From Desulfurobacterium atlanticum (GTDB lineage: Bacteria; Aquificota; Aquificia; Desulfurobacteriales; Desulfurobacteriaceae), in contig NZ_FZOB01000003.1 of assembly GCF_900188395.1 (NCBI RefSeq), forward strand, positions 132,418-196,417: a DNA stretch of 64,000 bases, in the 5' to 3' direction. The notes below the pieces were generated by a model. It saw only the letters and a list, made by a program, of their open reading frames with translations. It was not told the DNA's origin and searched no databases. This document shows, piece by piece, positions 1-64,000 of this stretch (positions are counted from its first letter, which is position 1; the number at the start of each line of letters is the position of its first letter). Made by a program: the position numbers and the translations under genes.

Positions 1-708
1 AGCTGGCCTGCCGGTCAGCAGGTTACCTGTGCCGGGCTCTACGGTTGTCACGGACACCACAGAGCAGGAGATGACAACTATAAGGGAATATACGGTGCTC
101 ACCACGGTAATAAAGGGAATGACAGTACTACAGCTTTAACAACGGCAGATACCGTAGGAAACAGCTACCGTTTTCTTCTTGGAATTTACGGAATAGAAGA
201 CAGCGACTGGGAATTCAGGCCTACCCAAACAGAGCATAATCAATACTACGGTCAGGTTAGAGATTCAACAACTTTACTTGAGCCTTCAACTGCCGATAAG
301 CATACTATCTCATACCTTTGTGCCGAATGTCACGGTTTTTACCATTCAGGTTCTGGACAGGTTTCTTCCAGTAATTACGGTGTTTCTCCCTGGTTGAGGC
401 ATCCCACCGACTTTGATATGACAGATGCTGTTGGTTCTGAATATCAGTATTATAACGGTGCGACAGACCCCACGAACGCTCCTTACAGCGTAGTAGCTCC
501 TCTTGCTTCAAACGATTTAACTAAAGGGGTTCTTTCAACCGTTGATGTTTCTCAGGGCGGTATTGCAGGAACAGCGATTGTAACATGTATTTCCTGTCAC
601 AGAGCACACGGAACTCCTTACGCTGATATTTTAAGATGGGATTTTAAAAACTGGCCCGGAAATAGTAAAAAGAGCGGGTGTAATGTGTGCCACACCCAGA
701 AGGATTGA
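1..708 (+). CDS. Multiheme c-type cytochrome, C-terminal part (5' truncated by window edge)
   Basis: The reading frame is open from base 1 to a TGA at 706-708, so the N-terminus and any signal peptide lie outside the window. Three canonical CXXCH heme-binding motifs are visible: CAECH (319-333), CISCH (586-600) and CNVCH (679-693). Near the start is an unusual C-X5-CH arrangement (CAGLYGCH, 28-51) followed by GHH and later GAHH. CISCH is followed by RAHGT, as in the doubled-CXXCH family. It is probably a periplasmic or surface electron carrier. The next gene is another multiheme cytochrome 26 bases downstream in the same direction, so the two are likely co-transcribed. The class is well supported; the redox partner is unknown. 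Confidence 0.85.
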   Translation, partial: SWPAGQQVTCAGLYGCHGHHRAGDDNYKGIYGAHHGNKGNDSTTALTTADTVGNSYRFLLGIYGIEDSDWEFRPTQTEHNQYYGQVRDSTTLLEPSTADKHTISYLCAECHGFYHSGSGQVSSSNYGVSPWLRHPTDFDMTDAVGSEYQYYNGATDPTNAPYSVVAPLASNDLTKGVLSTVDVSQGGIAGTAIVTCISCHRAHGTPYADILRWDFKNWPGNSKKSGCNVCHTQKD

Positions 709-734
709 TTGTCGGTTTTGTTTGGAGGACCTTT

Positions 735-2087
735 ATGAGACTTGAAATATTGTTTTTAATTTTAATCTTTTCAGGTACATCTTATGCTGGTTCCTATTTA
801 CAATCTGCCCACGGCAACGCCACCTACGGAGTAAACAGAAACTCAATGTCAGGATACTCAACAGGAAACTGCGACCACTGCCACGAAATGCATGCAAGCC
901 AAAACGGAATAGAGCCAACACCCCAGAACGGCTCTCCATCCCCATTTGCCCTATTTGCACCAAACTTCAACACTGCAAAAACAGTTAATCCATACACTCT
1001 ATCAGACAACTACTGCTTCTACTGCCACTCAACAACAACAGACGGTTCTGTTCAAGTAGGAGGAATAGACAACAAAAACTTCAGCGCCACATTTGGAGGT
1101 TACACCACCCCAAGTGCAACAAGCATATATCAAATGTTCAACCAGGCATCCTACCACAACCTTTACGACCTTCACCAGTTTGCCCTTGGAAATGCAGGAA
1201 GCACAACACTTCCATTTAACACATTTTACAAACAACAATCAAACCCCTGTGATACCTGCCACAACCCCCACATAGTAAGAGCAAACAAAAGAAATGTATC
1301 AGACCCGACATACACACCACTTTCAAAACCATCGGACCACAATAACCTCTGGGGAGACGATGCAAACGAAACCCTTGCAGCCCTTACAAATGCCTACCAG
1401 CCGCCTTACTACTACGGTTCAACCACAACATTTGAACCTGACGGAGCTGCCGATACCCCATCAAATCAGGCAGCAAAGATGCCCGACTACATAACCTACT
1501 GTACAGACTGCCACAACACGGTAAATAAGATTTACAGCACTACTCTTGGAAGGGAGCTTTATGAGATAGATTGGTTTTCAAACAGTGGAGATAAGCACGG
1601 ATTCAGGGTTGCGGACTCAGATGTAGGGGTAGGTGATACAAACACAGCTTCTTTAAAACCTCCTTACGATGGCAGTCCGATAGCCAATGCAAACGGAGCA
1701 GGATTTGTTTTATCCTGTATGGACTGTCATGAGGCTCACGGTTCTCAGAATCTTTATCTTATAAGAGAAGAGATAAACGGGAAAGAGCTTGGTGATGGTG
1801 TTCAGCTTTATGATGGGAATCCTGTAATAACCACTGACAATGAGATATACAAAGCCTGTGCTAACTGTCATTTACATGATTCTGGGGATGCTGCTTCGTG
1901 GCGAGATATTCATCATACTATGCCAGATGCACCGTATCAGGGAGACTGCTACTGGAGATGTAGCTGGTGTCACGGGACTATAGGATACGGTGATAACTGT
2001 TTCCTCTGCCATTTCCACGGAAGTGATGATAGTGCTATTTTAAATACAGGAAAACCTGAATGTTATACTGAAAGAAGGACTTTTTGA
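735..2087 (+). CDS. Exported octaheme c-type cytochrome
   Basis: 450 residues starting at the ATG at 735, which has a GGAGG ribosome site at 723-727 and opens a clear signal peptide (MRLEILFLILIF...SYAG). An in-frame start 48 bases upstream would put a charged leader before the signal peptide and is less likely. Eight CXXCH motifs are visible in order: CDHCH, CFYCH, CDTCH, CTDCH, CMDCH, CANCH, CSWCH and CFLCH. Two are followed by (E)AHGSQ or NPH, as in doubled-CXXCH proteins. The predicted role is periplasmic electron transfer. Base use is odd: from about 790 to 1540 the coding strand is rich in A and C with few T or G in third positions, then switches to the G/T-rich style of the neighbours. 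Confidence 0.88.
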   Translation: MRLEILFLILIFSGTSYAGSYLQSAHGNATYGVNRNSMSGYSTGNCDHCHEMHASQNGIEPTPQNGSPSPFALFAPNFNTAKTVNPYTLSDNYCFYCHSTTTDGSVQVGGIDNKNFSATFGGYTTPSATSIYQMFNQASYHNLYDLHQFALGNAGSTTLPFNTFYKQQSNPCDTCHNPHIVRANKRNVSDPTYTPLSKPSDHNNLWGDDANETLAALTNAYQPPYYYGSTTTFEPDGAADTPSNQAAKMPDYITYCTDCHNTVNKIYSTTLGRELYEIDWFSNSGDKHGFRVADSDVGVGDTNTASLKPPYDGSPIANANGAGFVLSCMDCHEAHGSQNLYLIREEINGKELGDGVQLYDGNPVITTDNEIYKACANCHLHDSGDAASWRDIHHTMPDAPYQGDCYWRCSWCHGTIGYGDNCFLCHFHGSDDSAILNTGKPECYTERRTF

Positions 2088-2099
2088 AAAGAGGGTGAG

Positions 2100-3326
2100 A
2101 TGATAAGATTTCATGTTTTAGTATTGTTTTTCTCTTTTTTTTATGTTTCCCAATCTTTTGCAGCTAAGGTGGTGTTTTACCTTAATTTTGAAGGGGAAAC
2201 TCATCACCATCACGAGCACTCTCATAAAGGGAGCGGTTTTAAAGTTGAAACTGTCGGAATCGGGAATAAAACCATCTCTTTAAAAAGATCATTTGCACCA
2301 GAAGAGACAAAAAAGCAGTTTTTTATAGGTATAGTAGATGTTCCAGCTGGTGCTTATGGTAGTATCAGTTTAAACGGTAAATCTTATACTCTTTCGCCTT
2401 CTCTCTCTTTAAAAGATAACAGCGTAAAAGCCGTTTTTATTAAGATGAAAGATGAAAATGTTCAGGTTTTCCCTCAAAATATTCTCTCTGTTTCAAAAAA
2501 GCAGTTTTTTTCTATCCCTTCTCTTGATGCCCTTGGTGTTATAGATGAGGATAGCGGTTTTATCGTAGGGTTCATTGGATTTCCTCATTCTCCCTATGGC
2601 CTTACTGTTTTAGATGGAAAAATTTACACAGGGTTTGAAAATGGCCAGATAGCTGAAGTTAATACTGAAAATGGTTTTTGGTCAGGTGCTGTTTCTATAG
2701 CGGATGTTTCTTTAGAAAACAGGTTTTTATCTTCAGATAGAAAGATTTACATCCCTGAGAAAGGGCAAAATACCATTTGTTATTTCTGTCCTGAGACTGG
2801 GGCAAGGTTTGTCGTTTCAACAGATGGAAGGATTAAAGATGCTTTTTACATAAAGAAAACTGGTTATCTTCTTGTTGCCACAGAGAATCCTTCAAGTGTA
2901 TATCTTTTAAGTGGTGGAAGTGGAAAAATTATTTCTACGGTTTCTTTCCCGGGGGATATTGTTTCTGTAACAGGTGATGATAGGTTTGTTTATGCTGCAG
3001 ATAAGGAAGGGAAAGCTATTTATAGATATAGCTTTAACCAGAAGAGTATTGAGAGTTTTCCAGTGTTTGAATCTCCGTTAATTGTAAGAAGTTTTGAAGA
3101 TTTTCTCTTTCTTGCTTCAAAAAGTAATTTGGTTGTTTTGAACAAAGCAACCGTTTCACCTTATGTTGTTTTTAACATTAGAGATGTTAAGGAGATGAGT
3201 TTATCTTCTGATGGTAGAAAAGTTTTTGTTTTCACAGGTAAAAACACTTATTACGTTATAAATCTTGATTCTCTGTATGTTGAAGCTTCAGGTGATACAC
3301 CGGGTTTAGTTTTCCAGGCAGATTGA
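2100..3326 (+). CDS. Exported beta-propeller-like protein with His-rich N-terminus
   Basis: 408 residues. An N-terminal signal peptide (hydrophobic FHVLVLFFSFFYVSQSFAA) is followed a few residues later by a histidine-rich stretch (HHHHEHSHK), a possible metal-binding segment. The remainder has repeating blade-like units of the type FVYAADKEGKAIYRYS and KIYIPEKGQNTICYF, typical of NHL/YVTN-style beta-propellers, although I cannot assign a named family. It begins 12 bases after the octaheme cytochrome stop with a GAGGGTGAG ribosome site, so it probably belongs to the same operon and works with the cytochromes in the periplasm. The function is unknown. Confidence 0.6.
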   Translation: MIRFHVLVLFFSFFYVSQSFAAKVVFYLNFEGETHHHHEHSHKGSGFKVETVGIGNKTISLKRSFAPEETKKQFFIGIVDVPAGAYGSISLNGKSYTLSPSLSLKDNSVKAVFIKMKDENVQVFPQNILSVSKKQFFSIPSLDALGVIDEDSGFIVGFIGFPHSPYGLTVLDGKIYTGFENGQIAEVNTENGFWSGAVSIADVSLENRFLSSDRKIYIPEKGQNTICYFCPETGARFVVSTDGRIKDAFYIKKTGYLLVATENPSSVYLLSGGSGKIISTVSFPGDIVSVTGDDRFVYAADKEGKAIYRYSFNQKSIESFPVFESPLIVRSFEDFLFLASKSNLVVLNKATVSPYVVFNIRDVKEMSLSSDGRKVFVFTGKNTYYVINLDSLYVEASGDTPGLVFQAD

Positions 3327-3328
3327 TA

Positions 3329-4504
3329 ATGAAAGGGGATTTGAAAGTGAAAGAAAGAGTGTGTGAATTTCTTGATGGTTGTCTTTTTCCTATTTTTATT
3401 AATGATGATGAGGTGTGGGAAAAGATAGAAACAATGTTTTGTAAAAGTGATTACAAGAGATGTCGAAGATATGTAAGAAGGAAGCAGGGATATGTTGTGC
3501 CAGTTGATCTTTGGCCTATGGATAATGAAACGATTTCAGAGCTTGTATATCAATTAAAGTTCTCTTTAAAAAACGCTGTTGACAAAAATAGAAAGACTTT
3601 TGCAGAGTTTAAAAATTCCTTCTATTATTTGAGTTTGCAGAATAAGATTGATGAGCTTATAAAAGCTGATGATATTGATGAGAAACATAAGAAATTTCTT
3701 GAAAGGTTTTTGTCTGAGTTTTACAGTTCTCTTTTTATTAAAGATTTTGATGAAGCTTTCTTTGTAAAGATGGCCCACTTTTATGTTAAATCAGGTATAA
3801 GTTCTTCTATTTTTGATCCGGTTTATCTTGTTTTTTCTTCTGAGCTTTTTGAAAAATTTTATAAATGGTCGCTTGAAACTATAAACGATATTGATGAGAG
3901 AATATTTCTTCTTTCTGTTGTTGTTAAATATTCAAATTTTGCCTATTCTTTTCTGAAAAAGAATGCGACTATGATTCAAAATCTTGATCTATGTTTTGAT
4001 GCATTTTTAAAGCTTAAAGAAAAGGAAAAACAAGCTTTTGTTGATGCTTTAACAGGGGTGTATAACAGAAATTATCTTGAGCTTTTAAGTTCAAAGCTCA
4101 GAAAAGATTACAACTATGTTATTTTCATAGATCTTGATGATTTTAAACTTGTAAACGATAATTTTGGACATGATGTAGGTGATGAAGTGTTAAAAAAAGT
4201 CGGGGAAATTCTACAAAGCTGCTTGCGAAATGGTGATATAGCTGTTAGGTATGGTGGAGATGAGTTTCTTGTTGTTTTAAATGTCCCAGATGGAAGCATC
4301 GCTTTAAAAGTTGCAGAAAGGATAGAGAGAAAAATTAAAGATATAAGCATTTTAACGGAGAAAGGCAAAGTTAGTGTTTCTGCATCTATAGGTGTATCAA
4401 AAGTTTGCTGTGCTGTGCCTTTTATTGAAAATATTAAAGAAGCCGATAAAGCGCTTTATAAAGCAAAAGAGCAGGGTAAAGGAAAGATTTTTATGGTTTG
4501 TTAG
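3329..4504 (+). CDS. Diguanylate cyclase with probable globin-type sensor and N-terminal Cys motif
   Basis: About 391 residues. The C-terminal third is a complete GGDEF domain: DALTGVYNRN, FIDLDDFKLVNDNFGHDVGD and the signature RYGGDEF. The product-inhibition I-site RNGD lies five residues before GGDEF, so synthesis of c-di-GMP is expected. The middle (about 70-220) is all-helical. The segment MAHFYVKSGISSSIFDPVY resembles the proximal-His helix of globin-coupled sensors, which suggests heme-based O2/NO sensing; this is an inference. The first 50 residues carry four Cys (about 12, 18, 38, 45) ending CRRY. The start is uncertain: ATG at 3329 overlaps nothing, while GTG at 3347 has a better AAGGGG ribosome site. 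Confidence 0.8.
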   Translation: MKGDLKVKERVCEFLDGCLFPIFINDDEVWEKIETMFCKSDYKRCRRYVRRKQGYVVPVDLWPMDNETISELVYQLKFSLKNAVDKNRKTFAEFKNSFYYLSLQNKIDELIKADDIDEKHKKFLERFLSEFYSSLFIKDFDEAFFVKMAHFYVKSGISSSIFDPVYLVFSSELFEKFYKWSLETINDIDERIFLLSVVVKYSNFAYSFLKKNATMIQNLDLCFDAFLKLKEKEKQAFVDALTGVYNRNYLELLSSKLRKDYNYVIFIDLDDFKLVNDNFGHDVGDEVLKKVGEILQSCLRNGDIAVRYGGDEFLVVLNVPDGSIALKVAERIERKIKDISILTEKGKVSVSASIGVSKVCCAVPFIENIKEADKALYKAKEQGKGKIFMVC

Positions 4505-4506
4505 TG

Positions 4507-5127
4507 TTATTTCAGAATAATTTTCCGTCCTTTTTTGTCTATTTTACCGCTTTTTCTAAGGCGGGATACTGCTCTTGATACTGTTTCAACAGTTAATCCC
4601 AGCTCCATTGCTACAAAACTTGTTTTAAATTCAACTTCTCCTTTAGAGTTGCTATTCTCTTTTATGTATTCGTAAACTTTTGAAACAGCATCTTTCAGCG
4701 TCAGTTTCTCCACAAGATTTACAAGGTAAAACAATCTTTCAGAAAGTATTCCAAGCATTTTTAGTGCTGTTTCTGGATTATGTTTTATGATATTAATCAG
4801 CGTTGTTTTTTCAAGCAGTAAAAGAGTAGAATTTTCAAGAGCTATAGCGTTTGCAGGATAATTTTCTCCTTTAAAAGTTCCAGCTTCTCCCAGCATTGAT
4901 ACTGGTGTAAAAATTCTAAGGGTTTGTTCCTTTCCACTTAAGGATTTATACAGCTTAACTTTCCCTTCTATTAAAATAAAAACACCCTTTGCTTTTTCGT
5001 AAGAGGAGAAAATAAGTTCACCTTTGCTGTAGTGTTTTTCTATCAATGAATATTCTATTTCCCTAATTGTTTTTTCTGGTAAACTGGAAAAAAGAGGAAT
5101 TGTCTTTAATATGTTATAAATAGACAA
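4507..5127 (-). CDS. Crp/Fnr family transcriptional regulator
   Basis: 206 residues. The N-terminal two-thirds is a cyclic-nucleotide-binding-type beta barrel (IPLFSSLPE..., GVFILIEGKVKLY, PVSMLGEAGTF). A dimerisation helix follows, then a winged helix with recognition segment LGLTVETVSRAVSRLRKSG near residue 175. No N-terminal Cys cluster of the FNR iron-sulfur type is present, so it is more like DNR/HcpR-type or heme-sensing members. It lies immediately downstream of the YgbA and CooS-like genes on the same strand. An Fnr-like palindrome upstream of that set (7862-7875) is a candidate target. It is convergent with the diguanylate cyclase gene, with only 2 bases between the stops. Confidence 0.85.
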   Translation of the reverse strand: MSIYNILKTIPLFSSLPEKTIREIEYSLIEKHYSKGELIFSSYEKAKGVFILIEGKVKLYKSLSGKEQTLRIFTPVSMLGEAGTFKGENYPANAIALENSTLLLLEKTTLINIIKHNPETALKMLGILSERLFYLVNLVEKLTLKDAVSKVYEYIKENSNSKGEVEFKTSFVAMELGLTVETVSRAVSRLRKSGKIDKKGRKIILK

Positions 5128-5177
5128 ACTTTCCTCCTTCTGTTTTCTACTTTAATTTATCAAGGAACATGGTTTTT

Positions 5178-5483
5178 TCAACTGTGTTTTATCTCTTCTA
5201 TTTTATGTTTTAGCCACTCCAAAGGTGTGTAAAATATCATTCTTGGTCCGCTGTATTTCATTACCAGCCTTATTTTTTCTCTCATTTCAGGTGAATAGCA
5301 ATGGATGGGACATTTTTTACAGGAAGGTTTGTTGTCTTTAAAGGGACAAAGGTCAAGCCTTGTAAACGAATAGTTTAAAAGAGTTTTACACTCTTCACAA
5401 AGCTGATGGTAGGTTTTATGTTTTCCTTTACAGTATATTTCAATCATTTTTCTTATAACTTTCTTTTCCTTCTCTATACTCAT
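5178..5483 (-). CDS. ygbA: YgbA-type nitrous oxide-stimulated promoter family protein
   Basis: 101 residues. The conserved block CPF...KPSCKKCPIHCYSPEMREKIRLVMKYSGPRMIFYTP matches the YgbA_NO family, whose E. coli member is induced by nitrosative stress. Seven Cys residues are present, several in CXXC or CXXXC arrangements (CEEC, CKKCPIHC), which suggests a metal or iron-sulfur site. The gene lies between a Crp/Fnr regulator and the CooS-like gene on the same strand, which supports a role in NO or hydroxylamine stress. A hairpin upstream of the gene may partly separate it from the CooS-like transcript. The biochemical function of the family is not firmly known. Confidence 0.8.
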   Translation of the reverse strand: MSIEKEKKVIRKMIEIYCKGKHKTYHQLCEECKTLLNYSFTRLDLCPFKDNKPSCKKCPIHCYSPEMREKIRLVMKYSGPRMIFYTPLEWLKHKIEEIKHS

Positions 5484-5511
5484 GGATCCTTCCCGCTCAT
5501 AGATAAATAGA

Positions 5512-5530
5512 AGGCGGGGAATCCCCGCCT
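5512..5530 (-). terminator. GC-rich hairpin after the CooS-like gene
   Basis: A perfect inverted repeat (AGGCGGGG / CCCCGCCT) with a three-base loop lies between the CooS-like stop and the ygbA start. On the minus strand it is followed by a T-rich stretch (TTCTATTTATC). It is probably an intrinsic terminator or an intercistronic stabilising hairpin. Confidence 0.6.
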
Positions 5531-5566
5531 GAAGGAATATGGAAGAGGAGGAGTTAACTCCCGGTA

Positions 5567-7483
5567 TTATATACCGAGAGCTTCTCTTTTCTTTAGAATG
5601 TGGGCTTCTATTCCATCTGCCACGGCTACAGGGTCATCTCCTATTGCTATTTTTCCACCTGTAAGTGCTTCAACATCTTCAAGGAGAAGTTTCACAACCT
5701 TATCAGAGCCTGTTACTGGTGGAGTTGGGGAAACATGAGTGTAAAGACCCATAGCAACGGCAGAGAATCCATCTATTACAGCCTTCTGTTCCATATATTC
5801 TGGTGCTGTAACAGCTACAGGAAGGTCTGCTGTATCTACTCCGAGAGCGTTTGCTATGGCAACAACAGTCATTACGATTCTTCCTGTATCTGTACATGTT
5901 CCAAACGATAGTACTGGTGGAATACCGAGTGCTTTACATACGCCTTTTAGCTTTTCTCCTGCATACTTTTCGGCTGCTTCAAGGGTCTCAAGACCGGCCA
6001 TCTGTAATCCTCCATTTCCACAACCGGCACCTATCACAAGAATGTCCCTTTTTATAAGTTCTTTTGCAAGTTCAACGGTGAGCTTGTCCTGTGGGCCGTT
6101 TCCAAGGCTTGAACAGTTAACAAGGGCAACAACACCCTTTATATCTCCTGACTTTATGACCTCAAGTAGCGGAGTAAGACTTCCGCCTAAAGCGTTTATT
6201 ATTGCTTCTGCTGAGAATCCTACGATCGCTTTTTGTCTGTAGGAAGTAAGGTTTTCTGGCTTAACAGAAGCTTTTCTCTCTTTAAAGTTTTCAATGGCAA
6301 GTTTGATAATTTTTTCTGCTACTTCCTTTTCATTTCCTGGTTTATACTCTATTCTTTCTGAGCCTGGAACACCTATTATGTTTGTTACAGCTACAAGTTT
6401 AAATTTATATTTGTCTGCATATTCTTTAAGGTTTGCAAGGGAACAGTTCATATCCATAGCAAATACATCAACCGCTCCAGAAGAGAGAAAATATTCAATT
6501 CCTATCCAGTTTGATGTTAGGCCTGCAAATGTTTCTGATAGATTGTTTCTTGCAAGAAGTTCCTGTCCTGTTTCAATAGAACCTACAACTCTTATTCCTT
6601 TGGCTCCAGCTTCTTTTGCCATCTGCTGAAACTTTTCATCTTTTGCAAGTTCTATAAGTGCCTGTCCCACGAAAGGCTCGTGGCCGTTTGGAAGTATGTT
6701 TACGTAGTCCGGGTCAAGAACGCCAAGATCAACTTCACCTTCATGAGGTGATGGAGTGCCGTATAGAGCATCCTGCATGAGTTCAAGGGGAACAAGAGAA
6801 CCAAATACTGATGCCACTCCGTTTCTTAATGCTGCAAGGGCAAGAGTAATGTAGTCTCCGTCAATGTTTGTCATTCCTCTTGTTACAGAGTCAACGAGCT
6901 CCTGATAAGGTCCTTTTGGGAAGATGCCAAGTTTTCTGAAAACCTCTTTTCTTGATTCAGGTGCAAGTTTTTCAACAAGTGTTGATTCTCTGTTTTCAGC
7001 AAGTAGCTGGAGATATTTTTCAGCTACCGCTTTTGCTTTTTCGTTTAGTTCAAGAGATTGATCAATATCAAGGATATCTGCTAAAAGGTCTATTTTTGAT
7101 GGGTCTTTGATTGTGTAGATTGTTTTGCCTTCTGCGGTTGCTTTCAATGTTTCAGCAACCTCTCTTGCATGGTATGTATATGCTGCAAGTCCCATGTTTG
7201 TTTTGTGAAGGAGGTTTCTCATAACGATACCGTGGGCGTCAATTCCACATACTCCCCTTGGGGTTTGAGGAGTGATACGGCACGGTCCCATGGAACACAG
7301 CTGACAGGAAATACCCTCTTTACAGAATTTACACCTTATTTTTTCCATCGCTTCGTATCTGTCAGCAACGTTTGACATCTGGGCTTTTTTAACTTTTTCG
7401 TACATGTAGTTAATGCTTTCATGGTAGCTTATAATTTTTCCGTTTTTTTCCTCTGTGTTTGACCCAAAGAATTTTTTAAGCAT
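5567..7483 (-). CDS. cooS: CO dehydrogenase-fold protein with altered C-cluster (CooS-V-like), probably not a true CODH
   Basis: 638 residues, the usual length of a CooS catalytic subunit. The N-terminus has CKFC...CQLC...GPC...VCG (Cys 51, 54, 60, 63, 68, 79): a B-cluster plus a CX2C D-cluster motif of the Desulfovibrio type. Most C-cluster residues are present: His268 in NGHEP, Cys347, Cys457, Cys488, Cys530 and the QKA lysine at 567. At the position of the canonical GxCCTGNE the sequence is GSIETGQE, so the C-cluster Cys is replaced by Glu304. The usual histidine relay GHSxHxRH is reduced to one His (H105). This matches the deviant CooS-V class, in which a Fe/S/O hybrid cluster acts on hydroxylamine and not CO. 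No CooF, CooC or acetyl-CoA synthase gene is nearby. It overlaps the upstream cupin gene by 8 bases. Confidence 0.85.
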   Translation of the reverse strand: MLKKFFGSNTEEKNGKIISYHESINYMYEKVKKAQMSNVADRYEAMEKIRCKFCKEGISCQLCSMGPCRITPQTPRGVCGIDAHGIVMRNLLHKTNMGLAAYTYHAREVAETLKATAEGKTIYTIKDPSKIDLLADILDIDQSLELNEKAKAVAEKYLQLLAENRESTLVEKLAPESRKEVFRKLGIFPKGPYQELVDSVTRGMTNIDGDYITLALAALRNGVASVFGSLVPLELMQDALYGTPSPHEGEVDLGVLDPDYVNILPNGHEPFVGQALIELAKDEKFQQMAKEAGAKGIRVVGSIETGQELLARNNLSETFAGLTSNWIGIEYFLSSGAVDVFAMDMNCSLANLKEYADKYKFKLVAVTNIIGVPGSERIEYKPGNEKEVAEKIIKLAIENFKERKASVKPENLTSYRQKAIVGFSAEAIINALGGSLTPLLEVIKSGDIKGVVALVNCSSLGNGPQDKLTVELAKELIKRDILVIGAGCGNGGLQMAGLETLEAAEKYAGEKLKGVCKALGIPPVLSFGTCTDTGRIVMTVVAIANALGVDTADLPVAVTAPEYMEQKAVIDGFSAVAMGLYTHVSPTPPVTGSDKVVKLLLEDVEALTGGKIAIGDDPVAVADGIEAHILKKREALGI

Positions 7484-7808
7484 CTTTCCCTCCTGCTGTT
7501 TTTAGTTTTAAAACGAGAAATTTAAAAGTTTTATCTCCTGTATTTTCAAGCCGGTGGGGAATGTTGGCAGGGCTTTCAATAAGGTCGCCTTCTTTCACCT
7601 TCTCTTTTTCTTCCCCTATCTCAACTATTCCTTCACCAGATAGAATGAAAAAGAGAACATCTACCGGGGTTTTGTGAAGTTTTAACCCTTCCCCTTTCTC
7701 AAGGGTTATAAGGTTTACAGAGATGTCATCTCTTTCAAGGAGTTTTTGAGCTTTTACTTTGTGTGGATTATCAAATGGGGATACAGATTCGCTTTTAATT
7801 ATCTTCAT
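7476..7808 (-). CDS. Small single-domain cupin protein
   Basis: About 110 residues forming one cupin beta barrel (LEKGEGLKLHKTPVDVLFFILSGEGIVEIGEE, then GDLIESPANIPHRLENTGD). Possible metal ligands are the His of LKLHK and the His of IPHRL; the usual HxH-E set is reduced. There are two adjacent ATG codons (7811 and 7808); the second has the better distance from the GGAGG site at 7813-7817. The gene overlaps the start of the CooS-like gene by 8 bases, so the two are translationally coupled. It is the first gene of the minus-strand set, downstream of an Fnr-like palindrome. Substrate or ligand is unknown. Confidence 0.75.
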   Translation of the reverse strand: MKIIKSESVSPFDNPHKVKAQKLLERDDISVNLITLEKGEGLKLHKTPVDVLFFILSGEGIVEIGEEKEKVKEGDLIESPANIPHRLENTGDKTFKFLVLKLKTAGGKDA

Positions 7809-7861
7809 CATACCTCCAGAACTGTTTTTATTTAATCTGTTAGAATTTGATTAGAATTACT

Positions 7862-7875
7862 TTGATTCAGGTCAA
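7862..7875. promoter_or_regulatory. Fnr/Crp-type palindromic operator
   Basis: TTGAT-TCAG-GTCAA differs by one base from the Fnr-type consensus TTGAT-N4-ATCAA. It lies between the divergent cupin-CooS genes (minus) and the DNA glycosylase gene (plus), about 55 bases before either start. A T/A-rich minus-strand hexamer near 7830-7835 would put the site near -45. The Crp/Fnr protein encoded at 4507-5127 is the obvious candidate regulator (inference). Confidence 0.45.
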
Positions 7876-7919
7876 ATTTAATGATAATAATTACTGTTTC
7901 TATTAATCAGGAGAGAGCA

Positions 7920-8576
7920 ATGAAATATGAAAAGGTGAAGAATTTTGTTAAAAGTTTTTCCAAGGATGAAATTATCAGAATTGAAAAGAATGATCCACAG
8001 TATAAGGCCCTTGAGGAGTTGTATAACTCTATGGAGGATAGGCTTTTGTTTATTAGATTAGCTGTTATTAATGCTCTTTTATCGTACCAGCTTAACATGA
8101 AAGGGGAGGAGTACTGGAAACGTTTTTCAGAGTTTTTCTCCAGTAAAAGAGGTGTTGAGTATTTTCCTGAATTTTTGAAAAGGTATAACTACAGAATTTT
8201 AAGTGGAAAACTGAAAAGGTATGAAAAAGTTAGAGATGTTGTGTTTTGTCTTTTAAAAACAGAGGAAGATCTTCTTTATTTTTCTCAAAATCTTAATGAA
8301 TTTCTTGAAAAACTTTCAAAACTGCTTAATCAGAAAAGGGATGCAAAGACGGTGGTTTTTGCTGTTAAAATGTTTATTTATGCTTTCAGAATAGCTTTTG
8401 GTAAGGATATTTTTGCTCCCTGTGGAATAATGATTCCACTTGATAGCAGGATTTCAAAAATTTCTAAAGATAAAGATTTCTGGAAGAGACTTGAGAAAGA
8501 GACGGGTATTCCTTTAATTCATGTAGATGCTGTCTTGTGGCTTTCAGATAATTACAGGTTGCTTTTAAAGGAATGA
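7920..8576 (+). CDS. AGOG-type N-glycosylase/DNA lyase (8-oxoguanine repair)
   Basis: 218 residues from the ATG at 7920, which has an AGGAGAG ribosome site; the longer open frame from 7881 lacks one. All-helical, with YWKRFSEFFSS, then AKTVVFAVKMFIYAF and IPLDSRISK. These match the archaeal GO glycosylase (AGOG) family of the HhH-GPD superfamily. Lys143 and Asp175 have the same 32-residue spacing as the catalytic Lys140/Asp172 of the Pyrobaculum enzyme. The enzyme removes 8-oxoguanine and cleaves the strand by a lyase reaction. It is common in archaea and thermophilic bacteria. It is divergent from the cupin-CooS set and shares its upstream region. Confidence 0.8.
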   Translation: MKYEKVKNFVKSFSKDEIIRIEKNDPQYKALEELYNSMEDRLLFIRLAVINALLSYQLNMKGEEYWKRFSEFFSSKRGVEYFPEFLKRYNYRILSGKLKRYEKVRDVVFCLLKTEEDLLYFSQNLNEFLEKLSKLLNQKRDAKTVVFAVKMFIYAFRIAFGKDIFAPCGIMIPLDSRISKISKDKDFWKRLEKETGIPLIHVDAVLWLSDNYRLLLKE

Positions 8577-8584
8577 GGAATTAA

Positions 8585-8600
8585 GTTAGTAAATGCTAAC
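8585..8600. promoter_or_regulatory. Inverted repeat upstream of NifX-like gene
   Basis: GTTAG-N6-CTAAC is a perfect 5-base dyad 27 bases before the start of the NifX-like gene. A third copy of the half site (GTTAG) follows at 8604-8608. This is a possible operator; no regulator can be named. Confidence 0.3.
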
Positions 8601-8626
8601 ACTGTTAGATTGGAGGTGAAGTAAGT

Positions 8627-9001
8627 ATGGTTGTAGGGATACCTGTAATTGAAAAGGAGATAGATGGGAAGAGAATTGTAAGCCCTTACTTTGGAAGAGC
8701 TCCAATGTTTCTTATCTACAATGATATTACAGGAAAAACAGTTCTTGTTTCAAATCCAAAGATGAAATCCGGTTGCGGTGGTGGAGCTGGAAGGTTTATC
8801 TTTGATACGTTTATGAGAAACGGAGTTGATGTTGTTCTTGTTAAAGGAATCGGAGAGGGAGCTTTTTACAATCTTGAGAGAGCAGGAATGAGGGCCTATC
8901 TTGTTCCTTCAGATGTAAAGTTTGTTGATGAGGCGATAAAACTGTTTAAAGATGGAAAGCTAAAAATTCTGGATAGACCTTTTGAATCTCACAATCATTG
9001 A
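8627..9001 (+). CDS. NifX/NifB-type dinitrogenase iron-molybdenum cofactor family protein
   Basis: 124 residues of the Nitro_FeMo-Co fold: MVVGIPV...SPYFGRAPMFLIYN near the N-terminus, a central GCGGGAGRFIFDTFMRNGVDVVLVKGIGEGAF, and a C-terminal LFKDGKLKIL. Members bind iron-sulfur or FeMo clusters or act in unknown metal-cluster handling in organisms without nitrogenase. The start has a GGAGGTGA ribosome site. It is followed 12 bases later by a DUF1847 gene. With no nif genes in view, a nitrogenase role is not implied. Confidence 0.8.
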   Translation: MVVGIPVIEKEIDGKRIVSPYFGRAPMFLIYNDITGKTVLVSNPKMKSGCGGGAGRFIFDTFMRNGVDVVLVKGIGEGAFYNLERAGMRAYLVPSDVKFVDEAIKLFKDGKLKILDRPFESHNH

Positions 9002-9013
9002 AAGAGGTTTACG

Positions 9014-9586
9014 GTGAAATGTCATCTATGTGAAGATAGAGGATGTTATAGAGAGGGGAAGGTTTGTGTTGAGTCTTCCAATAATCTCCTCTTACCTGAA
9101 GAGGAGATGAAGATTTTAAAAACAGCATCTTTGATAGAAAAAGAGTTCTACTGTAAGATGACGCGGATTGAGGAGATTGTAGAGTTTTCAAAAAGGATGG
9201 GTTATAAAAGGATCGGTATTGCTTTCTGTATCGGGCTTTTTGATGAAGCAAAAATTGTTGCGGATATTTTCTCAAAAAAGGGATTTGAAGTGTTCTCTGC
9301 TGTTTGTAAGTTAGGCAGTGTGGATAAAGATATTTTCAATCTGCCGAAGTTACAGGATGGTAAAGAGGCGATTTGTAATCCTGTAAAGCAGGCAGAGGTT
9401 TTAAATAAAAAGAAGACCGATTTAAACATTATTATCGGGCTTTGTGTTGGTCACGATATTTTATTTCAGAAATATTCTGAAGCACCTTCAACAGTTCTTA
9501 TTGTTAAAGATAGGGTTTTAGCACACAATCCTGTAGGGGCACTACACACACCGTATCATTTAAGAAGAATTTTAGAAGATAAATAA
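9014..9586 (+). CDS. DUF1847 family Cys-rich protein
   Basis: 190 residues starting at a GTG with an AGAGG site upstream. The N-terminus has CHLCEDRGCYREGKVC, a likely metal-binding motif. The remainder fits the DUF1847 family: RIEEIVEFSKRMGYKRIGIAFCIGL, then GLCVGHD and the C-terminal VLAHNPVGALHTPYH. Invariant-looking Cys residues sit in FCIGL, VCKLG, AICNP and GLCVGHD, suggesting cluster binding or redox chemistry. The function of the family is unknown. It lies directly after the NifX-like gene and probably shares its transcript. Confidence 0.75.
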   Translation: MKCHLCEDRGCYREGKVCVESSNNLLLPEEEMKILKTASLIEKEFYCKMTRIEEIVEFSKRMGYKRIGIAFCIGLFDEAKIVADIFSKKGFEVFSAVCKLGSVDKDIFNLPKLQDGKEAICNPVKQAEVLNKKKTDLNIIIGLCVGHDILFQKYSEAPSTVLIVKDRVLAHNPVGALHTPYHLRRILEDK

Positions 9587-9588
9587 AA

Positions 9589-9610
9589 AGGGCGGCTTTT
9601 AAGCCGCCCT
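9589..9610 (-). terminator. Intrinsic terminator of glnA (bidirectional hairpin)
   Basis: A 10-base perfect stem (AGGGCGGCTT / AAGCCGCCCT) with a two-base loop. On the minus strand it is followed by CTTTTTATTTATC, a good tail for termination of glnB-glnA. It also lies 3 bases after the DUF1847 stop, so it can serve both converging genes. Confidence 0.8.
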
Positions 9611-9631
9611 CCAGAAATGAAAGAGCTTTGA

Positions 9632-11050
9632 TTAAACATCAAAGTAAAGAAGATATTCCATAGGTGTTGGTCTGAGTCTAACAGGGTCAATTTCCTCACT
9701 TCTCTTATACTCAATGTAATCCTCAAGGAATTTTTCTGTCATTACGCCGCCTTTTGTAAGAAATTCATAGTCTTTCTCAAGGGCGTCAATGGCTTCTGCG
9801 AGGGAACCTGGAACTGTAGGAATGTCTTTAAGCTCTTCTGGTGGAAGGTCGTAAAGGTTTTTATCAACAGGTTCACCTGGATGGATTTTATTTTCAATTC
9901 CATCAAGTCCAGCCATAAGAAGAGCTGTAAATGCAAGGTATGGAGCACCTGAATTGTCAGGGAATCTGACCTCAATTCTTTTTGCTTTAGGGCTTGTAAC
10001 AACAGGAACTCTAATAGAAGCTGACCTGTTTCTTGCAGAGTAGCAGAGGTTAACAGGAGCTTCAAATCCAGGAACAAGTCTCTTATAAGAGTTTACTGTT
10101 GGGTTTGTGAATGCGCACACAGCTTTAGCGTGCTTGATAATTCCACCTATAAAGTAAAGAGCTGTTTCAGAAAGTCCAGCGTAGCTGTCACCGTCAAAGA
10201 GGTTTTCGCCATCTTTCCAGATGGACATGTGTGTATGCATGCCTGTTCCGTTGTCGCCAAAGAGAGGTTTCGGCATAAATGTAGCTGTTTTTCCAAACAT
10301 TTTGGCTACATTTTTAACGATATATTTTGCCCATAAAATGTTGTCAGCAGCGGTGATAAGATCGCCGAATCTAAAGTCTATTTCACACTGTCCACCTGTT
10401 GCAACTTCGTGGTGGAGACATTCAACGACAAGTCCAGCCTCCTCCATTTTAAGAGCCATAACTTTTCTTATGTGGTCAAGAGTATCGTTTGGAGGCACAG
10501 GGAAGTAACCACCTTTTGGCTTGATTTTGTGTCCAAGGTTTGGTCCCTCTTCTTCTCCTGTTCTCCACCATCCTTCTTCAGAATCAACAAAAGCAAAGCT
10601 GTAGTTTGTTCCTGCGTCAAATCTTACATCATCAAAAACGAAAAACTCAGGCTCTGGTCCGCAGTAAACTGTATCACCAATTCCTGTTGATTTTAGGTAT
10701 TCAAGAGCTTTCTTTGCTATGTTTCTTGGGTCTTTTTCATAAGGTTCTTTTGTAACAGGGTCAACAATGTCAGCTATAACAACAAGTGTTGGGATTTCAG
10801 AGAGCGGGTCAAGCACTGCAGTTGTTGGGTCAAGCTTAAACATCATATCACTTGCGTTGATTGGCTGCCACTGACGAATTGAAGAGCCGTCAAAGAAAAG
10901 TCCCTGTTCAAAAGACTCTTCAGAGATTTCATGAGCTGGAAATGTTATGTGGTGCCATGTTCCGAACATATCTGAGAATCTGAGGTCAACAAACTTAACC
11001 CCTTCCCTTTGAATCATCTCTACAACTTCTTTTGCGTTACTTGGTCTCAT
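9632..11050 (-). CDS. glnA: Glutamine synthetase type I
   Basis: 472 residues, normal length for GSI. It makes glutamine from glutamate, ammonium and ATP. Visible motifs are the N-terminal FVDLRFSDMFGTWHH, GLFFDGSSIR, the metal-binding GPEPEFFVFD, the ATP-site KPLFGDNGTGMHTHMSIW and VNSYKRLVPGFEAP. The NLYDLPPEE segment includes Tyr400, the site of adenylylation in GSI-beta enzymes, so covalent regulation by GlnE is likely. It is 55 bases downstream of the PII gene glnB on the same strand, with a terminator after it. Confidence 0.97.
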   Translation of the reverse strand: MRPSNAKEVVEMIQREGVKFVDLRFSDMFGTWHHITFPAHEISEESFEQGLFFDGSSIRQWQPINASDMMFKLDPTTAVLDPLSEIPTLVVIADIVDPVTKEPYEKDPRNIAKKALEYLKSTGIGDTVYCGPEPEFFVFDDVRFDAGTNYSFAFVDSEEGWWRTGEEEGPNLGHKIKPKGGYFPVPPNDTLDHIRKVMALKMEEAGLVVECLHHEVATGGQCEIDFRFGDLITAADNILWAKYIVKNVAKMFGKTATFMPKPLFGDNGTGMHTHMSIWKDGENLFDGDSYAGLSETALYFIGGIIKHAKAVCAFTNPTVNSYKRLVPGFEAPVNLCYSARNRSASIRVPVVTSPKAKRIEVRFPDNSGAPYLAFTALLMAGLDGIENKIHPGEPVDKNLYDLPPEELKDIPTVPGSLAEAIDALEKDYEFLTKGGVMTEKFLEDYIEYKRSEEIDPVRLRPTPMEYLLYFDV

Positions 11051-11105
11051 TCTTACCTCCTGATTATTTCTTTTTTATCCATTATAATACACGATTTTTA
11101 AAAAA

Positions 11106-11483
<378 letters not shown>

Positions 11484-11486
11484 TTA

Positions 11487-11503
11487 AACAAATTTCTTGC
11501 CAA
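11487..11503 (-). promoter_or_regulatory. Candidate sigma-54 promoter of glnB-glnA
   Basis: Read on the minus strand the sequence is TTGGCAAGAAATTTGTT. It matches the sigma-54 consensus TTGGCAC-N5-TTGC with GG and the -12 G at the correct 10-12 base distance; only the final C of GC differs. It lies 43-59 bases upstream of the glnB start. Confidence 0.5.
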
Positions 11504-11575
11504 ATTGAAAGATAGATTTATTCAGTTTTGAGCTCTTTGGTTTTATTGGTTAAATTCAAAATAGCAGACGAGGTG

Positions 11576-11592
11576 TGCACATTAAAAGTGCA
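11576..11592. promoter_or_regulatory. NtrC-type enhancer site upstream of glnB
   Basis: TGCAC-N7-GTGCA is a perfect match to the dyad recognised by NtrC. Its centre is about 85-90 bases upstream of the candidate sigma-54 -12 element, as expected for an enhancer. A further half site (GTGCA) occurs at 11620-11624, next to the tRNA-Sec gene. Confidence 0.55.
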
Positions 11593-11630
11593 AAATTCGG
11601 AACATGATGATTATAATAAGTGCAAAAAAA

Positions 11631-11725
11631 TGGCGGAGGCAGATAGGAATCGAACCTACCGTCCTGCCTGACGCAGGACCACCGGATTTGAAGTCCGGGG
11701 GAGACACCAGCCTCCATCTGCCTCC
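11631..11725 (-). tRNA. selC: tRNA-Sec (anticodon UCA)
   Basis: A 95-base cloverleaf on the minus strand with encoded CCA. The acceptor stem is 8 bp (GGAGGCAG / CTGCCTCC) with discriminator G. The anticodon arm is CCGGA-CTTCAAA-TCCGG (anticodon TCA), followed by a long variable arm (TCCTGC / GCAGGA) and T arm TAGG-TTCGATT-CCTA. These are the hallmarks of bacterial selenocysteine tRNA. Seven T residues follow the CCA. It shows that the organism decodes UGA as selenocysteine; selA, selB and a selenoprotein gene are not in the window. Confidence 0.93.
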
Positions 11726-11989
11726 ATATTGGATTTCTAAATATAGGAATTAGAGTTGGAGTTTTAAAGGTATTTAACCAAGCTAAATTGAGATTGTTTT
11801 AAAGATTCCTGTGATAGTTTACAAAGAGTATTGATTTTGACTGTAAAGTAATCTCAGGATAATTTTTTGTTGTTCTAAGGGTAAAGTTAAGGGCTTCTTT
11901 GATAGTCTATGATACTTATTGTTTTAAAATTAAGTTGGTTTATAATATTTTATTGCGTTATTGCGTAGTTTTAACTTCAGGGAGGGTTT

Positions 11990-13135
11990 TTGAAGAAGGT
12001 AGAAAAATATATTCCGAAAGAGTATAGTCAGGATAAAGTCCTTGATATTCTTATGAAATTCCGCCCCCCTCTTATAATTGCTCTTGTTGCCATTATGGTT
12101 TCTACGATAGGTTATATGCTAATCTCTAAAGTTGATCTTTTAAAAGCGTTTTATATGACGATTCTTACTGTTACCACTATAGGTTATGGTGAAATGTGGG
12201 ATATGGGGGTTAAAGATAGGCTTTTTAATATTGCTGTAATGACGCTTGGTGTTGGGACTGTTATGGGTTATTCAATAGCTGTTTTAATAAATATTGTTAC
12301 ATCGGGAGAAGTAAAAGAGATAGTGAGGTTCAGGAAGATGGTATCGGATATTTCTGCTTTGAAAAAACACTATATCATTTTAGGAATGACCGATTATGTA
12401 AAGTTTCTTGTTAAGGAATTTGAGAGAAAGGGTATTCCATTTGTTATTGTTTCAGATGGGGAAAGCTTTGATGCGTTTGTAAAGGAATTGGATGTAAAGT
12501 ATTTTTTGAAGCTTGATCCATCCTGTGAAAATTCAATCCTTCTTGCAAATCCTGAGAGTGCTGTAGGAGCTATAGTTGCGTGTGACGATGATTATAAAAA
12601 TCTGGCTGTTACTTTGACCGTTAAGAAGGTTGCAAGTAAGTTGAACATTAAAAACTTTTTTATCTTTTCGGTGGTTAACTCTATTTCCTTTAAAGATAAG
12701 TTGTTTGATGTTGGTGCTGATTATGTTGAAGCTGTTCCTGAAATCACATCAAAAAGGCTTGCTTTTCTTGCCGAAAATCCACCTGTATTTGGATGTAAAT
12801 CTATATTTGAAGAGATTCTTTTTGGTGAGAGAGATTTTATAGGTATAGAGGAGTTTGTGGTTCAGCCTGGTTCTAAGGTTGCGGGAAAAACTTTAAAGGA
12901 GCTTAATTTAAAAGAGAAATTCAGGGCTTCAGTTATAGCCATTAGACGGACTGATGGAGAGATTATTTATCTTCCTGATGAGGATGAGAAATTGATGGAA
13001 GGTGATTTGATTGCGGTTGTGGTTTCTAAAAAGCTTGTAGAAAAAATAAGAAAGGCTTTTTTAACTGTTGGTATTTTTTCAAGAAGAGATGTTTTAAAGA
13101 AACTGCTGAAGGAGAGAGAGAATGGATTGGGGTAA
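11990..13135 (+). CDS. Two-TM potassium channel with cytoplasmic RCK/TrkA domains
   Basis: 381 residues starting at a TTG with a GGAGGG site. An N-terminal TM helix (PPLIIALVAIMVSTIGYMLI) is followed by a pore helix and filter TVTTIGYGE, then a second TM helix (LFNIAVMTLGVGTVMGYSIAVLI). The C-terminal half is an RCK/TrkA-N fold (HYIILGMTDYVKFLVKEFERKGIPFVIV) whose dinucleotide GxGxxG is degenerate, plus a TrkA-C domain (FVVQPGSKVAGKTLKEL, DLIAVVV). Probably a K+-selective channel gated by a ligand or ion. Its stop overlaps the next gene by 14 bases. Confidence 0.88.
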   Translation: MKKVEKYIPKEYSQDKVLDILMKFRPPLIIALVAIMVSTIGYMLISKVDLLKAFYMTILTVTTIGYGEMWDMGVKDRLFNIAVMTLGVGTVMGYSIAVLINIVTSGEVKEIVRFRKMVSDISALKKHYIILGMTDYVKFLVKEFERKGIPFVIVSDGESFDAFVKELDVKYFLKLDPSCENSILLANPESAVGAIVACDDDYKNLAVTLTVKKVASKLNIKNFFIFSVVNSISFKDKLFDVGADYVEAVPEITSKRLAFLAENPPVFGCKSIFEEILFGERDFIGIEEFVVQPGSKVAGKTLKELNLKEKFRASVIAIRRTDGEIIYLPDEDEKLMEGDLIAVVVSKKLVEKIRKAFLTVGIFSRRDVLKKLLKERENGLG

Positions 13136-13469
13136 GGTTGGGACCTTTTTCTGTGTGATGATGTCTTTAACCACTATTGTTGGTTTTGTTTACGATGGAG
13201 ACCCTTACACTTTGATGGCTGCAGTTACTTTTAACATGATAGCCACTCTTTTAAAACTTGGCAGTAAGAGGACTCTAAGTGCTGAACTTCTTGCTACAAG
13301 TTTTGTTGCAGATCTTCATCTTATACCAGCAGTGATTTTTTATGAGATGGGAATGAGAATATCTCTTGTTAAAGCTATGGCCTGGGGTGCTGTAGTTGCA
13401 AATGTTGTTTCCATTGTTCTCTTGATAGTAGAGACTGTTCTTGAGACGGGAGATGAATCCTGGTTGTAA
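13122..13469 (+). CDS. Small integral membrane protein (DUF6394-like)
   Basis: 115 residues with three or four hydrophobic segments (GTFFCVMMSLTTIVGFVY, LMAAVTFNMIATLLKL, ELLATSFVADLHLIPAVIFY, AWGAVVANVVSIVLLIVETVL). The SAELLATSFVADLHLIPA segment resembles small membrane proteins found next to K+ channels in Campylobacterota and Aquificota (DUF6394, from memory). It starts inside the channel gene (14-base overlap), so the two are translationally coupled. It may be an accessory of the channel; the function is unknown. Confidence 0.65.
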   Translation: MDWGKVGTFFCVMMSLTTIVGFVYDGDPYTLMAAVTFNMIATLLKLGSKRTLSAELLATSFVADLHLIPAVIFYEMGMRISLVKAMAWGAVVANVVSIVLLIVETVLETGDESWL

Positions 13470-13493
13470 AAAATTTGTTAAAATAAATATTAG
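13464..13493 (+). promoter_or_regulatory. Probable promoter with TGTAAAA/TGTTAAA repeat
   Basis: TTGTAA at 13464-13469 is followed after 18 bases by TATTAG, a plausible sigma-70 promoter for the GCS2-GGT pair. TGTAAAA and TGTTAAA start 11 bases apart, as in the regions before the Nfn and idh genes. Confidence 0.35.
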
Positions 13494-13520
13494 CTGATTT
13501 TTATATAAGAGAGGCTTGGT

Positions 13521-14597
13521 TTGAAATTTAATCCTTCGTTACCTTATACTGTAGGTCTTGAGCTTGAGGTGCAGCTTGTTGATTCTTTTACTTTTGAACT
13601 AACGGAGAAATCTGATTCTGTTTTTCAGAATGCTTCAAAAAGTCTTTTAAAAGTGCTACATAAAGAGTTTCTCCAATCTATGGTTGAGATTGTTTCTCCA
13701 CCGTCAAAAAATTCATTTGAAGCTGTTAAATTTTTAAAGGATGCTTACTTTGAGATAAAGGAGATAGGAAGCAAGGAAGGGTTTTATCCTTTGCTTCTTG
13801 GCACACATCCTTTTACAAATCCTTTAGAGATAAGGATAACAAGGGACAAAAGATATGAGAAACTTTTAAATGAATTTCAGATAGTACTTAAAAATTTTCT
13901 GATTTTTGGACTTCATATCCATATTGGTGTTGAAACGGAAAAGGAACTGTGGCAGACCTATAATTTAGCGTTGAAGTATCTTCCGCTTTTCGTTGCTATA
14001 TCTTCTTCCTCTCCATTTTATAAGGGAAAGTTTACAGGTTTGCACAGCTACAGGTTAAAGGTGTTTGAGCAGCTTCCAAGGGCTGGTGTTCCAGAGCAGT
14101 TTTTTTCAACAGACGAGTTTGAGAAGATGTTTCTCACATTAAAGTATGCTGGCTTTGTTGAAGCCTTAAAAGATATATGGTGGGATGTAAGGCCAAGGCC
14201 TGACCTTGGAACTGTTGAGCTTAGAGTGTGTGATGCTATTCCCGACTTTGACAGAATAGAAGCAGTTGCAGATTTTTTCAGACTTCTTGCTGCATGGTCA
14301 AAGGATAAAAAGATGGAGCGCTTTTATCATCAAGTTGTAAAGCAGAACCGCTGGAATGCTGTTAGACACGGTCTTGATGGAGTATTTATTGATGGAGATG
14401 GAATTGAGAATATAAACAGTAAAATCCACTCTTTGCTGGAAGAGTTTGACAGGAGCGGTCTTATTGAAAAACTTGGTATCAGAGCAGATAATCTATACAA
14501 TATACTCAGTCAATTTCCTGTATCTTACAAAATGATAGATGAATACAGGAAAGGGAATTCAGTTAGAGATGTTGTCAGGTATGGAATAGTTGAATGA
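13521..14597 (+). CDS. Carboxylate-amine ligase of the GCS2/YbdK family
   Basis: 358 residues from a TTG start. GCS2-type motifs are visible: YTVGLELEVQLVD at the N-terminus, QSMVEIVSPP, a FGLHIHIGV metal-binding segment, SSSSPFYKGKFTGLHSYR and DVRPRPDLGTVELRVCDA. The family forms an amide between glutamate (or another carboxylate) and an amine such as cysteine using ATP. YbdK members have weak gamma-glutamylcysteine ligase activity and uncertain physiological substrates. It overlaps the gamma-glutamyltransferase gene by 4 bases, so a gamma-glutamyl product is a fair inference. Confidence 0.85.
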   Translation: MKFNPSLPYTVGLELEVQLVDSFTFELTEKSDSVFQNASKSLLKVLHKEFLQSMVEIVSPPSKNSFEAVKFLKDAYFEIKEIGSKEGFYPLLLGTHPFTNPLEIRITRDKRYEKLLNEFQIVLKNFLIFGLHIHIGVETEKELWQTYNLALKYLPLFVAISSSSPFYKGKFTGLHSYRLKVFEQLPRAGVPEQFFSTDEFEKMFLTLKYAGFVEALKDIWWDVRPRPDLGTVELRVCDAIPDFDRIEAVADFFRLLAAWSKDKKMERFYHQVVKQNRWNAVRHGLDGVFIDGDGIENINSKIHSLLEEFDRSGLIEKLGIRADNLYNILSQFPVSYKMIDEYRKGNSVRDVVRYGIVE

Positions 14598-16096
14598 AGG
14601 GAATAGTTGCTGCTGGAGACAGGTTAACAGCTGAGGCTGCTGAAAAAGTTCTGAAAGAAGGTGGAAACGCTTTTGATGCTGTTGTTGCTGCAGTTTTTGC
14701 TTCCTACATGTGTGAGCCTGCGTTAACAAGTCCTGCAGGTGGAGGTTTTCTCCTTGCTTTTGAACAGGGTTACAGTCCAGTTCTTTACGATTTTTTTGTT
14801 GATGTTCCACCACTGAGAGTCGAAAGTCCAGATTTTTTCAAGATAACCGTTGATTTTGGAGATGCTCTTCAGGATTTTCATATCGGTTGTGCTTCTATAG
14901 CTGTTCCAGGGACGGTGGCAGGACTTTTAAGGGTGCATGAAGAAAGGGGAAAGCTACCTTTAGCTGATGTGCTTTATCCTGCTATGGAGTATGCTAAAAA
15001 AGGAGTTGTCCTTTCTTCTGTTCAGGCTTCTTTCGTTAAGCTTCTTGAGCCGATATTTACCGCTACTGATGAGTCCCGTAAAGTTTTTATGGCTAATGGG
15101 AAGCTTATTGATGAAACTTCAGTTTTTAAGAATCATTCTTATTATGAATTTCTATCACTTCTTTCAAGAAAGGGACAGTGGGTTTTTTATGAAGGTGAGA
15201 TAGCAGATAGGATAGATAACCTGTGTAGAAATTGTGGAGGACATTTAAGAAAAGAGGACCTTGAAAAATACAAGGTTGAGGAAAGGGAGCCTTTGAAATT
15301 TAGTTTTAAAGGATATGATATTTTAACCAACAATCTTCCGTTTCCCGGTGGTATTTTGATAGCTTTTACTTTGAAATTGCTTGAAGATTTTTCTCTTGGT
15401 GAGTTTGGTTCAAAACAGCATCTTGTAAAACTTTTAAACGCTATGAAAGAAACGAATAGATTCCGCAGGGAGTTTGTTGACGATGGAAAGGTAAGTAATT
15501 ATCAGGATTATCTTAATAGTGCTTTTATGGAATCTTATAAAAGGGAAGTTAATCGTTTTGGAAATACCACTCATATAAGTGTTATTGATGGATATGGGAA
15601 TGCCGCTTCAATAACAACAACAAACGGTGAAGGTTCAGGCTACATCATTCCAGATACAGGTGTTATGCTTAACAATATGCTGGGAGAGGAGGATTTAAAT
15701 CCCAAAGGATTTTTTAAATGGCCTCCTTATGTAAGACTGCCTTCCATGATGTCTCCTACCGTGGTTGTGAAAGATGGAGAGCCGATTCTTGTTCTTGGCA
15801 GTGCAGGAAGTAATAGAATAAGAAGTGCAATAGTAAATGTAATTCTTAATTATCTTGCTTTTGATATGAATGTTAAAGATGCTGTGGATGCTCCGAGGGT
15901 TCACTATGAAAACGGAACTGTTTTTGTTGAACCAGGATTTGAAGAAGATGTTTTAAAGGGTATTGAAAACCTGTTTTCAGAAGTTGTTAGATTTTCTTCA
16001 AAAAATATGTTTTTCGGTGGAGTTCAGGCTGTTACAGGTAGTTTTTGTGGGGCAGGAGATCCAAGAAGGGGAGGATTTGTCCTGAAAGTAGATTAG
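14594..16096 (+). CDS. ggt: Gamma-glutamyltransferase family protein
   Basis: 500 residues. The N-terminal half has the family start GIVAAGDRLTAEAAEKVLKEGGNAFDAVVAA and SPAGGGFLL. The processing site with catalytic Thr is GNTTHISVIDGYGNAAS. Downstream are GSGYIIPDTGVMLNNMLGEEDLN and the substrate-binding MSPTVVVKDGEPILVLGSAGSNRI. The enzyme transfers or hydrolyses gamma-glutamyl groups. No signal peptide is visible, unlike exported GGTs, so it is likely cytoplasmic. Coupling (ATGA overlap) to the GCS2-type ligase suggests one pathway. Its stop overlaps the convergent yacG stop by 4 bases. Confidence 0.9.
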   Translation: MKGIVAAGDRLTAEAAEKVLKEGGNAFDAVVAAVFASYMCEPALTSPAGGGFLLAFEQGYSPVLYDFFVDVPPLRVESPDFFKITVDFGDALQDFHIGCASIAVPGTVAGLLRVHEERGKLPLADVLYPAMEYAKKGVVLSSVQASFVKLLEPIFTATDESRKVFMANGKLIDETSVFKNHSYYEFLSLLSRKGQWVFYEGEIADRIDNLCRNCGGHLRKEDLEKYKVEEREPLKFSFKGYDILTNNLPFPGGILIAFTLKLLEDFSLGEFGSKQHLVKLLNAMKETNRFRREFVDDGKVSNYQDYLNSAFMESYKREVNRFGNTTHISVIDGYGNAASITTTNGEGSGYIIPDTGVMLNNMLGEEDLNPKGFFKWPPYVRLPSMMSPTVVVKDGEPILVLGSAGSNRIRSAIVNVILNYLAFDMNVKDAVDAPRVHYENGTVFVEPGFEEDVLKGIENLFSEVVRFSSKNMFFGGVQAVTGSFCGAGDPRRGGFVLKVD

Positions 16097-16272
16097 TTTT
16101 TTTCTTCCTGATTAGTTGCAATGGCACTGTTTTCTTGTATTGAATACTCTTCATTCAGCCATTTGTGAAGGTCGGCAAGTTTACATTTCTCACTGCAGAA
16201 CGGTCTATAAGGGTTGTTTTCCCAATTTGTTTCTTTTTTACACACAGGACATTTAATTCTTTTCTCTGCCAT
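16093..16272 (-). CDS. yacG: Zinc-binding protein YacG
   Basis: 59 residues from the ATG at 16272, which has a GGAGA site; a longer frame starting at TTG 16284 is less likely. The motif CPVCKK...W...NPYRPFCSEKCKLADLHKWLNEEYSI is the YacG signature, with four zinc-binding Cys. In E. coli YacG binds GyrB and inhibits gyrase. It is the last gene of a long minus-strand run, overlaps mqnA by 20 bases and converges on ggt. Confidence 0.88.
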   Translation of the reverse strand: MAEKRIKCPVCKKETNWENNPYRPFCSEKCKLADLHKWLNEEYSIQENSAIATNQEEKN

Positions 16273-17089
16273 TCTTTTCTCCAAAAGGAAGTAAAAAGTC
16301 TTCTATTTCTATGTTGTAGTTTAGAAGTTGAGCAAACTGTTTTAGTGATTTTTTATGAAGCGATGTAAGGCTGTAATTAAGGTAGTTGTAGTAGTCAAGA
16401 CACTCTTTTTCAGATAGAGAAACTTTTTTTGAGTAGATTTTCGCTATTTTTTGAAGATTTGAAAGGCCGTATTTTCTTGATTTTTTAAAACTTTCATATA
16501 TTTCCTTAATATCTTCTGGGTGATTTATAAAACTTTCTCTTCTGACAGCCCATACTGCAAAGACAAACGGCAGTTTATACATATTATACCATTCCTGACC
16601 GAGGTCATAAATAAATCTGTAATTCTTGTTTTTTAAAAGTTTAAAAGCGTCATCTCCTATGGAAAGGATTGCAGTTGCAGTTTTTGGCAGGTTTCCCTCT
16701 TTCATGCTGTAAAAGTAGTAGTTCGGTTCAACACCGAACTTTTCTTTTAGAATATACTCTATTAAAGCTCTTGAAGTCATTGAGCTTTTTGTAAGCCATA
16801 CATCTTTTTTGTGAAGCTGATGAATAGGAACTCTGGAAAGAAATAGAACGCTTTTTACCTGTCCATAGGAAGAGATAGAAAAATCTGGGAACAGAAAATA
16901 TTTCTCACTATTTGTTATGAATTCATACGATGAAATAGGACTTATGTCTATTTTTCCTTCTCTGAGCATTACATTTAATTCAGATGGAACTTCTTCAACA
17001 AACTCATATTTAAACGGCACAGCTTTGTCTATAAAGCCAAAATAGACAGGAAGAACATTTATATATTCAATTTTCCCTACTTTTAGCAT
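16253..17089 (-). CDS. mqnA: Chorismate dehydratase MqnA (futalosine menaquinone pathway)
   Basis: 278 residues of the periplasmic-binding-like fold used by MqnA: KVGKIEYINVLPVYFGF at the N-terminus, REGKIDISPISSYEF, SVLFLSRVPI, a SMTSRAL segment and ILSIGDDAF. MqnA removes water from chorismate to 3-enolpyruvylbenzoate, the first step to menaquinone through futalosine. The quinone would serve anaerobic respiration with the cytochromes. It overlaps ttuA by 23 bases and yacG by 20. Confidence 0.87.
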   Translation of the reverse strand: MLKVGKIEYINVLPVYFGFIDKAVPFKYEFVEEVPSELNVMLREGKIDISPISSYEFITNSEKYFLFPDFSISSYGQVKSVLFLSRVPIHQLHKKDVWLTKSSMTSRALIEYILKEKFGVEPNYYFYSMKEGNLPKTATAILSIGDDAFKLLKNKNYRFIYDLGQEWYNMYKLPFVFAVWAVRRESFINHPEDIKEIYESFKKSRKYGLSNLQKIAKIYSKKVSLSEKECLDYYNYLNYSLTSLHKKSLKQFAQLLNYNIEIEDFLLPFGEKNGREKN

Positions 17090-18008
17090 TTTTCACCTTT
17101 TCAAGTATTCTACACACAGAGCATACATCTGCAGTTGTTGGTGTTCCACATTTTTCGCAGGGAACAAGTTTGATTTCTTCTTTATTAACAGCTTCAAATA
17201 TGGGGCGGGCTTTTTTTATGAACTCTTTATAAAATCTTAGCTTTGTTCCGGGCATCTTGTGTTCAAGAAGTGCAAGTGCCTGTTTGTAAACCGGGGAAGT
17301 TGCTTTTTCAGAGTTAGGGCATCCTGTTTCCATAAACTCTATTTCGTTTAATATTGCGTAGCTTACTATCTCCTTTTCTGTAAAAAAGCAGAAAGGTTTA
17401 ACTTTTCTTGCAAATCCTCCCTTTTCAAGAAGAACAGGATACTGTCTTCCTAAGTAGCCTGTATCCCATCTTAATGTGTTTGAAAGAAGTACAGCTGACT
17501 CATCGTCAAGGTTGTGTCCCGTTGCTATCGCTTCAAGATTCTCTTTTAAAGCCAATTTGTTCATTATGTATCTTTTGAATGTTCCACATACAGAACAAAC
17601 GCTGTCTCTTCCAGAAAGCTGAGCAATTTTTTCTATCGGATAACCAAATTCGTCAGGGAGATTAAATGTTATAAGTGGACGGTTTATCCTTTCTGCCATC
17701 TGCTTGCAAAGTTCCAAAGATTTTTCTGAATAGTCATTTGCCTTTATTCCAAGAGATATGTGAATTCCAACTGTTTCATATCCTGCTTTTGTTAGAAGAT
17801 ACCACAGGGACAGACTGTCTTTTCCACCTGATACTGCTATACCGATTTTTCCATTTTTTGAAAACATTTTAAACTTTTCAATCGTTTTAAGTGTATGCTT
17901 TTCAAACCACTCAATAAAATGTTCTTTGCATAGTGCAAGTTTATGGTGCCTTAAGTTTATTACTGCTTTTTCTCTTTTTCCTTTCGTTTTACAGATTTTA
18001 CACAGCAT
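17067..18008 (-). CDS. ttuA: tRNA 2-thiolation PP-loop enzyme TtuA
   Basis: 313 residues. An N-terminal zinc finger (CKICKTKGK...C..H) is followed by the ATP PP-loop IGIAVSGGKDSLSLWYLL, a VCSVCGTFKRYIMNKLA segment with cluster-binding Cys, and ATGHNLDDESAVLLSNTLRWD. A C-terminal zinc finger is CEKCGTPTTADVCSVCR. This is the layout of TtuA/Ncs6 proteins, which make 2-thiouridine at T54 of tRNA in thermophiles. The adjacent upstream gene encodes a TtuB-like sulfur carrier, which supports TtuA over TtcA. Confidence 0.88.
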   Translation of the reverse strand: MLCKICKTKGKREKAVINLRHHKLALCKEHFIEWFEKHTLKTIEKFKMFSKNGKIGIAVSGGKDSLSLWYLLTKAGYETVGIHISLGIKANDYSEKSLELCKQMAERINRPLITFNLPDEFGYPIEKIAQLSGRDSVCSVCGTFKRYIMNKLALKENLEAIATGHNLDDESAVLLSNTLRWDTGYLGRQYPVLLEKGGFARKVKPFCFFTEKEIVSYAILNEIEFMETGCPNSEKATSPVYKQALALLEHKMPGTKLRFYKEFIKKARPIFEAVNKEEIKLVPCEKCGTPTTADVCSVCRILEKVKNAKSREN

Positions 18009-18011
18009 TTT

Positions 18012-18218
18012 TTACCCTTTTGACGTAGCTATCACTATTTTTATTTTTTCTCCAGAGTGAACTCTGTCGTCATCGCATAAAAGCGTTTTATCTTTAACAA
18101 CAACAGCAGTTTCCGGGTATATCTCAAGGGATTTGAGAAGGGAATCAACTCTTATGGAGTTTTTTTTTATCTCTATGGATCTTTCTTTACCGTTTATTTC
18201 AACTGTAATCTCACCCAT
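18012..18218 (-). CDS. TtuB/ThiS/MoaD-like sulfur carrier protein
   Basis: 68 residues from the ATG at 18218, which overlaps the stop of the permease gene and has an AAGGAG site. Beta-grasp fold: ITVEINGKERSIEI, SLLKSLEIYPETAVVVKDKTLL, then GEKIKIVIATSKG. The PETAVVVK segment resembles Thermus TtuB. It lies 3 bases before ttuA, so it probably supplies the thiocarboxylate sulfur. The C-terminus is Lys-Gly, not the Gly-Gly of most carriers. Confidence 0.75.
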   Translation of the reverse strand: MGEITVEINGKERSIEIKKNSIRVDSLLKSLEIYPETAVVVKDKTLLCDDDRVHSGEKIKIVIATSKG

Positions 18219-19410
18219 CTTTAAGAATCTCCTTCGGTTCAAAAGATGTGGCTCTTATTGCGGGATAGACTCCTGCAATGAGCCCTATTATTATAGATAA
18301 ACCGATGGAGATTGCAATACCGTTTAACGGTAGGTATGGTGGCCATTTCGCAAGTTTTGCTATGATGTTTACAAGAATCGTTGCAAACAGTGCTCCTGAT
18401 AGAGAGCCTGTAAGAGAAAGAATGGTGGATTCAAGTAAGAACTGTTTGAAAATATCTTTTCTCGTGGCACCAAAAGCCCTTCTTATACCTATTTCAACGA
18501 GTCTTTCATAAACAGATAGGGTCATAACAGCAAGAATGCCAAGAGCTCCAACGCTAAAAGCTATTGTAGCGACAGTTATACTTAAAACGGAAAATATCTC
18601 CATAGCTTCCTTTCTCGTGTTTACAAGGTCCTCATATCTGCTTATTGAAAAGTCTTTTTTTCCGTGCCGTTTTTTGAGAAGAGAAGCTACCTCTTTCATC
18701 GCTTCTTTTGTTACTTTTTGAGATACCGGCAGAACATAAATGGAATCTATGTAATCAACATTTTCAAGCCTTCTTACAGCGCAGCTTATTGGAACCAACA
18801 CTCTGTTATCAAGGTCTTCCCCTGAGATATCAACTCCTTTTTCAGGAAGGATGCCTATAACTTTATAGGGTGCGTTGTATAAATAGATGGTTTTTCCCAC
18901 AGGGTATTTTTCATTGAAAAGGTTTTTTGCAACTTCAACTCCTATTACAGCTACCTGGGCGAAGTTTTCAACATCATCCCTTGTTATAAATCTTCCTTTT
19001 GTTGGTTCTGATGATGTTATGAGAGCATAATTTTCATCCACACCGAACACCTTTGGATTAACGTATGTTCCGTTTACATGGATGGGAGGAAAAACTTCCT
19101 TTACAGGTGATACCTCTTTTACAAGTGCGCAGCGCATCTTTATAGCTTTTGCGTCATTTATTGTAAGTGTGGGGAAAAAGCTGATTTGTAATTTTCTGCC
19201 GCCTAAGGTTTTTACCTCTCCGGGAATAACAACAAAAACCTGCTCTCCAAGCTCACCAAGATACTGACCAACTTTATTTTTCATGGCTCCTGTGATGCCC
19301 ATCATAAGAACAAGGGAGAATACTCCTATGGCTACACCTATAACTGATAATACTGTCCTTCTCTTGTTACTTCCAAAATATTGCAGTATAGTTTCTATTT
19401 CCAGATTCAT
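18211..19410 (-). CDS. MacB/FtsX-type ABC transporter permease 2
   Basis: 399 residues. An N-terminal TM segment (RRTVLSVIGVAIGVFSLVLMMGI) is followed by a large extracytoplasmic MacB periplasmic core domain. Three C-terminal TM segments (FSVLSITVATIAFSVGALGILAVM, ILSLTGSLSGALFATILV, IAISIGLSIIIGLIAGVYPAIRA) carry the FtsX signature EIGIRRAFGATRKDIFKQFLLES. It is the second of two similar permeases. With the upstream ATPase, MacA and TolC genes it forms a tripartite efflux or lipoprotein-handling system. Substrate unknown. Confidence 0.88.
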   Translation of the reverse strand: MNLEIETILQYFGSNKRRTVLSVIGVAIGVFSLVLMMGITGAMKNKVGQYLGELGEQVFVVIPGEVKTLGGRKLQISFFPTLTINDAKAIKMRCALVKEVSPVKEVFPPIHVNGTYVNPKVFGVDENYALITSSEPTKGRFITRDDVENFAQVAVIGVEVAKNLFNEKYPVGKTIYLYNAPYKVIGILPEKGVDISGEDLDNRVLVPISCAVRRLENVDYIDSIYVLPVSQKVTKEAMKEVASLLKKRHGKKDFSISRYEDLVNTRKEAMEIFSVLSITVATIAFSVGALGILAVMTLSVYERLVEIGIRRAFGATRKDIFKQFLLESTILSLTGSLSGALFATILVNIIAKLAKWPPYLPLNGIAISIGLSIIIGLIAGVYPAIRATSFEPKEILKDG

Positions 19411-19412
19411 CT

Positions 19413-20609
19413 TTAAACCTTTGACCTTAAGGATTCTACCGGTTCAAACTCTGCAGCTCTTTTAGCCGGTGTGTAGGATGCTATCAAACATACGATAAGG
19501 GAAAATATAACGGCAATAATAAACGCTTCCACAGGGTAAACAACAGGTATCGAGAGTAAAGGTAAAACAAACTTTACGCTTAAAAGTCCTATTACCGTTC
19601 CTATTACTGCTCCTATAAGAGCTATAACAACGCTTTCAGCCATTATTCTTATAAGAATGTCTTTTTTTGTTGCTCCCATTGCCCTTCTAAGTCCTATTTC
19701 CCATTTCCTCACATAGATGTTGATGTAAAAGATGCTTGAAAGAACAAATCCTCCCACTACAAGGGCTGTAATTGATGCAAGACCTAAAAACATTGAGAGA
19801 CTTGCACTTATCATTGAAAGAACCTTTTTAACAAGAGATGGTGTTATGATGGTAAGCTCTTTATTAATATCGTGTCTTTTAGACAGTATATCCTTTACTT
19901 CTTGAAGAATAAGATTGTATTCATCCATATTTAGAACCCTGAGTCTTATAAGGGAAATGTTGTCTTCTTTTAGGGGCATTACGACCTTTTTATATATCGG
20001 ATAGGGGATAAATATTCTGTTGTCAATGTTCCTCCCCTGCGGTGTTTTACCCCTTCTTTTAAAAACAGCTATAACCTTAAAGGGTGTTTTTTCAACAAGA
20101 ATAGTTTTTCCGATAGGATCCTCACCGGGAAATAGAAAATCAGCAACATCCCATCCTATTATGCAGACTTTTTTAAAGTTTCTATAATCATCAGGAGTAA
20201 AATCTCGCCCAATGTCAAGTTTGTAGTTCCATGAGGTTATCCAGTTTGGTCCTACACCAAAGCTTGTGGTGTTTTTAGAGAATTTTCCTGCTGAAACCCT
20301 TATAGGTTTAACAAGACCGTAAGTAAGTGCAAATATTCCCTCAAGTCTTCCTATCTCTCTTACATCTTTCATTGAAAGAACCATTGTTCTCATTCTTGGT
20401 CCCGCTCCCATTCTTCCTGAAACGATAAAGATGGAATCCGGTCCAAGAGCTTCAATCACTTTTCTTGCCCTTAAAGTGCTACCCTGAATTGCTGCAACAA
20501 TCAGCACAAGAGATGCAACTCCCATCACTATACCAAGAAGTGCAAAGAAAGTTCTTACCTTATTATGATAAAGGGAGTTTATAAGGTCTTTTATATAAAG
20601 CCCGTTCAC
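19413..20609 (-). CDS. MacB/FtsX-type ABC transporter permease 1
   Basis: 398 residues with the same plan as the next gene: an N-terminal TM helix (VRTFFALLGIVMGVASLVLIVAAI), a periplasmic core domain, and C-terminal TM helices with WEIGLRRAMGATKKDILIRIMAES. Two separate permeases and a separate ATPase differ from E. coli MacB, where ATPase and permease are fused. The start overlaps the ATPase stop by 4 bases. The two permeases probably pair as a heterodimer. Confidence 0.88.
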   Translation of the reverse strand: MNGLYIKDLINSLYHNKVRTFFALLGIVMGVASLVLIVAAIQGSTLRARKVIEALGPDSIFIVSGRMGAGPRMRTMVLSMKDVREIGRLEGIFALTYGLVKPIRVSAGKFSKNTTSFGVGPNWITSWNYKLDIGRDFTPDDYRNFKKVCIIGWDVADFLFPGEDPIGKTILVEKTPFKVIAVFKRRGKTPQGRNIDNRIFIPYPIYKKVVMPLKEDNISLIRLRVLNMDEYNLILQEVKDILSKRHDINKELTIITPSLVKKVLSMISASLSMFLGLASITALVVGGFVLSSIFYINIYVRKWEIGLRRAMGATKKDILIRIMAESVVIALIGAVIGTVIGLLSVKFVLPLLSIPVVYPVEAFIIAVIFSLIVCLIASYTPAKRAAEFEPVESLRSKV

Positions 20610-21295
20610 CCTTCTATCACTCCATCTTTAATTCTTATGATTCTTTTTGCGTAACGGGCGATTTCAGGGTCGTGGGTGACTATCAGGATAGTTCTTCCCT
20701 CTTCGTTAAGCTCTTTAAAAATATTCATAACGGCTTTTCCAGAAGCCTGATCAAGAGCTCCTGTTGGCTCATCGGCTATTATGAGAGAGGGAGAATTTAT
20801 CAAAGCCCTTGCTATTGCAACTCTCTGTTTCTGACCACCGGATAGCTGGTCGGGACGGAAATTAATTCTTTCCTTTAATCCGAGCCGTGTGAGCAAATTT
20901 ATCGCTCTGTCTTCCGGATTTATATTTTTGAAAACTTCTTTTCTGTCCTCTCCTTTTAAATAGATGGTTGGCAGAAGAACATTGTCTTTTACTGTTAAGT
21001 AGGGAACAAGATAGAAGGATTGGAAAACAAAACCTATATGCCTTCCTCTTAACTTTGATATTGTGTCATCGTCAAAGGAAGAGACATCCTTTCCTTTAAA
21101 ATAGTATTTTCCGGACGTTGGTTTATCAAGAAATCCGATAATATACATAAGGGTGGATTTACCAGAACCGGAAGGTCCCATTATCGCTACAAAATCACCT
21201 TCATTAATTGAGAGATTTATCCCTTTTAAAACTTTAGTTTCAAGGTCTCCCTGTTTGAAGGTTTTTGTTATGTTTTCAAGGCGAATAAGTTCCAT
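20606..21295 (-). CDS. ABC transporter ATP-binding protein (MacB/LolD type)
   Basis: 229 residues. Walker A GPSGSGKST, Q-loop FVFQSFYLVPYLTV, signature LSGGQKQRVAIARAL, Walker B LIIADEPTGALD and the H-loop VTHD are all present. It belongs to the LolD/MacB/FtsE group that powers FtsX-type permeases. It overlaps macA by 1 base and the first permease by 4, consistent with one transcription unit. Confidence 0.93.
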   Translation of the reverse strand: MELIRLENITKTFKQGDLETKVLKGINLSINEGDFVAIMGPSGSGKSTLMYIIGFLDKPTSGKYYFKGKDVSSFDDDTISKLRGRHIGFVFQSFYLVPYLTVKDNVLLPTIYLKGEDRKEVFKNINPEDRAINLLTRLGLKERINFRPDQLSGGQKQRVAIARALINSPSLIIADEPTGALDQASGKAVMNIFKELNEEGRTILIVTHDPEIARYAKRIIRIKDGVIEG

Positions 21296-22536
21296 TATTT
21301 CACCTTTACCTTGATGGCTATCTTGTCTCCTTCTTTCAGTCCACTTAAAATCTCCATATATTTATCGTCAGACCATCCAACCTTTACTGGAACTTCTTTT
21401 ACTTTTCCACCTACAACTTTGTAAACTACATATTTTCCTTTTTTCCACTTAACAGCTTCGTTTGGAACAACCAGAACATTTTTCTTAATACCTATTATGA
21501 TTTTATTGTGGGTTGTCATGTTGAGTTTAAGTTTTGAAACATCGTTGAAACCTCTTGCAACAACTATGTAGTAAACAACGTTGTTGAGAACTGTCGGTTC
21601 TGGATATATTTCCACCACACTTCCTTTAAACTTCTTATCCCTGTATGTATCAACTGTAAAAACAACCTTCTGTCCTTTTTTGATTTTTCCAATTTCTGTT
21701 TCATCAACATATATCCAGTTTTCAAGCTTTTCCGGGTCAAGAATCGTTACAAATTCAGGTGCATTCATTCCCGCGACAACTGTTTCTCCTTCCTGTGTGG
21801 ATACATAGGATATAATTCCAGATTTTGGTGCGTAGATGTATGAGTAAGAAAATCTTATTTTTGCCTGTTTGTACTGAGCTTCTGCCTGGGTTAACTTTGC
21901 CTTATATTCGGTTTCAAGCTGTTTTAACGCTTTTTTCTCCTTTTCAACAGCAAGTTTTGCCTGCTTTACTGCTTCTTCAGCTACTTTAAGATTGTTCTTT
22001 GCTGTCTCAAGGGCAGTTTTTGCCTTTTTAAAATCTGCTTCTGTTGTGAATCCCTCTTTTAAAAGCTTCTGCTGTCTTTCAAACTCCCATTTTTTAAGTT
22101 CAAAGTTGTGCTTCTCTGTTTCAAGTTTTGCCTGTGCTGTTTTTAAGCTTGCCTCTGCAGTTTCTATGGCAAGTTTTTGAGTTTCTATCTTTTTTGGATA
22201 GATTTTTTTAATCTCCTCTAAATTTGCTCTGGCTACTTTTAGATTTTCTCCAAGTTCCCTGTTGTCTATTACAGCGATTAAATCACCCTTTTTAACGTAA
22301 TCACCAACTTTAACGTTTTCTTTAATTACCGTTCCTGATATTCTTGCTCCCACTTTAACCTTTGCTCCTACCTGCGGCTTCATCATTCCAGAGGCTTCAA
22401 CAATATTTTTAACTTCTCCTCGTTTTACTTTAACGGTTTTAACAGGAATAAGTTCTTTTGTTTTTTTCTTCTTCATATAGAAAAAACCACCGCCTATTAG
22501 AGCAAGAATTAGAAATATTACACCTAATTTTTTCAC
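21295..22536 (-). CDS. macA: MacA/HlyD-type periplasmic adaptor
   Basis: 413 residues. An N-terminal membrane anchor (GVIFLILALIGGGFFYM) precedes KTVKVKRGEVKNIVEASG. The lipoyl half-motif GARISGTVIKENVKVGDYVKKGDLIAVID is followed by a long coiled-coil hairpin rich in Lys, Glu and Ala (about residues 95-230). The second lipoyl half is APKSGIISYVSTQEGETV, and beta-barrel and membrane-proximal domains follow. It bridges the ABC permeases to TolC. It overlaps the tolC-like gene by 4 bases. Confidence 0.9.
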   Translation of the reverse strand: MKKLGVIFLILALIGGGFFYMKKKKTKELIPVKTVKVKRGEVKNIVEASGMMKPQVGAKVKVGARISGTVIKENVKVGDYVKKGDLIAVIDNRELGENLKVARANLEEIKKIYPKKIETQKLAIETAEASLKTAQAKLETEKHNFELKKWEFERQQKLLKEGFTTEADFKKAKTALETAKNNLKVAEEAVKQAKLAVEKEKKALKQLETEYKAKLTQAEAQYKQAKIRFSYSYIYAPKSGIISYVSTQEGETVVAGMNAPEFVTILDPEKLENWIYVDETEIGKIKKGQKVVFTVDTYRDKKFKGSVVEIYPEPTVLNNVVYYIVVARGFNDVSKLKLNMTTHNKIIIGIKKNVLVVPNEAVKWKKGKYVVYKVVGGKVKEVPVKVGWSDDKYMEILSGLKEGDKIAIKVKVK

Positions 22537-23762
22537 TTTAAGCCTCCAGTGCTTTTAAGTAGCTTATAGTAGGAAATATTGTAGTTTACCTTCGTTGTTA
22601 AAAGCTGTTCCTGTGCGTTTATAAATTCTGTATGGGCGCTTATTAAAGAAACGATATTTGATACTCCAAGTTCATATTCTTTCAGTACTCTTTCATAGGT
22701 TTTTTTGGCGAATTTAAAGTAAGTTTTAGCGCTTTTCAGAGATTCTCTGGCAGTTTCGTAATCACTATAGGCGTCGGAAATCTCTTTTATTATTGAATTT
22801 TTTATATTTTTAAGTTCAAGCTGTGCTATTTCTACTTCTTTTTCAGAGGATAGATACTCATATTTTGTTTTAAAAGAGTCAAAAATTCTCCAGTTTAAGG
22901 TTATGGCAGCATTTATATCTTCATTTTCAAAGGATAAATCGTCACTCTGCCTGGCATAGGATGCAGATACATTTACCGTTGGCCTATTTTTGCTTTTTAC
23001 AAGCTCTGCAGAAAGTTTTGCAGTTTCAATTTTTATTTTCTGGATTTTTATTTCTGCTCTGTTTTTTAATCCTTCCTTTATAAGTGCTTTTAAAGGTTTA
23101 ACGTTTAAATCGTCTTTTAATTCAACTTCTGGTGTAATCTCGTCCTGAGTATTCAGCAGGTATTTAATACTGTTTTCAAGTTTTCTGTAATCGTTTTGTG
23201 CTGAAATCAGGTCTGTTTTTGCCTTTTCAAGATTTGCTCTTGCTTTTAAAACATCGGTTATAAGAACAAGTCCGTTTTTATATTTTTCCTGTGCAACTTC
23301 TAAAATTTTTTCTGCATTTGAAACATTTTCTTTCTTGAGATTAATTTTTTCTTTTGCTCCTTTAAGCTGAAAAAGGAGAGATGTTGCTTCAAAATAAAGT
23401 TCATTTAAGAGTTTTTTATAGTTTAGTCTTTCGGTTTCTATATTTTTATCTGTTATTTTAGTATCGATTTTTGTCTGAAAGTTTAAAAGAGTTGCGGCAG
23501 CTGTTATCCCGGCAGAAAAGTTCTTTTCCCAGTTATCCCCTCCAGGAATATCTGGATAGAAAGTGCTGGCAGAAGCGGAGAATGTAATTTCAGGGTAGTA
23601 AAGTGTTTTTTCGTCAAATTTCTTTTTTAACAGAAAAGATTCTATCTTTTTCTTTTCCTGCTGGAGCTGTATGTTTTTATCTATTACCGTTTTAAGCTGA
23701 TTCAGGGTAAGGGCATTGGCAGGTAGAACCAATCCCAGTGCTATTAAAAAGGCTTTCCTCAT
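22533..23762 (-). CDS. TolC-family outer membrane efflux protein
   Basis: 409 residues from the ATG at 23762, which has an AGGATGG site and opens a signal peptide (MRKAFLIALGLVLPANA); the longer frame from 23807 adds a charged leader without merit. Two repeats of the outer-membrane efflux protein domain carry long amphipathic helices (NAEKILEVAQEKYKNGLVLITDVLKARANLEKAKTD and its second-half counterpart YERVLKEYELGVSNIVSLISAHTEF). It is the first gene of the efflux operon. Confidence 0.88.
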   Translation of the reverse strand: MRKAFLIALGLVLPANALTLNQLKTVIDKNIQLQQEKKKIESFLLKKKFDEKTLYYPEITFSASASTFYPDIPGGDNWEKNFSAGITAAATLLNFQTKIDTKITDKNIETERLNYKKLLNELYFEATSLLFQLKGAKEKINLKKENVSNAEKILEVAQEKYKNGLVLITDVLKARANLEKAKTDLISAQNDYRKLENSIKYLLNTQDEITPEVELKDDLNVKPLKALIKEGLKNRAEIKIQKIKIETAKLSAELVKSKNRPTVNVSASYARQSDDLSFENEDINAAITLNWRIFDSFKTKYEYLSSEKEVEIAQLELKNIKNSIIKEISDAYSDYETARESLKSAKTYFKFAKKTYERVLKEYELGVSNIVSLISAHTEFINAQEQLLTTKVNYNISYYKLLKSTGGLK

Positions 23763-23848
23763 TTTTCCATCCTGAGTGAATTTGTATTCATCAGAAAGTT
23801 TATGCATTTACTCTTTTACAGTCAAGTGAGAATGAGTTGCATTTTATG

Positions 23849-24118
23849 TTAAAAGTTGTCAGAGATAAGGTTTGTGAGCTTTCTTTTTTCAAGAAATTTC
23901 TGTGTGTAGCTGCACAGAGGATATATTTTAAGATTTTCTGCTATTGCAATTTCAACAAGTTTCTCATTTAAAATTTTGGCTATTCCTTTCCCGCGCATAG
24001 GTTCTGGAACAAATGTTGTTGAAACAATTATGGTTTGTTTTTCTATCTTAAATTTTAGAAAAGCCTCCTGACCGTTTTCAATAATGAAAATTTTTTCGCC
24101 ATCAATTTTTATTTCCAT
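23849..24118 (-). CDS. Small GNAT-type N-acetyltransferase (YjdJ/Gtf family)
   Basis: 89 residues. The acetyl-CoA-binding motif VPEPMRGKGIAKIL and the C-terminal IYPLCSYTQKFLEKR match the short GCN5-related (PF14542) family. The acceptor substrate is unknown. It overlaps the rsmG stop by 17 bases and probably ends the mnmG-rsmG transcript. Confidence 0.8.
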   Translation of the reverse strand: MEIKIDGEKIFIIENGQEAFLKFKIEKQTIIVSTTFVPEPMRGKGIAKILNEKLVEIAIAENLKIYPLCSYTQKFLEKRKLTNLISDNF

Positions 24119-24737
24119 ATCTATCTCCTTTTGTGATAAAGAGAAAATGTCTTGAAAAGTTTACTCCTTTTAGCTCAAGATTGATATTTCTGATATTTAA
24201 TCCTTTAAGATTCTCTTTGAAAGGTTCCTTTCCTCTATAGATACAGAGTACTGCTCCTTCATCAAGGAATCTCTTTGTTATTTTTGCAGCATCTTCAGGG
24301 TCTTCAACGGCTCTCATTGTTAGTATATCAAACTTCTTATTGCTTATCTCTTCAACTCTTTTTCCTACTATTTCAACATTTGAAAGGTTTAAAGCTCTTT
24401 TAACCTGTTCAAGAAATACAACCCTTTTGTGTCGCGGTTCAATAAGAGTAAATCGGGATTCTGGGACCATTATTGCGAGGGGAATACCCGGGAAGCCACC
24501 ACCAGAACCTACATCTGCTATCTCTTTTCCTTTTAATTCTATTCCTGCTTTTTTAAAGGCTTTTATTCCGACAATAGAATCAAAAAAGTGTTTTGTTTCT
24601 ATTCCTTCATCATCAAGGATAGATGTAATGTTTATTCTTTTTCCCCATTTTTTAAGAAGTTCTTTGTAAGTATTGAACTTTTTAATCTGCTCTTTTGTTA
24701 GCCTGATGTTGTTAAGTTCACACAGTTTTTCAAGCAC
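24102..24737 (-). CDS. rsmG: 16S rRNA (guanine-527-N7)-methyltransferase RsmG
   Basis: 211 residues if the start is the GTG at 24737, which has a GAGG site and overlaps mnmG by 8 bases; an ATG at 24782 would overlap by 53. The SAM-binding motif is IADVGSGGGFPGIPLAI, preceded by KWGKRINITSI and HFFDSI. MRAVEDP follows. It methylates G527 of 16S rRNA. Coupling to mnmG is the usual gidA-gidB arrangement. Confidence 0.93.
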   Translation of the reverse strand: MLEKLCELNNIRLTKEQIKKFNTYKELLKKWGKRINITSILDDEGIETKHFFDSIVGIKAFKKAGIELKGKEIADVGSGGGFPGIPLAIMVPESRFTLIEPRHKRVVFLEQVKRALNLSNVEIVGKRVEEISNKKFDILTMRAVEDPEDAAKITKRFLDEGAVLCIYRGKEPFKENLKGLNIRNINLELKGVNFSRHFLFITKGDRYGNKN

Positions 24738-26634
24738 TTTTGTCCTCTTTTGAGGCTTTATGTTTATTGATGTATATTGCAAGGACAGAGATGGAGGATG
24801 GTCTTATGCCTTCAAGCCTTGATGCCTGTCCTAAAGTTAAAGGTTTTGCTTCTTTTAACTTCTGTTTTTCTTCTGTTGAAATTGGTACACTGTCGTAATC
24901 AAAATCTTCAGGTATTTTTATGTTCTCTATTTTTCTAAACTTTTTTACATCTTCAAGCTGTCTGTTGATATAGCCTTCATACTTTATTTCAATTTCGGCT
25001 TCTTCAAGGGCCTCTTTTATAAGTTTTTCATCATCTTCACCGACGTCAAATTCAATCAGTTTTAGAATCTCTTCAAGCTTCACCTCCGGTCTTTTAAGTA
25101 TCTGGTAGCATAATATAGATTCTTTTAAAGGTGTTGATCCCTCCTTCTCAAGAACGGGGTTGATAACTTCAGGTTTGAGTTTTATCTCTTTTAGCTTGCT
25201 GATGAAAACCTTAACAAGTGAGTATTTTTTCTCCACTCTTTCATACTGCTCTTTTGTTAAAAGACCGAATTTGTATCCGTATTTTGCAAGGCGAAGATCT
25301 GCGTTATCATATCTTAAAAGAAGTCTGTATTCTGCTCTTGAAGTGAAAAGCCTGTAAGGTTCTCTTACTCCTTTATTAACAAGGTCATCTATCATTACGC
25401 CGATGTATGCTTCATCCCTTCCAGGCACAAATCTTTCATCACTTCCTTTTGCGTAAAGGGCTGCATTTATTCCTGCAACTATACCCTGACCGGCTGCTTC
25501 TTCATATCCAGTTGTTCCGTTTATCTGCCCTGCGTTAAAAAGGCCTTTTATCTGCTTTGTTTCAAGAGTTGGATAAAGATGGGTCGGGTCTATAAAGTCA
25601 TACTCTATACCGTAAGCTGGTCTTATAATTTTTGCGTTTTCAAGCCCGGGAATTGAATGGATAATCTCAACCTGCACATCGTAGGGAAGGCTTGTGGATG
25701 TTCCGTTCGGGTAAAATTCAATTGTGTTTCTCCCTTCTGGCTCTACAAATACATGGTGTCTTTCTCTATCAGGAAACTTAACAATTTTATCTTCTATAGA
25801 AGGGCAGTATCTTACTCCTGCTCCTGTTATAAGTTTCTTTTCTCCATACATCGGAGAGCGGTGAAGATTTCTTCTTATTATTTCATGAGTTTCAGGTGTG
25901 GTGTAAGTTATGTAACATGGAATCTGCTCAATTTTTCGCGGTCTGGTCCAGAAAGAGAAGAATGGAGGTGGCTCATCTCCCGGCTGCTCTTCCATCTTTG
26001 AAAAGTCAATGGTTCTGCCATCTATTCTTGTGGGGGTTCCTGTTTTTAATCTTCCAACTCTAAATCCGTGTTTTCTGTAAAAATCTGAAAGTTTATTGGC
26101 GGAAGGCTCCCACATTCTTCCGCCTTCAAACTCATCAAAACCTATTATTATTTTTCCTTTGAGGAAAGTTCCGGCGGTTACTATAACAGCTTTTGCTCTG
26201 TATCTTGCACCTATGTGTGTTATCACTCCTTTAACCTTACCGTTTTCAACGATAATATCATCAACTGTCTGCTGGATCACATACAGATTATCGGTGTGTT
26301 CAATAATCTGACGCATTCTATTTCTGTATGCTTCTTTGTCAGCTTGTGCTCTGGGGGCTCTTACCGCAGGGCCTTTTCTTCTATTTAAAAGTCGGAACTG
26401 GATGCCGGTTTCATCTATGTTTTTTGCCATCTCTCCACCAAGGGCATCTATCTCTCTTACGACAGTTCCCTTGGCTACTCCACCGATTGAAGGATTGCAG
26501 GACATTTCCGCTATTTTGTCAACATTAATTGTGAAAAGAGCTGTTTTACATCCCATACGGGCACTTGCAAGAGAAGCTTCACATCCTGCATGCCCTGCTC
26601 CTACAACAATCACATCAAAAACATCATCCCACAT
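24730..26634 (-). CDS. mnmG: tRNA uridine-34 5-carboxymethylaminomethyl synthesis protein MnmG
   Basis: 634 residues. An FAD-binding Rossmann motif VIVVGAGHAGCEASLASARMG is followed by MSCNPSIGGVAKG, GTFLKGKIIIG, the MnmG signature RTIDFSKMEEQPGDEPP, a TYTTPETHEIIRRNLHRSPMY block, GLFNAGQINGTTGYEEAAGQG and C-terminal RLEGIRPSSISVL. With MnmE it modifies the wobble U of several tRNAs. It follows the SAM-hydrolase-family gene directly (1 base apart). The mnmA gene at 50.9 kb acts on the same nucleotide. Confidence 0.96.
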   Translation of the reverse strand: MWDDVFDVIVVGAGHAGCEASLASARMGCKTALFTINVDKIAEMSCNPSIGGVAKGTVVREIDALGGEMAKNIDETGIQFRLLNRRKGPAVRAPRAQADKEAYRNRMRQIIEHTDNLYVIQQTVDDIIVENGKVKGVITHIGARYRAKAVIVTAGTFLKGKIIIGFDEFEGGRMWEPSANKLSDFYRKHGFRVGRLKTGTPTRIDGRTIDFSKMEEQPGDEPPPFFSFWTRPRKIEQIPCYITYTTPETHEIIRRNLHRSPMYGEKKLITGAGVRYCPSIEDKIVKFPDRERHHVFVEPEGRNTIEFYPNGTSTSLPYDVQVEIIHSIPGLENAKIIRPAYGIEYDFIDPTHLYPTLETKQIKGLFNAGQINGTTGYEEAAGQGIVAGINAALYAKGSDERFVPGRDEAYIGVMIDDLVNKGVREPYRLFTSRAEYRLLLRYDNADLRLAKYGYKFGLLTKEQYERVEKKYSLVKVFISKLKEIKLKPEVINPVLEKEGSTPLKESILCYQILKRPEVKLEEILKLIEFDVGEDDEKLIKEALEEAEIEIKYEGYINRQLEDVKKFRKIENIKIPEDFDYDSVPISTEEKQKLKEAKPLTLGQASRLEGIRPSSISVLAIYINKHKASKEDKSA

Positions 26635-27402
26635 TTAAAACTCCAGTATCACTTTTGTTCCTCTGTTTGCTTTTAAAAGTTTTGAGGCTGCACTCATATA
26701 CGCAACTATCTGGTAGTGCCCTTCGGGGTTTATAGAGATGAAGCAAGTTCCTTTTTTATAGTTTTTAAAGTGTTCTGAAGCGGTTATTATTTCAACTCCG
26801 TTTATTATTGCTTTTTTAGGTAGTTTTCCTGTATTTTCCATATTAAGAATTAAGTTTCCAAAACTGTCCACATCTAAAACAAGACACTCAAACTTTCCCG
26901 GAGCAATCTCTTTAGGAGATGGAATTCTGAACCGCTTTATTATTGACAGTTCTCTTTCATCTCCAAGGTAAAATGGAGATTGAAATTTGGCAAGTTGAGC
27001 AGCTATTGGTGCTAACTGGTTTCTGCCTCTAAAGTGTCCTTTTCCCTGAATAAAGTAGTGGTCTGCAACGATTTCATAAACAGAGTCTGCAGGTTCTTCT
27101 TCAAGCATCAGGCTTGGAATTCCGTTATTTGGAGTAACAATATAATATTTCTCAGTTGAAATTATTATAAGTTCGGCTGAAGGGTCAGGATCAACAGCAA
27201 TTAGAAATACCGTTCCTGACGGAAAGTATTTATATGACCATTTAAGTTTTAAAGCTGCATCAACAAGGTCAAAAGGTCTTACAGAATGTGTAATGTCAAC
27301 GACTTTCGCTTCATTGTTATTGTTATATAAAGTAGCTTTTAAAGTTCCAACATAGTGGTCTTTGGTTCCAAAATCTGTTATTACTGCTATAAGATTTTCC
27401 AT
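26635..27402 (-). CDS. SAM hydroxide adenosyltransferase (DUF62) family protein, divergent active site
   Basis: 255 residues. Family layout is clear: ITDFGTKDHYVGTLKATLY, VVDITHSVRPFDLVDAALKL, YFPSGTVFLIAVDPDP, TPNNGI, FRGRNQLAPIAAQL and LDVDSFGNLILN. Characterised members hydrolyse SAM to adenosine and methionine with an Asp/Arg/His triad (VDPGVGxxR and FHGRD). Here VDPGVG is VDPDPSAEL and FHGRD is FRGRN, so the Arg and His are missing and PDNG is PNNG. It may have lost the hydrolase reaction or changed substrate. It lies directly upstream of mnmG. Confidence 0.8.
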   Translation of the reverse strand: MENLIAVITDFGTKDHYVGTLKATLYNNNNEAKVVDITHSVRPFDLVDAALKLKWSYKYFPSGTVFLIAVDPDPSAELIIISTEKYYIVTPNNGIPSLMLEEEPADSVYEIVADHYFIQGKGHFRGRNQLAPIAAQLAKFQSPFYLGDERELSIIKRFRIPSPKEIAPGKFECLVLDVDSFGNLILNMENTGKLPKKAIINGVEIITASEHFKNYKKGTCFISINPEGHYQIVAYMSAASKLLKANRGTKVILEF

Positions 27403-27447
27403 TTCTAACTCTCCGGAATGTTCAGTTCTATGTAAAGTAATTTTACT

Positions 27448-28215
27448 CTATTTCACTTCAAATTTTACTTTCAAAGTAAGGCTATTTAAATTTCTTAACT
27501 CTTCTGGAAATGGAGGGAAAGGAGCCGAGCTGTAGATTGCATTTATTGCTGAGTCGTTAAACAGACTATCTTCTGATAGTTTTTCTATATTAAACGATGT
27601 GAGCTTTCCGTTTTTATCAAGAGTGAAGGAGAGTTCAACCAGTAGCTTTTTGTTGCTGTTAGTGTAGGGATTTTGCCAGTTTTCCATAATTTTTCTTTTT
27701 ATCTGTAAAGCATACTCTGCTATCGGTGAACCTTTTACTTTCAGGTCGGAAAAAGAACTCTTTTCTTTCTCACCTGCGCTGTCTGAAATTGAGAAAGTGT
27801 ATCTTGCATTTCCTGTGGCTCTGTTATTAACCCTTTTTGAGCTTATAGCATCTTTTCTTCCTGTCTTTGGTGCAGGTATTGCTTTTGAGAGTCCCTTCCT
27901 TTTTACAGGAAAAGTTATGCTTTTTTTTGTTTCTCCTTTTCCGGATCGCTTTATTTTCATTCCCCGGGGAATTTCTACTTTATAGTTTTCTCCAGATGTT
28001 GTGGTTGATTTTCCCGGGTTGCTTTTAAGGGCTATAAGATTTGATTCAACTTCTGTGTCAAGACTAAAAGCGTTAAAATCTACCACTTCAAATTCTGATG
28101 TTTTAAAAACGGTGTTTTTGATTTGAAAGAAAGTTAAAATGAAAATGTGAATTACAAGCGAAACTGTAAATGCAAAGATATCAAGTTTTCTGTAGTTTTT
28201 TTCAAAACTTTCCAA
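27448..28215 (-). CDS. TonB-family energy transducer
   Basis: 255 residues. One N-terminal TM helix (DIFAFTVSLVIHIFILTFFQI) is followed by a long basic, Ser/Lys-rich periplasmic linker. A C-terminal TonB/TolA domain begins at AEYALQIKRKIMENWQNPY and includes SFTLDKNGKLTSFNIEKLSEDSLFNDSAINAIYSSAPFPPFPEEL. It should couple an ExbB/ExbD motor to outer-membrane receptors or act as a TolA. No partner genes are visible. The tRNA-Gly gene is 33 bases upstream on the same strand. Confidence 0.8.
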   Translation of the reverse strand: MESFEKNYRKLDIFAFTVSLVIHIFILTFFQIKNTVFKTSEFEVVDFNAFSLDTEVESNLIALKSNPGKSTTTSGENYKVEIPRGMKIKRSGKGETKKSITFPVKRKGLSKAIPAPKTGRKDAISSKRVNNRATGNARYTFSISDSAGEKEKSSFSDLKVKGSPIAEYALQIKRKIMENWQNPYTNSNKKLLVELSFTLDKNGKLTSFNIEKLSEDSLFNDSAINAIYSSAPFPPFPEELRNLNSLTLKVKFEVK

Positions 28216-28248
28216 AGTTTTCTTTCCTAAGGTAAATATTTATTTTTC

Positions 28249-28324
28249 TGGAGCGGGCGACGGGACTTGAACCCGCGACCCTCAGCTTGGGAAGCTGATG
28301 CTCTACCACCTGAGCTACGCCCGC
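28249..28324 (-). tRNA. tRNA-Gly (anticodon CCC)
   Basis: A 76-base minus-strand cloverleaf with encoded CCA. Acceptor GCGGGCG / CGCCCGC, D arm AGCTCAGGTGGTAGAGC, anticodon arm TCAGC-TTCCCAA-GCTGA (anticodon CCC) and T arm CGGGTTCAAGTCCCG. Confidence 0.95.
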
Positions 28325-28424
28325 TTTAAAGCTTTTTACTATTAAAAATGATAGGATATACCCTCCTATAATTCAAGTTTGTTCTGGTATATTTTGTTGA
28401 AAATATTTTGGTGATGGAGGAAAC

Positions 28425-29600
28425 GTGGCTTTAAAATTTTATACTGCAGGCGAATCTCACGGTAAAGGAATCTTTGCCTTTCTTGATGGAATTCCGGCAA
28501 ACTTTCCTGTGGATGTTGACTTTATAAACGAAGAACTTCGCAGAAGGCAGGGAGGATACGGCCGCGGTGGCAGGATGAAGATAGAGAAGGATAGGGTGGA
28601 ATTTCTTTCAGGTGTAAGACTTGGGAAAACACTCGGTTCTCCGGTTTTAATGGCTGTCTGGAACAGGGATTATGAAAACTGGGAAGATATAATGAAACCG
28701 GAAGAGGGAATACTTCCAGATGACAGGAAAGTTAAAAGACCAAGGCCTGGGCATGCTGATTTAACAGGCTATCTAAAATACAGTTTTGATGATGTTAGAA
28801 ATGTTCTTGAACGTTCTTCTGCAAGGGAAACTGCCGGGAGGGTTGCGGCGGGAGCTTTGTGTAAGGATGTATTAAGGCATCTTGGTATTGAGATTGGAAG
28901 TTATGTGACTGCTATAGGTGAGTTTACTGTTTCAAAAGAGTTGTATGGGAATATAGAGTTGTTGGAGCGGTTTAAAAATGCTGAAAGTTCTGAAGTTAGG
29001 ATTCCTGTTAAGGATGCGGCTCTTGAGGAGGAGATTAAATCTTACATAGATAGAATGAGGGAGAAAGGGGAAAGTTTAGGTGGTGTATTTGAGGTTTTTG
29101 CTCTTAATGTTCCTGTTGGTCTTGGTTCTCATGTTCAGTGGGACAGAAGGCTTGATGGGAAAATAGCTAAGGCTATGATGAGTATTCAGGCAATTAAAGG
29201 TGTTGAGATAGGAATGGGATTTGAAAGTGCAGTTACTCCGGGTTCAAAGGTTCATGATGAGATTTTCTATGATAAGGAAAAAGGTTTTTACAGGGAAACA
29301 AATCGTGCCGGCGGTCTTGAAGGTGGAATGACAAACGGAGAGCCGGTGATTGTTAGATGTGCTATGAAGCCTATACCTACACTTTATAAACCTTTAAGAA
29401 GTGTTGACCTTGAAACTTTAAAACCTTTTGAAGCTTCTATTGAACGTTCAGATATATGTGCTGTGCCTGCCGCAAGTGTTGTGGCTGAAGCGATGCTTGC
29501 TATCACGCTTCTTGGAGAGATACTGGAAACGTTTCCAGCAGATGATTTTACTTTCTTAAAACAGATTCTGGATTTTTATAGAGAACGTCTTAGGAGATAA
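28425..29600 (+). CDS. aroC: Chorismate synthase
   Basis: 391 residues from a GTG start with a GGAGGAAAC site. Signatures are FYTAGESHGKGIFAFLDGIPA at the N-terminus, RRRQGGYGRGGRMKIEKD, RPRPGHADLTGYLKY, ERSSARETAGRVAAGA and the C-terminal RSDICAVPAASVVAEAMLA. It converts EPSP to chorismate with reduced FMN. Chorismate is the substrate of MqnA in this window as well as the source of aromatic amino acids. Confidence 0.96.
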   Translation: MALKFYTAGESHGKGIFAFLDGIPANFPVDVDFINEELRRRQGGYGRGGRMKIEKDRVEFLSGVRLGKTLGSPVLMAVWNRDYENWEDIMKPEEGILPDDRKVKRPRPGHADLTGYLKYSFDDVRNVLERSSARETAGRVAAGALCKDVLRHLGIEIGSYVTAIGEFTVSKELYGNIELLERFKNAESSEVRIPVKDAALEEEIKSYIDRMREKGESLGGVFEVFALNVPVGLGSHVQWDRRLDGKIAKAMMSIQAIKGVEIGMGFESAVTPGSKVHDEIFYDKEKGFYRETNRAGGLEGGMTNGEPVIVRCAMKPIPTLYKPLRSVDLETLKPFEASIERSDICAVPAASVVAEAMLAITLLGEILETFPADDFTFLKQILDFYRERLRR

Positions 29601-29621
29601 AACGCACTGTTTTAGTGTGTT
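29601..29621 (+). terminator. Weak hairpin after aroC
   Basis: AACGCACT / AGTGTGTT forms an 8-base stem with one G-T pair and a five-base loop directly after the aroC stop. There is no clean T tail, so it may be only a weak terminator. Confidence 0.35.
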
Positions 29622-29647
29622 GATAAAATGTAAAAATTTTGTAAAAT
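29620..29647 (+). promoter_or_regulatory. Probable promoter of the Nfn pair with TGTAAAA repeats
   Basis: TTGATA (29620-29625) and TAAAAT (29642-29647) are separated by 16 bases. Two TGTAAAA copies start at 29629 and 29640, 11 bases apart. The same repeat and spacing occurs twice upstream of idh. Confidence 0.4.
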
Positions 29648-29680
29648 TTCCCTACAAATTTCTGGAAACGGGGTGATGAT

Positions 29681-30526
29681 ATGTACAGGATAGTAAAAAA
29701 GCGGGAACTTGCAGAGAATGTGGATGAGTTTGTTATTGAGGCTCCAGAGATTGCTCAAAAAGCAAAACCGGGTCAGTTCGTTATTATCAGAATATCAAAA
29801 AAAGGGGAGAGAATACCTCTTACAATTGCCGAAAAAGACCCTGAATTTGGAACTATTACTTTGATGGTGCAAAGAGTTGGGAAGACAACCTTTCACCTTT
29901 CCTGTTTTGAAGAGGAACATATTATTCCTGATGTTGTTGGTCCTCTTGGTAAGCCAACCCATATAGAAAAGTGGGGACATGTTGTTTGTATCGGTGGAGG
30001 TCTTGGTCTTGCTCCGATTCACCATATAGCTCAGGGTGTTAAGGAAGCAGGAAACGAAATCACTACAATTATGGGCTTTAGAAGAAAAGACCTTGTTTTC
30101 TGGGAAGATAAGATGAAGCTGCTTTCAGATAAAGTTATAGTGACTACAAATGATGGTTCTTACGGAATGAAAGGGCTTGTTACTGATGCTCTTCAAAAGC
30201 TGATAGATGATGGTGTTAAGATAGATATGGTTATTACAGCAGGTCCTGTTCCTATGATGAAGGCTGTGGCAGAACTTACTAAAAAGTATGAAATTCCAAC
30301 AGTTGCTTCTCTTAATCCTATAATGGTTGACGGAACTGGAATGTGTGGTGCGTGCAGGGTAACAGTTGACGGTGAGGTTAAGTTTGCCTGCGTTGATGGT
30401 CCTGAGTTTGATGCTCATAAGGTTGACTTTGACGAACTTATAAACAGGCTTAATATGTTTAAAACTCTTGAAGCTGAAGCTTTAAAAATGTTCCAGAAAA
30501 AACATTGTGGCTGTGGAAAGGAGTAA
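29681..30526 (+). CDS. nfnA: Ferredoxin:NADP+ oxidoreductase small subunit (NfnA/SudB type)
   Basis: 281 residues. The FAD/NAD(P) reductase fold shows KPGQFVIIRISKKGERIPLTIA, GPLGKPTHIEKWGHVVCIGGGLGLAPIHHIAQ and ITAGPVPMMKAVAELTKKY. The C-terminal [2Fe-2S] site is DGTGMCGACRVTVDGEVKFACVDGPEFD. It pairs with the following flavoprotein gene 3 bases away. Such pairs act as electron-bifurcating NfnAB (NADH + reduced ferredoxin to NADPH) or as sulfide dehydrogenase SudAB; sequence alone does not decide. An NADPH supply for the adjacent NADP isocitrate dehydrogenase makes the Nfn role attractive. Confidence 0.85.
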   Translation: MYRIVKKRELAENVDEFVIEAPEIAQKAKPGQFVIIRISKKGERIPLTIAEKDPEFGTITLMVQRVGKTTFHLSCFEEEHIIPDVVGPLGKPTHIEKWGHVVCIGGGLGLAPIHHIAQGVKEAGNEITTIMGFRRKDLVFWEDKMKLLSDKVIVTTNDGSYGMKGLVTDALQKLIDDGVKIDMVITAGPVPMMKAVAELTKKYEIPTVASLNPIMVDGTGMCGACRVTVDGEVKFACVDGPEFDAHKVDFDELINRLNMFKTLEAEALKMFQKKHCGCGKE

Positions 30527-31924
<1,398 letters not shown>

Positions 31925-31930
31925 TTGTTT

Positions 31931-31958
31931 AAGGGGGAAAGGTTCCCCCTTATTTTTT
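31931..31958 (+). terminator. Intrinsic terminator after nfnB
   Basis: AAGGGGGAA / TTCCCCCTT, a 9-base perfect stem with a three-base loop, followed by ATTTTTT. It overlaps the stop codon of the convergent MTH1187-type gene. Confidence 0.85.
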
Positions 31959-32264
31959 AACTTCTTTTCCAATTTTTTCTTCAACCGATTTTATCTTTTG
32001 GATTAAGCGGTTGCTTCTCCCCTTTCTAATGTCAAACTTTACTGTGGAGTAAACTCTGTTACAATCTGGTTCAAGTTGCTGGTATGCCTTTTTCAGGATT
32101 TCAAGAGCCTCATCCATCGTTTCTGTTTCAAACACTGTTCCCATCGGAGTTAATTTGTATTCTACTCCTGACTCGTCTATCATCTTTATAATTCTGCTTA
32201 CGTATTTACTTACACTTTCTCCCTTATCGGTAGGGAACATGGCAAATTCCACAAGTACTGACAT
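31950..32264 (-). CDS. MTH1187/DUF77 family thiamine-binding-like protein
   Basis: 104 residues from the ATG at 32264, which has a strong GAGGAGGTG site; the open frame extends 5 codons upstream without support. The fold signature is MSVLVEFAMFPTDKGESVSKYVSRIIKMI, followed by YKLTPMGTVFETETMDEALEIL. MTH1187/YkoF-like proteins bind thiamine or related ligands. The role in this organism is unknown. It is convergent with nfnB and divergent from idh. Confidence 0.82.
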   Translation of the reverse strand: MSVLVEFAMFPTDKGESVSKYVSRIIKMIDESGVEYKLTPMGTVFETETMDEALEILKKAYQQLEPDCNRVYSTVKFDIRKGRSNRLIQKIKSVEEKIGKEVKK

Positions 32265-32283
32265 TTTACACCTCCTCAATATT

Positions 32284-32347
32284 TGTAAAAAAAATGTAAA
32301 AATTTTTTTACTTCTGACTTGTAAAATTTTTGTAAAAATTATATAAT
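32284..32347 (+). promoter_or_regulatory. Promoter region of idh with four TGTAAAA repeats
   Basis: TTGTAA (32319-32324) and TATAAT (32342-32347) with 17-base spacing form a near-ideal sigma-70 promoter. TGTAAAA occurs at 32284, 32295, 32320 and 32331, two pairs each 11 bases apart, the second pair covering the -35 and spacer. This may be a binding site or a promoter-linked A/T pattern. Confidence 0.55.
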
Positions 32348-32440
32348 CTCACAGTAGTAGCAAAGGATATTGCTATTTAACAGTTTAATTTAAAAATAGA
32401 ATTTTTGAAATAAAAAAACCACTTTAAAGGAGGAAGGAGA

Positions 32441-34657
32441 ATGGCAAAAAGGCCAACGATTATCTGGACAAAAGTTGATGAGGCACCTGCGCTGGCAACC
32501 TATTCTTTACTGCCAATTGTAAAGGCTTTTACAAAACCAGCAGGTGTAGATGTAGAGCTTAGAGATATTTCTCTTGCTGGTAGAGTTCTTGCACAGTTTG
32601 GAATTGTTCCTGATGACCTTGCTTACCTTGGTGAGCTTGTGTGGAAACCAGAGGCTAATATAGTTAAACTTCCAAATATTTCTGCTTCTCTTCCACAGCT
32701 TCTTGATACAATAAAGGAGCTTCAATCTCAAGGTTACGATATTCCAGATTATCCTGAGAATCCTCAGACAGAAGAGGAGAAAGAGATAAAAGCCAAGTAT
32801 GACAGATGTATAGGTAGTGTTGTTAACCCAGTTTTAAGGCAGGGTAACTCTGACAGACGTATAGCTCCACCTGTTAAAGAGTATGCAAGGAAACATCCTC
32901 ACAGAATGGGAGAGGTTTCTCCAAAATCTGAAAGCTATGTTGCTCACATGAAAAGTGGAGATTTTTATGAGCATGAAAAATCTGTAACGCTCCGTAAAGA
33001 TACAAAATTAAGGTATGAGTTTGTTGATAAAGATGGCAATGTTACCGTTCTTAAAGAGATTGATGCCGGAATGGGTGATGTTATTGACGCTACATATATG
33101 AGCAGAAAGAGACTGAGAGAATTTTTTGATGAAGTTATAAACGATGCAAAAGAGAAGGACATTCTTTTCTCTCTTCACGTTAAAGCTACAATGATGAGGG
33201 TTTCTGACCCTGTAATTTTTGGTGATGCTATAAGAGTTTACTATAAAGAACTTTTTGAAAAGTTTGGGAAAGAGCTTGAAGAGATCGGTTTTGACCCTAA
33301 CAGGGGATTATCAGACCTTGAAAAAAGACTTTCAAAGCTTCCACCTGAAAAGCAGGAGGAGATCAAAAAGACAATAGAAGAGATTTATAAAAAGCAACCA
33401 AGACTCTATATGGTAGATTCAGATCAAGGTATTACAAACCTTCACAGGCCAAACGATGTGATTATTGATGCTTCTGTTCCTGCTGTTATTAAAAACGGCC
33501 TTAAAGGATGGGGTCCATCAGGAGAAACTGATGATTGTGTTATAACTATTCCAGACCGTTCCTACGCGACAATGTACAGTGAGATTGTTGAAGATATAAA
33601 GGTTCGCGGTCAGTTTGATCCTACAAAGGTTGGAACTGTTCAAAATGTCGGTCTTATGGCTATGAAAGCTGAGGAGTACGGTTCTCACGATAAAACTTTC
33701 TTCCCATCATCTGACGGCGTAATAAGAGTTGTTGATGAAGATGGAAATGTTCTTCTTGAGCATGAAGTTGAGCAGGGAGATATTTATAGAAGCTGCCATA
33801 CAAAAGATATTGCAATTCGTGACTGGGTTAAACTTGCTGTTAATAGGGCAAAAGAATCAGGATATCCAATAGTATTCTGGCTTGACTCTTTAAGAGCTCA
33901 CGACAGAGAGCTTATTGAAAAAGTTAAAGAAGAACTTCAAAAGTATGACCTTTCCGATGTTGAGTGGTACATAAAAGCTCCAAGAGAAGCTATGAAATTT
34001 ACACTTGAAAGATTTAGAAAAGGTGAAGGGACAATTGCTGTTACTGGAAACGTTCTAAGAGACTACCTTACAGACCTTTTCCCAATTATTGAGGTTGGAA
34101 CAAGTGCAAGGGCTCTCTCTATTGTTCCTGAGATTGCCGGTGGCGGTCTTTTTGAAACTGGTGCTGGTGGTTCTGCTCCTAAGCATGTTCAGCAGTTTGT
34201 TAAGGAAGGACATCTTAGATGGGATTCACTTGGAGAGTTTCTTGCTCTTGTAGAATCTTTAAAGCTTGCATACAAACAGGCTGGCGGAGATAACAAGAAA
34301 ATTCTTGTTGTTGCAGAGGCTCTTTCAAAAGCTGCAAGTAAATATCTTGATAACGATAAGACTCCTAAAAGAAAGGTTGGGCAGCTTGATACAAGAGGTA
34401 GCCACTACTGGCTTGCTCGTTACTGGGCTGAGGAGCTTGCTGCTCAAACAGAAGATGCAGAACTTGCAAAAATCTTTGAACCTGTAGCTGCTGCTCTTGT
34501 TGAGAATGAAGAGAAAATTCTTGGTGAGATTGATGCTACTCAAGGTAAGCCTCAGGATATCGGCGGATACTATAATCCTGACGATGCAAAGGCTGAAGCT
34601 GCAATGAGGCCAAGCAAAACTCTTAATGAAATTATTGACTCTCTTCTAAATGGATAA
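32441..34657 (+). CDS. icd: Monomeric NADP-dependent isocitrate dehydrogenase
   Basis: 738 residues, the size of the monomeric (type II) IDH family and unlike the roughly 400-residue dimeric type. Features are IIWTKVDEAPALATYSLLPIV at the N-terminus, NPVLRQGNSDRR, HPHRMG, a LHVKATMMRVSDPVIFG segment, NGLKGWGPSGETDDC and C-terminal LDTRGSHYWLARYWAEEL. In this organism it probably runs in the reductive direction, carboxylating 2-oxoglutarate to isocitrate, since ATP-citrate lyase genes follow. The SD is AGGAGGA. A terminator-like hairpin separates it from aclB. Confidence 0.95.
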   Translation: MAKRPTIIWTKVDEAPALATYSLLPIVKAFTKPAGVDVELRDISLAGRVLAQFGIVPDDLAYLGELVWKPEANIVKLPNISASLPQLLDTIKELQSQGYDIPDYPENPQTEEEKEIKAKYDRCIGSVVNPVLRQGNSDRRIAPPVKEYARKHPHRMGEVSPKSESYVAHMKSGDFYEHEKSVTLRKDTKLRYEFVDKDGNVTVLKEIDAGMGDVIDATYMSRKRLREFFDEVINDAKEKDILFSLHVKATMMRVSDPVIFGDAIRVYYKELFEKFGKELEEIGFDPNRGLSDLEKRLSKLPPEKQEEIKKTIEEIYKKQPRLYMVDSDQGITNLHRPNDVIIDASVPAVIKNGLKGWGPSGETDDCVITIPDRSYATMYSEIVEDIKVRGQFDPTKVGTVQNVGLMAMKAEEYGSHDKTFFPSSDGVIRVVDEDGNVLLEHEVEQGDIYRSCHTKDIAIRDWVKLAVNRAKESGYPIVFWLDSLRAHDRELIEKVKEELQKYDLSDVEWYIKAPREAMKFTLERFRKGEGTIAVTGNVLRDYLTDLFPIIEVGTSARALSIVPEIAGGGLFETGAGGSAPKHVQQFVKEGHLRWDSLGEFLALVESLKLAYKQAGGDNKKILVVAEALSKAASKYLDNDKTPKRKVGQLDTRGSHYWLARYWAEELAAQTEDAELAKIFEPVAAALVENEEKILGEIDATQGKPQDIGGYYNPDDAKAEAAMRPSKTLNEIIDSLLNG

Positions 34658-34700
34658 GTTTGTGGAGAGAAAAGATGTTAAAAATTTGATAATATACGGG

Positions 34701-34730
34701 GGTGCGCTTTTAGGGCGCACCTCTTTGATT
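34701..34730 (+). terminator. Hairpin between idh and aclB
   Basis: GGTGCGC / GCGCACC, a 7-base stem with a seven-base loop, followed by TCTTTGATTTT. Likely an intrinsic terminator or attenuator that reduces read-through from idh into aclB. Confidence 0.65.
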
Positions 34731-34757
34731 TTAAAGAACTTCTAAGGAGGAAACAGT

Positions 34758-36053
34758 ATGGCTCAGAGGGCGATTAGAGAGTATGATGCCAAAAGAATGC
34801 TTTTTAACCACTGGTCTGAATACTTTGATGGAGATTTTAAGTATGACTTTAAATCTGTTTTAATTACTCCAGAGACAGACCTTGATAAACTTCCAGAACA
34901 CCATCCGTGGCTTTTACACATGCCTCTTGTTGCAAAACCTGACATGCTTTTTGGTAAAAGGGGTAAGCTTGGTCTTGTTCTTTATAAAAAGGAGAAACCG
35001 GGAGATGTTACATGGGAAGATGTAAAGAAATGGATAAAGGAAAAAATGTCTGAACCGGTAACAATTAAAGGACAGACAGGTTATCTTACCCATTTTATTG
35101 TTGAACCTTTTATTCCTCACGATGAAGAGTATTACATAGCTATGACTATGGAAAGGGAAGGAGACAAGATATTTATGTCTGCCCATGGTGGTATAGATGT
35201 TGAAGAAAACTGGGATAAAGTTGTTGAAGTCTTCATTCCCGCTCTTGCGACAGATGATGAAATTAAAAAGCTTATAAGAGAGAATGTACCTGCTGATATA
35301 AAAGATAAAGATAAATATGCAAACTTTGTTGAAAAACTTTACAACTTCTTTAGAGACCTACACTTCACATATCTTGAAATCAACCCCCTTGCAATGACGG
35401 GAACTCAGGTATATCCGCTTGATTTTGTTGCAAGACTTGATGACACAGCTCAATTTGTTGCAGGAAGAAAGTGGGGAGATATTGAGTTTCCGGCAGGATT
35501 TGGTGGAGAGCTCAGCCCTGAAGAAAAGTATATTAAAGAGATGGATGAGAAATCCGGTGCATCTTTAAAACTTACAATTTTAAATCCTGAAGGAAGAATC
35601 TGGACCCTTGTTGCTGGTGGTGGAGCGTCTGTTGTTTATGCTGATACCATTGCTGACCTTGGATATGTTAATGAGCTCGCAAACTACGGTGAGTATTCTG
35701 GTAACCCTTCAAGAACAGAAACAAGGGAATATGTTAAGACCGTATTTGACCTTATGACAAGAAACAAGCATCCAGAAGGAAAGCCGAAGATTCTTATTAT
35801 CGGTGGTGCTATTGCTAACTTTACAGATGTTGCTAAAACATTTGCCGGGATAATTGATGCTATGCAGGAGTATGCGGATAAGCTAAGAGATGTTGGTGTT
35901 AGAATCTATGTAAGACGCGGTGGTCCAAACTATGAGCTTGGACTAAAGCAGATTAAAGAAGCTGCTGAGAAATTAGGCCTTCCGATAGAGGTTTATGGAC
36001 CAGAAACTCATATCACAGCCATTGTTAGTAAAGCATTAACAGACAATAAGTAA
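34758..36053 (+). CDS. aclB: ATP-citrate lyase small (beta) subunit
   Basis: 431 residues. The ATP-grasp half is like succinyl-CoA synthetase beta (AIREYDAKRMLFNHW, LVAKPDMLFGKRGKLGLV, YLEINPLAM). The C-terminal half binds citrate and CoA (GGGASVVYADTIADLG, NYGEYSGNPSRTETREYVKTVFDLM, IIGGAIANFTDVAKTF). With aclA it cleaves citrate to acetyl-CoA and oxaloacetate, the key step of the reductive TCA cycle. It is 19 bases from aclA, with an AAGGAGG site before each gene. Confidence 0.94.
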   Translation: MAQRAIREYDAKRMLFNHWSEYFDGDFKYDFKSVLITPETDLDKLPEHHPWLLHMPLVAKPDMLFGKRGKLGLVLYKKEKPGDVTWEDVKKWIKEKMSEPVTIKGQTGYLTHFIVEPFIPHDEEYYIAMTMEREGDKIFMSAHGGIDVEENWDKVVEVFIPALATDDEIKKLIRENVPADIKDKDKYANFVEKLYNFFRDLHFTYLEINPLAMTGTQVYPLDFVARLDDTAQFVAGRKWGDIEFPAGFGGELSPEEKYIKEMDEKSGASLKLTILNPEGRIWTLVAGGGASVVYADTIADLGYVNELANYGEYSGNPSRTETREYVKTVFDLMTRNKHPEGKPKILIIGGAIANFTDVAKTFAGIIDAMQEYADKLRDVGVRIYVRRGGPNYELGLKQIKEAAEKLGLPIEVYGPETHITAIVSKALTDNK

Positions 36054-36072
36054 CTTTAAAGGAGGGAATAGA

Positions 36073-37923
36073 ATGGCAAAGCCTGATTACATTCTTTTTG
36101 ATAGAGACACAAAAGCTATTTTCTGGAACTTAAACAGAAATGCGATTCAGAGGATGCTTGATTACGATTTTCTTGTTGGTAGGAGTCCAAGTATCACAGC
36201 TATAGTAGCTCCAACACAGAACAGGAAATTTGAAAAGTTTTTCCACGGCACAAAAGAGATTATGATTCCTATTTATAAATCAACAACAGAAGCTGCTCAG
36301 GCTCATCCGGAAGCTGATGTTCTTGTAAACTTTGCTTCATTTAGAACAGCCTACAATGTGACAATAGAAGCCATCAATATTCCTACAATAAGAACAATAG
36401 CCATCACTGCAGAGGGTATTCCTGAAAGATTTGCAAGGGATATGGCTCTCAAGGCAAGAAAGGCAGGTAAAGTTATTATAGGACCTGCTACTGTTGGTGG
36501 TATAGCAGCTGGAGCATTTAGAATAGGTAATGCAGGTGGAACTATCGAAAATATTGTTAAATCAAAGCTTCACAGACCTGGTTCTGTTGGTCTTGTAACC
36601 CGTTCAGGCGGTCTTTTCAATGAGCTTTCAAATGTTATAGCAAGGAATGCTGACGGTATAGTTGAAGGAATTGCAATCGGTGGAGATAGATTCCCGGGCT
36701 CTGACTTCCTTGATCATCTTATAAGATTCCAGAAAAACCCACAGGTTAAGTTTATGATTATGCTTGGTGAGCTTGGTGGTGATCTTGAGTACAGGGTTGT
36801 TGAAGCATTAAAAGATGGAATTATCACAAAACCTCTTATTGCATGGTGTATAGGTACAATATCAAAGCACTTTGCCGGAGAAGTTCAGTTTGGTCATGCT
36901 GGTGCTAAAGCCGGTGCTGATATGGAAACAGCTGATGCTAAAAATGCTGCTCTTCGTGCTGCTGGTGCACTTGTTCCAAACTCTTTTGATGAGTTTCCAG
37001 AGCTTATTAAAGGAGTTTATGAAGATCTTAAAGCTAAAGGTCTTATCGGGGAAATTGAAGAGCCTGAGATTCCTGAAATTCCTGAAGATTATGCGAAACT
37101 TGTTAAAGCTGGAAAGGTTAGAAAGCCGACAAACTTTATCTGTACAATTTCAGATGATAGAGGCGAGGAAGCTACATACTGTGGTGTACCTATAAGTGAA
37201 GTTGTAGAAAGAGATTTCTCCATTGCTGATGTTATAGGTCTTCTTTGGTTTAAGAAGAAGTTTCCGCAGTGGGCTTCCAAATTTATAGATATGGTTATTA
37301 AAGTTGTTGCTGATCATGGTCCCTGTGTTTCCGGTGCTCACAACGCTAAAGTAACTGCAAGGGCTGGTAAGGATTTAATGTCAGCACTTGCTACAGGTAT
37401 TTTGACAATAGGACCAAGGTTTGGTGGTGCTATTGATGGTGCTGCTAAATACTTTAAGTTTGCAAAAGAGCAGGGAATGGATCCGTTTGAGTTTGTTGAT
37501 TACATGAAAAATGTTGAAAAGATACCTATTCCAGGTATCGGACACAGAATTAAATCAACAAAGAACCCTGATAAAAGGGTAGAGCTCCTTAAAAACTTTG
37601 CAAAAGAGAATTTCCCATCAACTGAACTTCTTGATTATGCTCTTGAGGTTGAGAAGGTTACCACATCTAAAAAAGAGAATCTCATTCTTAACGTTGATGG
37701 AACAATAGGTGTTCTTCTTGTTGATATGTTCAGGAATCTTGGATATTCAGATTCTGAAATAGATGAGCTTATTAATGCTGGTGCTTTCAACGCTTTCTTC
37801 GTTCTTGGAAGGTCTATCGGGTTTATAGGTCATATTCTTGATGAGAAAAGGCTTGCAATGCCTCTTTACAGACATCCTATGGATGATGTTCTTTACGATG
37901 TTAAAAGACCTGAAGGATTATAA
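36073..37923 (+). CDS. aclA: ATP-citrate lyase large (alpha) subunit
   Basis: 616 residues. The N-terminal CoA-binding and ligase region shows GPATVGGIAAGAFRIGNAGG, RPGSVGLVTRSGGLFNEL and the phospho-His loop VQFGHAGAKAG. The C-terminal citrate-synthase-like lyase domain has VADHGPCVSGAHNAKVTARAGKDLMSALATG, GPRFGGAIDGAAKYF, IPGIGHRIKSTKNPDKRV and NVDGTIG. Together with AclB it is a complete lyase, so the citryl-CoA synthetase/lyase two-step route need not be assumed. A strong terminator follows. Confidence 0.95.
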   Translation: MAKPDYILFDRDTKAIFWNLNRNAIQRMLDYDFLVGRSPSITAIVAPTQNRKFEKFFHGTKEIMIPIYKSTTEAAQAHPEADVLVNFASFRTAYNVTIEAINIPTIRTIAITAEGIPERFARDMALKARKAGKVIIGPATVGGIAAGAFRIGNAGGTIENIVKSKLHRPGSVGLVTRSGGLFNELSNVIARNADGIVEGIAIGGDRFPGSDFLDHLIRFQKNPQVKFMIMLGELGGDLEYRVVEALKDGIITKPLIAWCIGTISKHFAGEVQFGHAGAKAGADMETADAKNAALRAAGALVPNSFDEFPELIKGVYEDLKAKGLIGEIEEPEIPEIPEDYAKLVKAGKVRKPTNFICTISDDRGEEATYCGVPISEVVERDFSIADVIGLLWFKKKFPQWASKFIDMVIKVVADHGPCVSGAHNAKVTARAGKDLMSALATGILTIGPRFGGAIDGAAKYFKFAKEQGMDPFEFVDYMKNVEKIPIPGIGHRIKSTKNPDKRVELLKNFAKENFPSTELLDYALEVEKVTTSKKENLILNVDGTIGVLLVDMFRNLGYSDSEIDELINAGAFNAFFVLGRSIGFIGHILDEKRLAMPLYRHPMDDVLYDVKRPEGL

Positions 37924-37952
37924 AATTTGTTCTTTGTTGACTTTAGAAGATG

Positions 37953-37981
37953 AAAGGGGGCTGTAAAGCCCCCTTTTTTTA
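37953..37981 (+). terminator. Intrinsic terminator of aclB-aclA
   Basis: AAAGGGGGCT / AGCCCCCTTT, a 10-base perfect stem with GTAA loop, followed by a run of T. Confidence 0.92.
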
Positions 37982-38065
37982 TTTATCAAAAATTTAAAGA
38001 AAAAGTTAATGGAAATTTTTGTTTATTTTGCCCCTTGGCACTTTACTAATCAAAAACTTACATTT

Positions 38066-38107
38066 TAATTGAAAATTACTTGCAATTACCTCATATTGAT
38101 ATATATT
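38066..38107 (+). promoter_or_regulatory. Promoter and dyad upstream of peroxiredoxin
   Basis: TTGCAA (38080-38085) and TATATT (38102-38107) are 16 bases apart. TAATTG-N11-CAATTA (38066-38088) is an inverted repeat overlapping the -35 element, a possible operator for redox or metal control. No regulator can be named. Confidence 0.35.
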
Positions 38108-38148
38108 TATATACGACGAAAAAAAATAACAACCGAAAGGAGGTTGAA

Positions 38149-38811
38149 ATGGAAGAAAGAAAGGGAATGCCACTTCTTGGTGATAAGTTTCCTGAGCTTG
38201 AAGTTGTTACAACACATGGTCCTATGAAGTTGCCAGAAGCTTTTAAAGGTAAGTGGTTTGTACTTTTTAGCCATCCAGCTGACTTTACACCAGTTTGTAC
38301 AACTGAGTTTGTGGCTTTTCAAAAGAAAATGGATGAGTTTAAAAAGCTTAACTGTGAACTTATAGGTCTTAGTATTGACCAGGTTTTCTCTCACATCAAG
38401 TGGGAAGAGTGGATTGAAGAAAAGCTTGGAGTTAAGATTGAATTTCCAATAATTGCTGATAATGTGGGAAATGTGTCAAAAGAGCTCGGGCTTATCCATC
38501 CGGGTAAAGGTTCAACAACTGTAAGGGCTGTGTTTATCGTTGATCCAGAGGGTGTTATAAGACTTATTATCTACTATCCACAGGAGTTTGGAAGAAATAT
38601 AGATGAGATCGTAAGGGCTGTTAAGGGACTTCAGGTTTCTGATGCAAATGGTGTTGCTCTTCCGGCAAACTGGCCAAATAACGATCTTATCGGCGATAAA
38701 GTTATAGTTCCACCAGCAACTGATGTTAAGACTGCAAAAGAGAGACTTGAGCAGGCAGAAAAGGGTGAAATTGAGTGCTTTGACTGGTGGCTATGTTGCA
38801 AAAAGTTATAA
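38149..38811 (+). CDS. Prx6-type peroxiredoxin
   Basis: 220 residues from the ATG at 38149, which has an AAAGGAGGT site; the open frame from 38080 is not supported. The peroxidatic motif is [29 protein letters not shown] and the C-terminal [29 protein letters not shown] follow. The C-terminal Cys cluster resembles the resolving Cys of the Aeropyrum thioredoxin peroxidase. The enzyme reduces hydrogen peroxide and alkyl peroxides in the cytoplasm. It stands alone between two terminators. Confidence 0.93.
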
Positions 38812-38824
38812 ATAAAAATTGATA

Positions 38825-38844
38825 AGGGGGATTAATCTCCCCCT
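38825..38844. terminator. Bidirectional terminator between prx and hldA
   Basis: AGGGGGA / TCCCCCT stem with a six-base loop, with A/T-rich flanks on both sides. It covers the stop codon of the convergent kinase gene. Confidence 0.75.
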
Positions 38845-39791
38845 ATTTCGTTTAACAGTTCTTCAGGTGTAACAACGGCTGTTCCAAGTTTCCCTACAAC
38901 AATTCCCCCTGCGATGTTTGCAATCTCTGTTGCTTCTTTAACCGTTGCTCCGGCAGTTAGTGAAAGAGTAAATACACTTATAACTGTATCTCCTGCTCCT
39001 GTAACGTCAAATACCTGCTTTGCTTTTGCAGGTACGTGGTATTTAACATCTTTTCCTATAAGGCTCATTCCTTTTTCACTGCGGGTTATAAGTGCGTAAT
39101 TGCATTTAAATTTTTCTATTATGAGTTTGCCGGCTTCTTCACTGTCTTTATCTGTTTCTGGATATATACCGACTGCCTGACAGGTTTCTTTTTTATTTGG
39201 TGTCATTGCTGTGATATTTCTGTATATTGGAAAGTTTCTCTCTTTAGGGTCAAGAGTTATTGGTATATCCTGTTTTTTCACTTTTTCTGTATATTTAAAA
39301 AGTTCTTCTGTTATAACACCTTTACCGTAATCTGAGATTATTATTCCGTCAAAGTTTTCAAAATTATCTAAAAAAGTTTCTATCACCTTTTTTAATGTGC
39401 TGCCTGTAAGGTACTCTTTTGATTCCCAGTCAACCCTTAAAAGTTGTTGTGCTCCAGCTATTATTCTCGTTTTAACCGTTGTAGGTCTATTAAAATCTTC
39501 TATTATGAACGAAGTATCTACTTTGTTACTTTTAAGAAGATTTTTTAAAATAGAACCTCTATCATCATCACCAACCACTCCAAGCATTGCTACTTCTGCA
39601 CCAAGAGAAACTAAGTTGGCTGCTACGTTTGCCGCTCCCCCCGGTTTTATGTCTGTTTTTGCTGCTTCTACAACGGGGACAGGTGCTTCGGGAGATATTC
39701 TTTCAACTTTTCCAAAAATATATTCATCTATCATAAGGTCGCCGATAACAAGAATTTTTTTATTTTGAAAATTTTTTATTATTTTTTTCAT
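38832..39791 (-). CDS. hldA: D-glycero-beta-D-manno-heptose-7-phosphate kinase
   Basis: 319 residues from the ATG at 39791 with GGAGG upstream; the frame reading from 39890 runs out of the tRNA-Leu gene and is an artefact. PfkB-type kinase: LVIGDLMIDEYIFGKVERISPEAPVPVVE, KPGGAANVAANLVSLGAEVAMLG, DYGKGVI and the C-terminal DVTGAGDTVISVFTLSL with catalytic Asp. It is the kinase half of HldE (RfaE1) for LPS inner-core heptose. The nucleotidyltransferase half is absent and must be a separate gene. Confidence 0.9.
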   Translation of the reverse strand: MKKIIKNFQNKKILVIGDLMIDEYIFGKVERISPEAPVPVVEAAKTDIKPGGAANVAANLVSLGAEVAMLGVVGDDDRGSILKNLLKSNKVDTSFIIEDFNRPTTVKTRIIAGAQQLLRVDWESKEYLTGSTLKKVIETFLDNFENFDGIIISDYGKGVITEELFKYTEKVKKQDIPITLDPKERNFPIYRNITAMTPNKKETCQAVGIYPETDKDSEEAGKLIIEKFKCNYALITRSEKGMSLIGKDVKYHVPAKAKQVFDVTGAGDTVISVFTLSLTAGATVKEATEIANIAGGIVVGKLGTAVVTPEELLNEIGGD

Positions 39792-39860
39792 TGAACCTCC
39801 GCAAAGAAGTGATAGGAGAATGATACCAGATAGATGACTGATTTGCGGAGAGAAATCTGA

Positions 39861-39947
39861 TGGTGCGGGAGGCGGGATTTGAACCCGCACGCCCGTAAGG
39901 GCACTGCCCCCTCAAGACAGCGCGTCTGCCGATTCCGCCACTCCCGC
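39861..39947 (-). tRNA. tRNA-Leu (anticodon GAG)
   Basis: An 87-base class II tRNA on the minus strand with encoded CCA. Acceptor GCGGGAG / CTCCCGC, anticodon arm CTGTC-TTGAGGG-GGCAG (anticodon GAG), a long variable arm (TGCCCTTACGGGCG) and T arm CGGGTTCAAATCCCG. Confidence 0.95.
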
Positions 39948-39990
39948 AGAACCTGCGTAGCAACTAATATAGGCTTACGATTCTCCTGTG

Positions 39991-41133
39991 TCAAGGAGTA
40001 TCTATCAAATTTTCAACAATAATTCTTATATCTTTTTCTGCAGGTATTCTTGGAAGGTTTCCCATAAGGAATCTTTTTGCCATGGCAAGGGAAACAAAGT
40101 TTCCTATATCACTCTCTGAAACGCCGAAAGAGCGTAAACTTTCAGGTTTTCCAAGGAATTTCAAAAAGCTTTCGATTTCTGATAAAACAGTTTCAAAATT
40201 TTCTGTTTTAAAACCGAAAGCTTTACCGATTTCAACAATCTCTCTTTCGGCTGCCAGTCCGTAAAATTTTAAGACAGGAACAAGAAACATGGCGATTGCA
40301 AGTCCGTGAGGAACATCGTACATAACTCCTAAAATGTGTGCAAGGGTGTGAACGAGTCCTGCACCAGCATCAGTTATCGCCATTCCACCAAAGAGACTGC
40401 CAAGCATTACCTTCTCTCTTGCTTCTATATCTTTTGGATTTCCGTATGCACGGGGAAGATACTGACCGATAAGTTTTATTCCTTCAAGTGAATAAAGTTT
40501 TGATATGGGTGTTGCTCTTTTTGAAACGAACGCTTCTATACAGTGGCTTAAAGCGTCTATTCCGGTGTTTGCTGTAACGTGTTGTGGCATTGTTACTGTT
40601 AGTTCAGGGTCATCGATGGAAAGAACAGGAAATATGTAACTGCTTATTATAGGTGCTTTTTTCCACTCTTTTTTGTTTGTTAAAACTGCGTAAGGAGTAA
40701 CTTCTGAACCTGAGCCTGATGTTGTTGGAACTGCAACGATTGGTACGGTGGGGTTTTTGAAGCATTCAGGTACCCCTATAAACTCTTCTATCTCTCCTTC
40801 ATTTTTCAGTGCTCCTGCTACGACTTTTGCAAGGTCAAGGACGCTTCCTCCTCCTATTGCAATAATGGCGGTAGGATTGAACTGTTGAAGTTTGCTTTTA
40901 AACTCTTTGGCTGTTTCTACAGAAGGGTCCTGCGGTACACCGCTGAAAACCTCTACAGTTTCAAACTGCTTTTTTAAGTAGTCAATGTACCCGTTCTTTA
41001 TGGCGGATTTTCCGCAAATGATGGCAATTTTATCTGTATCAATTTTTAGCTGTTCTATCTCCTCTTTAATTTTTAAAAACGTTTTTCTTCCGAAAACGGT
41101 TTTTGTAGGCATAAAATGTTTAAATACTTTCAT
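39991..41133 (-). CDS. Iron-containing alcohol dehydrogenase
   Basis: 380 residues of the group III family. NAD(P)-binding AIGGGSVLDLAKVVAG and VPTTSGSGSEVTPYAV are followed by the metal-binding GIDALSHCIEAFVSKRATP and AGLVHTLAHILGVMYDVPHGLAIAMFLVPVLKFY, with iron-ligand His residues. It interconverts alcohols and aldehydes or ketones; the physiological substrate is not evident. It lies 12 bases after the LysE-type gene on the same strand. Confidence 0.9.
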   Translation of the reverse strand: MKVFKHFMPTKTVFGRKTFLKIKEEIEQLKIDTDKIAIICGKSAIKNGYIDYLKKQFETVEVFSGVPQDPSVETAKEFKSKLQQFNPTAIIAIGGGSVLDLAKVVAGALKNEGEIEEFIGVPECFKNPTVPIVAVPTTSGSGSEVTPYAVLTNKKEWKKAPIISSYIFPVLSIDDPELTVTMPQHVTANTGIDALSHCIEAFVSKRATPISKLYSLEGIKLIGQYLPRAYGNPKDIEAREKVMLGSLFGGMAITDAGAGLVHTLAHILGVMYDVPHGLAIAMFLVPVLKFYGLAAEREIVEIGKAFGFKTENFETVLSEIESFLKFLGKPESLRSFGVSESDIGNFVSLAMAKRFLMGNLPRIPAEKDIRIIVENLIDTP

Positions 41134-41145
41134 TTTTCTCCCCTT

Positions 41146-41751
41146 TTATCCTTTTAACAGTTCGTATGTTCCAAGAAAAATCAGGACAAAATTTGCAATT
41201 ACGGTTATCTCTTTTTCAAAGCTCTGAAGCTTTGGTAATACCCTTTTGTTTCCAAATATAAGTGCTACAACGTTCCACATGACAAAACTTGTTATTACTA
41301 TTTCAAAGCCGAATAAAAATTTTACTGGAATAGATGTTTCTGGAGGTATAAGCTGGGTAAAAACTCCAAGTAAAATCAAGGGAAGTTTAGGGTTTAAAAT
41401 GTTGCAGAAAAATCCCTCTTTTATGCTGTTAAACTGCTTTTCTGTTTTTTCTATTTTTATCCCTGAAGCTTTTTTTATACTTAAAAGTCCTGAAATGCCT
41501 ATATAGATGATGTATAGTGCTCCTATAGTTTTTACGATTTTAAAAAGCAGCGGGTTTTGTGAAAGTATGGCTATCCCAAGGATGGCTGTGGTTGTGTGGA
41601 TGGTAAGTCCTGCAGTTATTCCAAGGTTTGTAGAAAATCCCTCTTTAAAGCCTCCGTTTATGGTGTTTCTTAAAACGAGGACAAAATCTGGCCCCGGTGT
41701 AAGAAGAAGAAGAGTCCAGATTACGAACAAAGATATGGCCGTTTCTATCAT
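41146..41751 (-). CDS. LysE/RhtB-family amino acid exporter
   Basis: 201 residues with about six TM segments. The family signature is LLTPGPDFVLVLRNTINGGFKEGFSTNLGITAGLTIHTTTAILGIA near the N-terminus, followed by LKNPKLPLILLG-like NPKLPLILLGVFTQ. It probably exports an amino acid or related metabolite; the substrate is unknown. Its start overlaps the HAD gene stop by 4 bases. Confidence 0.85.
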   Translation of the reverse strand: MIETAISLFVIWTLLLLTPGPDFVLVLRNTINGGFKEGFSTNLGITAGLTIHTTTAILGIAILSQNPLLFKIVKTIGALYIIYIGISGLLSIKKASGIKIEKTEKQFNSIKEGFFCNILNPKLPLILLGVFTQLIPPETSIPVKFLFGFEIVITSFVMWNVVALIFGNKRVLPKLQSFEKEITVIANFVLIFLGTYELLKG

Positions 41752-42551
41752 TCGTTTGCCTCTATGAGCTTTTCACACTCGCCTATATTGTTGAATATAA
41801 AGTCAGGTCTTAAATGCGGTTCTATTGTTTCAAGAATATCGGGACTTTTGTACTTTCCTGAAAGAACAAAAACTGTTTTAAATCCAACTGCTTTTTTCCC
41901 TCCTGCAAGGTCTGAGAAGGGGTCATCGCTTACCATAAACACATTTTCCGGATTTTTAATCCCGAGCATTTCAAATGCTTTATCAAAGTATAGCTTTGAC
42001 GGTTTTCCAAAAGATGTGATATTACAGTTTCCTGCATAAGAAAGACAGGTGGCTATTGCACCGACACTGGGGCTTACAAGACCGTCTTTATCAAGGATTA
42101 TTCTGTTCATGTGGTATGAGAAAAGTTTTGCTTTGTTTATTACAAGTGCTGATGTTGCTGTTTTTAACTTTTTAAAATCTACTGCTTTATCCCTGCCAAC
42201 AACTACTGCATCAACCTTGTAGTCATCTTCAACAGCTATTCCGTTTTCTATGAAGAATTCTTTTATTTTTTCTGTTCCAAGAAAATAGATAGACTTTATA
42301 TTTTCCTTTTTCAGAATTTCTACCGCCATAAATGAAGGAGACAGTAGTTTTCCCTCGTTCACATTAAATCCTTTATTTTTAAGTATATTTATAAGTTCAT
42401 AAGGTTTTTCTGTTGAATTGTTTGTAGCAACTATCCACGGAATCCCAAGTTTGTCAAGTTTTTCCGTAAAATCAAGAGCTTCGGGAAAAGGAGTATAGGA
42501 TTTATCTTTAACAAGTGTGCCTTCAAGGTCAAGGAGAAAACCGATTTGCAT
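41748..42551 (-). CDS. HAD-IIA (NagD-like) phosphatase family protein
   Basis: 267 residues. N-terminal motif I is FLLDLEGTLVKD, where the usual second Asp of DxDGT is Glu; motif II WIVATNNST; cap domain; then ITSFGKPSKLYFDKAFEMLG and motif IV MVSDDPFSDLAGGKKAVGF. These fit HAD-IIA (NagD/LHPP-like) phosphatases. The Glu at the acid/base position may slow turnover or change the reaction. It follows fliN after 14 bases, so it is probably at the tail of the fliGMN transcript. Substrate unknown. Confidence 0.83.
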   Translation of the reverse strand: MQIGFLLDLEGTLVKDKSYTPFPEALDFTEKLDKLGIPWIVATNNSTEKPYELINILKNKGFNVNEGKLLSPSFMAVEILKKENIKSIYFLGTEKIKEFFIENGIAVEDDYKVDAVVVGRDKAVDFKKLKTATSALVINKAKLFSYHMNRIILDKDGLVSPSVGAIATCLSYAGNCNITSFGKPSKLYFDKAFEMLGIKNPENVFMVSDDPFSDLAGGKKAVGFKTVFVLSGKYKSPDILETIEPHLRPDFIFNNIGECEKLIEANE

Positions 42552-42565
42552 AAACTCCTCCGTTG

Positions 42566-43060
42566 TTAATAGTCCTCTATTAACTTTATTCTTTCTTCGG
42601 GGGTTATAATCTGTGTTATTTTTATTCCATACTGGTCTTCAACTATATAAAGCTCTCCTTTAGCAATAAGTTTTCCGTTTACTTTTATGTCAACAGGTTC
42701 ACTTATATATCTGTCAAGTTCAACGATACTGTTAGGGTGAAGGTTAAGAATCTCTTCTAGTTTCATCTCTGTGCTGCCTATTTCAACCGATATTTCTACA
42801 GGGATGTCTGCAAGCAGTTCCATCTTTTCAAGTTCAGGACAGGCTACTGCCTGACTGCTTTTTTCCTCTTCAAACGCTTTTGACCAATCATCCATAATGT
42901 CAGCAGGAGTTTCTTCTTCATTTCCTTTTTCTTCAGGTTTATTCTCTTCCTGCTGGTTTAAAGCCTGCTCCCATTCTTTTGCAAGTTCTTCTTGTGAAGG
43001 TTCACTGCTGTTTATCTCTTGATTTTCCTGATTCTGTTGGTTTTGATCTTTCTCTGCCAT
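42566..43060 (-). CDS. fliN: Flagellar motor switch protein FliN
   Basis: 164 residues from the ATG at 43060, with a GAGAGGGA site. The first 80 residues are low-complexity and rich in Gln, Asn and Glu. The C-terminal SpoA domain is typical: LLADIPVEISVEIGSTEMKLEEILNLHPNSIVELDRYISEPVDIKVNGKLIAKGELYIVEDQYGIKIT. It forms the bottom of the C-ring. It overlaps fliM by 59 bases, which suggests translational coupling. Confidence 0.92.
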   Translation of the reverse strand: MAEKDQNQQNQENQEINSSEPSQEELAKEWEQALNQQEENKPEEKGNEEETPADIMDDWSKAFEEEKSSQAVACPELEKMELLADIPVEISVEIGSTEMKLEEILNLHPNSIVELDRYISEPVDIKVNGKLIAKGELYIVEDQYGIKITQIITPEERIKLIEDY

Positions 43061-44018
43061 TATCGTCCCTCTCAAAAGCTATCTCTTTTATAAGAGCTGC
43101 ATATTTATCTCTCATTTTACCCATTTTTGCTTTAAATTTTGGTTTGTCTTCAACATAAACAAGTAGCAGGTCGTCCTTTCTTGTTGAAAGCTGTATCTCA
43201 TCACCAACTTTCCAGTTTATAAGGTCTTTGACTTTTATTCTTTTTCTTTCAAGTTCAAGGTGTATTGAAAGATTTAGATGTTCAATTTTTTTGATAAGTT
43301 CTTTGTCCCATATAGGGTCTTTTTTTGTAAATCCTGTTTCTGAAAATATCATCTCTTTTATAGGAAGGAATAGATCTTGAGGAAAGCAGAAGAAAAATGG
43401 AGCTTCATATCCTTCAATATCCATATTACATTGAACAACTATAACTTTATCGTTTGGTGAAACTATTCGTGCAAGAGTGGGATTTAATTCTATAGATTTC
43501 AATTTTACTTCTACAGGGTAAAAGCCTTTCCATATATCTTCAAATGAAGATAGGGCGATTTCAACAAAGTCGCTTATGATTCTTGTTTCAAGCCTTGTAA
43601 AATCCCTCCCTTCCACTTTAAACGGTTTTGCTGGGCCGCCAAACATAACACTTATAATTACAAAAACAAGTCTTGAGTCAAGAACGAAAAGGAAGTTTTC
43701 TTTTAATGGTTTCATGGAGACAATGCTGTAACTTGATGGAAGTGGGATTTTGGACATGAAATTTTCAAATTTGGTTATATAAATACTGTCTTTATTTACC
43801 ATTGAAATTCTTGGCACCAACCCTCTTATTCTTTCACTAAACACCTTTATCCATCTTTCAAAAATTATTTCAAGACCGGGAATGTCTCCCTTTTTTATAT
43901 GTTCCAGCTCAGAAAAATCAAAAGGCCTTATCTTTTCTTCCTGCGTCTTAGTTTCTGTACTTTTGTCTTCTCCAAGTAAAGCATCTATTTCATCTTGAGA
44001 AAGAAAATCTTCTGCCAC
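43002..44018 (-). CDS. fliM: Flagellar motor switch protein FliM
   Basis: 338 residues. The N-terminal CheY-P-binding type segment FLSQDEIDALLG is followed by the middle CheC-like domain (FDFSELEHIKKGDIPGLEIIFERW, VFVIISVMFGGPAKPF, RDFTRLETRIISDFV) and a C-terminal SpoA domain (LNLSIHLELERKRIKVKDLINWKVGDEIQLS). It links FliG and FliN in the rotor switch. A CheY-binding motif implies chemotactic control of rotation. Confidence 0.95.
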   Translation of the reverse strand: MAEDFLSQDEIDALLGEDKSTETKTQEEKIRPFDFSELEHIKKGDIPGLEIIFERWIKVFSERIRGLVPRISMVNKDSIYITKFENFMSKIPLPSSYSIVSMKPLKENFLFVLDSRLVFVIISVMFGGPAKPFKVEGRDFTRLETRIISDFVEIALSSFEDIWKGFYPVEVKLKSIELNPTLARIVSPNDKVIVVQCNMDIEGYEAPFFFCFPQDLFLPIKEMIFSETGFTKKDPIWDKELIKKIEHLNLSIHLELERKRIKVKDLINWKVGDEIQLSTRKDDLLLVYVEDKPKFKAKMGKMRDKYAALIKEIAFERDDNGRERSKPTESGKSRDKQQ

Positions 44019-44034
44019 ATTTCCTCCGTTCTAC

Positions 44035-45084
44035 CTATAACATCTCTTCACTACCACCTATATCTATTTTACCCTCTGCTGCAAGCTGTTTTATGACCAT
44101 AATAATTTTCTTCCGTGCTTTTTCAACATCAGATTTTCTAACAGGTCCAAGGGCTTCCATATCTTCCATAAGCATCTGAGCGGCACGTTTTGACATGTTT
44201 GAAAGGAATTTATTAACAATTTCTTCCGGTGCTCCTTTTAATGCAAGTATAAGATCATTTTTGTCAACAGCTTTGAGAATTTCAATAATGGCTCTATTAT
44301 CAAGTTTAAGTATATCTTCAAACTTAAACATTCTTTCTTCTATTGAATCTGCAAGACTTTCGTTTTCTTTTCGTATGTCTTCAAGTATTTCAGTCGCAAG
44401 CTCTTTAGGGAGAGCGTTTACTATTTCAGCTGCTATATCTACTCCACTCAAGGTTTGTTCTTTTCCAGCTCCCACAGTTACTAACTCCTCTTCAAGAGCT
44501 TCAGTTACAAGTTTTAAAGTGTTTGTTGATATCTTTTCAAGAGTTGCAAGACGCTTGATAACTTCATCTCTAACGTTGGTTACTCCAAGTCTTTTTGGAA
44601 GATATTGAATTACCTCTGCTGCTTTTTGAGGTTTAAGTTGTGAAAGGACGATGGCTATAATTTGAGGGTGTTCTTTTTCTATTAACTTTGCTATGAATTT
44701 TGCGTCAAGCTTTTCAAGTTCCTTGAACACCATTTTCTTATTTTCTGCAAACATTGTACTTTCAAGAAGCTCTTTGTATTTTTCTGGAGGAAGTGCCTTT
44801 TCAAGAAGTTTTCGTAAGTTATCCGGGGCAACCTTAAGAGGAGCAAGTTGAGTTAATTTTCCATAAGCTTCTTCAAGTACGAGCTTAACCATTTCTTTGT
44901 TTACTGTGCCAAGTGAAAACATTGCTTTTACAAGCTTTTCTATTTCATGTTCTTTTAATTTTTTTAAAACATTTGCCGCTTCTTCTTCAGGTAATGTTAA
45001 AATAAGGATAGCTGCTTTTTGGGTTCCTGTAATTCTACCTGTTGATTTAACTTCTTCAGGTTTAGTTTGGGTGTTTTCAGCCAT
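44035..45084 (-). CDS. fliG: Flagellar motor switch protein FliG
   Basis: 349 residues. N-terminal TGTQKAAILILTLPEEEAANVLKKL, middle domain EHPQIIAIVLSQLKPQKAAEVIQYLPKRL with the EHPQ motif, and C-terminal torque-generating helix region FEDILKLDNRAIIEILKAVDKNDLILALKGAPEEIVNKFLSNMSKRAAQMLMEDMEALGPVR. It interacts with the stator MotA. First gene of the fliG-fliM-fliN set, preceded by a TGGTATAAT-type promoter. Confidence 0.96.
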   Translation of the reverse strand: MAENTQTKPEEVKSTGRITGTQKAAILILTLPEEEAANVLKKLKEHEIEKLVKAMFSLGTVNKEMVKLVLEEAYGKLTQLAPLKVAPDNLRKLLEKALPPEKYKELLESTMFAENKKMVFKELEKLDAKFIAKLIEKEHPQIIAIVLSQLKPQKAAEVIQYLPKRLGVTNVRDEVIKRLATLEKISTNTLKLVTEALEEELVTVGAGKEQTLSGVDIAAEIVNALPKELATEILEDIRKENESLADSIEERMFKFEDILKLDNRAIIEILKAVDKNDLILALKGAPEEIVNKFLSNMSKRAAQMLMEDMEALGPVRKSDVEKARKKIIMVIKQLAAEGKIDIGGSEEML

Positions 45085-45117
45085 AATTCACCTGTTTTTC
45101 TGCTTTTGATTTCGAAC

Positions 45118-45158
45118 ATTATACCAGTTTTTGCGTATTGGATGTAAAAGAGTATTAT
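45118..45158. promoter_or_regulatory. Divergent promoters between fliG and the helicase gene
   Basis: On the minus strand an extended -10 (TGGTATAAT, with TATAAT at 45123-45118) serves fliG. On the plus strand TTGCGT (45131-45136) and TATTAT (45153-45158), 16 bases apart, could serve the helicase-reverse gyrase run. Confidence 0.4.
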
Positions 45159-45196
45159 AGTTTAGCACTTTATTTTTTGTTAGGAGAGAGGTAACT

Positions 45197-47365
45197 ATGC
45201 CTATACTGATATCAGGAGTTGTTTCAGAAAAGAGATTATTACGGGAACTTAAAAAGCTTGGTTTAACAAAGCATGATGTAAGAAAGTTTTATTTTGCCAA
45301 TACAAGTGCTCTTGTTTATTTGAAAGATGAATCCATGTGTAAAGTATATGAGGATCTTGTGCCGGATGAAAAAACGGAAGAGGAGATAAAAGCTGTTCAC
45401 CAGTATGTTGAAAAATTTAAATATTTGATTGATGTTGAACGTTTGGCTGAGATGGAGTTTCAAGAGGAAGAGATCCGAAGACTTTCAGGAAGAGAGAGAG
45501 AGCTTCTTGGAAGGGCGATACTTGACCTTAAAGGTTCAAAAGCTGGTATGAAGTTTCATCTTCATCTTGTTAGATTCTGGAGAGAAAAACCTATTGAAAC
45601 AGAGATAGGTACAGGAGATATTGTACTTGTTAGCAGGGGAAATCCTCTTAAAAGTGATCTTCTTGCAACTGTTTTAAGAGTAACAGAAAAAACTGTTCTT
45701 GTCGCTTTTGATAATAAACCTCCTCAGTGGGTTTTTAAAAAAGGTGTTCGTATAGACCTTTATGTGAACGATATAACATTTAAAAGAATGGAAGAGAACC
45801 TTGAAGAGGTTAGACACGCTTCTGGAAGGAAAAGAGAATTAAGAAATATTATATTAGATCTTCTTTCTCCTTCTCCTGCAGGGAAGGAAAGTTTTACTCC
45901 CATTGATAGAAGATTGAATGAATCTCAAAAAACTGCCGTTTCAAGGAGCCTTGCCTCTCCCGATTTTTATCTTATTCATGGACCGCCGGGAACGGGAAAA
46001 ACAAGTACGGTTACAGAACTTATAGTTCAGCTTGTTAAAAGGGGAAATAAAGTCCTTGCGACGGCGGATTCAAATATTGCAGCGGATAATCTGCTTTTTA
46101 ATTTATCAAAGCATAAAGGTTTGAAACTTGTGAGAATTGGACATCCTGCAAGAGTGCTTGAGGAGCTTGAGAAGTTTTCAATATTTGCACTTTTTGAAGA
46201 GCATGAGAAAAGCAAAATTATCAGGGAAGGCTGGGAGAAGGTAAGAGAGCTTATAGAAAAAAGGGAGCAGTATCTTAAACCTGTGCCGTCTCTCAGAAGA
46301 GGGATGAGTGATGAGGAGATAATTCATCTTGGCAAGAAAGGAAAATCTTTTAGGGGAGTGCCTGCAAAGAAAATTAAATCAATGGCTAACTGGCTTCTTG
46401 CAAATTATGAGATAGATATACGAATCAATGCCCTTAAGGAGATGGAAAAGCATCTATTTAATGAAATAATTGCAGATGCAGATGTTGTTGTTTCAACCAA
46501 CTCAATGGTAAAGTCAGAACTTCTTGAAGGTTTTGAATTTGATGTTGCAGTAATTGATGAAGGTAGCCAGCAGGTGGAACCTTCAACACTTATTCCTATA
46601 ATGAGAGCTAAAAGGTTTTTTATTGCAGGAGATCATAAGCAGCTTCCTCCAACAGTTACAAGTGAAGAGGCGAAAGAGCTTGAAAGAACGCTTTTTGAGA
46701 GGTTGATTCAGTCTCATAAAAATCTATCCTCTATGTTAACTGTTCAGTATAGAATGAATGAAAAGATTATGAGGTTTCCTTCTGAAGAGTTTTATGACGG
46801 AAAACTTGTGGCTGATGAAAGTGTGAAAAATCACACTCTTGCTGATTTTGAGCTTGATTCCCCTCCTGGAAGTTATAAAGATATTCTTGATGTTGCTCAA
46901 CCTGTTGTATTTGCTGATACATCAAATATAAACGCTTTTGAATTTAAACCTTCTGGAAGTACTTCTTATGAGAACTATGAAGAAGCGATTATCTGCGTAA
47001 AACTTGTTTCAGCGCTGCTTAATATGGGACTTGATAGAAAAGATATAGGAGTAATTACACCTTATGCTAATCAGGTTAAATTGATAAAGGAACTTCTAAC
47101 AGAGAGAGAAATTAAGGTTGAGGTTAATTCTGTTGATGGATTTCAAGGAAGAGAAAAGGAAGTGATAATCATCTCTTTCGTTAGGTCAAATGAGGAAGGA
47201 GAGATAGGCTTTTTAAAGGATGTGAGAAGGCTTAATGTTGCTATTACACGGCCAAAAAGAAAACTTATAGCTATAGGTAACAGTAAAACGCTTTCAACAT
47301 TTCCTGTTTACAGGCGATTTTTAGACTACGTTAAAAAAGAAGGTAATTTTGTTGTTCTTGATTAA
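45197..47365 (+). CDS. SF1B DNA/RNA helicase (UPF1/IGHMBP2/Dna2-like)
   Basis: 722 residues. An N-terminal regulatory region with a beta-barrel-like segment (GDIVLVSRGNPLKSDLLATVLRVTEKTVLVAF) precedes the helicase core. Walker A is LIHGPPGTGKTSTVTELIVQL. Other motifs are ADSNIAADNLLFNL, the DEGSQQ Walker B type, FIAGDHKQLPPTV, LTVQYRMNEKIMRFPSEEFYDG and VNSVDGFQGREKEVIIISFVRSN...RRLNVAITRPKRKL. It probably unwinds nucleic acid 5' to 3'. Its stop (TAATG) overlaps an in-frame ATG of the next gene, reverse gyrase, suggesting linked expression. Confidence 0.9.
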   Translation: MPILISGVVSEKRLLRELKKLGLTKHDVRKFYFANTSALVYLKDESMCKVYEDLVPDEKTEEEIKAVHQYVEKFKYLIDVERLAEMEFQEEEIRRLSGRERELLGRAILDLKGSKAGMKFHLHLVRFWREKPIETEIGTGDIVLVSRGNPLKSDLLATVLRVTEKTVLVAFDNKPPQWVFKKGVRIDLYVNDITFKRMEENLEEVRHASGRKRELRNIILDLLSPSPAGKESFTPIDRRLNESQKTAVSRSLASPDFYLIHGPPGTGKTSTVTELIVQLVKRGNKVLATADSNIAADNLLFNLSKHKGLKLVRIGHPARVLEELEKFSIFALFEEHEKSKIIREGWEKVRELIEKREQYLKPVPSLRRGMSDEEIIHLGKKGKSFRGVPAKKIKSMANWLLANYEIDIRINALKEMEKHLFNEIIADADVVVSTNSMVKSELLEGFEFDVAVIDEGSQQVEPSTLIPIMRAKRFFIAGDHKQLPPTVTSEEAKELERTLFERLIQSHKNLSSMLTVQYRMNEKIMRFPSEEFYDGKLVADESVKNHTLADFELDSPPGSYKDILDVAQPVVFADTSNINAFEFKPSGSTSYENYEEAIICVKLVSALLNMGLDRKDIGVITPYANQVKLIKELLTEREIKVEVNSVDGFQGREKEVIIISFVRSNEEGEIGFLKDVRRLNVAITRPKRKLIAIGNSKTLSTFPVYRRFLDYVKKEGNFVVLD

Positions 47366-47376
47366 TGGAGGGAAGT

Positions 47377-50300
47377 GTGAAGATAGCGTATTTTAGAAGG
47401 ATGTGTCCTAACTGTGGAGGCATTATTGGAGATGATAGATTGTCTCTTGGCCTTGTATGTGAGAAGTGTCTTCCAGATGCAGAGAAAGAGATTACTATTA
47501 GGGAACTTTGCTCCATCTTAAAAAAGAAATCTAATGAAATCAAAAAACTTTGTGATGTGGAAAGCTTTGTTAATGAATTTCAAGAATTTTTTAAAGAGAA
47601 AACTGGCTTTTCTCCATGGTCTCTACAGATTGTATGGGCTAAAAGAGTTGCCCTTGGCCGCTCTTTTTCCCTGATAGCTCCAACAGGAATAGGTAAAACC
47701 ACATGGGGTATAGTAGCATCTGCATTTCTTGAAGGTAGATCTTATATAGTTGTCCCGACTAAAATTCTTGTAGAGCAGATATTTGAAAGAGTTTCTGCTA
47801 TTACTGACAAAAATGTTCTTGCATATACAGGGAAAAAGAGAGAAAAAGAGAAAATTTTTCAAGGAGAGTTTGATGTTTTAATAACTACTACAAATTTTCT
47901 CTATAGAAATTATGAAAAGATTCCTTCCAATTTCAAATTCATTTTTATTGACGATGTTGATTCTGTTTTAAAAAGTGGAAAGAATATAGATAAAATTTTA
48001 AAAGTTGCAGGATTTTCAGATGATGCTATTTCTACTGCTCTTGAAGTTATAACTCTTAAAAGTAAACTGGCATCTGTTAAAGATGAAAAGATAAGGGAAA
48101 GACTTTTAAAAAAAATAGCTTTCCTTGAAAAGAAGCTTGATTCTTTAAAAAAAAGAGTTGATACTGTTCTTGTCGTTTCTTCCGCAACATCTTCTCCAAA
48201 ATCAAAACGAGTAAAGCTTTTCCGTGAACTTCTTGATTTTGAAGTTGGAAAAGTTTCAACAACTCTCAGGAATGTTGAAGATGTAGTTGTTTTGCCAGAA
48301 AAAGATATTTTAGAAGAAGGAATTAATTTTATTAAAAAATATGGAAAAGGAGTTTTTGTCTTTATAACTGAAGTGTGGGGGAAAGAGTTTGTTAATAATG
48401 TTGTTGATCTTTTAAATAGTAATGGCATTAGGGCTGTTTCTTATGAAAATTTTTCTGTTGAAAACTATGATGATTTCAGGAAAGGTAAAATAGAAGCTGT
48501 AGTTGGTATTGCCAGTTATAAGAATCCTCTTGCTCGTGGAATAGATATTCCAGATGCTGTAAGATATGCTGTTTTTCTTGGTGTTCCAGGGATGAAATTT
48601 TTGGTGGATTTCTCTCTCGCACCACAAAAGCTTTTTTCCATTATTCTTGCCTGTCGTGAATTCCTTGATGCTGAGAAAGTGGTTTTTTATTTAAATTACT
48701 TAAGAAAGTATAGATTTATGAAGGAAGAGGAGGTGGAAAAATATCCTGCATTAAAGAGCAAGCTGGAAGAGATATCCACTTATCTAAAAGAGAAGTTTGC
48801 AGATTCTGAATTTATTAAGAAACTTAAAGAGAGTGATTCTGTTTTTCTTACACAGGAAGATGGAAATTTGTATCTGATAGTGGGAGATGCTGTTGGTTAT
48901 ATTCAGGCTTCTGGCAGGACTTCAAGAATGTTTGCAGGAGGATTAACTAAAGGTGTATCCTTCCTTTTGGTTGATGATTTGAAAGCTTTTAATTCTTTAA
49001 GGAAAAGAGTTTCTATCCTTTATAAGGATATGGAATTTAAAGTATTTGCCAACAAGAAAGGGATAGATTTTGCCAATAGGAAAGGGTTGTCTTTAATAGA
49101 TGAAGAAAGTCTTAAAAAGATTTTTGCTGAAGTTGATAAAGATAGGGAAAGAGTGAAAAGGATTTTGAAAGGTGAACTTGCCTGTGAGAGTCGCGAGCTT
49201 GTTAAAGCAACGCTTGTTGTTGTGGAGTCTCCGCATAAAGCCAGAACTATAGCTTCCTTTTTTGGTACACCTATGAGAAGAAGAATTGGAGATATAGATG
49301 TTTATGAAGTAAGTAGCGGAGATAGACTTTTTGCCATTACAGCTTCAAAGGGACATCTTTTTGATTTATCGGTGAAAGATGGAAGGTGGGGAGTTGTTGA
49401 GGAGAACAGTAGGTTTTTAACCGTTTACGATACCATTAAAAGGTGTTCTGTCTGTGGATATCAAACTGTAGAAGGATTCTGTCCGAAATGTAAAAAGAAT
49501 GCTGATATTGACAGAAAAGAGACAGTAGAAGCTTTGAGAGATACTGCTATAGAGATTGATGAGATATTTGTTGCTTCAGACCCTGATACTGAAGGAGAGA
49601 AAATAGCGTGGGATGTTGGGATAAACTTAAAACCTCTGCATAGAAATGTGAAAAGAGCGGAATTTCATGAAATAACTCCGAAAGCGTTTATAACTGCTGT
49701 TAATAATCCGAGAAATGTTGATATAAATCTTGTTAAAGCTCAGCTTGTAAGGAGAGTTGCTGATAGATGGGTAGGTTTTTCTTTAAGTCAAAATTTACAG
49801 AAATTTTTTGGAAAAAAATGGCTTTCGGCAGGGAGAGTTCAAACTCCAGTTCTTGGATGGGTTATAGAAAGAGCTGATAAAAGTAAGGAAAAGAAGAAGA
49901 AGATTCTGTTAGTTCATACAGATATTCTTTCAATTACTTTTGAGAAAGTAAAGGAGATTTTTGACGGCGAGCATTATTTAAAGTTTAAACTTATTGAGAG
50001 AGGAATTGAAGAAAAGAATCCATTTCCTCCGTTTAACACAGGAGAACTGATAAAGGCAGCTTCCTATGAACTTAATTTTTCTGCTGATGAAACTATGAAT
50101 CTTGCTCAGGAACTTTTTGAGCTTGGTTTTATTACTTACCATCGGACCGATTCTATAAGGGTGTCCTCTGCCGGAATATCTGTGGCGAAAGAATATATAT
50201 GTAGTAAGTTTGGTGAAGAGTTTTTTAAACCGAGAGTTTGGGGTGAAGGTGGAGCTCATGAGTGTATCAGGCCGGTTAGACCTTTATCTGTTGATGAGAT

Positions 50301-50934
50301 AAGGACATCTCTTATTTTTTCTTCTGTTTCCCTTTCTATAAAACATTTAAAGCTGTATGACCTTATCTTCAGAAGGTTTATGGCATCTCAGATGAGAGCT
50401 TTTGAAGTGAAATATTTTGATTATAAGTTTATCCTTGAGCCTGAGAATCTTGAAAAAGAGGAGAGATTTTATGGAGAAATTGTGAAAAATGGATGGAATT
50501 TGATTCTTCCTGTTATTCTTCCTCAAATTCCCAAAAATTTATTTGAGGAAGGAAAGATAAAAATACAGTTTCTTGAGGTGAAAGAGATACCAGTTGTTTA
50601 TCCATTTACTCAAGGGGAACTTGTTGAGGAGATGAGAGAAAGAGGAATAGGAAGGCCTTCCACCTATGCCAAGATAGTTCAAACTCTTCTTGATAGAAAG
50701 TATGTTGTTGAGAGAGGTAAATTTTTGTATCCAACTTCCCTTGGAAGAAAAGTTTTTCAATATCTTTCTACAAATTTTCCTGATTATGTAAGTGAGGAGT
50801 TTACAAGAGAGCTTGAGAATCTTATGGACAGAGTGGAGAGAGGGGAAGTTGATTATCAAAAAGTAATAAAGGAGCTTAAAGCTGTTCTCAAGTTTGCTGA
50901 GATTATAGCTATGGAGGAAACAGTTGACAGGTAA
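47377..50934 (+). CDS. rgy: Reverse gyrase
   Basis: 1185 residues from GTG 47377, which has GGAGGGA just upstream; an ATG at 47365 has no ribosome site. An N-terminal zinc finger (CPNCGG...CEKC) precedes a helicase-like module with Walker A APTGIGKTTWG (Lys107), FIFIDDVDS and VSSATSSPKSKR, followed by QASGRTSRM. The topoisomerase IA half has a Toprim start LVVVESPHKARTIASFF (about 610), zinc finger CSVCGYQTVEGFCPKC, ASDPDTEGEKIAWDV, SAGRVQTPVLGWV and catalytic Tyr921 in ITYHRTDSIRVSSAG. It adds positive supercoils and is a marker of hyperthermophiles and some thermophiles. Confidence 0.97.
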   Translation: MKIAYFRRMCPNCGGIIGDDRLSLGLVCEKCLPDAEKEITIRELCSILKKKSNEIKKLCDVESFVNEFQEFFKEKTGFSPWSLQIVWAKRVALGRSFSLIAPTGIGKTTWGIVASAFLEGRSYIVVPTKILVEQIFERVSAITDKNVLAYTGKKREKEKIFQGEFDVLITTTNFLYRNYEKIPSNFKFIFIDDVDSVLKSGKNIDKILKVAGFSDDAISTALEVITLKSKLASVKDEKIRERLLKKIAFLEKKLDSLKKRVDTVLVVSSATSSPKSKRVKLFRELLDFEVGKVSTTLRNVEDVVVLPEKDILEEGINFIKKYGKGVFVFITEVWGKEFVNNVVDLLNSNGIRAVSYENFSVENYDDFRKGKIEAVVGIASYKNPLARGIDIPDAVRYAVFLGVPGMKFLVDFSLAPQKLFSIILACREFLDAEKVVFYLNYLRKYRFMKEEEVEKYPALKSKLEEISTYLKEKFADSEFIKKLKESDSVFLTQEDGNLYLIVGDAVGYIQASGRTSRMFAGGLTKGVSFLLVDDLKAFNSLRKRVSILYKDMEFKVFANKKGIDFANRKGLSLIDEESLKKIFAEVDKDRERVKRILKGELACESRELVKATLVVVESPHKARTIASFFGTPMRRRIGDIDVYEVSSGDRLFAITASKGHLFDLSVKDGRWGVVEENSRFLTVYDTIKRCSVCGYQTVEGFCPKCKKNADIDRKETVEALRDTAIEIDEIFVASDPDTEGEKIAWDVGINLKPLHRNVKRAEFHEITPKAFITAVNNPRNVDINLVKAQLVRRVADRWVGFSLSQNLQKFFGKKWLSAGRVQTPVLGWVIERADKSKEKKKKILLVHTDILSITFEKVKEIFDGEHYLKFKLIERGIEEKNPFPPFNTGELIKAASYELNFSADETMNLAQELFELGFITYHRTDSIRVSSAGISVAKEYICSKFGEEFFKPRVWGEGGAHECIRPVRPLSVDEIRTSLIFSSVSLSIKHLKLYDLIFRRFMASQMRAFEVKYFDYKFILEPENLEKEERFYGEIVKNGWNLILPVILPQIPKNLFEEGKIKIQFLEVKEIPVVYPFTQGELVEEMRERGIGRPSTYAKIVQTLLDRKYVVERGKFLYPTSLGRKVFQYLSTNFPDYVSEEFTRELENLMDRVERGEVDYQKVIKELKAVLKFAEIIAMEETVDR

Positions 50935-51961
50935 AGATGTTCTTGTTGGTTTTAGTGGAGGTGTTGATAGCTTTTATACCTGCCATCTTTTAAAGGAGAA
51001 GGGTTATAAAGTTTATCCTGTTCTTTTCAGGTTTTCAGGAAAGGAGAATCTTGAAAAGGCAAAGTATTATGCTGAGAAACTGGGACTTAAGTTAAGCATT
51101 ATAGATTACAGAGAGTTGTTTTATGAGAAAGTAATAAAGCCTTTTATAGAATACTATAGAAACGGCTTAACACCAAATCCTTGCGTCGTTTGTAATAGGG
51201 ATATGAAGATAAAAATGCTCTACAATCTTTCAGAAGAACTTGGGATAAAAAATATTGCCACGGGACATTACGCAAGGACTGAATTTTCAGAAGATTTTCA
51301 AAAAAAACTTATTTTCAGGGGAGTTGAAAAAGGAAAAGAACAATCTTATTTCCTGGCAACAATTTTGCCGGAATTTATAGAAAAGTTAATTTTTCCACTT
51401 GGAGAGTTTACAAAGAAAGAGGTAATTGAGAAGGCAAAAGCTCTCGGATATCAATTTTTGTCAGAGAGTCAGGATATTTGTTTTCTTGAAGATGATATTG
51501 AAACCTTTTTAAGCCGCTACATCAAGCCGAAGAAAGGAAAGTTCGTTTTAACTTCAGGAGAAGAGGTAGGCTCGTTTTCAGCAATTTTTAAATACACTGT
51601 TGGCCAAAGGAGAGGTCTTGGAATTTCCTATAAATATCCTCTCTATGTTCTTTCTATTCTTCCTGAAAAAAATGTGATAGTGGTAGGTTCTAAAGATGAA
51701 CTTCAAAAAAACTCTCTTTATATAAAGGATATTGTGCTTCATGTTCCATATGGGGAAATAGATTGGAACTGTGTTGATATCCAGATTAGATACAGGGGCA
51801 AAATAGCAAGGATTGAGAGAATAGAAGTGTTGAAAAATGGTATATTTTTTGTAAAATTACACGCGAGTTTAGATGCACCTACTCCAGGGCAGGTGTGTGC
51901 CTTTTATTTTAAAGACACACTCCTTGGAGGAGGAGAGATAACTACACTTGAGAGGGGTTAG
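50924..51961 (+). CDS. mnmA: tRNA-uridine 2-sulfurtransferase MnmA
   Basis: 345 residues, slightly short for the family, from a TTG start with a GAGGAA site inside the end of the reverse gyrase gene (11-base overlap). PP-loop VLVGFSGGVDSFYTCHLL, catalytic Cys pair in NPCVVCNRDMK and SQDICFLEDD, ATGHYAR, GKEQSYFLATI, and C-terminal GQRRGLGIS and DAPTPGQVCAFY. It thiolates U34 of tRNA-Lys, -Glu and -Gln, working with MnmG (24.7 kb). Confidence 0.94.
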   Translation: MTGKDVLVGFSGGVDSFYTCHLLKEKGYKVYPVLFRFSGKENLEKAKYYAEKLGLKLSIIDYRELFYEKVIKPFIEYYRNGLTPNPCVVCNRDMKIKMLYNLSEELGIKNIATGHYARTEFSEDFQKKLIFRGVEKGKEQSYFLATILPEFIEKLIFPLGEFTKKEVIEKAKALGYQFLSESQDICFLEDDIETFLSRYIKPKKGKFVLTSGEEVGSFSAIFKYTVGQRRGLGISYKYPLYVLSILPEKNVIVVGSKDELQKNSLYIKDIVLHVPYGEIDWNCVDIQIRYRGKIARIERIEVLKNGIFFVKLHASLDAPTPGQVCAFYFKDTLLGGGEITTLERG

Positions 51962-51964
51962 GCT

Positions 51965-52402
51965 ATGGAAGGAAATATTGTAAGTCTTAACGGAACCGTC
52001 ATTATTCAGATGGTTAACTTCCTTGTTTTTATGGTGGTTATGGATAAGGTGCTGTTTAAGCCTATGATCACCCATCTTGCGAAAAGAGAAGAGGAGTTGA
52101 AGCTTTTGAGCATTGAAGCTGAGGAGCTTCGTAAAGCTGCTGAGAAATTTCTCCAGGAGTATGAGGCTATCATTGCCGAAGCAAAAAGGAAGGCGAAAGA
52201 GCTTCTTGATGCCGCTTTAAGAGAAGCTAAAGAGGAGAAGGATAAAATCATTGCTCAGGCTCAAGAAGAGATGCAGCAGAGAATTGAGAAAGCCAGAGCG
52301 GAAATCTGGGCTTCTTTTGAAGAAGAAAAAGCAAAGCTTGAAGAAAGAGTTGATGAGATTGCAAACGAAATTGTTGAAAAACTGCTTAAGAAAGCTGCAT
52401 AA
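51965..52402 (+). CDS. atpF': ATP synthase subunit b'
   Basis: 145 residues. One N-terminal TM helix (VIIQMVNFLVFMVVMDKVLF) with the KPMITHLAKREEEL turn, then a long charged coiled coil rich in Ala, Glu and Lys. With the next gene (b) it forms a heterodimeric peripheral stalk, as in Aquificota and photosynthetic bacteria. It is 3 bases after mnmA, so it is probably co-transcribed with it. Confidence 0.88.
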   Translation: MEGNIVSLNGTVIIQMVNFLVFMVVMDKVLFKPMITHLAKREEELKLLSIEAEELRKAAEKFLQEYEAIIAEAKRKAKELLDAALREAKEEKDKIIAQAQEEMQQRIEKARAEIWASFEEEKAKLEERVDEIANEIVEKLLKKAA

Positions 52403-52413
52403 GGGGGTTTTTA

Positions 52414-52896
52414 ATGGCATCAGAACTTCTCTGGAAAACGATAAACACCATAATTCTTGTAGCGATCTTTTACAAGCTTCTTAAAAAACCTATATCCAAT
52501 ATGTTGACAAACGGAGTTAACTCTGTAGCTAACCGCTACGAAGGTGCTCAACGGGAGAAGGAAGAAGCTCTTGAGCTTTTAAAGGAAGCGGAGAAAAAGG
52601 CTAAAGAAGCAAAGCAGGAAGCAGAGGATATTGTGAAGCACGCAGAAGAGGTAGCTCAAAGACAGAAGGAACAGATAATAAAAGAAGCTCAGGAGATAGC
52701 TAACAGGATTAGGGCAGAGGCTGATGAAGCAATACAAAGGGAAGTTATAAAAGCAAGAAAAGAGCTTCAAAAGTATGCTGCTGAGAAGGCTATTGAACTT
52801 GCGCAGGAAAAGTTAAAAGGAAAAGTTGATGAGGAATTTAACAAAAAGATTATCAAGACAAGCCTTTCCCAAATCGCTAAGGAGGGAGTGCTTTGA
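52414..52896 (+). CDS. atpF: ATP synthase subunit b
   Basis: 160 residues. The N-terminal TM segment (ELLWKTINTIILVAIFYKLLKKPI) is followed by a continuous coiled coil (EALELLKEAEKKAKEAKQEAEDIV...). Together with b' it makes the peripheral stalk. Its stop overlaps the delta gene start by 4 bases. Confidence 0.9.
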   Translation: MASELLWKTINTIILVAIFYKLLKKPISNMLTNGVNSVANRYEGAQREKEEALELLKEAEKKAKEAKQEAEDIVKHAEEVAQRQKEQIIKEAQEIANRIRAEADEAIQREVIKARKELQKYAAEKAIELAQEKLKGKVDEEFNKKIIKTSLSQIAKEGVL

Positions 52897-53426
52897 GAGT
52901 GGATGTTAGGAAAGCAAAAAAATATGCTAAGGAACTTGTGAATAAACTTGCAAAAGAAGAGCTTGAAGAAGTTCATGAGGAGCTTTACGAAGTAGTATCT
53001 CTTTTTGATGAGAAAGCTATAAAGTATCTTTCAAGTCCAGCGGTTGATAAGAAAGAAAAATTTGATTTTGTTAAAAAGATTCTTGATAAGCTTGATATCA
53101 CTATTGAACTTAAAGAAGTTCTCCTTGAAATGGCAGAAAAAGGAGATTTCCATCTTATAAAGGTTGTTGAGCAAGAGTTTAAAAAGTATGTTGACTTTAT
53201 TTTGGGAAGAGTTCAGGCGGAGCTTATAAGCACAACAAATCTTGATAAAGAAACATTGAAGTTTGTTAAAGAACAGGTGGAAAAAATCTCAGGTAAAAAA
53301 GTTGGTCTTAATGTTACTATTGATCCTTCTATTATAGGTGGATTTATAGTTAAAGTTGGGGATAGAGTAATAGACGCTTCCATTAAAACACAGCTTGAAA
53401 CTATTAAAAGAGAACTTGCAGAATAA
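52893..53426 (+). CDS. atpH: ATP synthase subunit delta
   Basis: 177 residues from a TTG start. An N-terminal helical bundle ([35 protein letters not shown]) and the C-terminal signature [41 protein letters not shown] are typical of OSCP/delta. It fixes the peripheral stalk to the alpha subunits. Confidence 0.93.
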
Positions 53427-53443
53427 TAGAGAGAGGTGAAGGG

Positions 53444-54952
53444 ATGCAGGTGAGGTCTGAAGAAGTTTTAGAACTGATTAAGAAACAGATAGAAGAGTTT
53501 GAATACTCAATAAAATTTGAAGAGACAGGAATAGTAATAAAAGTTGGTGATGGTGTAGCAAGAGTTTATGGACTTGAAGATGTTGAGTATGGTGAAGTTG
53601 TTGAATTTGAGGATGGAACTGAAGGGGTTGCATTCAACCTTGAAGAGGACAACGTCGGTATAGTTCTTCTTGGAGAAGGAAAAGGTATTGTAGAAGGCGG
53701 AAAAGTTAAAAGAACGGGAAGAATTCTTGATGTTCCTGTTGGTGATGCACTTATAGGTAGAGTTGTTGATGCTCTTGGTAATCCTATAGATGGAAAAGGG
53801 CCAATTGATTATGCAGAAAGAAGAGCTGTTGAGAGGATTGCTCCTGGAATTGTTACAAGGAAGCCTGTTCATGAACCGCTACAGACAGGTATTAAAGCTA
53901 TTGATGCTCTCATTCCTATCGGTAGAGGTCAGAGGGAACTTATTATCGGTGATAGGCAGACAGGTAAAACTACAGTTGCTATAGATACTATTCTTAATCA
54001 GAAAAGGGAAAACGTTATCTGTGTTTATTGTGCTGTAGGGCAGAAAAGGTCCACGGTTGCTCAGACTATAGAGCTTTTAAGAAGGCTTGGAGCTTTAGAT
54101 TATACTATTGTTGTATCTGCTACTGCTTCTGAACCAGCAGCACTTCAGTATATTGCTCCTTTTGCTGCTGTTACAATTGCTGAATACTTTAGAGATACAG
54201 GAAGAGCAGCTCTTATCATTTATGATGACCTTTCAAAACAGGCTGTGGCTTACAGGGAGATGTCACTTCTCTTGAGACGTCCTCCTGGACGTGAAGCTTA
54301 TCCTGGCGATGTTTTCTATCTTCATTCAAGGCTTCTTGAAAGGGCTGCAAAACTTAATGATAAGCTTGGTGCAGGTTCTCTTACAGCTCTTCCGATTGTT
54401 GAAACAAAAGCAGGTGATATTTCTGCTTACATTCCAACAAATGTAATTTCTATTACAGATGGACAGATTTTCCTTGAAACAAACCTTTTCTATAAAGGGC
54501 AAAGACCTGCTATTAACGTTGGTCTTTCTGTATCAAGGGTTGGTGGTGCAGCTCAGATAAAGGCTATGAAACAGGTTGCTGGAAAGCTTCGTCTTGAGCT
54601 TGCAAGGTATAGAGAGCTTGAAGCTTTCTCTCAGTTTGCATCTGACCTTGACCCTGCTACAAGGGCTCAACTTGAACGTGGTAGAAGAATGATGGAACTT
54701 TTAAAGCAGCCACCATACAATCCTATTCCGGTTGAAAAGCAGATAGTTGCTTTCTTTGCTGCAATTAATGGTTACATTGATGATATCCCAGTTGAAAGTA
54801 TTACTAAGTTTGAAAGAGAACTTTACGCGTTTATGGATGCTGAGTGTCCGGAGATCCTGAATGAGATTCTTGAGAAGAAGAAGATAGACGAGGAGCTTGA
54901 GAAGAAACTCCATGAAGCTATAAAGAGGTTTAAAGAGACTTTTGAAGTCTAA
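53444..54952 (+). CDS. atpA: ATP synthase subunit alpha
   Basis: 502 residues, normal length. [27 protein letters not shown] at the N-terminus, Walker [70 protein letters not shown], and the family signature [17 protein letters not shown]. It carries the non-catalytic nucleotide sites of F1. Confidence 0.97.
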
Positions 54953-54967
54953 TGAGAGGGTATAACA

Positions 54968-57288
<2,321 letters not shown>

Positions 57289-57302
57289 GAAGGAGCTGAT
57301 TG

Positions 57303-57731
57303 ATGGCTGTTAAGAAAGGTTTACATACAGTTGATTTAAAAATAGCATCTTTAACAGGTAAGCATTTTGGTGGTAAAGCAAAAGAAGTTTATGTAGATAT
57401 GGATGATTCAATGATAGGTGTTTTACCTGCCCATCAACCTGAATTTTACAAGTTTAATGCTGCTTCAGTTTCTTTTATTAACGAGAATGGAGAAGAAGAA
57501 AAGTATTATGTTTATGACGGATTTCTTGAGATAGAGCAGGATCAGGTTCTTGTTGCTGTAAAAGATATTTATAAACCTGGTGAAATTACTGTTGATGAAG
57601 TAAAAGAAGAGATAAAGTCTATGGAAAAAGAGATAGAATCTCTTCCTGAGGAAGAGGTTGATAAAAAAAGAAAGCTTGAAGAAGAACTTGAGAAGAAAAA
57701 GGTGTTACTTCAAAAGTTGATGTTTTCTTAA
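57303..57731 (+). CDS. atpC: ATP synthase subunit epsilon
   Basis: 142 residues from ATG 57303 (AAGGAG site); an adjacent TTG at 57300 is less likely. N-terminal beta sandwich (LHTVDLKIASLTGKHFGGKAKEVYVDMDDSMIGVLPAHQPEF) and a C-terminal helical hairpin, extended and rich in Glu and Lys. Last gene of the ATP synthase set, with a terminator directly after. Genes for a and c (atpB, atpE) are not in this cluster. Confidence 0.92.
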   Translation: MAVKKGLHTVDLKIASLTGKHFGGKAKEVYVDMDDSMIGVLPAHQPEFYKFNAASVSFINENGEEEKYYVYDGFLEIEQDQVLVAVKDIYKPGEITVDEVKEEIKSMEKEIESLPEEEVDKKRKLEEELEKKKVLLQKLMFS

Positions 57732-57751
57732 AATTGTAGATGAGATTTTAA

Positions 57752-57779
57752 AAGCCCCTCTCAAGAGGGGCTTTTTTTA
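57752..57779 (+). terminator. Intrinsic terminator of the ATP synthase operon
   Basis: AAGCCCCTCT / AGAGGGGCTT, a 10-base perfect stem with a two-base loop, followed by seven T. Confidence 0.93.
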
Positions 57780-57851
57780 TATATGGTTGTTTTGTTTACT
57801 TTTAAGATGTAGAATAAAATAAACAGTTTTTATATATAAACGAGGAAGGGT

Positions 57852-58259
57852 ATGTTTCATCTTCTTTTTGTCTATGGAACATTAATGTCTGGTTTCTCTG
57901 CTAACATTTTTCTTTCAGATACAAGTTTTGTAGGTTATGGAATTCTCTATGGCGGAAAATTAGTGCATTTAAAGGAGGGGTATCCAGCTGTTGTTGAAGG
58001 AAATGGAAGAGTTTTTGGAGAGGTTTATCAGGTAGATTATTCTACACTTAAGGCTATTGATTTTTTTGAAGAATTTTTTGAAGATTTTCCCAGTCATAGT
58101 TTATATTTGAGGGTTAAAAAGCCTGTTAAATTACTTCCTTACAATGATTTTGTTGATGCATGGGTTTATTTTTTAAATTCCTCTTTGGTATCCATTGATT
58201 ATATGGAAATTCTCTCAGGTAATTGGCGAGAGTTTCTTAAGAAATTTTTAATGATATAA
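57852..58259 (+). CDS. Gamma-glutamylcyclotransferase (AIG2/GGCT-like) family protein
   Basis: 135 residues. The N-terminal signature FVYGTLMSGFSANIFL, a GYGILYGGKLVHLKEGYPAVVEG segment and VFGEVYQVD fit the GGCT/AIG2 fold. The Glu of IDFFEEF is a candidate for the catalytic acid. Such enzymes release 5-oxoproline from gamma-glutamyl amines or peptides. In context with the GCS2-type ligase and GGT at 13.5-16.1 kb it may belong to gamma-glutamyl turnover (inference). The SD is GAGGAAGG. Confidence 0.82.
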   Translation: MFHLLFVYGTLMSGFSANIFLSDTSFVGYGILYGGKLVHLKEGYPAVVEGNGRVFGEVYQVDYSTLKAIDFFEEFFEDFPSHSLYLRVKKPVKLLPYNDFVDAWVYFLNSSLVSIDYMEILSGNWREFLKKFLMI

Positions 58260-58284
58260 TAACAAGATATAATTAGAGGTTTTT

Positions 58285-58785
58285 ATGTTTGGTTTTCTGA
58301 AGAATTTTTTCCAGTCGGAAAATAGAGATGCTGTAAAAACGATATCGGATCTTCTGGAAAAGCGTTCTAAAGAGATAGAAACTGGTGAATGGATTGCTCA
58401 TGCTATTGTTTCTGCTGATGGGTTGACCGTTTATTCAAAGGTAAAAAATAAACACTATAATGTTGATAGATTATTTCCTTATGGTGTAAAAATTTTTGAT
58501 ACTGTTGCCAAGTTTCATGAAAAGTCCAAAGCATCTCTGAAAGATAATATTTTTAAGCAGCCTGAGGTTGTTGTTTATAGAACGGAATCTATGGAAGAAG
58601 TGTTTATATTAAAAAACAGGAGTGCTGGGCTTGATATATATCTTATATGGATTTGTGATCCGACTCTTACCTCTGCTGGATTTTCCACAGATAAAATGAT
58701 GGTAAAGCTTTCTTCATGGCTTAAAGACGTTTCGGTGGAACTTAGAAAGATGATAGAGAGAAGGAAAGAAAAATATGAAACTTGA
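58285..58785 (+). CDS. Unknown protein, possible roadblock/LC7-like fold
   Basis: 166 residues. I recognise no named family. The central part (WIAHAIVSADGLTVYSKVKN...) resembles the beta core of roadblock/LC7 (MglB-like) domains, and a long C-terminal charged helix follows (SSWLKDVSVELRKMIERRKEK). It overlaps the next gene by 11 bases; that gene also has a roadblock-like part, so the two products probably work together. No small GTPase (MglA-type) gene is adjacent. Confidence 0.5.
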   Translation: MFGFLKNFFQSENRDAVKTISDLLEKRSKEIETGEWIAHAIVSADGLTVYSKVKNKHYNVDRLFPYGVKIFDTVAKFHEKSKASLKDNIFKQPEVVVYRTESMEEVFILKNRSAGLDIYLIWICDPTLTSAGFSTDKMMVKLSSWLKDVSVELRKMIERRKEKYET

Positions 58786-59500
58786 AGAGATTCTTTTTGG
58801 CCTTATAGGAACAGGAGGTTGCTGGAAAGTTTTTTTAAAGACAGGTGAGGGAGAAGGTAGCATTTACATTCATAACGGAAATATAATTAGAGTTGAGTAT
58901 AAGAATGCTTCTTCTGAGCTCAAAGGAGAAGACGCTCTAAAGACAATTATTAAAAATTCTCCTATTGTGAAAAGTGTTGATTTACAGCCATGTAAGCAAA
59001 AGGTAGAAAAAAATATAGATTGTGATTTTTCTCTTTTAATGTCTCTTTTTGAACAGTTTAAAATGGAAGAAGATGCTTTGGAAGCTATTTCAGAAATAGA
59101 AACAAATATTCAAAATGTTTATGAACAGATAATAGTTGATTCTGAAAAATTTAAGGAGGTTCTTGAGGTTTGCTCAAATATATTTTCTGAAGGTTCTATG
59201 GATGTTCTTCTTTTCTTTGATAAAAACGGTGTTCTTAAAATAGAAGGTGTTATGAAAGATGCTGATATTGATTTTAGGGAGGGATTTTCAGTTTTTGTAA
59301 ATGCAGCAAAGGAGGTTTGTAAAGATTCCGAATATATAGAAATTATCTCAAATATTGGAGAGAAATTTATTTACGGACTTTACAATTTAAAACTTGAAGC
59401 AGGGCTTGTTGCAGTTTTTGATATTATAGAAAAAGCAAATTTTGAACTTGATCAGGATCTTATAAGAGAAGCTTTTGAAAATGTTTTTAAAAAACTTTAG
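58775..59500 (+). CDS. DUF4388-like plus roadblock-like protein, function unknown
   Basis: 241 residues. The N-terminus (LFGLIGTGGCWKVFLKTGEGEGSIYIHNGNIIRVEYKN, then GEDALKTI) is like the DUF4388/PATAN domain found in gliding and signalling proteins. The C-terminal half (EVLEVCSNIFSEGSMDVLLFFDKNGVLKIEG...LYNLKLEAGLVAVFDI) suggests a roadblock/LC7 fold. Translationally coupled to the preceding gene by an 11-base overlap and only 10 bases before fbp. A role as GTPase regulator or scaffold is possible but unproven. Confidence 0.5.
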   Translation: MKLEEILFGLIGTGGCWKVFLKTGEGEGSIYIHNGNIIRVEYKNASSELKGEDALKTIIKNSPIVKSVDLQPCKQKVEKNIDCDFSLLMSLFEQFKMEEDALEAISEIETNIQNVYEQIIVDSEKFKEVLEVCSNIFSEGSMDVLLFFDKNGVLKIEGVMKDADIDFREGFSVFVNAAKEVCKDSEYIEIISNIGEKFIYGLYNLKLEAGLVAVFDIIEKANFELDQDLIREAFENVFKKL

Positions 59501-59510
59501 GAGGTGACAG

Positions 59511-60443
59511 GTGATACCTTTAATAACATATCTTTTTCAGAAAGCTGTGGAAAATCCGTTGATAGATGATGATCTTGTTCTTATAATAGGAGAAATAACT
59601 TCAGCCACAAAAACAATTGCAGGAAAAGTAAGAAAAGCAGCTCTTCTTGATATTCTTGGTTCTGCTGAGAAAGTTAATGTTCAGGGAGAGGTTGTTCAAA
59701 AACTTGATGAACTTGCAAACAGTATTATTACTGATACCCTTAAATGTACCGGAAAAGCCTGTATGCTTGCTTCTGAAGAAGTAGAGGATTGTCTTATTCT
59801 TTCAGATACAGGTTATTCTATCGCTTTTGATCCTCTTGATGGTTCTTCAAATATTGATGTTAATGTCAGTATAGGGACGATTTTTTCCATTCATAAAGGG
59901 GATATAAAAAAACCTGGTAAAGAACAGATAGCTGCTGGATATGTGATATATGGGCCAAGCACTATGTTAGTTCTTGCGCTTCCCGGGTTTGTTTCTGTTT
60001 TTATTCTTGACCCTGAAAGTGGAAACTTTATTCTTGTTGAGGATAACTTTAAAATGCCTGAAAAGGGGAAAATTTATTCAATTAACGAGGCTAACTATAA
60101 CAAATGGGTGGATGATGGCTTAAGAAAATTTATAGATAGCTTAAAAGAGGAGAAGTATACTTTAAGATATGTCGGTTCAATGGTTGCCGATGTTCACAGG
60201 ACCCTTTTTAAAGGGGGAATTTTTATATATCCTGCAGATGTTAAAAATAGAAATGGTAAGTTAAGGCTTCTTTATGAAGCAAGTCCTATGGCTTTTATAA
60301 TTGAAAATGCTGGCGGTCTTGCAACCACAGGAGAAAAACCGATACTTGAGGTTGTTCCTGAAAAACTTCATCAGCGAGTTCCTGTTATTCTTGGCAGTAA
60401 ATATGAAGTTGGAAAATGTATTGAATATTTAAAAAACGGATAG
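59511..60443 (+). CDS. fbp: Fructose-1,6-bisphosphatase class I
   Basis: 310 residues from a GTG with GGAGGTGA upstream. Class I motifs are VQGEVVQKLDELAN, ASEEVED, the metal-binding IAFDPLDGSSNIDVNVSIGTIFSI, LRYVGSMVADVHRTLFKGGIFIYPAD, KLRLLYEASPMAFIIENAGG. It hydrolyses fructose 1,6-bisphosphate in gluconeogenesis. Many thermophilic autotrophs use the bifunctional class V aldolase/phosphatase instead, so a class I enzyme is of note. Confidence 0.94.
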   Translation: MIPLITYLFQKAVENPLIDDDLVLIIGEITSATKTIAGKVRKAALLDILGSAEKVNVQGEVVQKLDELANSIITDTLKCTGKACMLASEEVEDCLILSDTGYSIAFDPLDGSSNIDVNVSIGTIFSIHKGDIKKPGKEQIAAGYVIYGPSTMLVLALPGFVSVFILDPESGNFILVEDNFKMPEKGKIYSINEANYNKWVDDGLRKFIDSLKEEKYTLRYVGSMVADVHRTLFKGGIFIYPADVKNRNGKLRLLYEASPMAFIIENAGGLATTGEKPILEVVPEKLHQRVPVILGSKYEVGKCIEYLKNG

Positions 60444-60448
60444 ATAAC

Positions 60449-61375
60449 TTGGAAACGGTAGCTATTGTAGATATTGGCTCTAACACTGTAAAACTTGCAG
60501 TTTACAAGGTGGATTTTAAAAAGAAGAAGTTTAAACAGATATTTAAGGAGTCGGCTTATATTCGGCTTCTTGATTGTGTTGATAATGATGGTTATTTAAC
60601 TGAAGAAGGCTTTATAAAAGCACGGGTTGCTCTTGAGTCTTTTAAAGACAGATTGTTTTATTTTAAACCTTCTTGTGTTATAGCTTTTGGAACGTATGTA
60701 TTAAGAGTGATAAAAAATCGCGAGCAGTTTCTTTCTAAAATGGCAGATCTTTTTGAAATAGAAGTTCTTTCAGGTAAAGAGGAAGCCTACTATTCTACTC
60801 TTGGGGCTTTGCTTGATATAAAGCAGAAATGTTTTTTAACTTTTGATATAGGTGGCGGGAGTCTTGAAGTGTGCAAAATTAAAGACAGGCAAATAAAATG
60901 TTGCAAAAGCTATCCACTTGGAACTCTTGAGTTTAAAGATTGCGTTGATGGAAATTCCTACAATATTTTGTGTGTAGAAGAGAAAGTGGAGAAATACGTA
61001 AAGAAAGATAAAAATATTTTTGGGGAATCGGAAAAACTTGTTGGTATAGGTGGGAGTATCAGAGCTATAAAAAAAATTACAGGAAAGCGAAAAATAAAGA
61101 AGAAACTTTTAAAGCAAATAATAAAGGAAATTCAGGAGACTTCTCCTATTAGGTTGACAGAAAAGTATAAAATTCCAATAGAAAGGACAAAAACAGTTTT
61201 GGTGGCAGCGGTGGTTGGACTTAAACTTATGAATATATTTAAATCTAAGGAACTGTTAATTTCAAAGTACAGTATAAGAGAAGGTATTCTTTATGAAAAG
61301 GTGGTGAAAAATGGGGAAAACGGCAGATCTTGCCAGTCCAAAACTTCTAATAAACAGGGAGTTGAGCTGGCTTGA
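60449..61375 (+). CDS. ppx: Ppx/GppA family exopolyphosphatase
   Basis: 308 residues from a TTG start with a weak ribosome site. ASKHA fold: VAIVDIGSNTVKLAVYKVD, AFGTYVLR, VLSGKEEAYYSTLGA, LTFDIGGGSLEVCKI, and LVGIGGSIRAIKKI. The length is that of short Ppx proteins lacking the C-terminal HD domain. It degrades polyphosphate or (p)ppGpp. It overlaps ppk by 65 bases, which couples breakdown and synthesis. Confidence 0.88.
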   Translation: METVAIVDIGSNTVKLAVYKVDFKKKKFKQIFKESAYIRLLDCVDNDGYLTEEGFIKARVALESFKDRLFYFKPSCVIAFGTYVLRVIKNREQFLSKMADLFEIEVLSGKEEAYYSTLGALLDIKQKCFLTFDIGGGSLEVCKIKDRQIKCCKSYPLGTLEFKDCVDGNSYNILCVEEKVEKYVKKDKNIFGESEKLVGIGGSIRAIKKITGKRKIKKKLLKQIIKEIQETSPIRLTEKYKIPIERTKTVLVAAVVGLKLMNIFKSKELLISKYSIREGILYEKVVKNGENGRSCQSKTSNKQGVELA

Positions 61376-63335
61376 ATTTAATAGGCGAGTTCTTGAAGAA
61401 TCTGAAGATGAGAAAAATCCACTCCTTGAAAGAGTGAAGTTCCTTGCAATATTTTTCACAAATCTTGATGAGTTTTTTATGATAAGGGTTGCTGGTTTAA
61501 AACAGCAGATTTCTGCTGGTATAACAAAACCTTCACCTGATGGATTAACCCCAAAAGAGCAACTTAGAAAAGTTTCTCAGAAAACAAGAACTCTTTTGAA
61601 AGTGGCTTCTGCTCAATATAAAAAATTGATAAGGGAGTTAAAAGCAAACTCTATTTTTATTCATAGATATGATAGACTTAACAAAACTCTTAAAAAGCTT
61701 GCTGATAAATATTTTTATGAATTTGTTTATCCTGTTCTTACGCCACTTGCTGTTGACCTTACTCATCCTTTTCCCCATCTTTCGAATCTAAGTTTTAACG
61801 TGATTGTTGAGATTCACGATGAAGAGTTAAAATTCGGCCTTGTCCCTGTTCCTAAAAATCTTCCCCGTTTTATAAAGTTAAAATCGGAGAATGGGGAGCT
61901 TCACTATATCCTTCTTGAAGACCTGATAATTCATCATATAGACAGTCTTTTCCCCGAACAGAATATTACAAATGTTGCAACCATAAGAATAACCAGGGAT
62001 GCTGATATAGTTATTCAGGAAGATGAGGCAGATGATCTTTTTGAAGAGATAGAAAAAGGGATAAGAAAGAGGAGATTTGGAAAACCTGTAAGACTTGAAA
62101 TGAACAACTGCACCGAGTATATGATAAACTTTCTAAAAGATGAGCTTGAGCTTCATGAAGAGGATATTTTCCATCTTAATATGCCGTTAAACCTTTCAGA
62201 TCTCTGGGAAGTTTACGAGATAGATAAGCCTCATTTAAAGTTTCCTGTTTACACTCCTTATTATCCAAGCATTTTCAATATAGATATCTTTTCTGTTTTA
62301 AAAATGAGAGATGTTGCTCTTTTTCATCCTTACGAATCAATAGATCCTGTGGTGGAACTGATAGAAGAAGCTGCAGAAGACCCTAATGTTCTCGCCATAA
62401 AACAAACACTTTACAGGGTGGGAAAAGATTCTCCTATTGTTGAAGCTCTCAAAAAAGCAGCCCAGAACGGTAAAGAAGTTGTTGCAGTTGTTGAGATAAA
62501 AGCTCGTTTTGATGAGGAAAGTAATATTACTTGGGCAAAACAGCTTGAAGAAGAAGGGGTTCATGTTGTTTATGGTGTTCCTGGACTTAAAACCCACGCA
62601 AAGCTTTTAATGATAGTAAGGAAAGAGGATGATACTTTAAAAAGGTATATTCATATAGGCACGGGAAATTATAATGTTTCAACAGCTAAAATTTACTCTG
62701 ATATAGGATTTATGACGACAGATTCTGTCATTGGAGAAGATGTTTCAAAACTCTTTAATGTTATGACCGGCTACTTTCATCCGCCGGAACTTAAAAAGAT
62801 ATATATGTCTCCGATTACATTGAAAAAGAAAATTTTAAGCCTTATAGAAAGGGAGATGGAAGCTGGAGAGAAGGGTAGAATTGTTGCAAAGATGAACTCT
62901 CTTGTTGATCCTGAAGTGATAAGGATGCTTTATAAAGCTTCTATGAAAGGTGTGAAGATAGACCTTATAGTTAGAGGAATCTGTTGTTTGAGACCTGGAA
63001 TTGAAGGAGTAAGTGAAAATATAAAAGTCATAAGTATAGTTGGTAAATATCTTGAGCATGCAAGAATCTTCTACTTTAAAAATAAAGGTGATGAAGAAGT
63101 TTATATAAGCAGTGCTGACTGGATGCCGAGAAACTTTCACAAAAGAATAGAATCTCTTGTTCCAATAGAATCTCCTGAGCTTAAGAAGTTTTTGAAGAAT
63201 ATTCTTGAAATTCAACTGAAGGATACAGCAAAAGTGAGAATTTTACAGTCTGATGGAACCTACTACCGTCCCGAAAAGAGGGATTTCAATTCCCAGGAGT
63301 ATTTTGAAAAGTGGATAAGAGAGGTGAAAGTATGA
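61311..63335 (+). CDS. ppk1: Polyphosphate kinase 1
   Basis: 674 residues. N-terminal LINRELSWLEFNRRVLEE, FFTNLDEFFMIRVAGLKQQ, PVLTPLAVDLTHPFPHLSNLSFN. The catalytic domain has HIGTGNYNVSTAKIYSDIGFMT with the phospho-accepting His, a second His in YLEHARIFYF, and YISSADWMPRNFHKRIE. It polymerises phosphate from ATP reversibly. It follows ppx and precedes sixA, with overlapping stop and start. Confidence 0.96.
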   Translation: MGKTADLASPKLLINRELSWLEFNRRVLEESEDEKNPLLERVKFLAIFFTNLDEFFMIRVAGLKQQISAGITKPSPDGLTPKEQLRKVSQKTRTLLKVASAQYKKLIRELKANSIFIHRYDRLNKTLKKLADKYFYEFVYPVLTPLAVDLTHPFPHLSNLSFNVIVEIHDEELKFGLVPVPKNLPRFIKLKSENGELHYILLEDLIIHHIDSLFPEQNITNVATIRITRDADIVIQEDEADDLFEEIEKGIRKRRFGKPVRLEMNNCTEYMINFLKDELELHEEDIFHLNMPLNLSDLWEVYEIDKPHLKFPVYTPYYPSIFNIDIFSVLKMRDVALFHPYESIDPVVELIEEAAEDPNVLAIKQTLYRVGKDSPIVEALKKAAQNGKEVVAVVEIKARFDEESNITWAKQLEEEGVHVVYGVPGLKTHAKLLMIVRKEDDTLKRYIHIGTGNYNVSTAKIYSDIGFMTTDSVIGEDVSKLFNVMTGYFHPPELKKIYMSPITLKKKILSLIEREMEAGEKGRIVAKMNSLVDPEVIRMLYKASMKGVKIDLIVRGICCLRPGIEGVSENIKVISIVGKYLEHARIFYFKNKGDEEVYISSADWMPRNFHKRIESLVPIESPELKKFLKNILEIQLKDTAKVRILQSDGTYYRPEKRDFNSQEYFEKWIREVKV

Positions 63336-63811
63336 GAAAAATATTCCTTATAAGACATGGAAAGGCTGTTGATAGGGAAGAGTGGATAGGTGATGACTGT
63401 AAAAGGCCTCTCACAGAAGAAGGGGAAGAAGAATTTAGAGAGTTTGCACAAAAGATAAAATATTTGTTTCCTGATGACTTTATTATTGTTTCAAGTCCGT
63501 GTGAAAGAGCCTTAAAAACGGCTCAAATTTTAAAGGAAATAACAGGACAGAAGCTTAAAATTACAGAACTACTAAAGCCTGATGCTGAGGTGGAAGATTA
63601 CCTTGAAGTTCTTGAAAAGTTTGACGGAAACATTGCAATAGTTGCCCACGAACCTGACCTTTCAATTTTCATGAATGAGCTTTTGTGTATCAATCCATCC
63701 AGAATAAAGTTTAAAAAAGGTGGAGTGGCTAAAATTATAGAGAAAAAGGGAAGATATTTCCTTTCATTTTTCATTACTCCTCAGCTTGTTTTTAAACTTT
63801 TTGATTCTTAA
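63332..63811 (+). CDS. sixA: Phosphohistidine phosphatase SixA
   Basis: 159 residues from ATG 63332, whose ATGA overlaps the ppk stop, with an AGAGGTG site. RHG motif IFLIRHGKAVDREEW, RPLTEEGEEEF, SSPCERALKTAQIL and a catalytic VAHEPDLSIFM. SixA removes phosphate from His residues of phosphorelay proteins. Its place in a polyphosphate operon suggests joint control of phosphate transfer. The last residues overlap an antisense transposase-like frame. Confidence 0.9.
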   Translation: MRKIFLIRHGKAVDREEWIGDDCKRPLTEEGEEEFREFAQKIKYLFPDDFIIVSSPCERALKTAQILKEITGQKLKITELLKPDAEVEDYLEVLEKFDGNIAIVAHEPDLSIFMNELLCINPSRIKFKKGGVAKIIEKKGRYFLSFFITPQLVFKLFDS

Positions 63812-64000
63812 CCTTTTGATATAAATTCTCGTTAGGTAGGGGGTGAGCACATTCTCCCCACCCTTTTCCAATACCCCCAGCCTATTAGCCACCACAAAAA
63901 CATCCTCAAGCAGCACAACAGGGAAACAAGCAACATTAAGATTAAACAAACAATCCCACTTACTCTTTAAAACCTCAAAAGGCGTTCTCCCATTCATACC
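63764..64000 (-). CDS. Probable transposase/integrase-core C-terminal fragment (truncated by window edge)
   Basis: The minus-strand frame is open from the window edge, so the 5' part lies outside. Visible sequence GMNGRTPFEVLKSKWDCLFNLNVACFPVVLLEDVFVV resembles the C-terminal end of DDE integrase-core transposases, where xRTPFEVLK follows the catalytic domain. The tail (TRIYIKRLRIKKFKNKLRSNEK) continues into antisense sixA sequence and its stop is at 63764, so the element may end between about 63812 and 63860 and the frame read out into host DNA. The family is uncertain. Confidence 0.5.
   Translation of the reverse strand, partial: GMNGRTPFEVLKSKWDCLFNLNVACFPVVLLEDVFVVANRLGVLEKGGENVLTPYLTRIYIKRLRIKKFKNKLRSNEK

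Follow-up and report, generated by a model that had tools for sequence, protein, structure and literature searches.

What does a protein annotated as carbon monoxide dehydrogenase (CODH) do in a vent thermophile? We addressed this question for a cooS gene of Desulfurobacterium atlanticum, located within a 64,000-nucleotide stretch of DNA, hereafter the window. We conclude that this CODH look-alike probably handles reactive nitrogen rather than carbon fixation, because the nickel-site cysteine is missing, the protein matches an Fe/S/O look-alike, and the gene lies in an operon of the nitrosative-stress type that includes a regulator site. The locus comprises the following features, whose gene positions and strand were all given correctly by a first-pass annotation made from the sequence alone:

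4507..5127, minus strand: cysteine-free regulator of the Crp/Fnr family (PF00027 and HTH_Crp_2), with GLTVETVSR as its recognition helix
5178..5483, minus strand: YgbA_NO family protein of 101 aa (PF11756, E=1.9e-38), adjoining cooS-V in every readable family locus
5512..5530, minus strand: GC-rich hairpin between cooS-V and ygbA, followed by a weak T run
5567..7483, minus strand: cooS, a CODH-like hybrid-cluster enzyme of 638 aa, CooS-V type (structural group D-1) by TIGR01702 (799 bits), ligand mapping, tree and model
7476..7811, minus strand: small accessory cupin, overlapping the cooS start by 8 nt (PF07883, Cupin_2, E=5e-17)
7861..7876, no strand assigned: HcpR/FNR-type palindrome TTTGATTCAGGTCAAA (minus-strand reading TTTGACCTGAATCAAA), 49 nt ahead of the start of the cupin gene, conserved in the family

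Ligands, fold and phylogeny of the CODH-like protein

Mapping the window protein onto CODH-II placed Ile303-Glu304 where CODH-II has Cys294-Cys295, so that the five cysteines and one histidine of the Ni,Fe-CODH cluster C are not all present. All the other hybrid-cluster ligands are retained (His268, Cys347, Cys457, Cys488, Cys530, and Lys567), and a second glutamate, Glu565, is gained two residues before Lys567, at the place of Glu494 in the hybrid cluster protein (HCP). The His93-102 proton relay of Ni,Fe-CODHs is reduced to one histidine of four: His93 is replaced by Tyr102, His96 corresponds to His105, and His99 and His102 are replaced by Glu108 and Glu111. The protein also carries the CXXC of a type III D-cluster (C51 and C54). 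Together, Glu304, the remaining ligands, this CXXC motif, and Tyr102 at the place of the catalytic histidine are the hallmarks of group D-1. The ligand set is identical in 78 of 80 named CooS-V loci, the other two being truncated.

The closest solved relative is the CooS-V crystal structure from Carboxydothermus hydrogenoformans (7b7q, group D-1 of clade D), with 53% identity and the same substitution, ligand set, glutamate two residues before the lysine, CXXC D-cluster, and tyrosine in place of His93. It was also the best match to the predicted model of the window protein (Z 57.1, rmsd 1.3 Å over 623 residues). In contrast, the class III HCP of Methanothermobacter marburgensis (7e0l), a homodimer-type HCP of the same superfamily with a hybrid cluster, reached only Z 30.1 and 22% identity, and the score against the HCP family model TIGR01703 was 58.1 bits, far below the cut-off of 360.8. 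In the tree, the window protein sits within a set of 21 Glu-type sequences from Aquificota that has full support, and it groups with the Glu-type CooS-V proteins, apart from active CODHs. Rooting with HCP, which bears on the ancestry of the Glu type, gave a support of 81 on a tree whose HCP branch is very long.

Judged by its sequence, the protein thus belongs to structural group D-1 as a CooS-V orthologue, and the enzyme type is therefore already known (2019, 2022). Others have shown that CooS-V has an Fe/S/O hybrid cluster, no CO chemistry, and a redox-gated channel. The first-pass annotation had described the Ile-Glu pair, the retention of most C-cluster residues, and the single remaining relay histidine, and had proposed a CooS-V-type protein inactive on CO; the mapping, the tree, and the match to 7b7q all agree. 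Its remark that the glutamate recalls HCP is supported, and the clustering with active CODH clades that it had named as counter-evidence was not seen.

CooS-V was reported to lack an obvious context link and to occur only where a genome encodes several CODHs (PMC9311411). A 2026 context survey likewise put clade D aside as having no clear pattern (PMC13056359). The window protein differs from C. hydrogenoformans CooS-V in being the sole prismane-family protein of its genome and in that ygbA, crp, and an operator accompany its gene in a conserved operon. Its same-family orthologue Theam_1337 (type V CodH) of Thermovibrio ammonificans shares the Glu motif and the operon and is likewise the only prismane protein of its genome. 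The new element here is the module (CooS-V, YgbA, Crp/Fnr regulator, and palindrome), not the enzyme type.

A conserved module with a regulator and a palindrome

In all 21 readable Desulfurobacteriaceae loci, cooS-V is followed by ygbA and crp is adjacent, codirectional in the window's genus and convergent in the other genera. The hairpin between cooS-V and ygbA keeps its position in 20/20 family loci while its sequence varies. YgbA itself, a member of the NO-sensitive NsrR regulon (PMC1274295), was found in 22/22 genomes of the family versus 0/39 of other relatives. The Crp/Fnr regulator is free of cysteines in all 21 of these loci, and its recognition helix and adjacency likewise hold across the family; the window regulator has the Crp/Fnr fold without FNR-type cysteines that characterizes HcpR. 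Among solved chains, its nearest named NO regulator was DNR (3dkw, E=4.6e-14), the third match. The partner genes listed by the first-pass annotation were hence borne out for ygbA and crp/fnr, and the loss of this association in relatives, which it had named as an adverse outcome, did not appear; the cupin, present in just 2/21 family loci, was discarded as a core part of the operon.

In each of the 20 family genomes whose upstream DNA is intact, the CooS-V operon is preceded by the palindrome TTGA(C/T)-N4-(A/G)TCAA. This site closely resembles the published HcpR consensus wyTTGACnnnnGTCAArw (PMC1274295), with a fifth base that varies between C and T. Within the window alone, TTGAYN4RTCAA gave two matches against 0.57 expected, which is not beyond chance. 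The perfect form TTTGAYN4RTCAAA has one copy in the 1.74-Mb genome, that of the CooS-V operon; a control pattern was just as rare, and we dropped uniqueness as evidence. Conservation alone thus sustains the Fnr-like palindrome noted at first pass. Perfect TTGAC-N4-GTCAA sites also precede CooS-V at two other loci, L071 and L085, and none of 524 control upstream regions. L071, from an Actinomycetota MAG, has a cupin and crp beside CooS-V and rubrerythrin two genes further. Simple patterns recovered no NsrR-, MsvR-, or HcpR2-type sites upstream of CooS-V outside the family.

CooS-V neighbours outside the family and comparison with hcp operons

Across 67 CooS-V loci outside Desulfurobacteriaceae, recurring neighbours were an FrdX-like ferredoxin (12), MsvR (9), flavodiiron proteins (8), Crp (5), octahaem HAO-like proteins (5, with the gene following cooS-V in Methanoperedens), and Rrf2 (4); about half of the loci have no recurring stress-type neighbour. 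Redox-type genes made up 59/360 near neighbours versus 13/740 far ones, a descriptive and biased comparison, as the panel was picked from the near neighbours. YgbA was ruled out as a general CooS-V partner: its adjacency is confined to Desulfurobacteriaceae, no ygbA lies within six genes of cooS-V elsewhere, and only 9/40 genomes there had one above the cut-off.

The neighbours of CooS-V outside the family resemble those of hcp. At one hcp locus (L136), the genes beside hcp include a Crp and a member of this FrdX family (E=7e-49). In Desulfovibrio desulfuricans, hcp is under HcpR2 and forms an NO-induced pair with a cupin gene (PMC5701242); the cooS gene Ddes_0382 is NO-induced as well (PMC5701242), and with its CODH type unchecked we kept it out of the evidence. 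The HcpR-controlled hcp operons of Desulfovibrio and Clostridium, with hcp plus frdX or a cupin (PMC1274295, PMC5701242), share with the window a Crp/Fnr regulator without Fe-S cysteines, a similar palindrome consensus, and a cupin or FrdX-type partner. They differ in that the Desulfurobacteriaceae operon holds a CODH-derived enzyme instead of hcp, includes ygbA, and has no FrdX.

Proposed role

We lean towards the explanation that CooS-V stands in for HCP within a nitrosative-stress operon, with a putative substrate. The basis is the ligand set, fold, and clade of the protein, the conservation of operon and operator, and the absence of acetyl-CoA synthase and of HCP, which was found in no Desulfurobacteriaceae member searched. 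The enzyme would carry a morphing Fe/S/O hybrid cluster where CODH has its Ni-Fe cluster C and would fill the place of the absent HCP. The cysteine-free, HcpR-like regulator of the module would bind the conserved palindrome and switch on (cupin-)cooS-V-ygbA upon NO or a related oxidant; low-potential electrons from a putative donor would then feed CooS-V, whose reduced [4Fe-3S] cluster may reduce a small N-oxide.

Several observations weigh against this explanation. C. hydrogenoformans CooS-V reduces hydroxylamine slowly (kcat 0.13 s-1), showed no detectable NO reduction, and has potentials about 300 mV lower than HCP (PMC9311411). Hydroxylamine as the real substrate is doubtful, given a kcat/KM of just 20 M-1 s-1 together with the undetected NO reduction (PMC9311411). 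Moreover, the lack of ygbA near cooS-V outside the family and the many loci there without stress-type neighbours do not favour it, the redox-type neighbours fit oxidative stress equally, and the regulator is a candidate HcpR by likeness.

The first-pass annotation had placed a reactive-nitrogen stress module in an ammonifying or nitrate-using host. The regulated stress-type module stands; the host trait does not, as NapA or a related molybdoenzyme is absent from the four genomes of the window's genus. Lacking a nitrate reductase, this genus would draw N-oxides from external sources or side reactions. Most other genera of the family have a NapA-like enzyme, and CooS-V shows the same conservation in the members that lack it (the window's genus and D. 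thermolithotrophum).

Alternative explanations

A working Ni-CODH feeding a reductive acetyl-CoA pathway, a role published as a proposal for T. ammonificans (PMC5441870), would agree with the fold and annotation (TIGR01702) and is highly improbable here. Acetyl-CoA synthase (CdhC/ACS, PF03598) was absent from 25/25 Aquificota, including the window genome, and present in two archaeal controls. Among the operon-flanking genes within the window, no CooC or CooF was recognised; the first-pass annotation had pointed to both absences. Genes of the ATP-citrate lyase type, belonging to the reverse TCA cycle, lie in the window, and the C295E variant of CODH-II, which mimics the glutamate seen here, is Ni-deficient and without CO oxidation (PMC9311411). 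The published T. ammonificans role is itself undercut, because its protein also has the glutamate and its genome has no ACS.

Rather unlikely, in our assessment, is a general redox or oxidative stress module (O2, peroxide, persulfide), in which CooS-V would reduce another small oxidant or sense the redox state, as suggested for clade D (PMC13056359). Oxidative stress would account equally well for the MsvR, Rrf2, rubrerythrin, flavodiiron, and ferredoxin-thioredoxin reductase-like neighbours, and the missing NapA of the window's genus and the poor hydroxylamine and undetected NO activity of C. hydrogenoformans CooS-V also speak for this reading; YgbA and the HcpR-type operator point instead to NO, and the HAO-like partner in Methanoperedens likewise counts against it. 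Improbable to a greater degree is a reverse-HURM-like route in nitrate-ammonifying members, in which CooS-V would replace Har/HCP as the cytoplasmic hydroxylamine reductase, running from Nap through an octahaem cytochrome and hydroxylamine to ammonium. The genomes of these members combine CooS-V with NapA and an adjacent octahaem HAO-like gene, without NrfA above the cut-off or HCP; in one of them (G008), a single contig carries both cooS-V and napA, about 14 kb apart. When T. ammonificans was grown on nitrate, CodH was among the proteins detected (PMC5441870), and reverse-HURM is described in Nautilia (PMC10092268, PMC3701875). Against this route stand the conservation of CooS-V where NapA is absent, its slow kinetics, and the proposal of NirA as the nitrite reductase (PMC5441870).

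The stand-in role for HCP may tentatively be extended to the CooS-V class, which would have taken over hydroxylamine/NO reduction, controlled by regulators of the HcpR type or by equivalent redox regulators. In Methanoperedens and in the Desulfurobacteriaceae that ammonify nitrate, these proteins would catalyse the last, cytoplasmic step by which hydroxylamine becomes ammonium. If so, the class has been misread as CO or carbon-fixation enzymes. CooS-V has a solved crystal structure and no assigned role; splitting the Glu-type proteins from clade D and viewing them family by family yields a testable one, together with a native operon that has its regulator and operator. As a side observation, cupins recur beside CooS-V at three loci (L071, L084, and L089).

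A Glu-type CODH homolog of a known structural group

Alignment of the CODH-like protein with CODH-II revealed that the motif GICCTGNE is replaced by GSIETGQE, such that Cys294 and Cys295 correspond to Ile303 and Glu304, respectively (the motif positions in the CODH-II numbering are consistent with the ligand numbering of PMC9311411). The other cluster ligands are retained (His268, Cys347, Cys457, Cys488, and Cys530), as is Lys567, while Glu565 aligns with Glu494 of the hybrid cluster protein (HCP) and one of the four relay histidines is left (His105). This ligand set is common to all named loci found by family alignment (n = 80), except two truncated ones.

Among solved proteins, the top match by sequence was CooS-V of Carboxydothermus hydrogenoformans (7b7q; 693 bits vs 416 for the runner-up). 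Over 623 residues, an AlphaFold2 model (mean pLDDT 89.9) matched 7b7q with Z 57.1 and rmsd 1.3 Å. Scores nearly as high were obtained for true CODHs, which are less similar in sequence (6t7j: Z 56.5, rmsd 2.7, 37% identity), and a class III HCP reached Z 30.1. A tree of 108 proteins placed the window protein within a group of 21 Glu-type proteins from Aquificota that has full support and is separate from true CODHs and HCPs. Based on the ligand set, the 7b7q match, the model, and the tree, we assign it to structural group D-1 of Inoue et al. (PMC6344411) and predict for it the chemistry that Jeoung et al. showed for CooS-V (PMC9311411): a hybrid cluster, no CO chemistry, and slow hydroxylamine reduction. 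The protein type is already known; new here are an operon with putative HcpR-like control, the proposed replacement of HCP by CooS-V, and a correction to a carbon-fixation claim for Thermovibrio.

Other Aquificota (loci L130-L133) and a second Methanoperedens CooS carry GS(L/M)CTGQE, with the ligand Cys intact. In two Methanoperedens loci (L112 and L117, 4473-6401), this second CooS has GSMCTGQE and is separated from the Glu-type CooS-V by ~3.5 kb, the two paralogues sharing one cluster.

CooS-V as the sole prismane gene

CooS-V was found in every genome of Desulfurobacteriaceae (22 genomes) and HCP in none of them; a true CODH besides CooS-V occurred only in Desulfurobacterium thermolithotrophum and one other member, G012. 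A PF03063 search of the window's genome (1.74 Mb) recovered a single gene, and outside the family a second prismane gene was not seen in 13 of 40 CooS-V genomes, many of them incomplete MAGs. These counts disagree with the published view that genes of the CooS-V type are confined to genomes with other CODHs (PMC9311411).

These results also correct a carbon-fixation claim for Thermovibrio. The T. ammonificans CodH was proposed to serve the reductive acetyl-CoA pathway, with its NiFeS residues said to be retained (PMC5441870); this is contradicted by its sole prismane gene, which has the Glu. CdhC/ACS was absent from the 25 Aquificota searched. The true CODHs of D. thermolithotrophum and G012 (L003 and L002) have the motif GMCCTGLE, yet no CdhC/ACS match was found, so a full CODH/ACS is not evident even there. 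By eye, some genes in the window look like those for two reverse TCA cycle enzymes, ATP-citrate lyase and isocitrate dehydrogenase.

A conserved operon and its palindrome

The gene lies in a minus-strand module spanning 4507-7876, in transcription order:

7861-7876, minus-strand module, palindrome (putative operator)
7476-7811, minus, cupin
5567-7483, minus, CODH-like gene (cooS-V)
5178-5483, minus, ygbA
4507-5127, minus, crp/fnr

At all 21 readable family loci, ygbA follows cooS-V within 100 nt on the same strand, with the crp gene next. The twenty-second genome is broken at this locus, yet ygbA adjoins a cooS-V fragment; none of 39 other relatives had ygbA. In the window's genus the crp gene points the same way as cooS-V and ygbA, and in the other genera it converges on them, yet its position is constant, indicating that the adjacency outlasted an inversion. 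A GC-rich hairpin 3' of the cooS-V stop codon, in the gap before ygbA (5512-5530), is present in 20/20 family loci and varies in sequence among genera; it may act as a partial terminator or mark an mRNA end, thereby setting the CooS-V:YgbA ratio.

The Crp/Fnr regulator of the window, like nearly all of its relatives, contains no cysteine and is therefore not an Fe-S FNR. Its recognition helix, GLT(V/K/A)ETVSR, is of a type that, by analogy with E. coli FNR, reads TTGA half sites. In all 20 family genomes whose upstream DNA is intact, the palindrome TTGA(C/T)-N4-(A/G)TCAA stands 5' of the operon; it is mostly 70-100 nt from cooS-V, or from the cupin where present, and resembles the HcpR consensus wyTTGACnnnnGTCAArw (PMC1274295). 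A divergent AGOG-type glycosylase gene likewise has its first start codon only 5 nt from the palindrome in the window; in other genera the divergent gene changes and the palindrome remains with cooS-V.

NifX/NafY-like (Nitro_FeMo-Co) and DUF1847 genes adjoin the operon (8627-9586), and elsewhere in the family, in other genera, it is the NifX-like gene that diverges from cooS-V as its direct neighbor. At 394-2087, two overlapping open frames rich in CXXCH encode multihaem cytochromes beside a diguanylate cyclase gene.

Neighborhoods outside the family

In an Actinomycetota MAG (L071), the trio of cupin, crp, and cooS-V recurs with a perfect TTGACTTAAGTCAA upstream; a perfect site of this type also precedes cooS-V at a second locus (L085), compared with none in 524 control regions. 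A close parallel to the cupin-cooS-V pair is the NO-induced cupin and hcp of D. desulfuricans (Ddes_1828-1829), where hcp is under HcpR2 (PMC5701242).

Across 67 CooS-V loci from other groups, an FrdX-like ferredoxin protein was encoded within three genes of CooS-V in 12. One hcp locus, in Clostridium thermopalmarium, encodes a Crp and a ferredoxin of this family (E=7e-49); from this position beside hcp we infer that the ferredoxin corresponds to the FrdX of PMC1274295. Recurrent regulators were MsvR (9), Crp/Fnr (5), and Rrf2 (4), and recurrent redox proteins were flavodiiron (8), ferredoxin-thioredoxin reductase-like (5), and rubrerythrin (4) proteins. A 2026 survey found clade D as a whole weakly linked to regulators, with no clear pattern (PMC13056359). 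At five loci, from Methanoperedens and its relatives, the gene directly 3' of CooS-V encodes a multihaem cytochrome, mostly with eight CXXCH, that matches HAO-like proteins (6h5l, E=2.7e-35); this neighbor is drawn for Methanoperedens BLZ2 in PMC13079737, without a hydroxylamine-route reading.

Proposed role and nitrogen physiology

Most likely, CooS-V reduces a small N-oxide and is induced together with ygbA by the Crp/Fnr regulator. The regulator would sense NO or a related oxidant, bind the palindrome, as its conservation suggests, and induce cooS-V and ygbA. CooS-V would receive electrons, presumably from a ferredoxin, whereupon its channel would open and the reduced enzyme would turn over the N-oxide at the [4Fe-3S] cluster, a turnover shown only for slow hydroxylamine reduction by the C. 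hydrogenoformans protein. The substrate is the weak point: the published CooS-V turnover is slow and no reduction of NO was observed, which leaves a role in general redox stress as the main rival reading of the module.

The first-pass annotation had placed the module in an ammonifying or nitrate-using thermophile. Nitrate use does not hold for this organism, as its genus lacks NapA or a kindred molybdoenzyme; NapA was likewise not found in D. thermolithotrophum. Most other Desulfurobacteriaceae genera carry a NapA-like enzyme and an octahaem HAO-like gene in one cluster, and no NrfA exceeded the cut-off in these genera. In the window's genome, an octahaem HAO-like gene adjoins a NapC-type cytochrome on a separate contig without napA; judging from this gene content, hydroxylamine or nitrite chemistry is possible. 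The best solved match of the octahaem cytochrome inside the family's nap cluster is 4qo5; the octahaem loci are:

L149, 2427-8965
L152, 4308-10899
L150, 3390-6299
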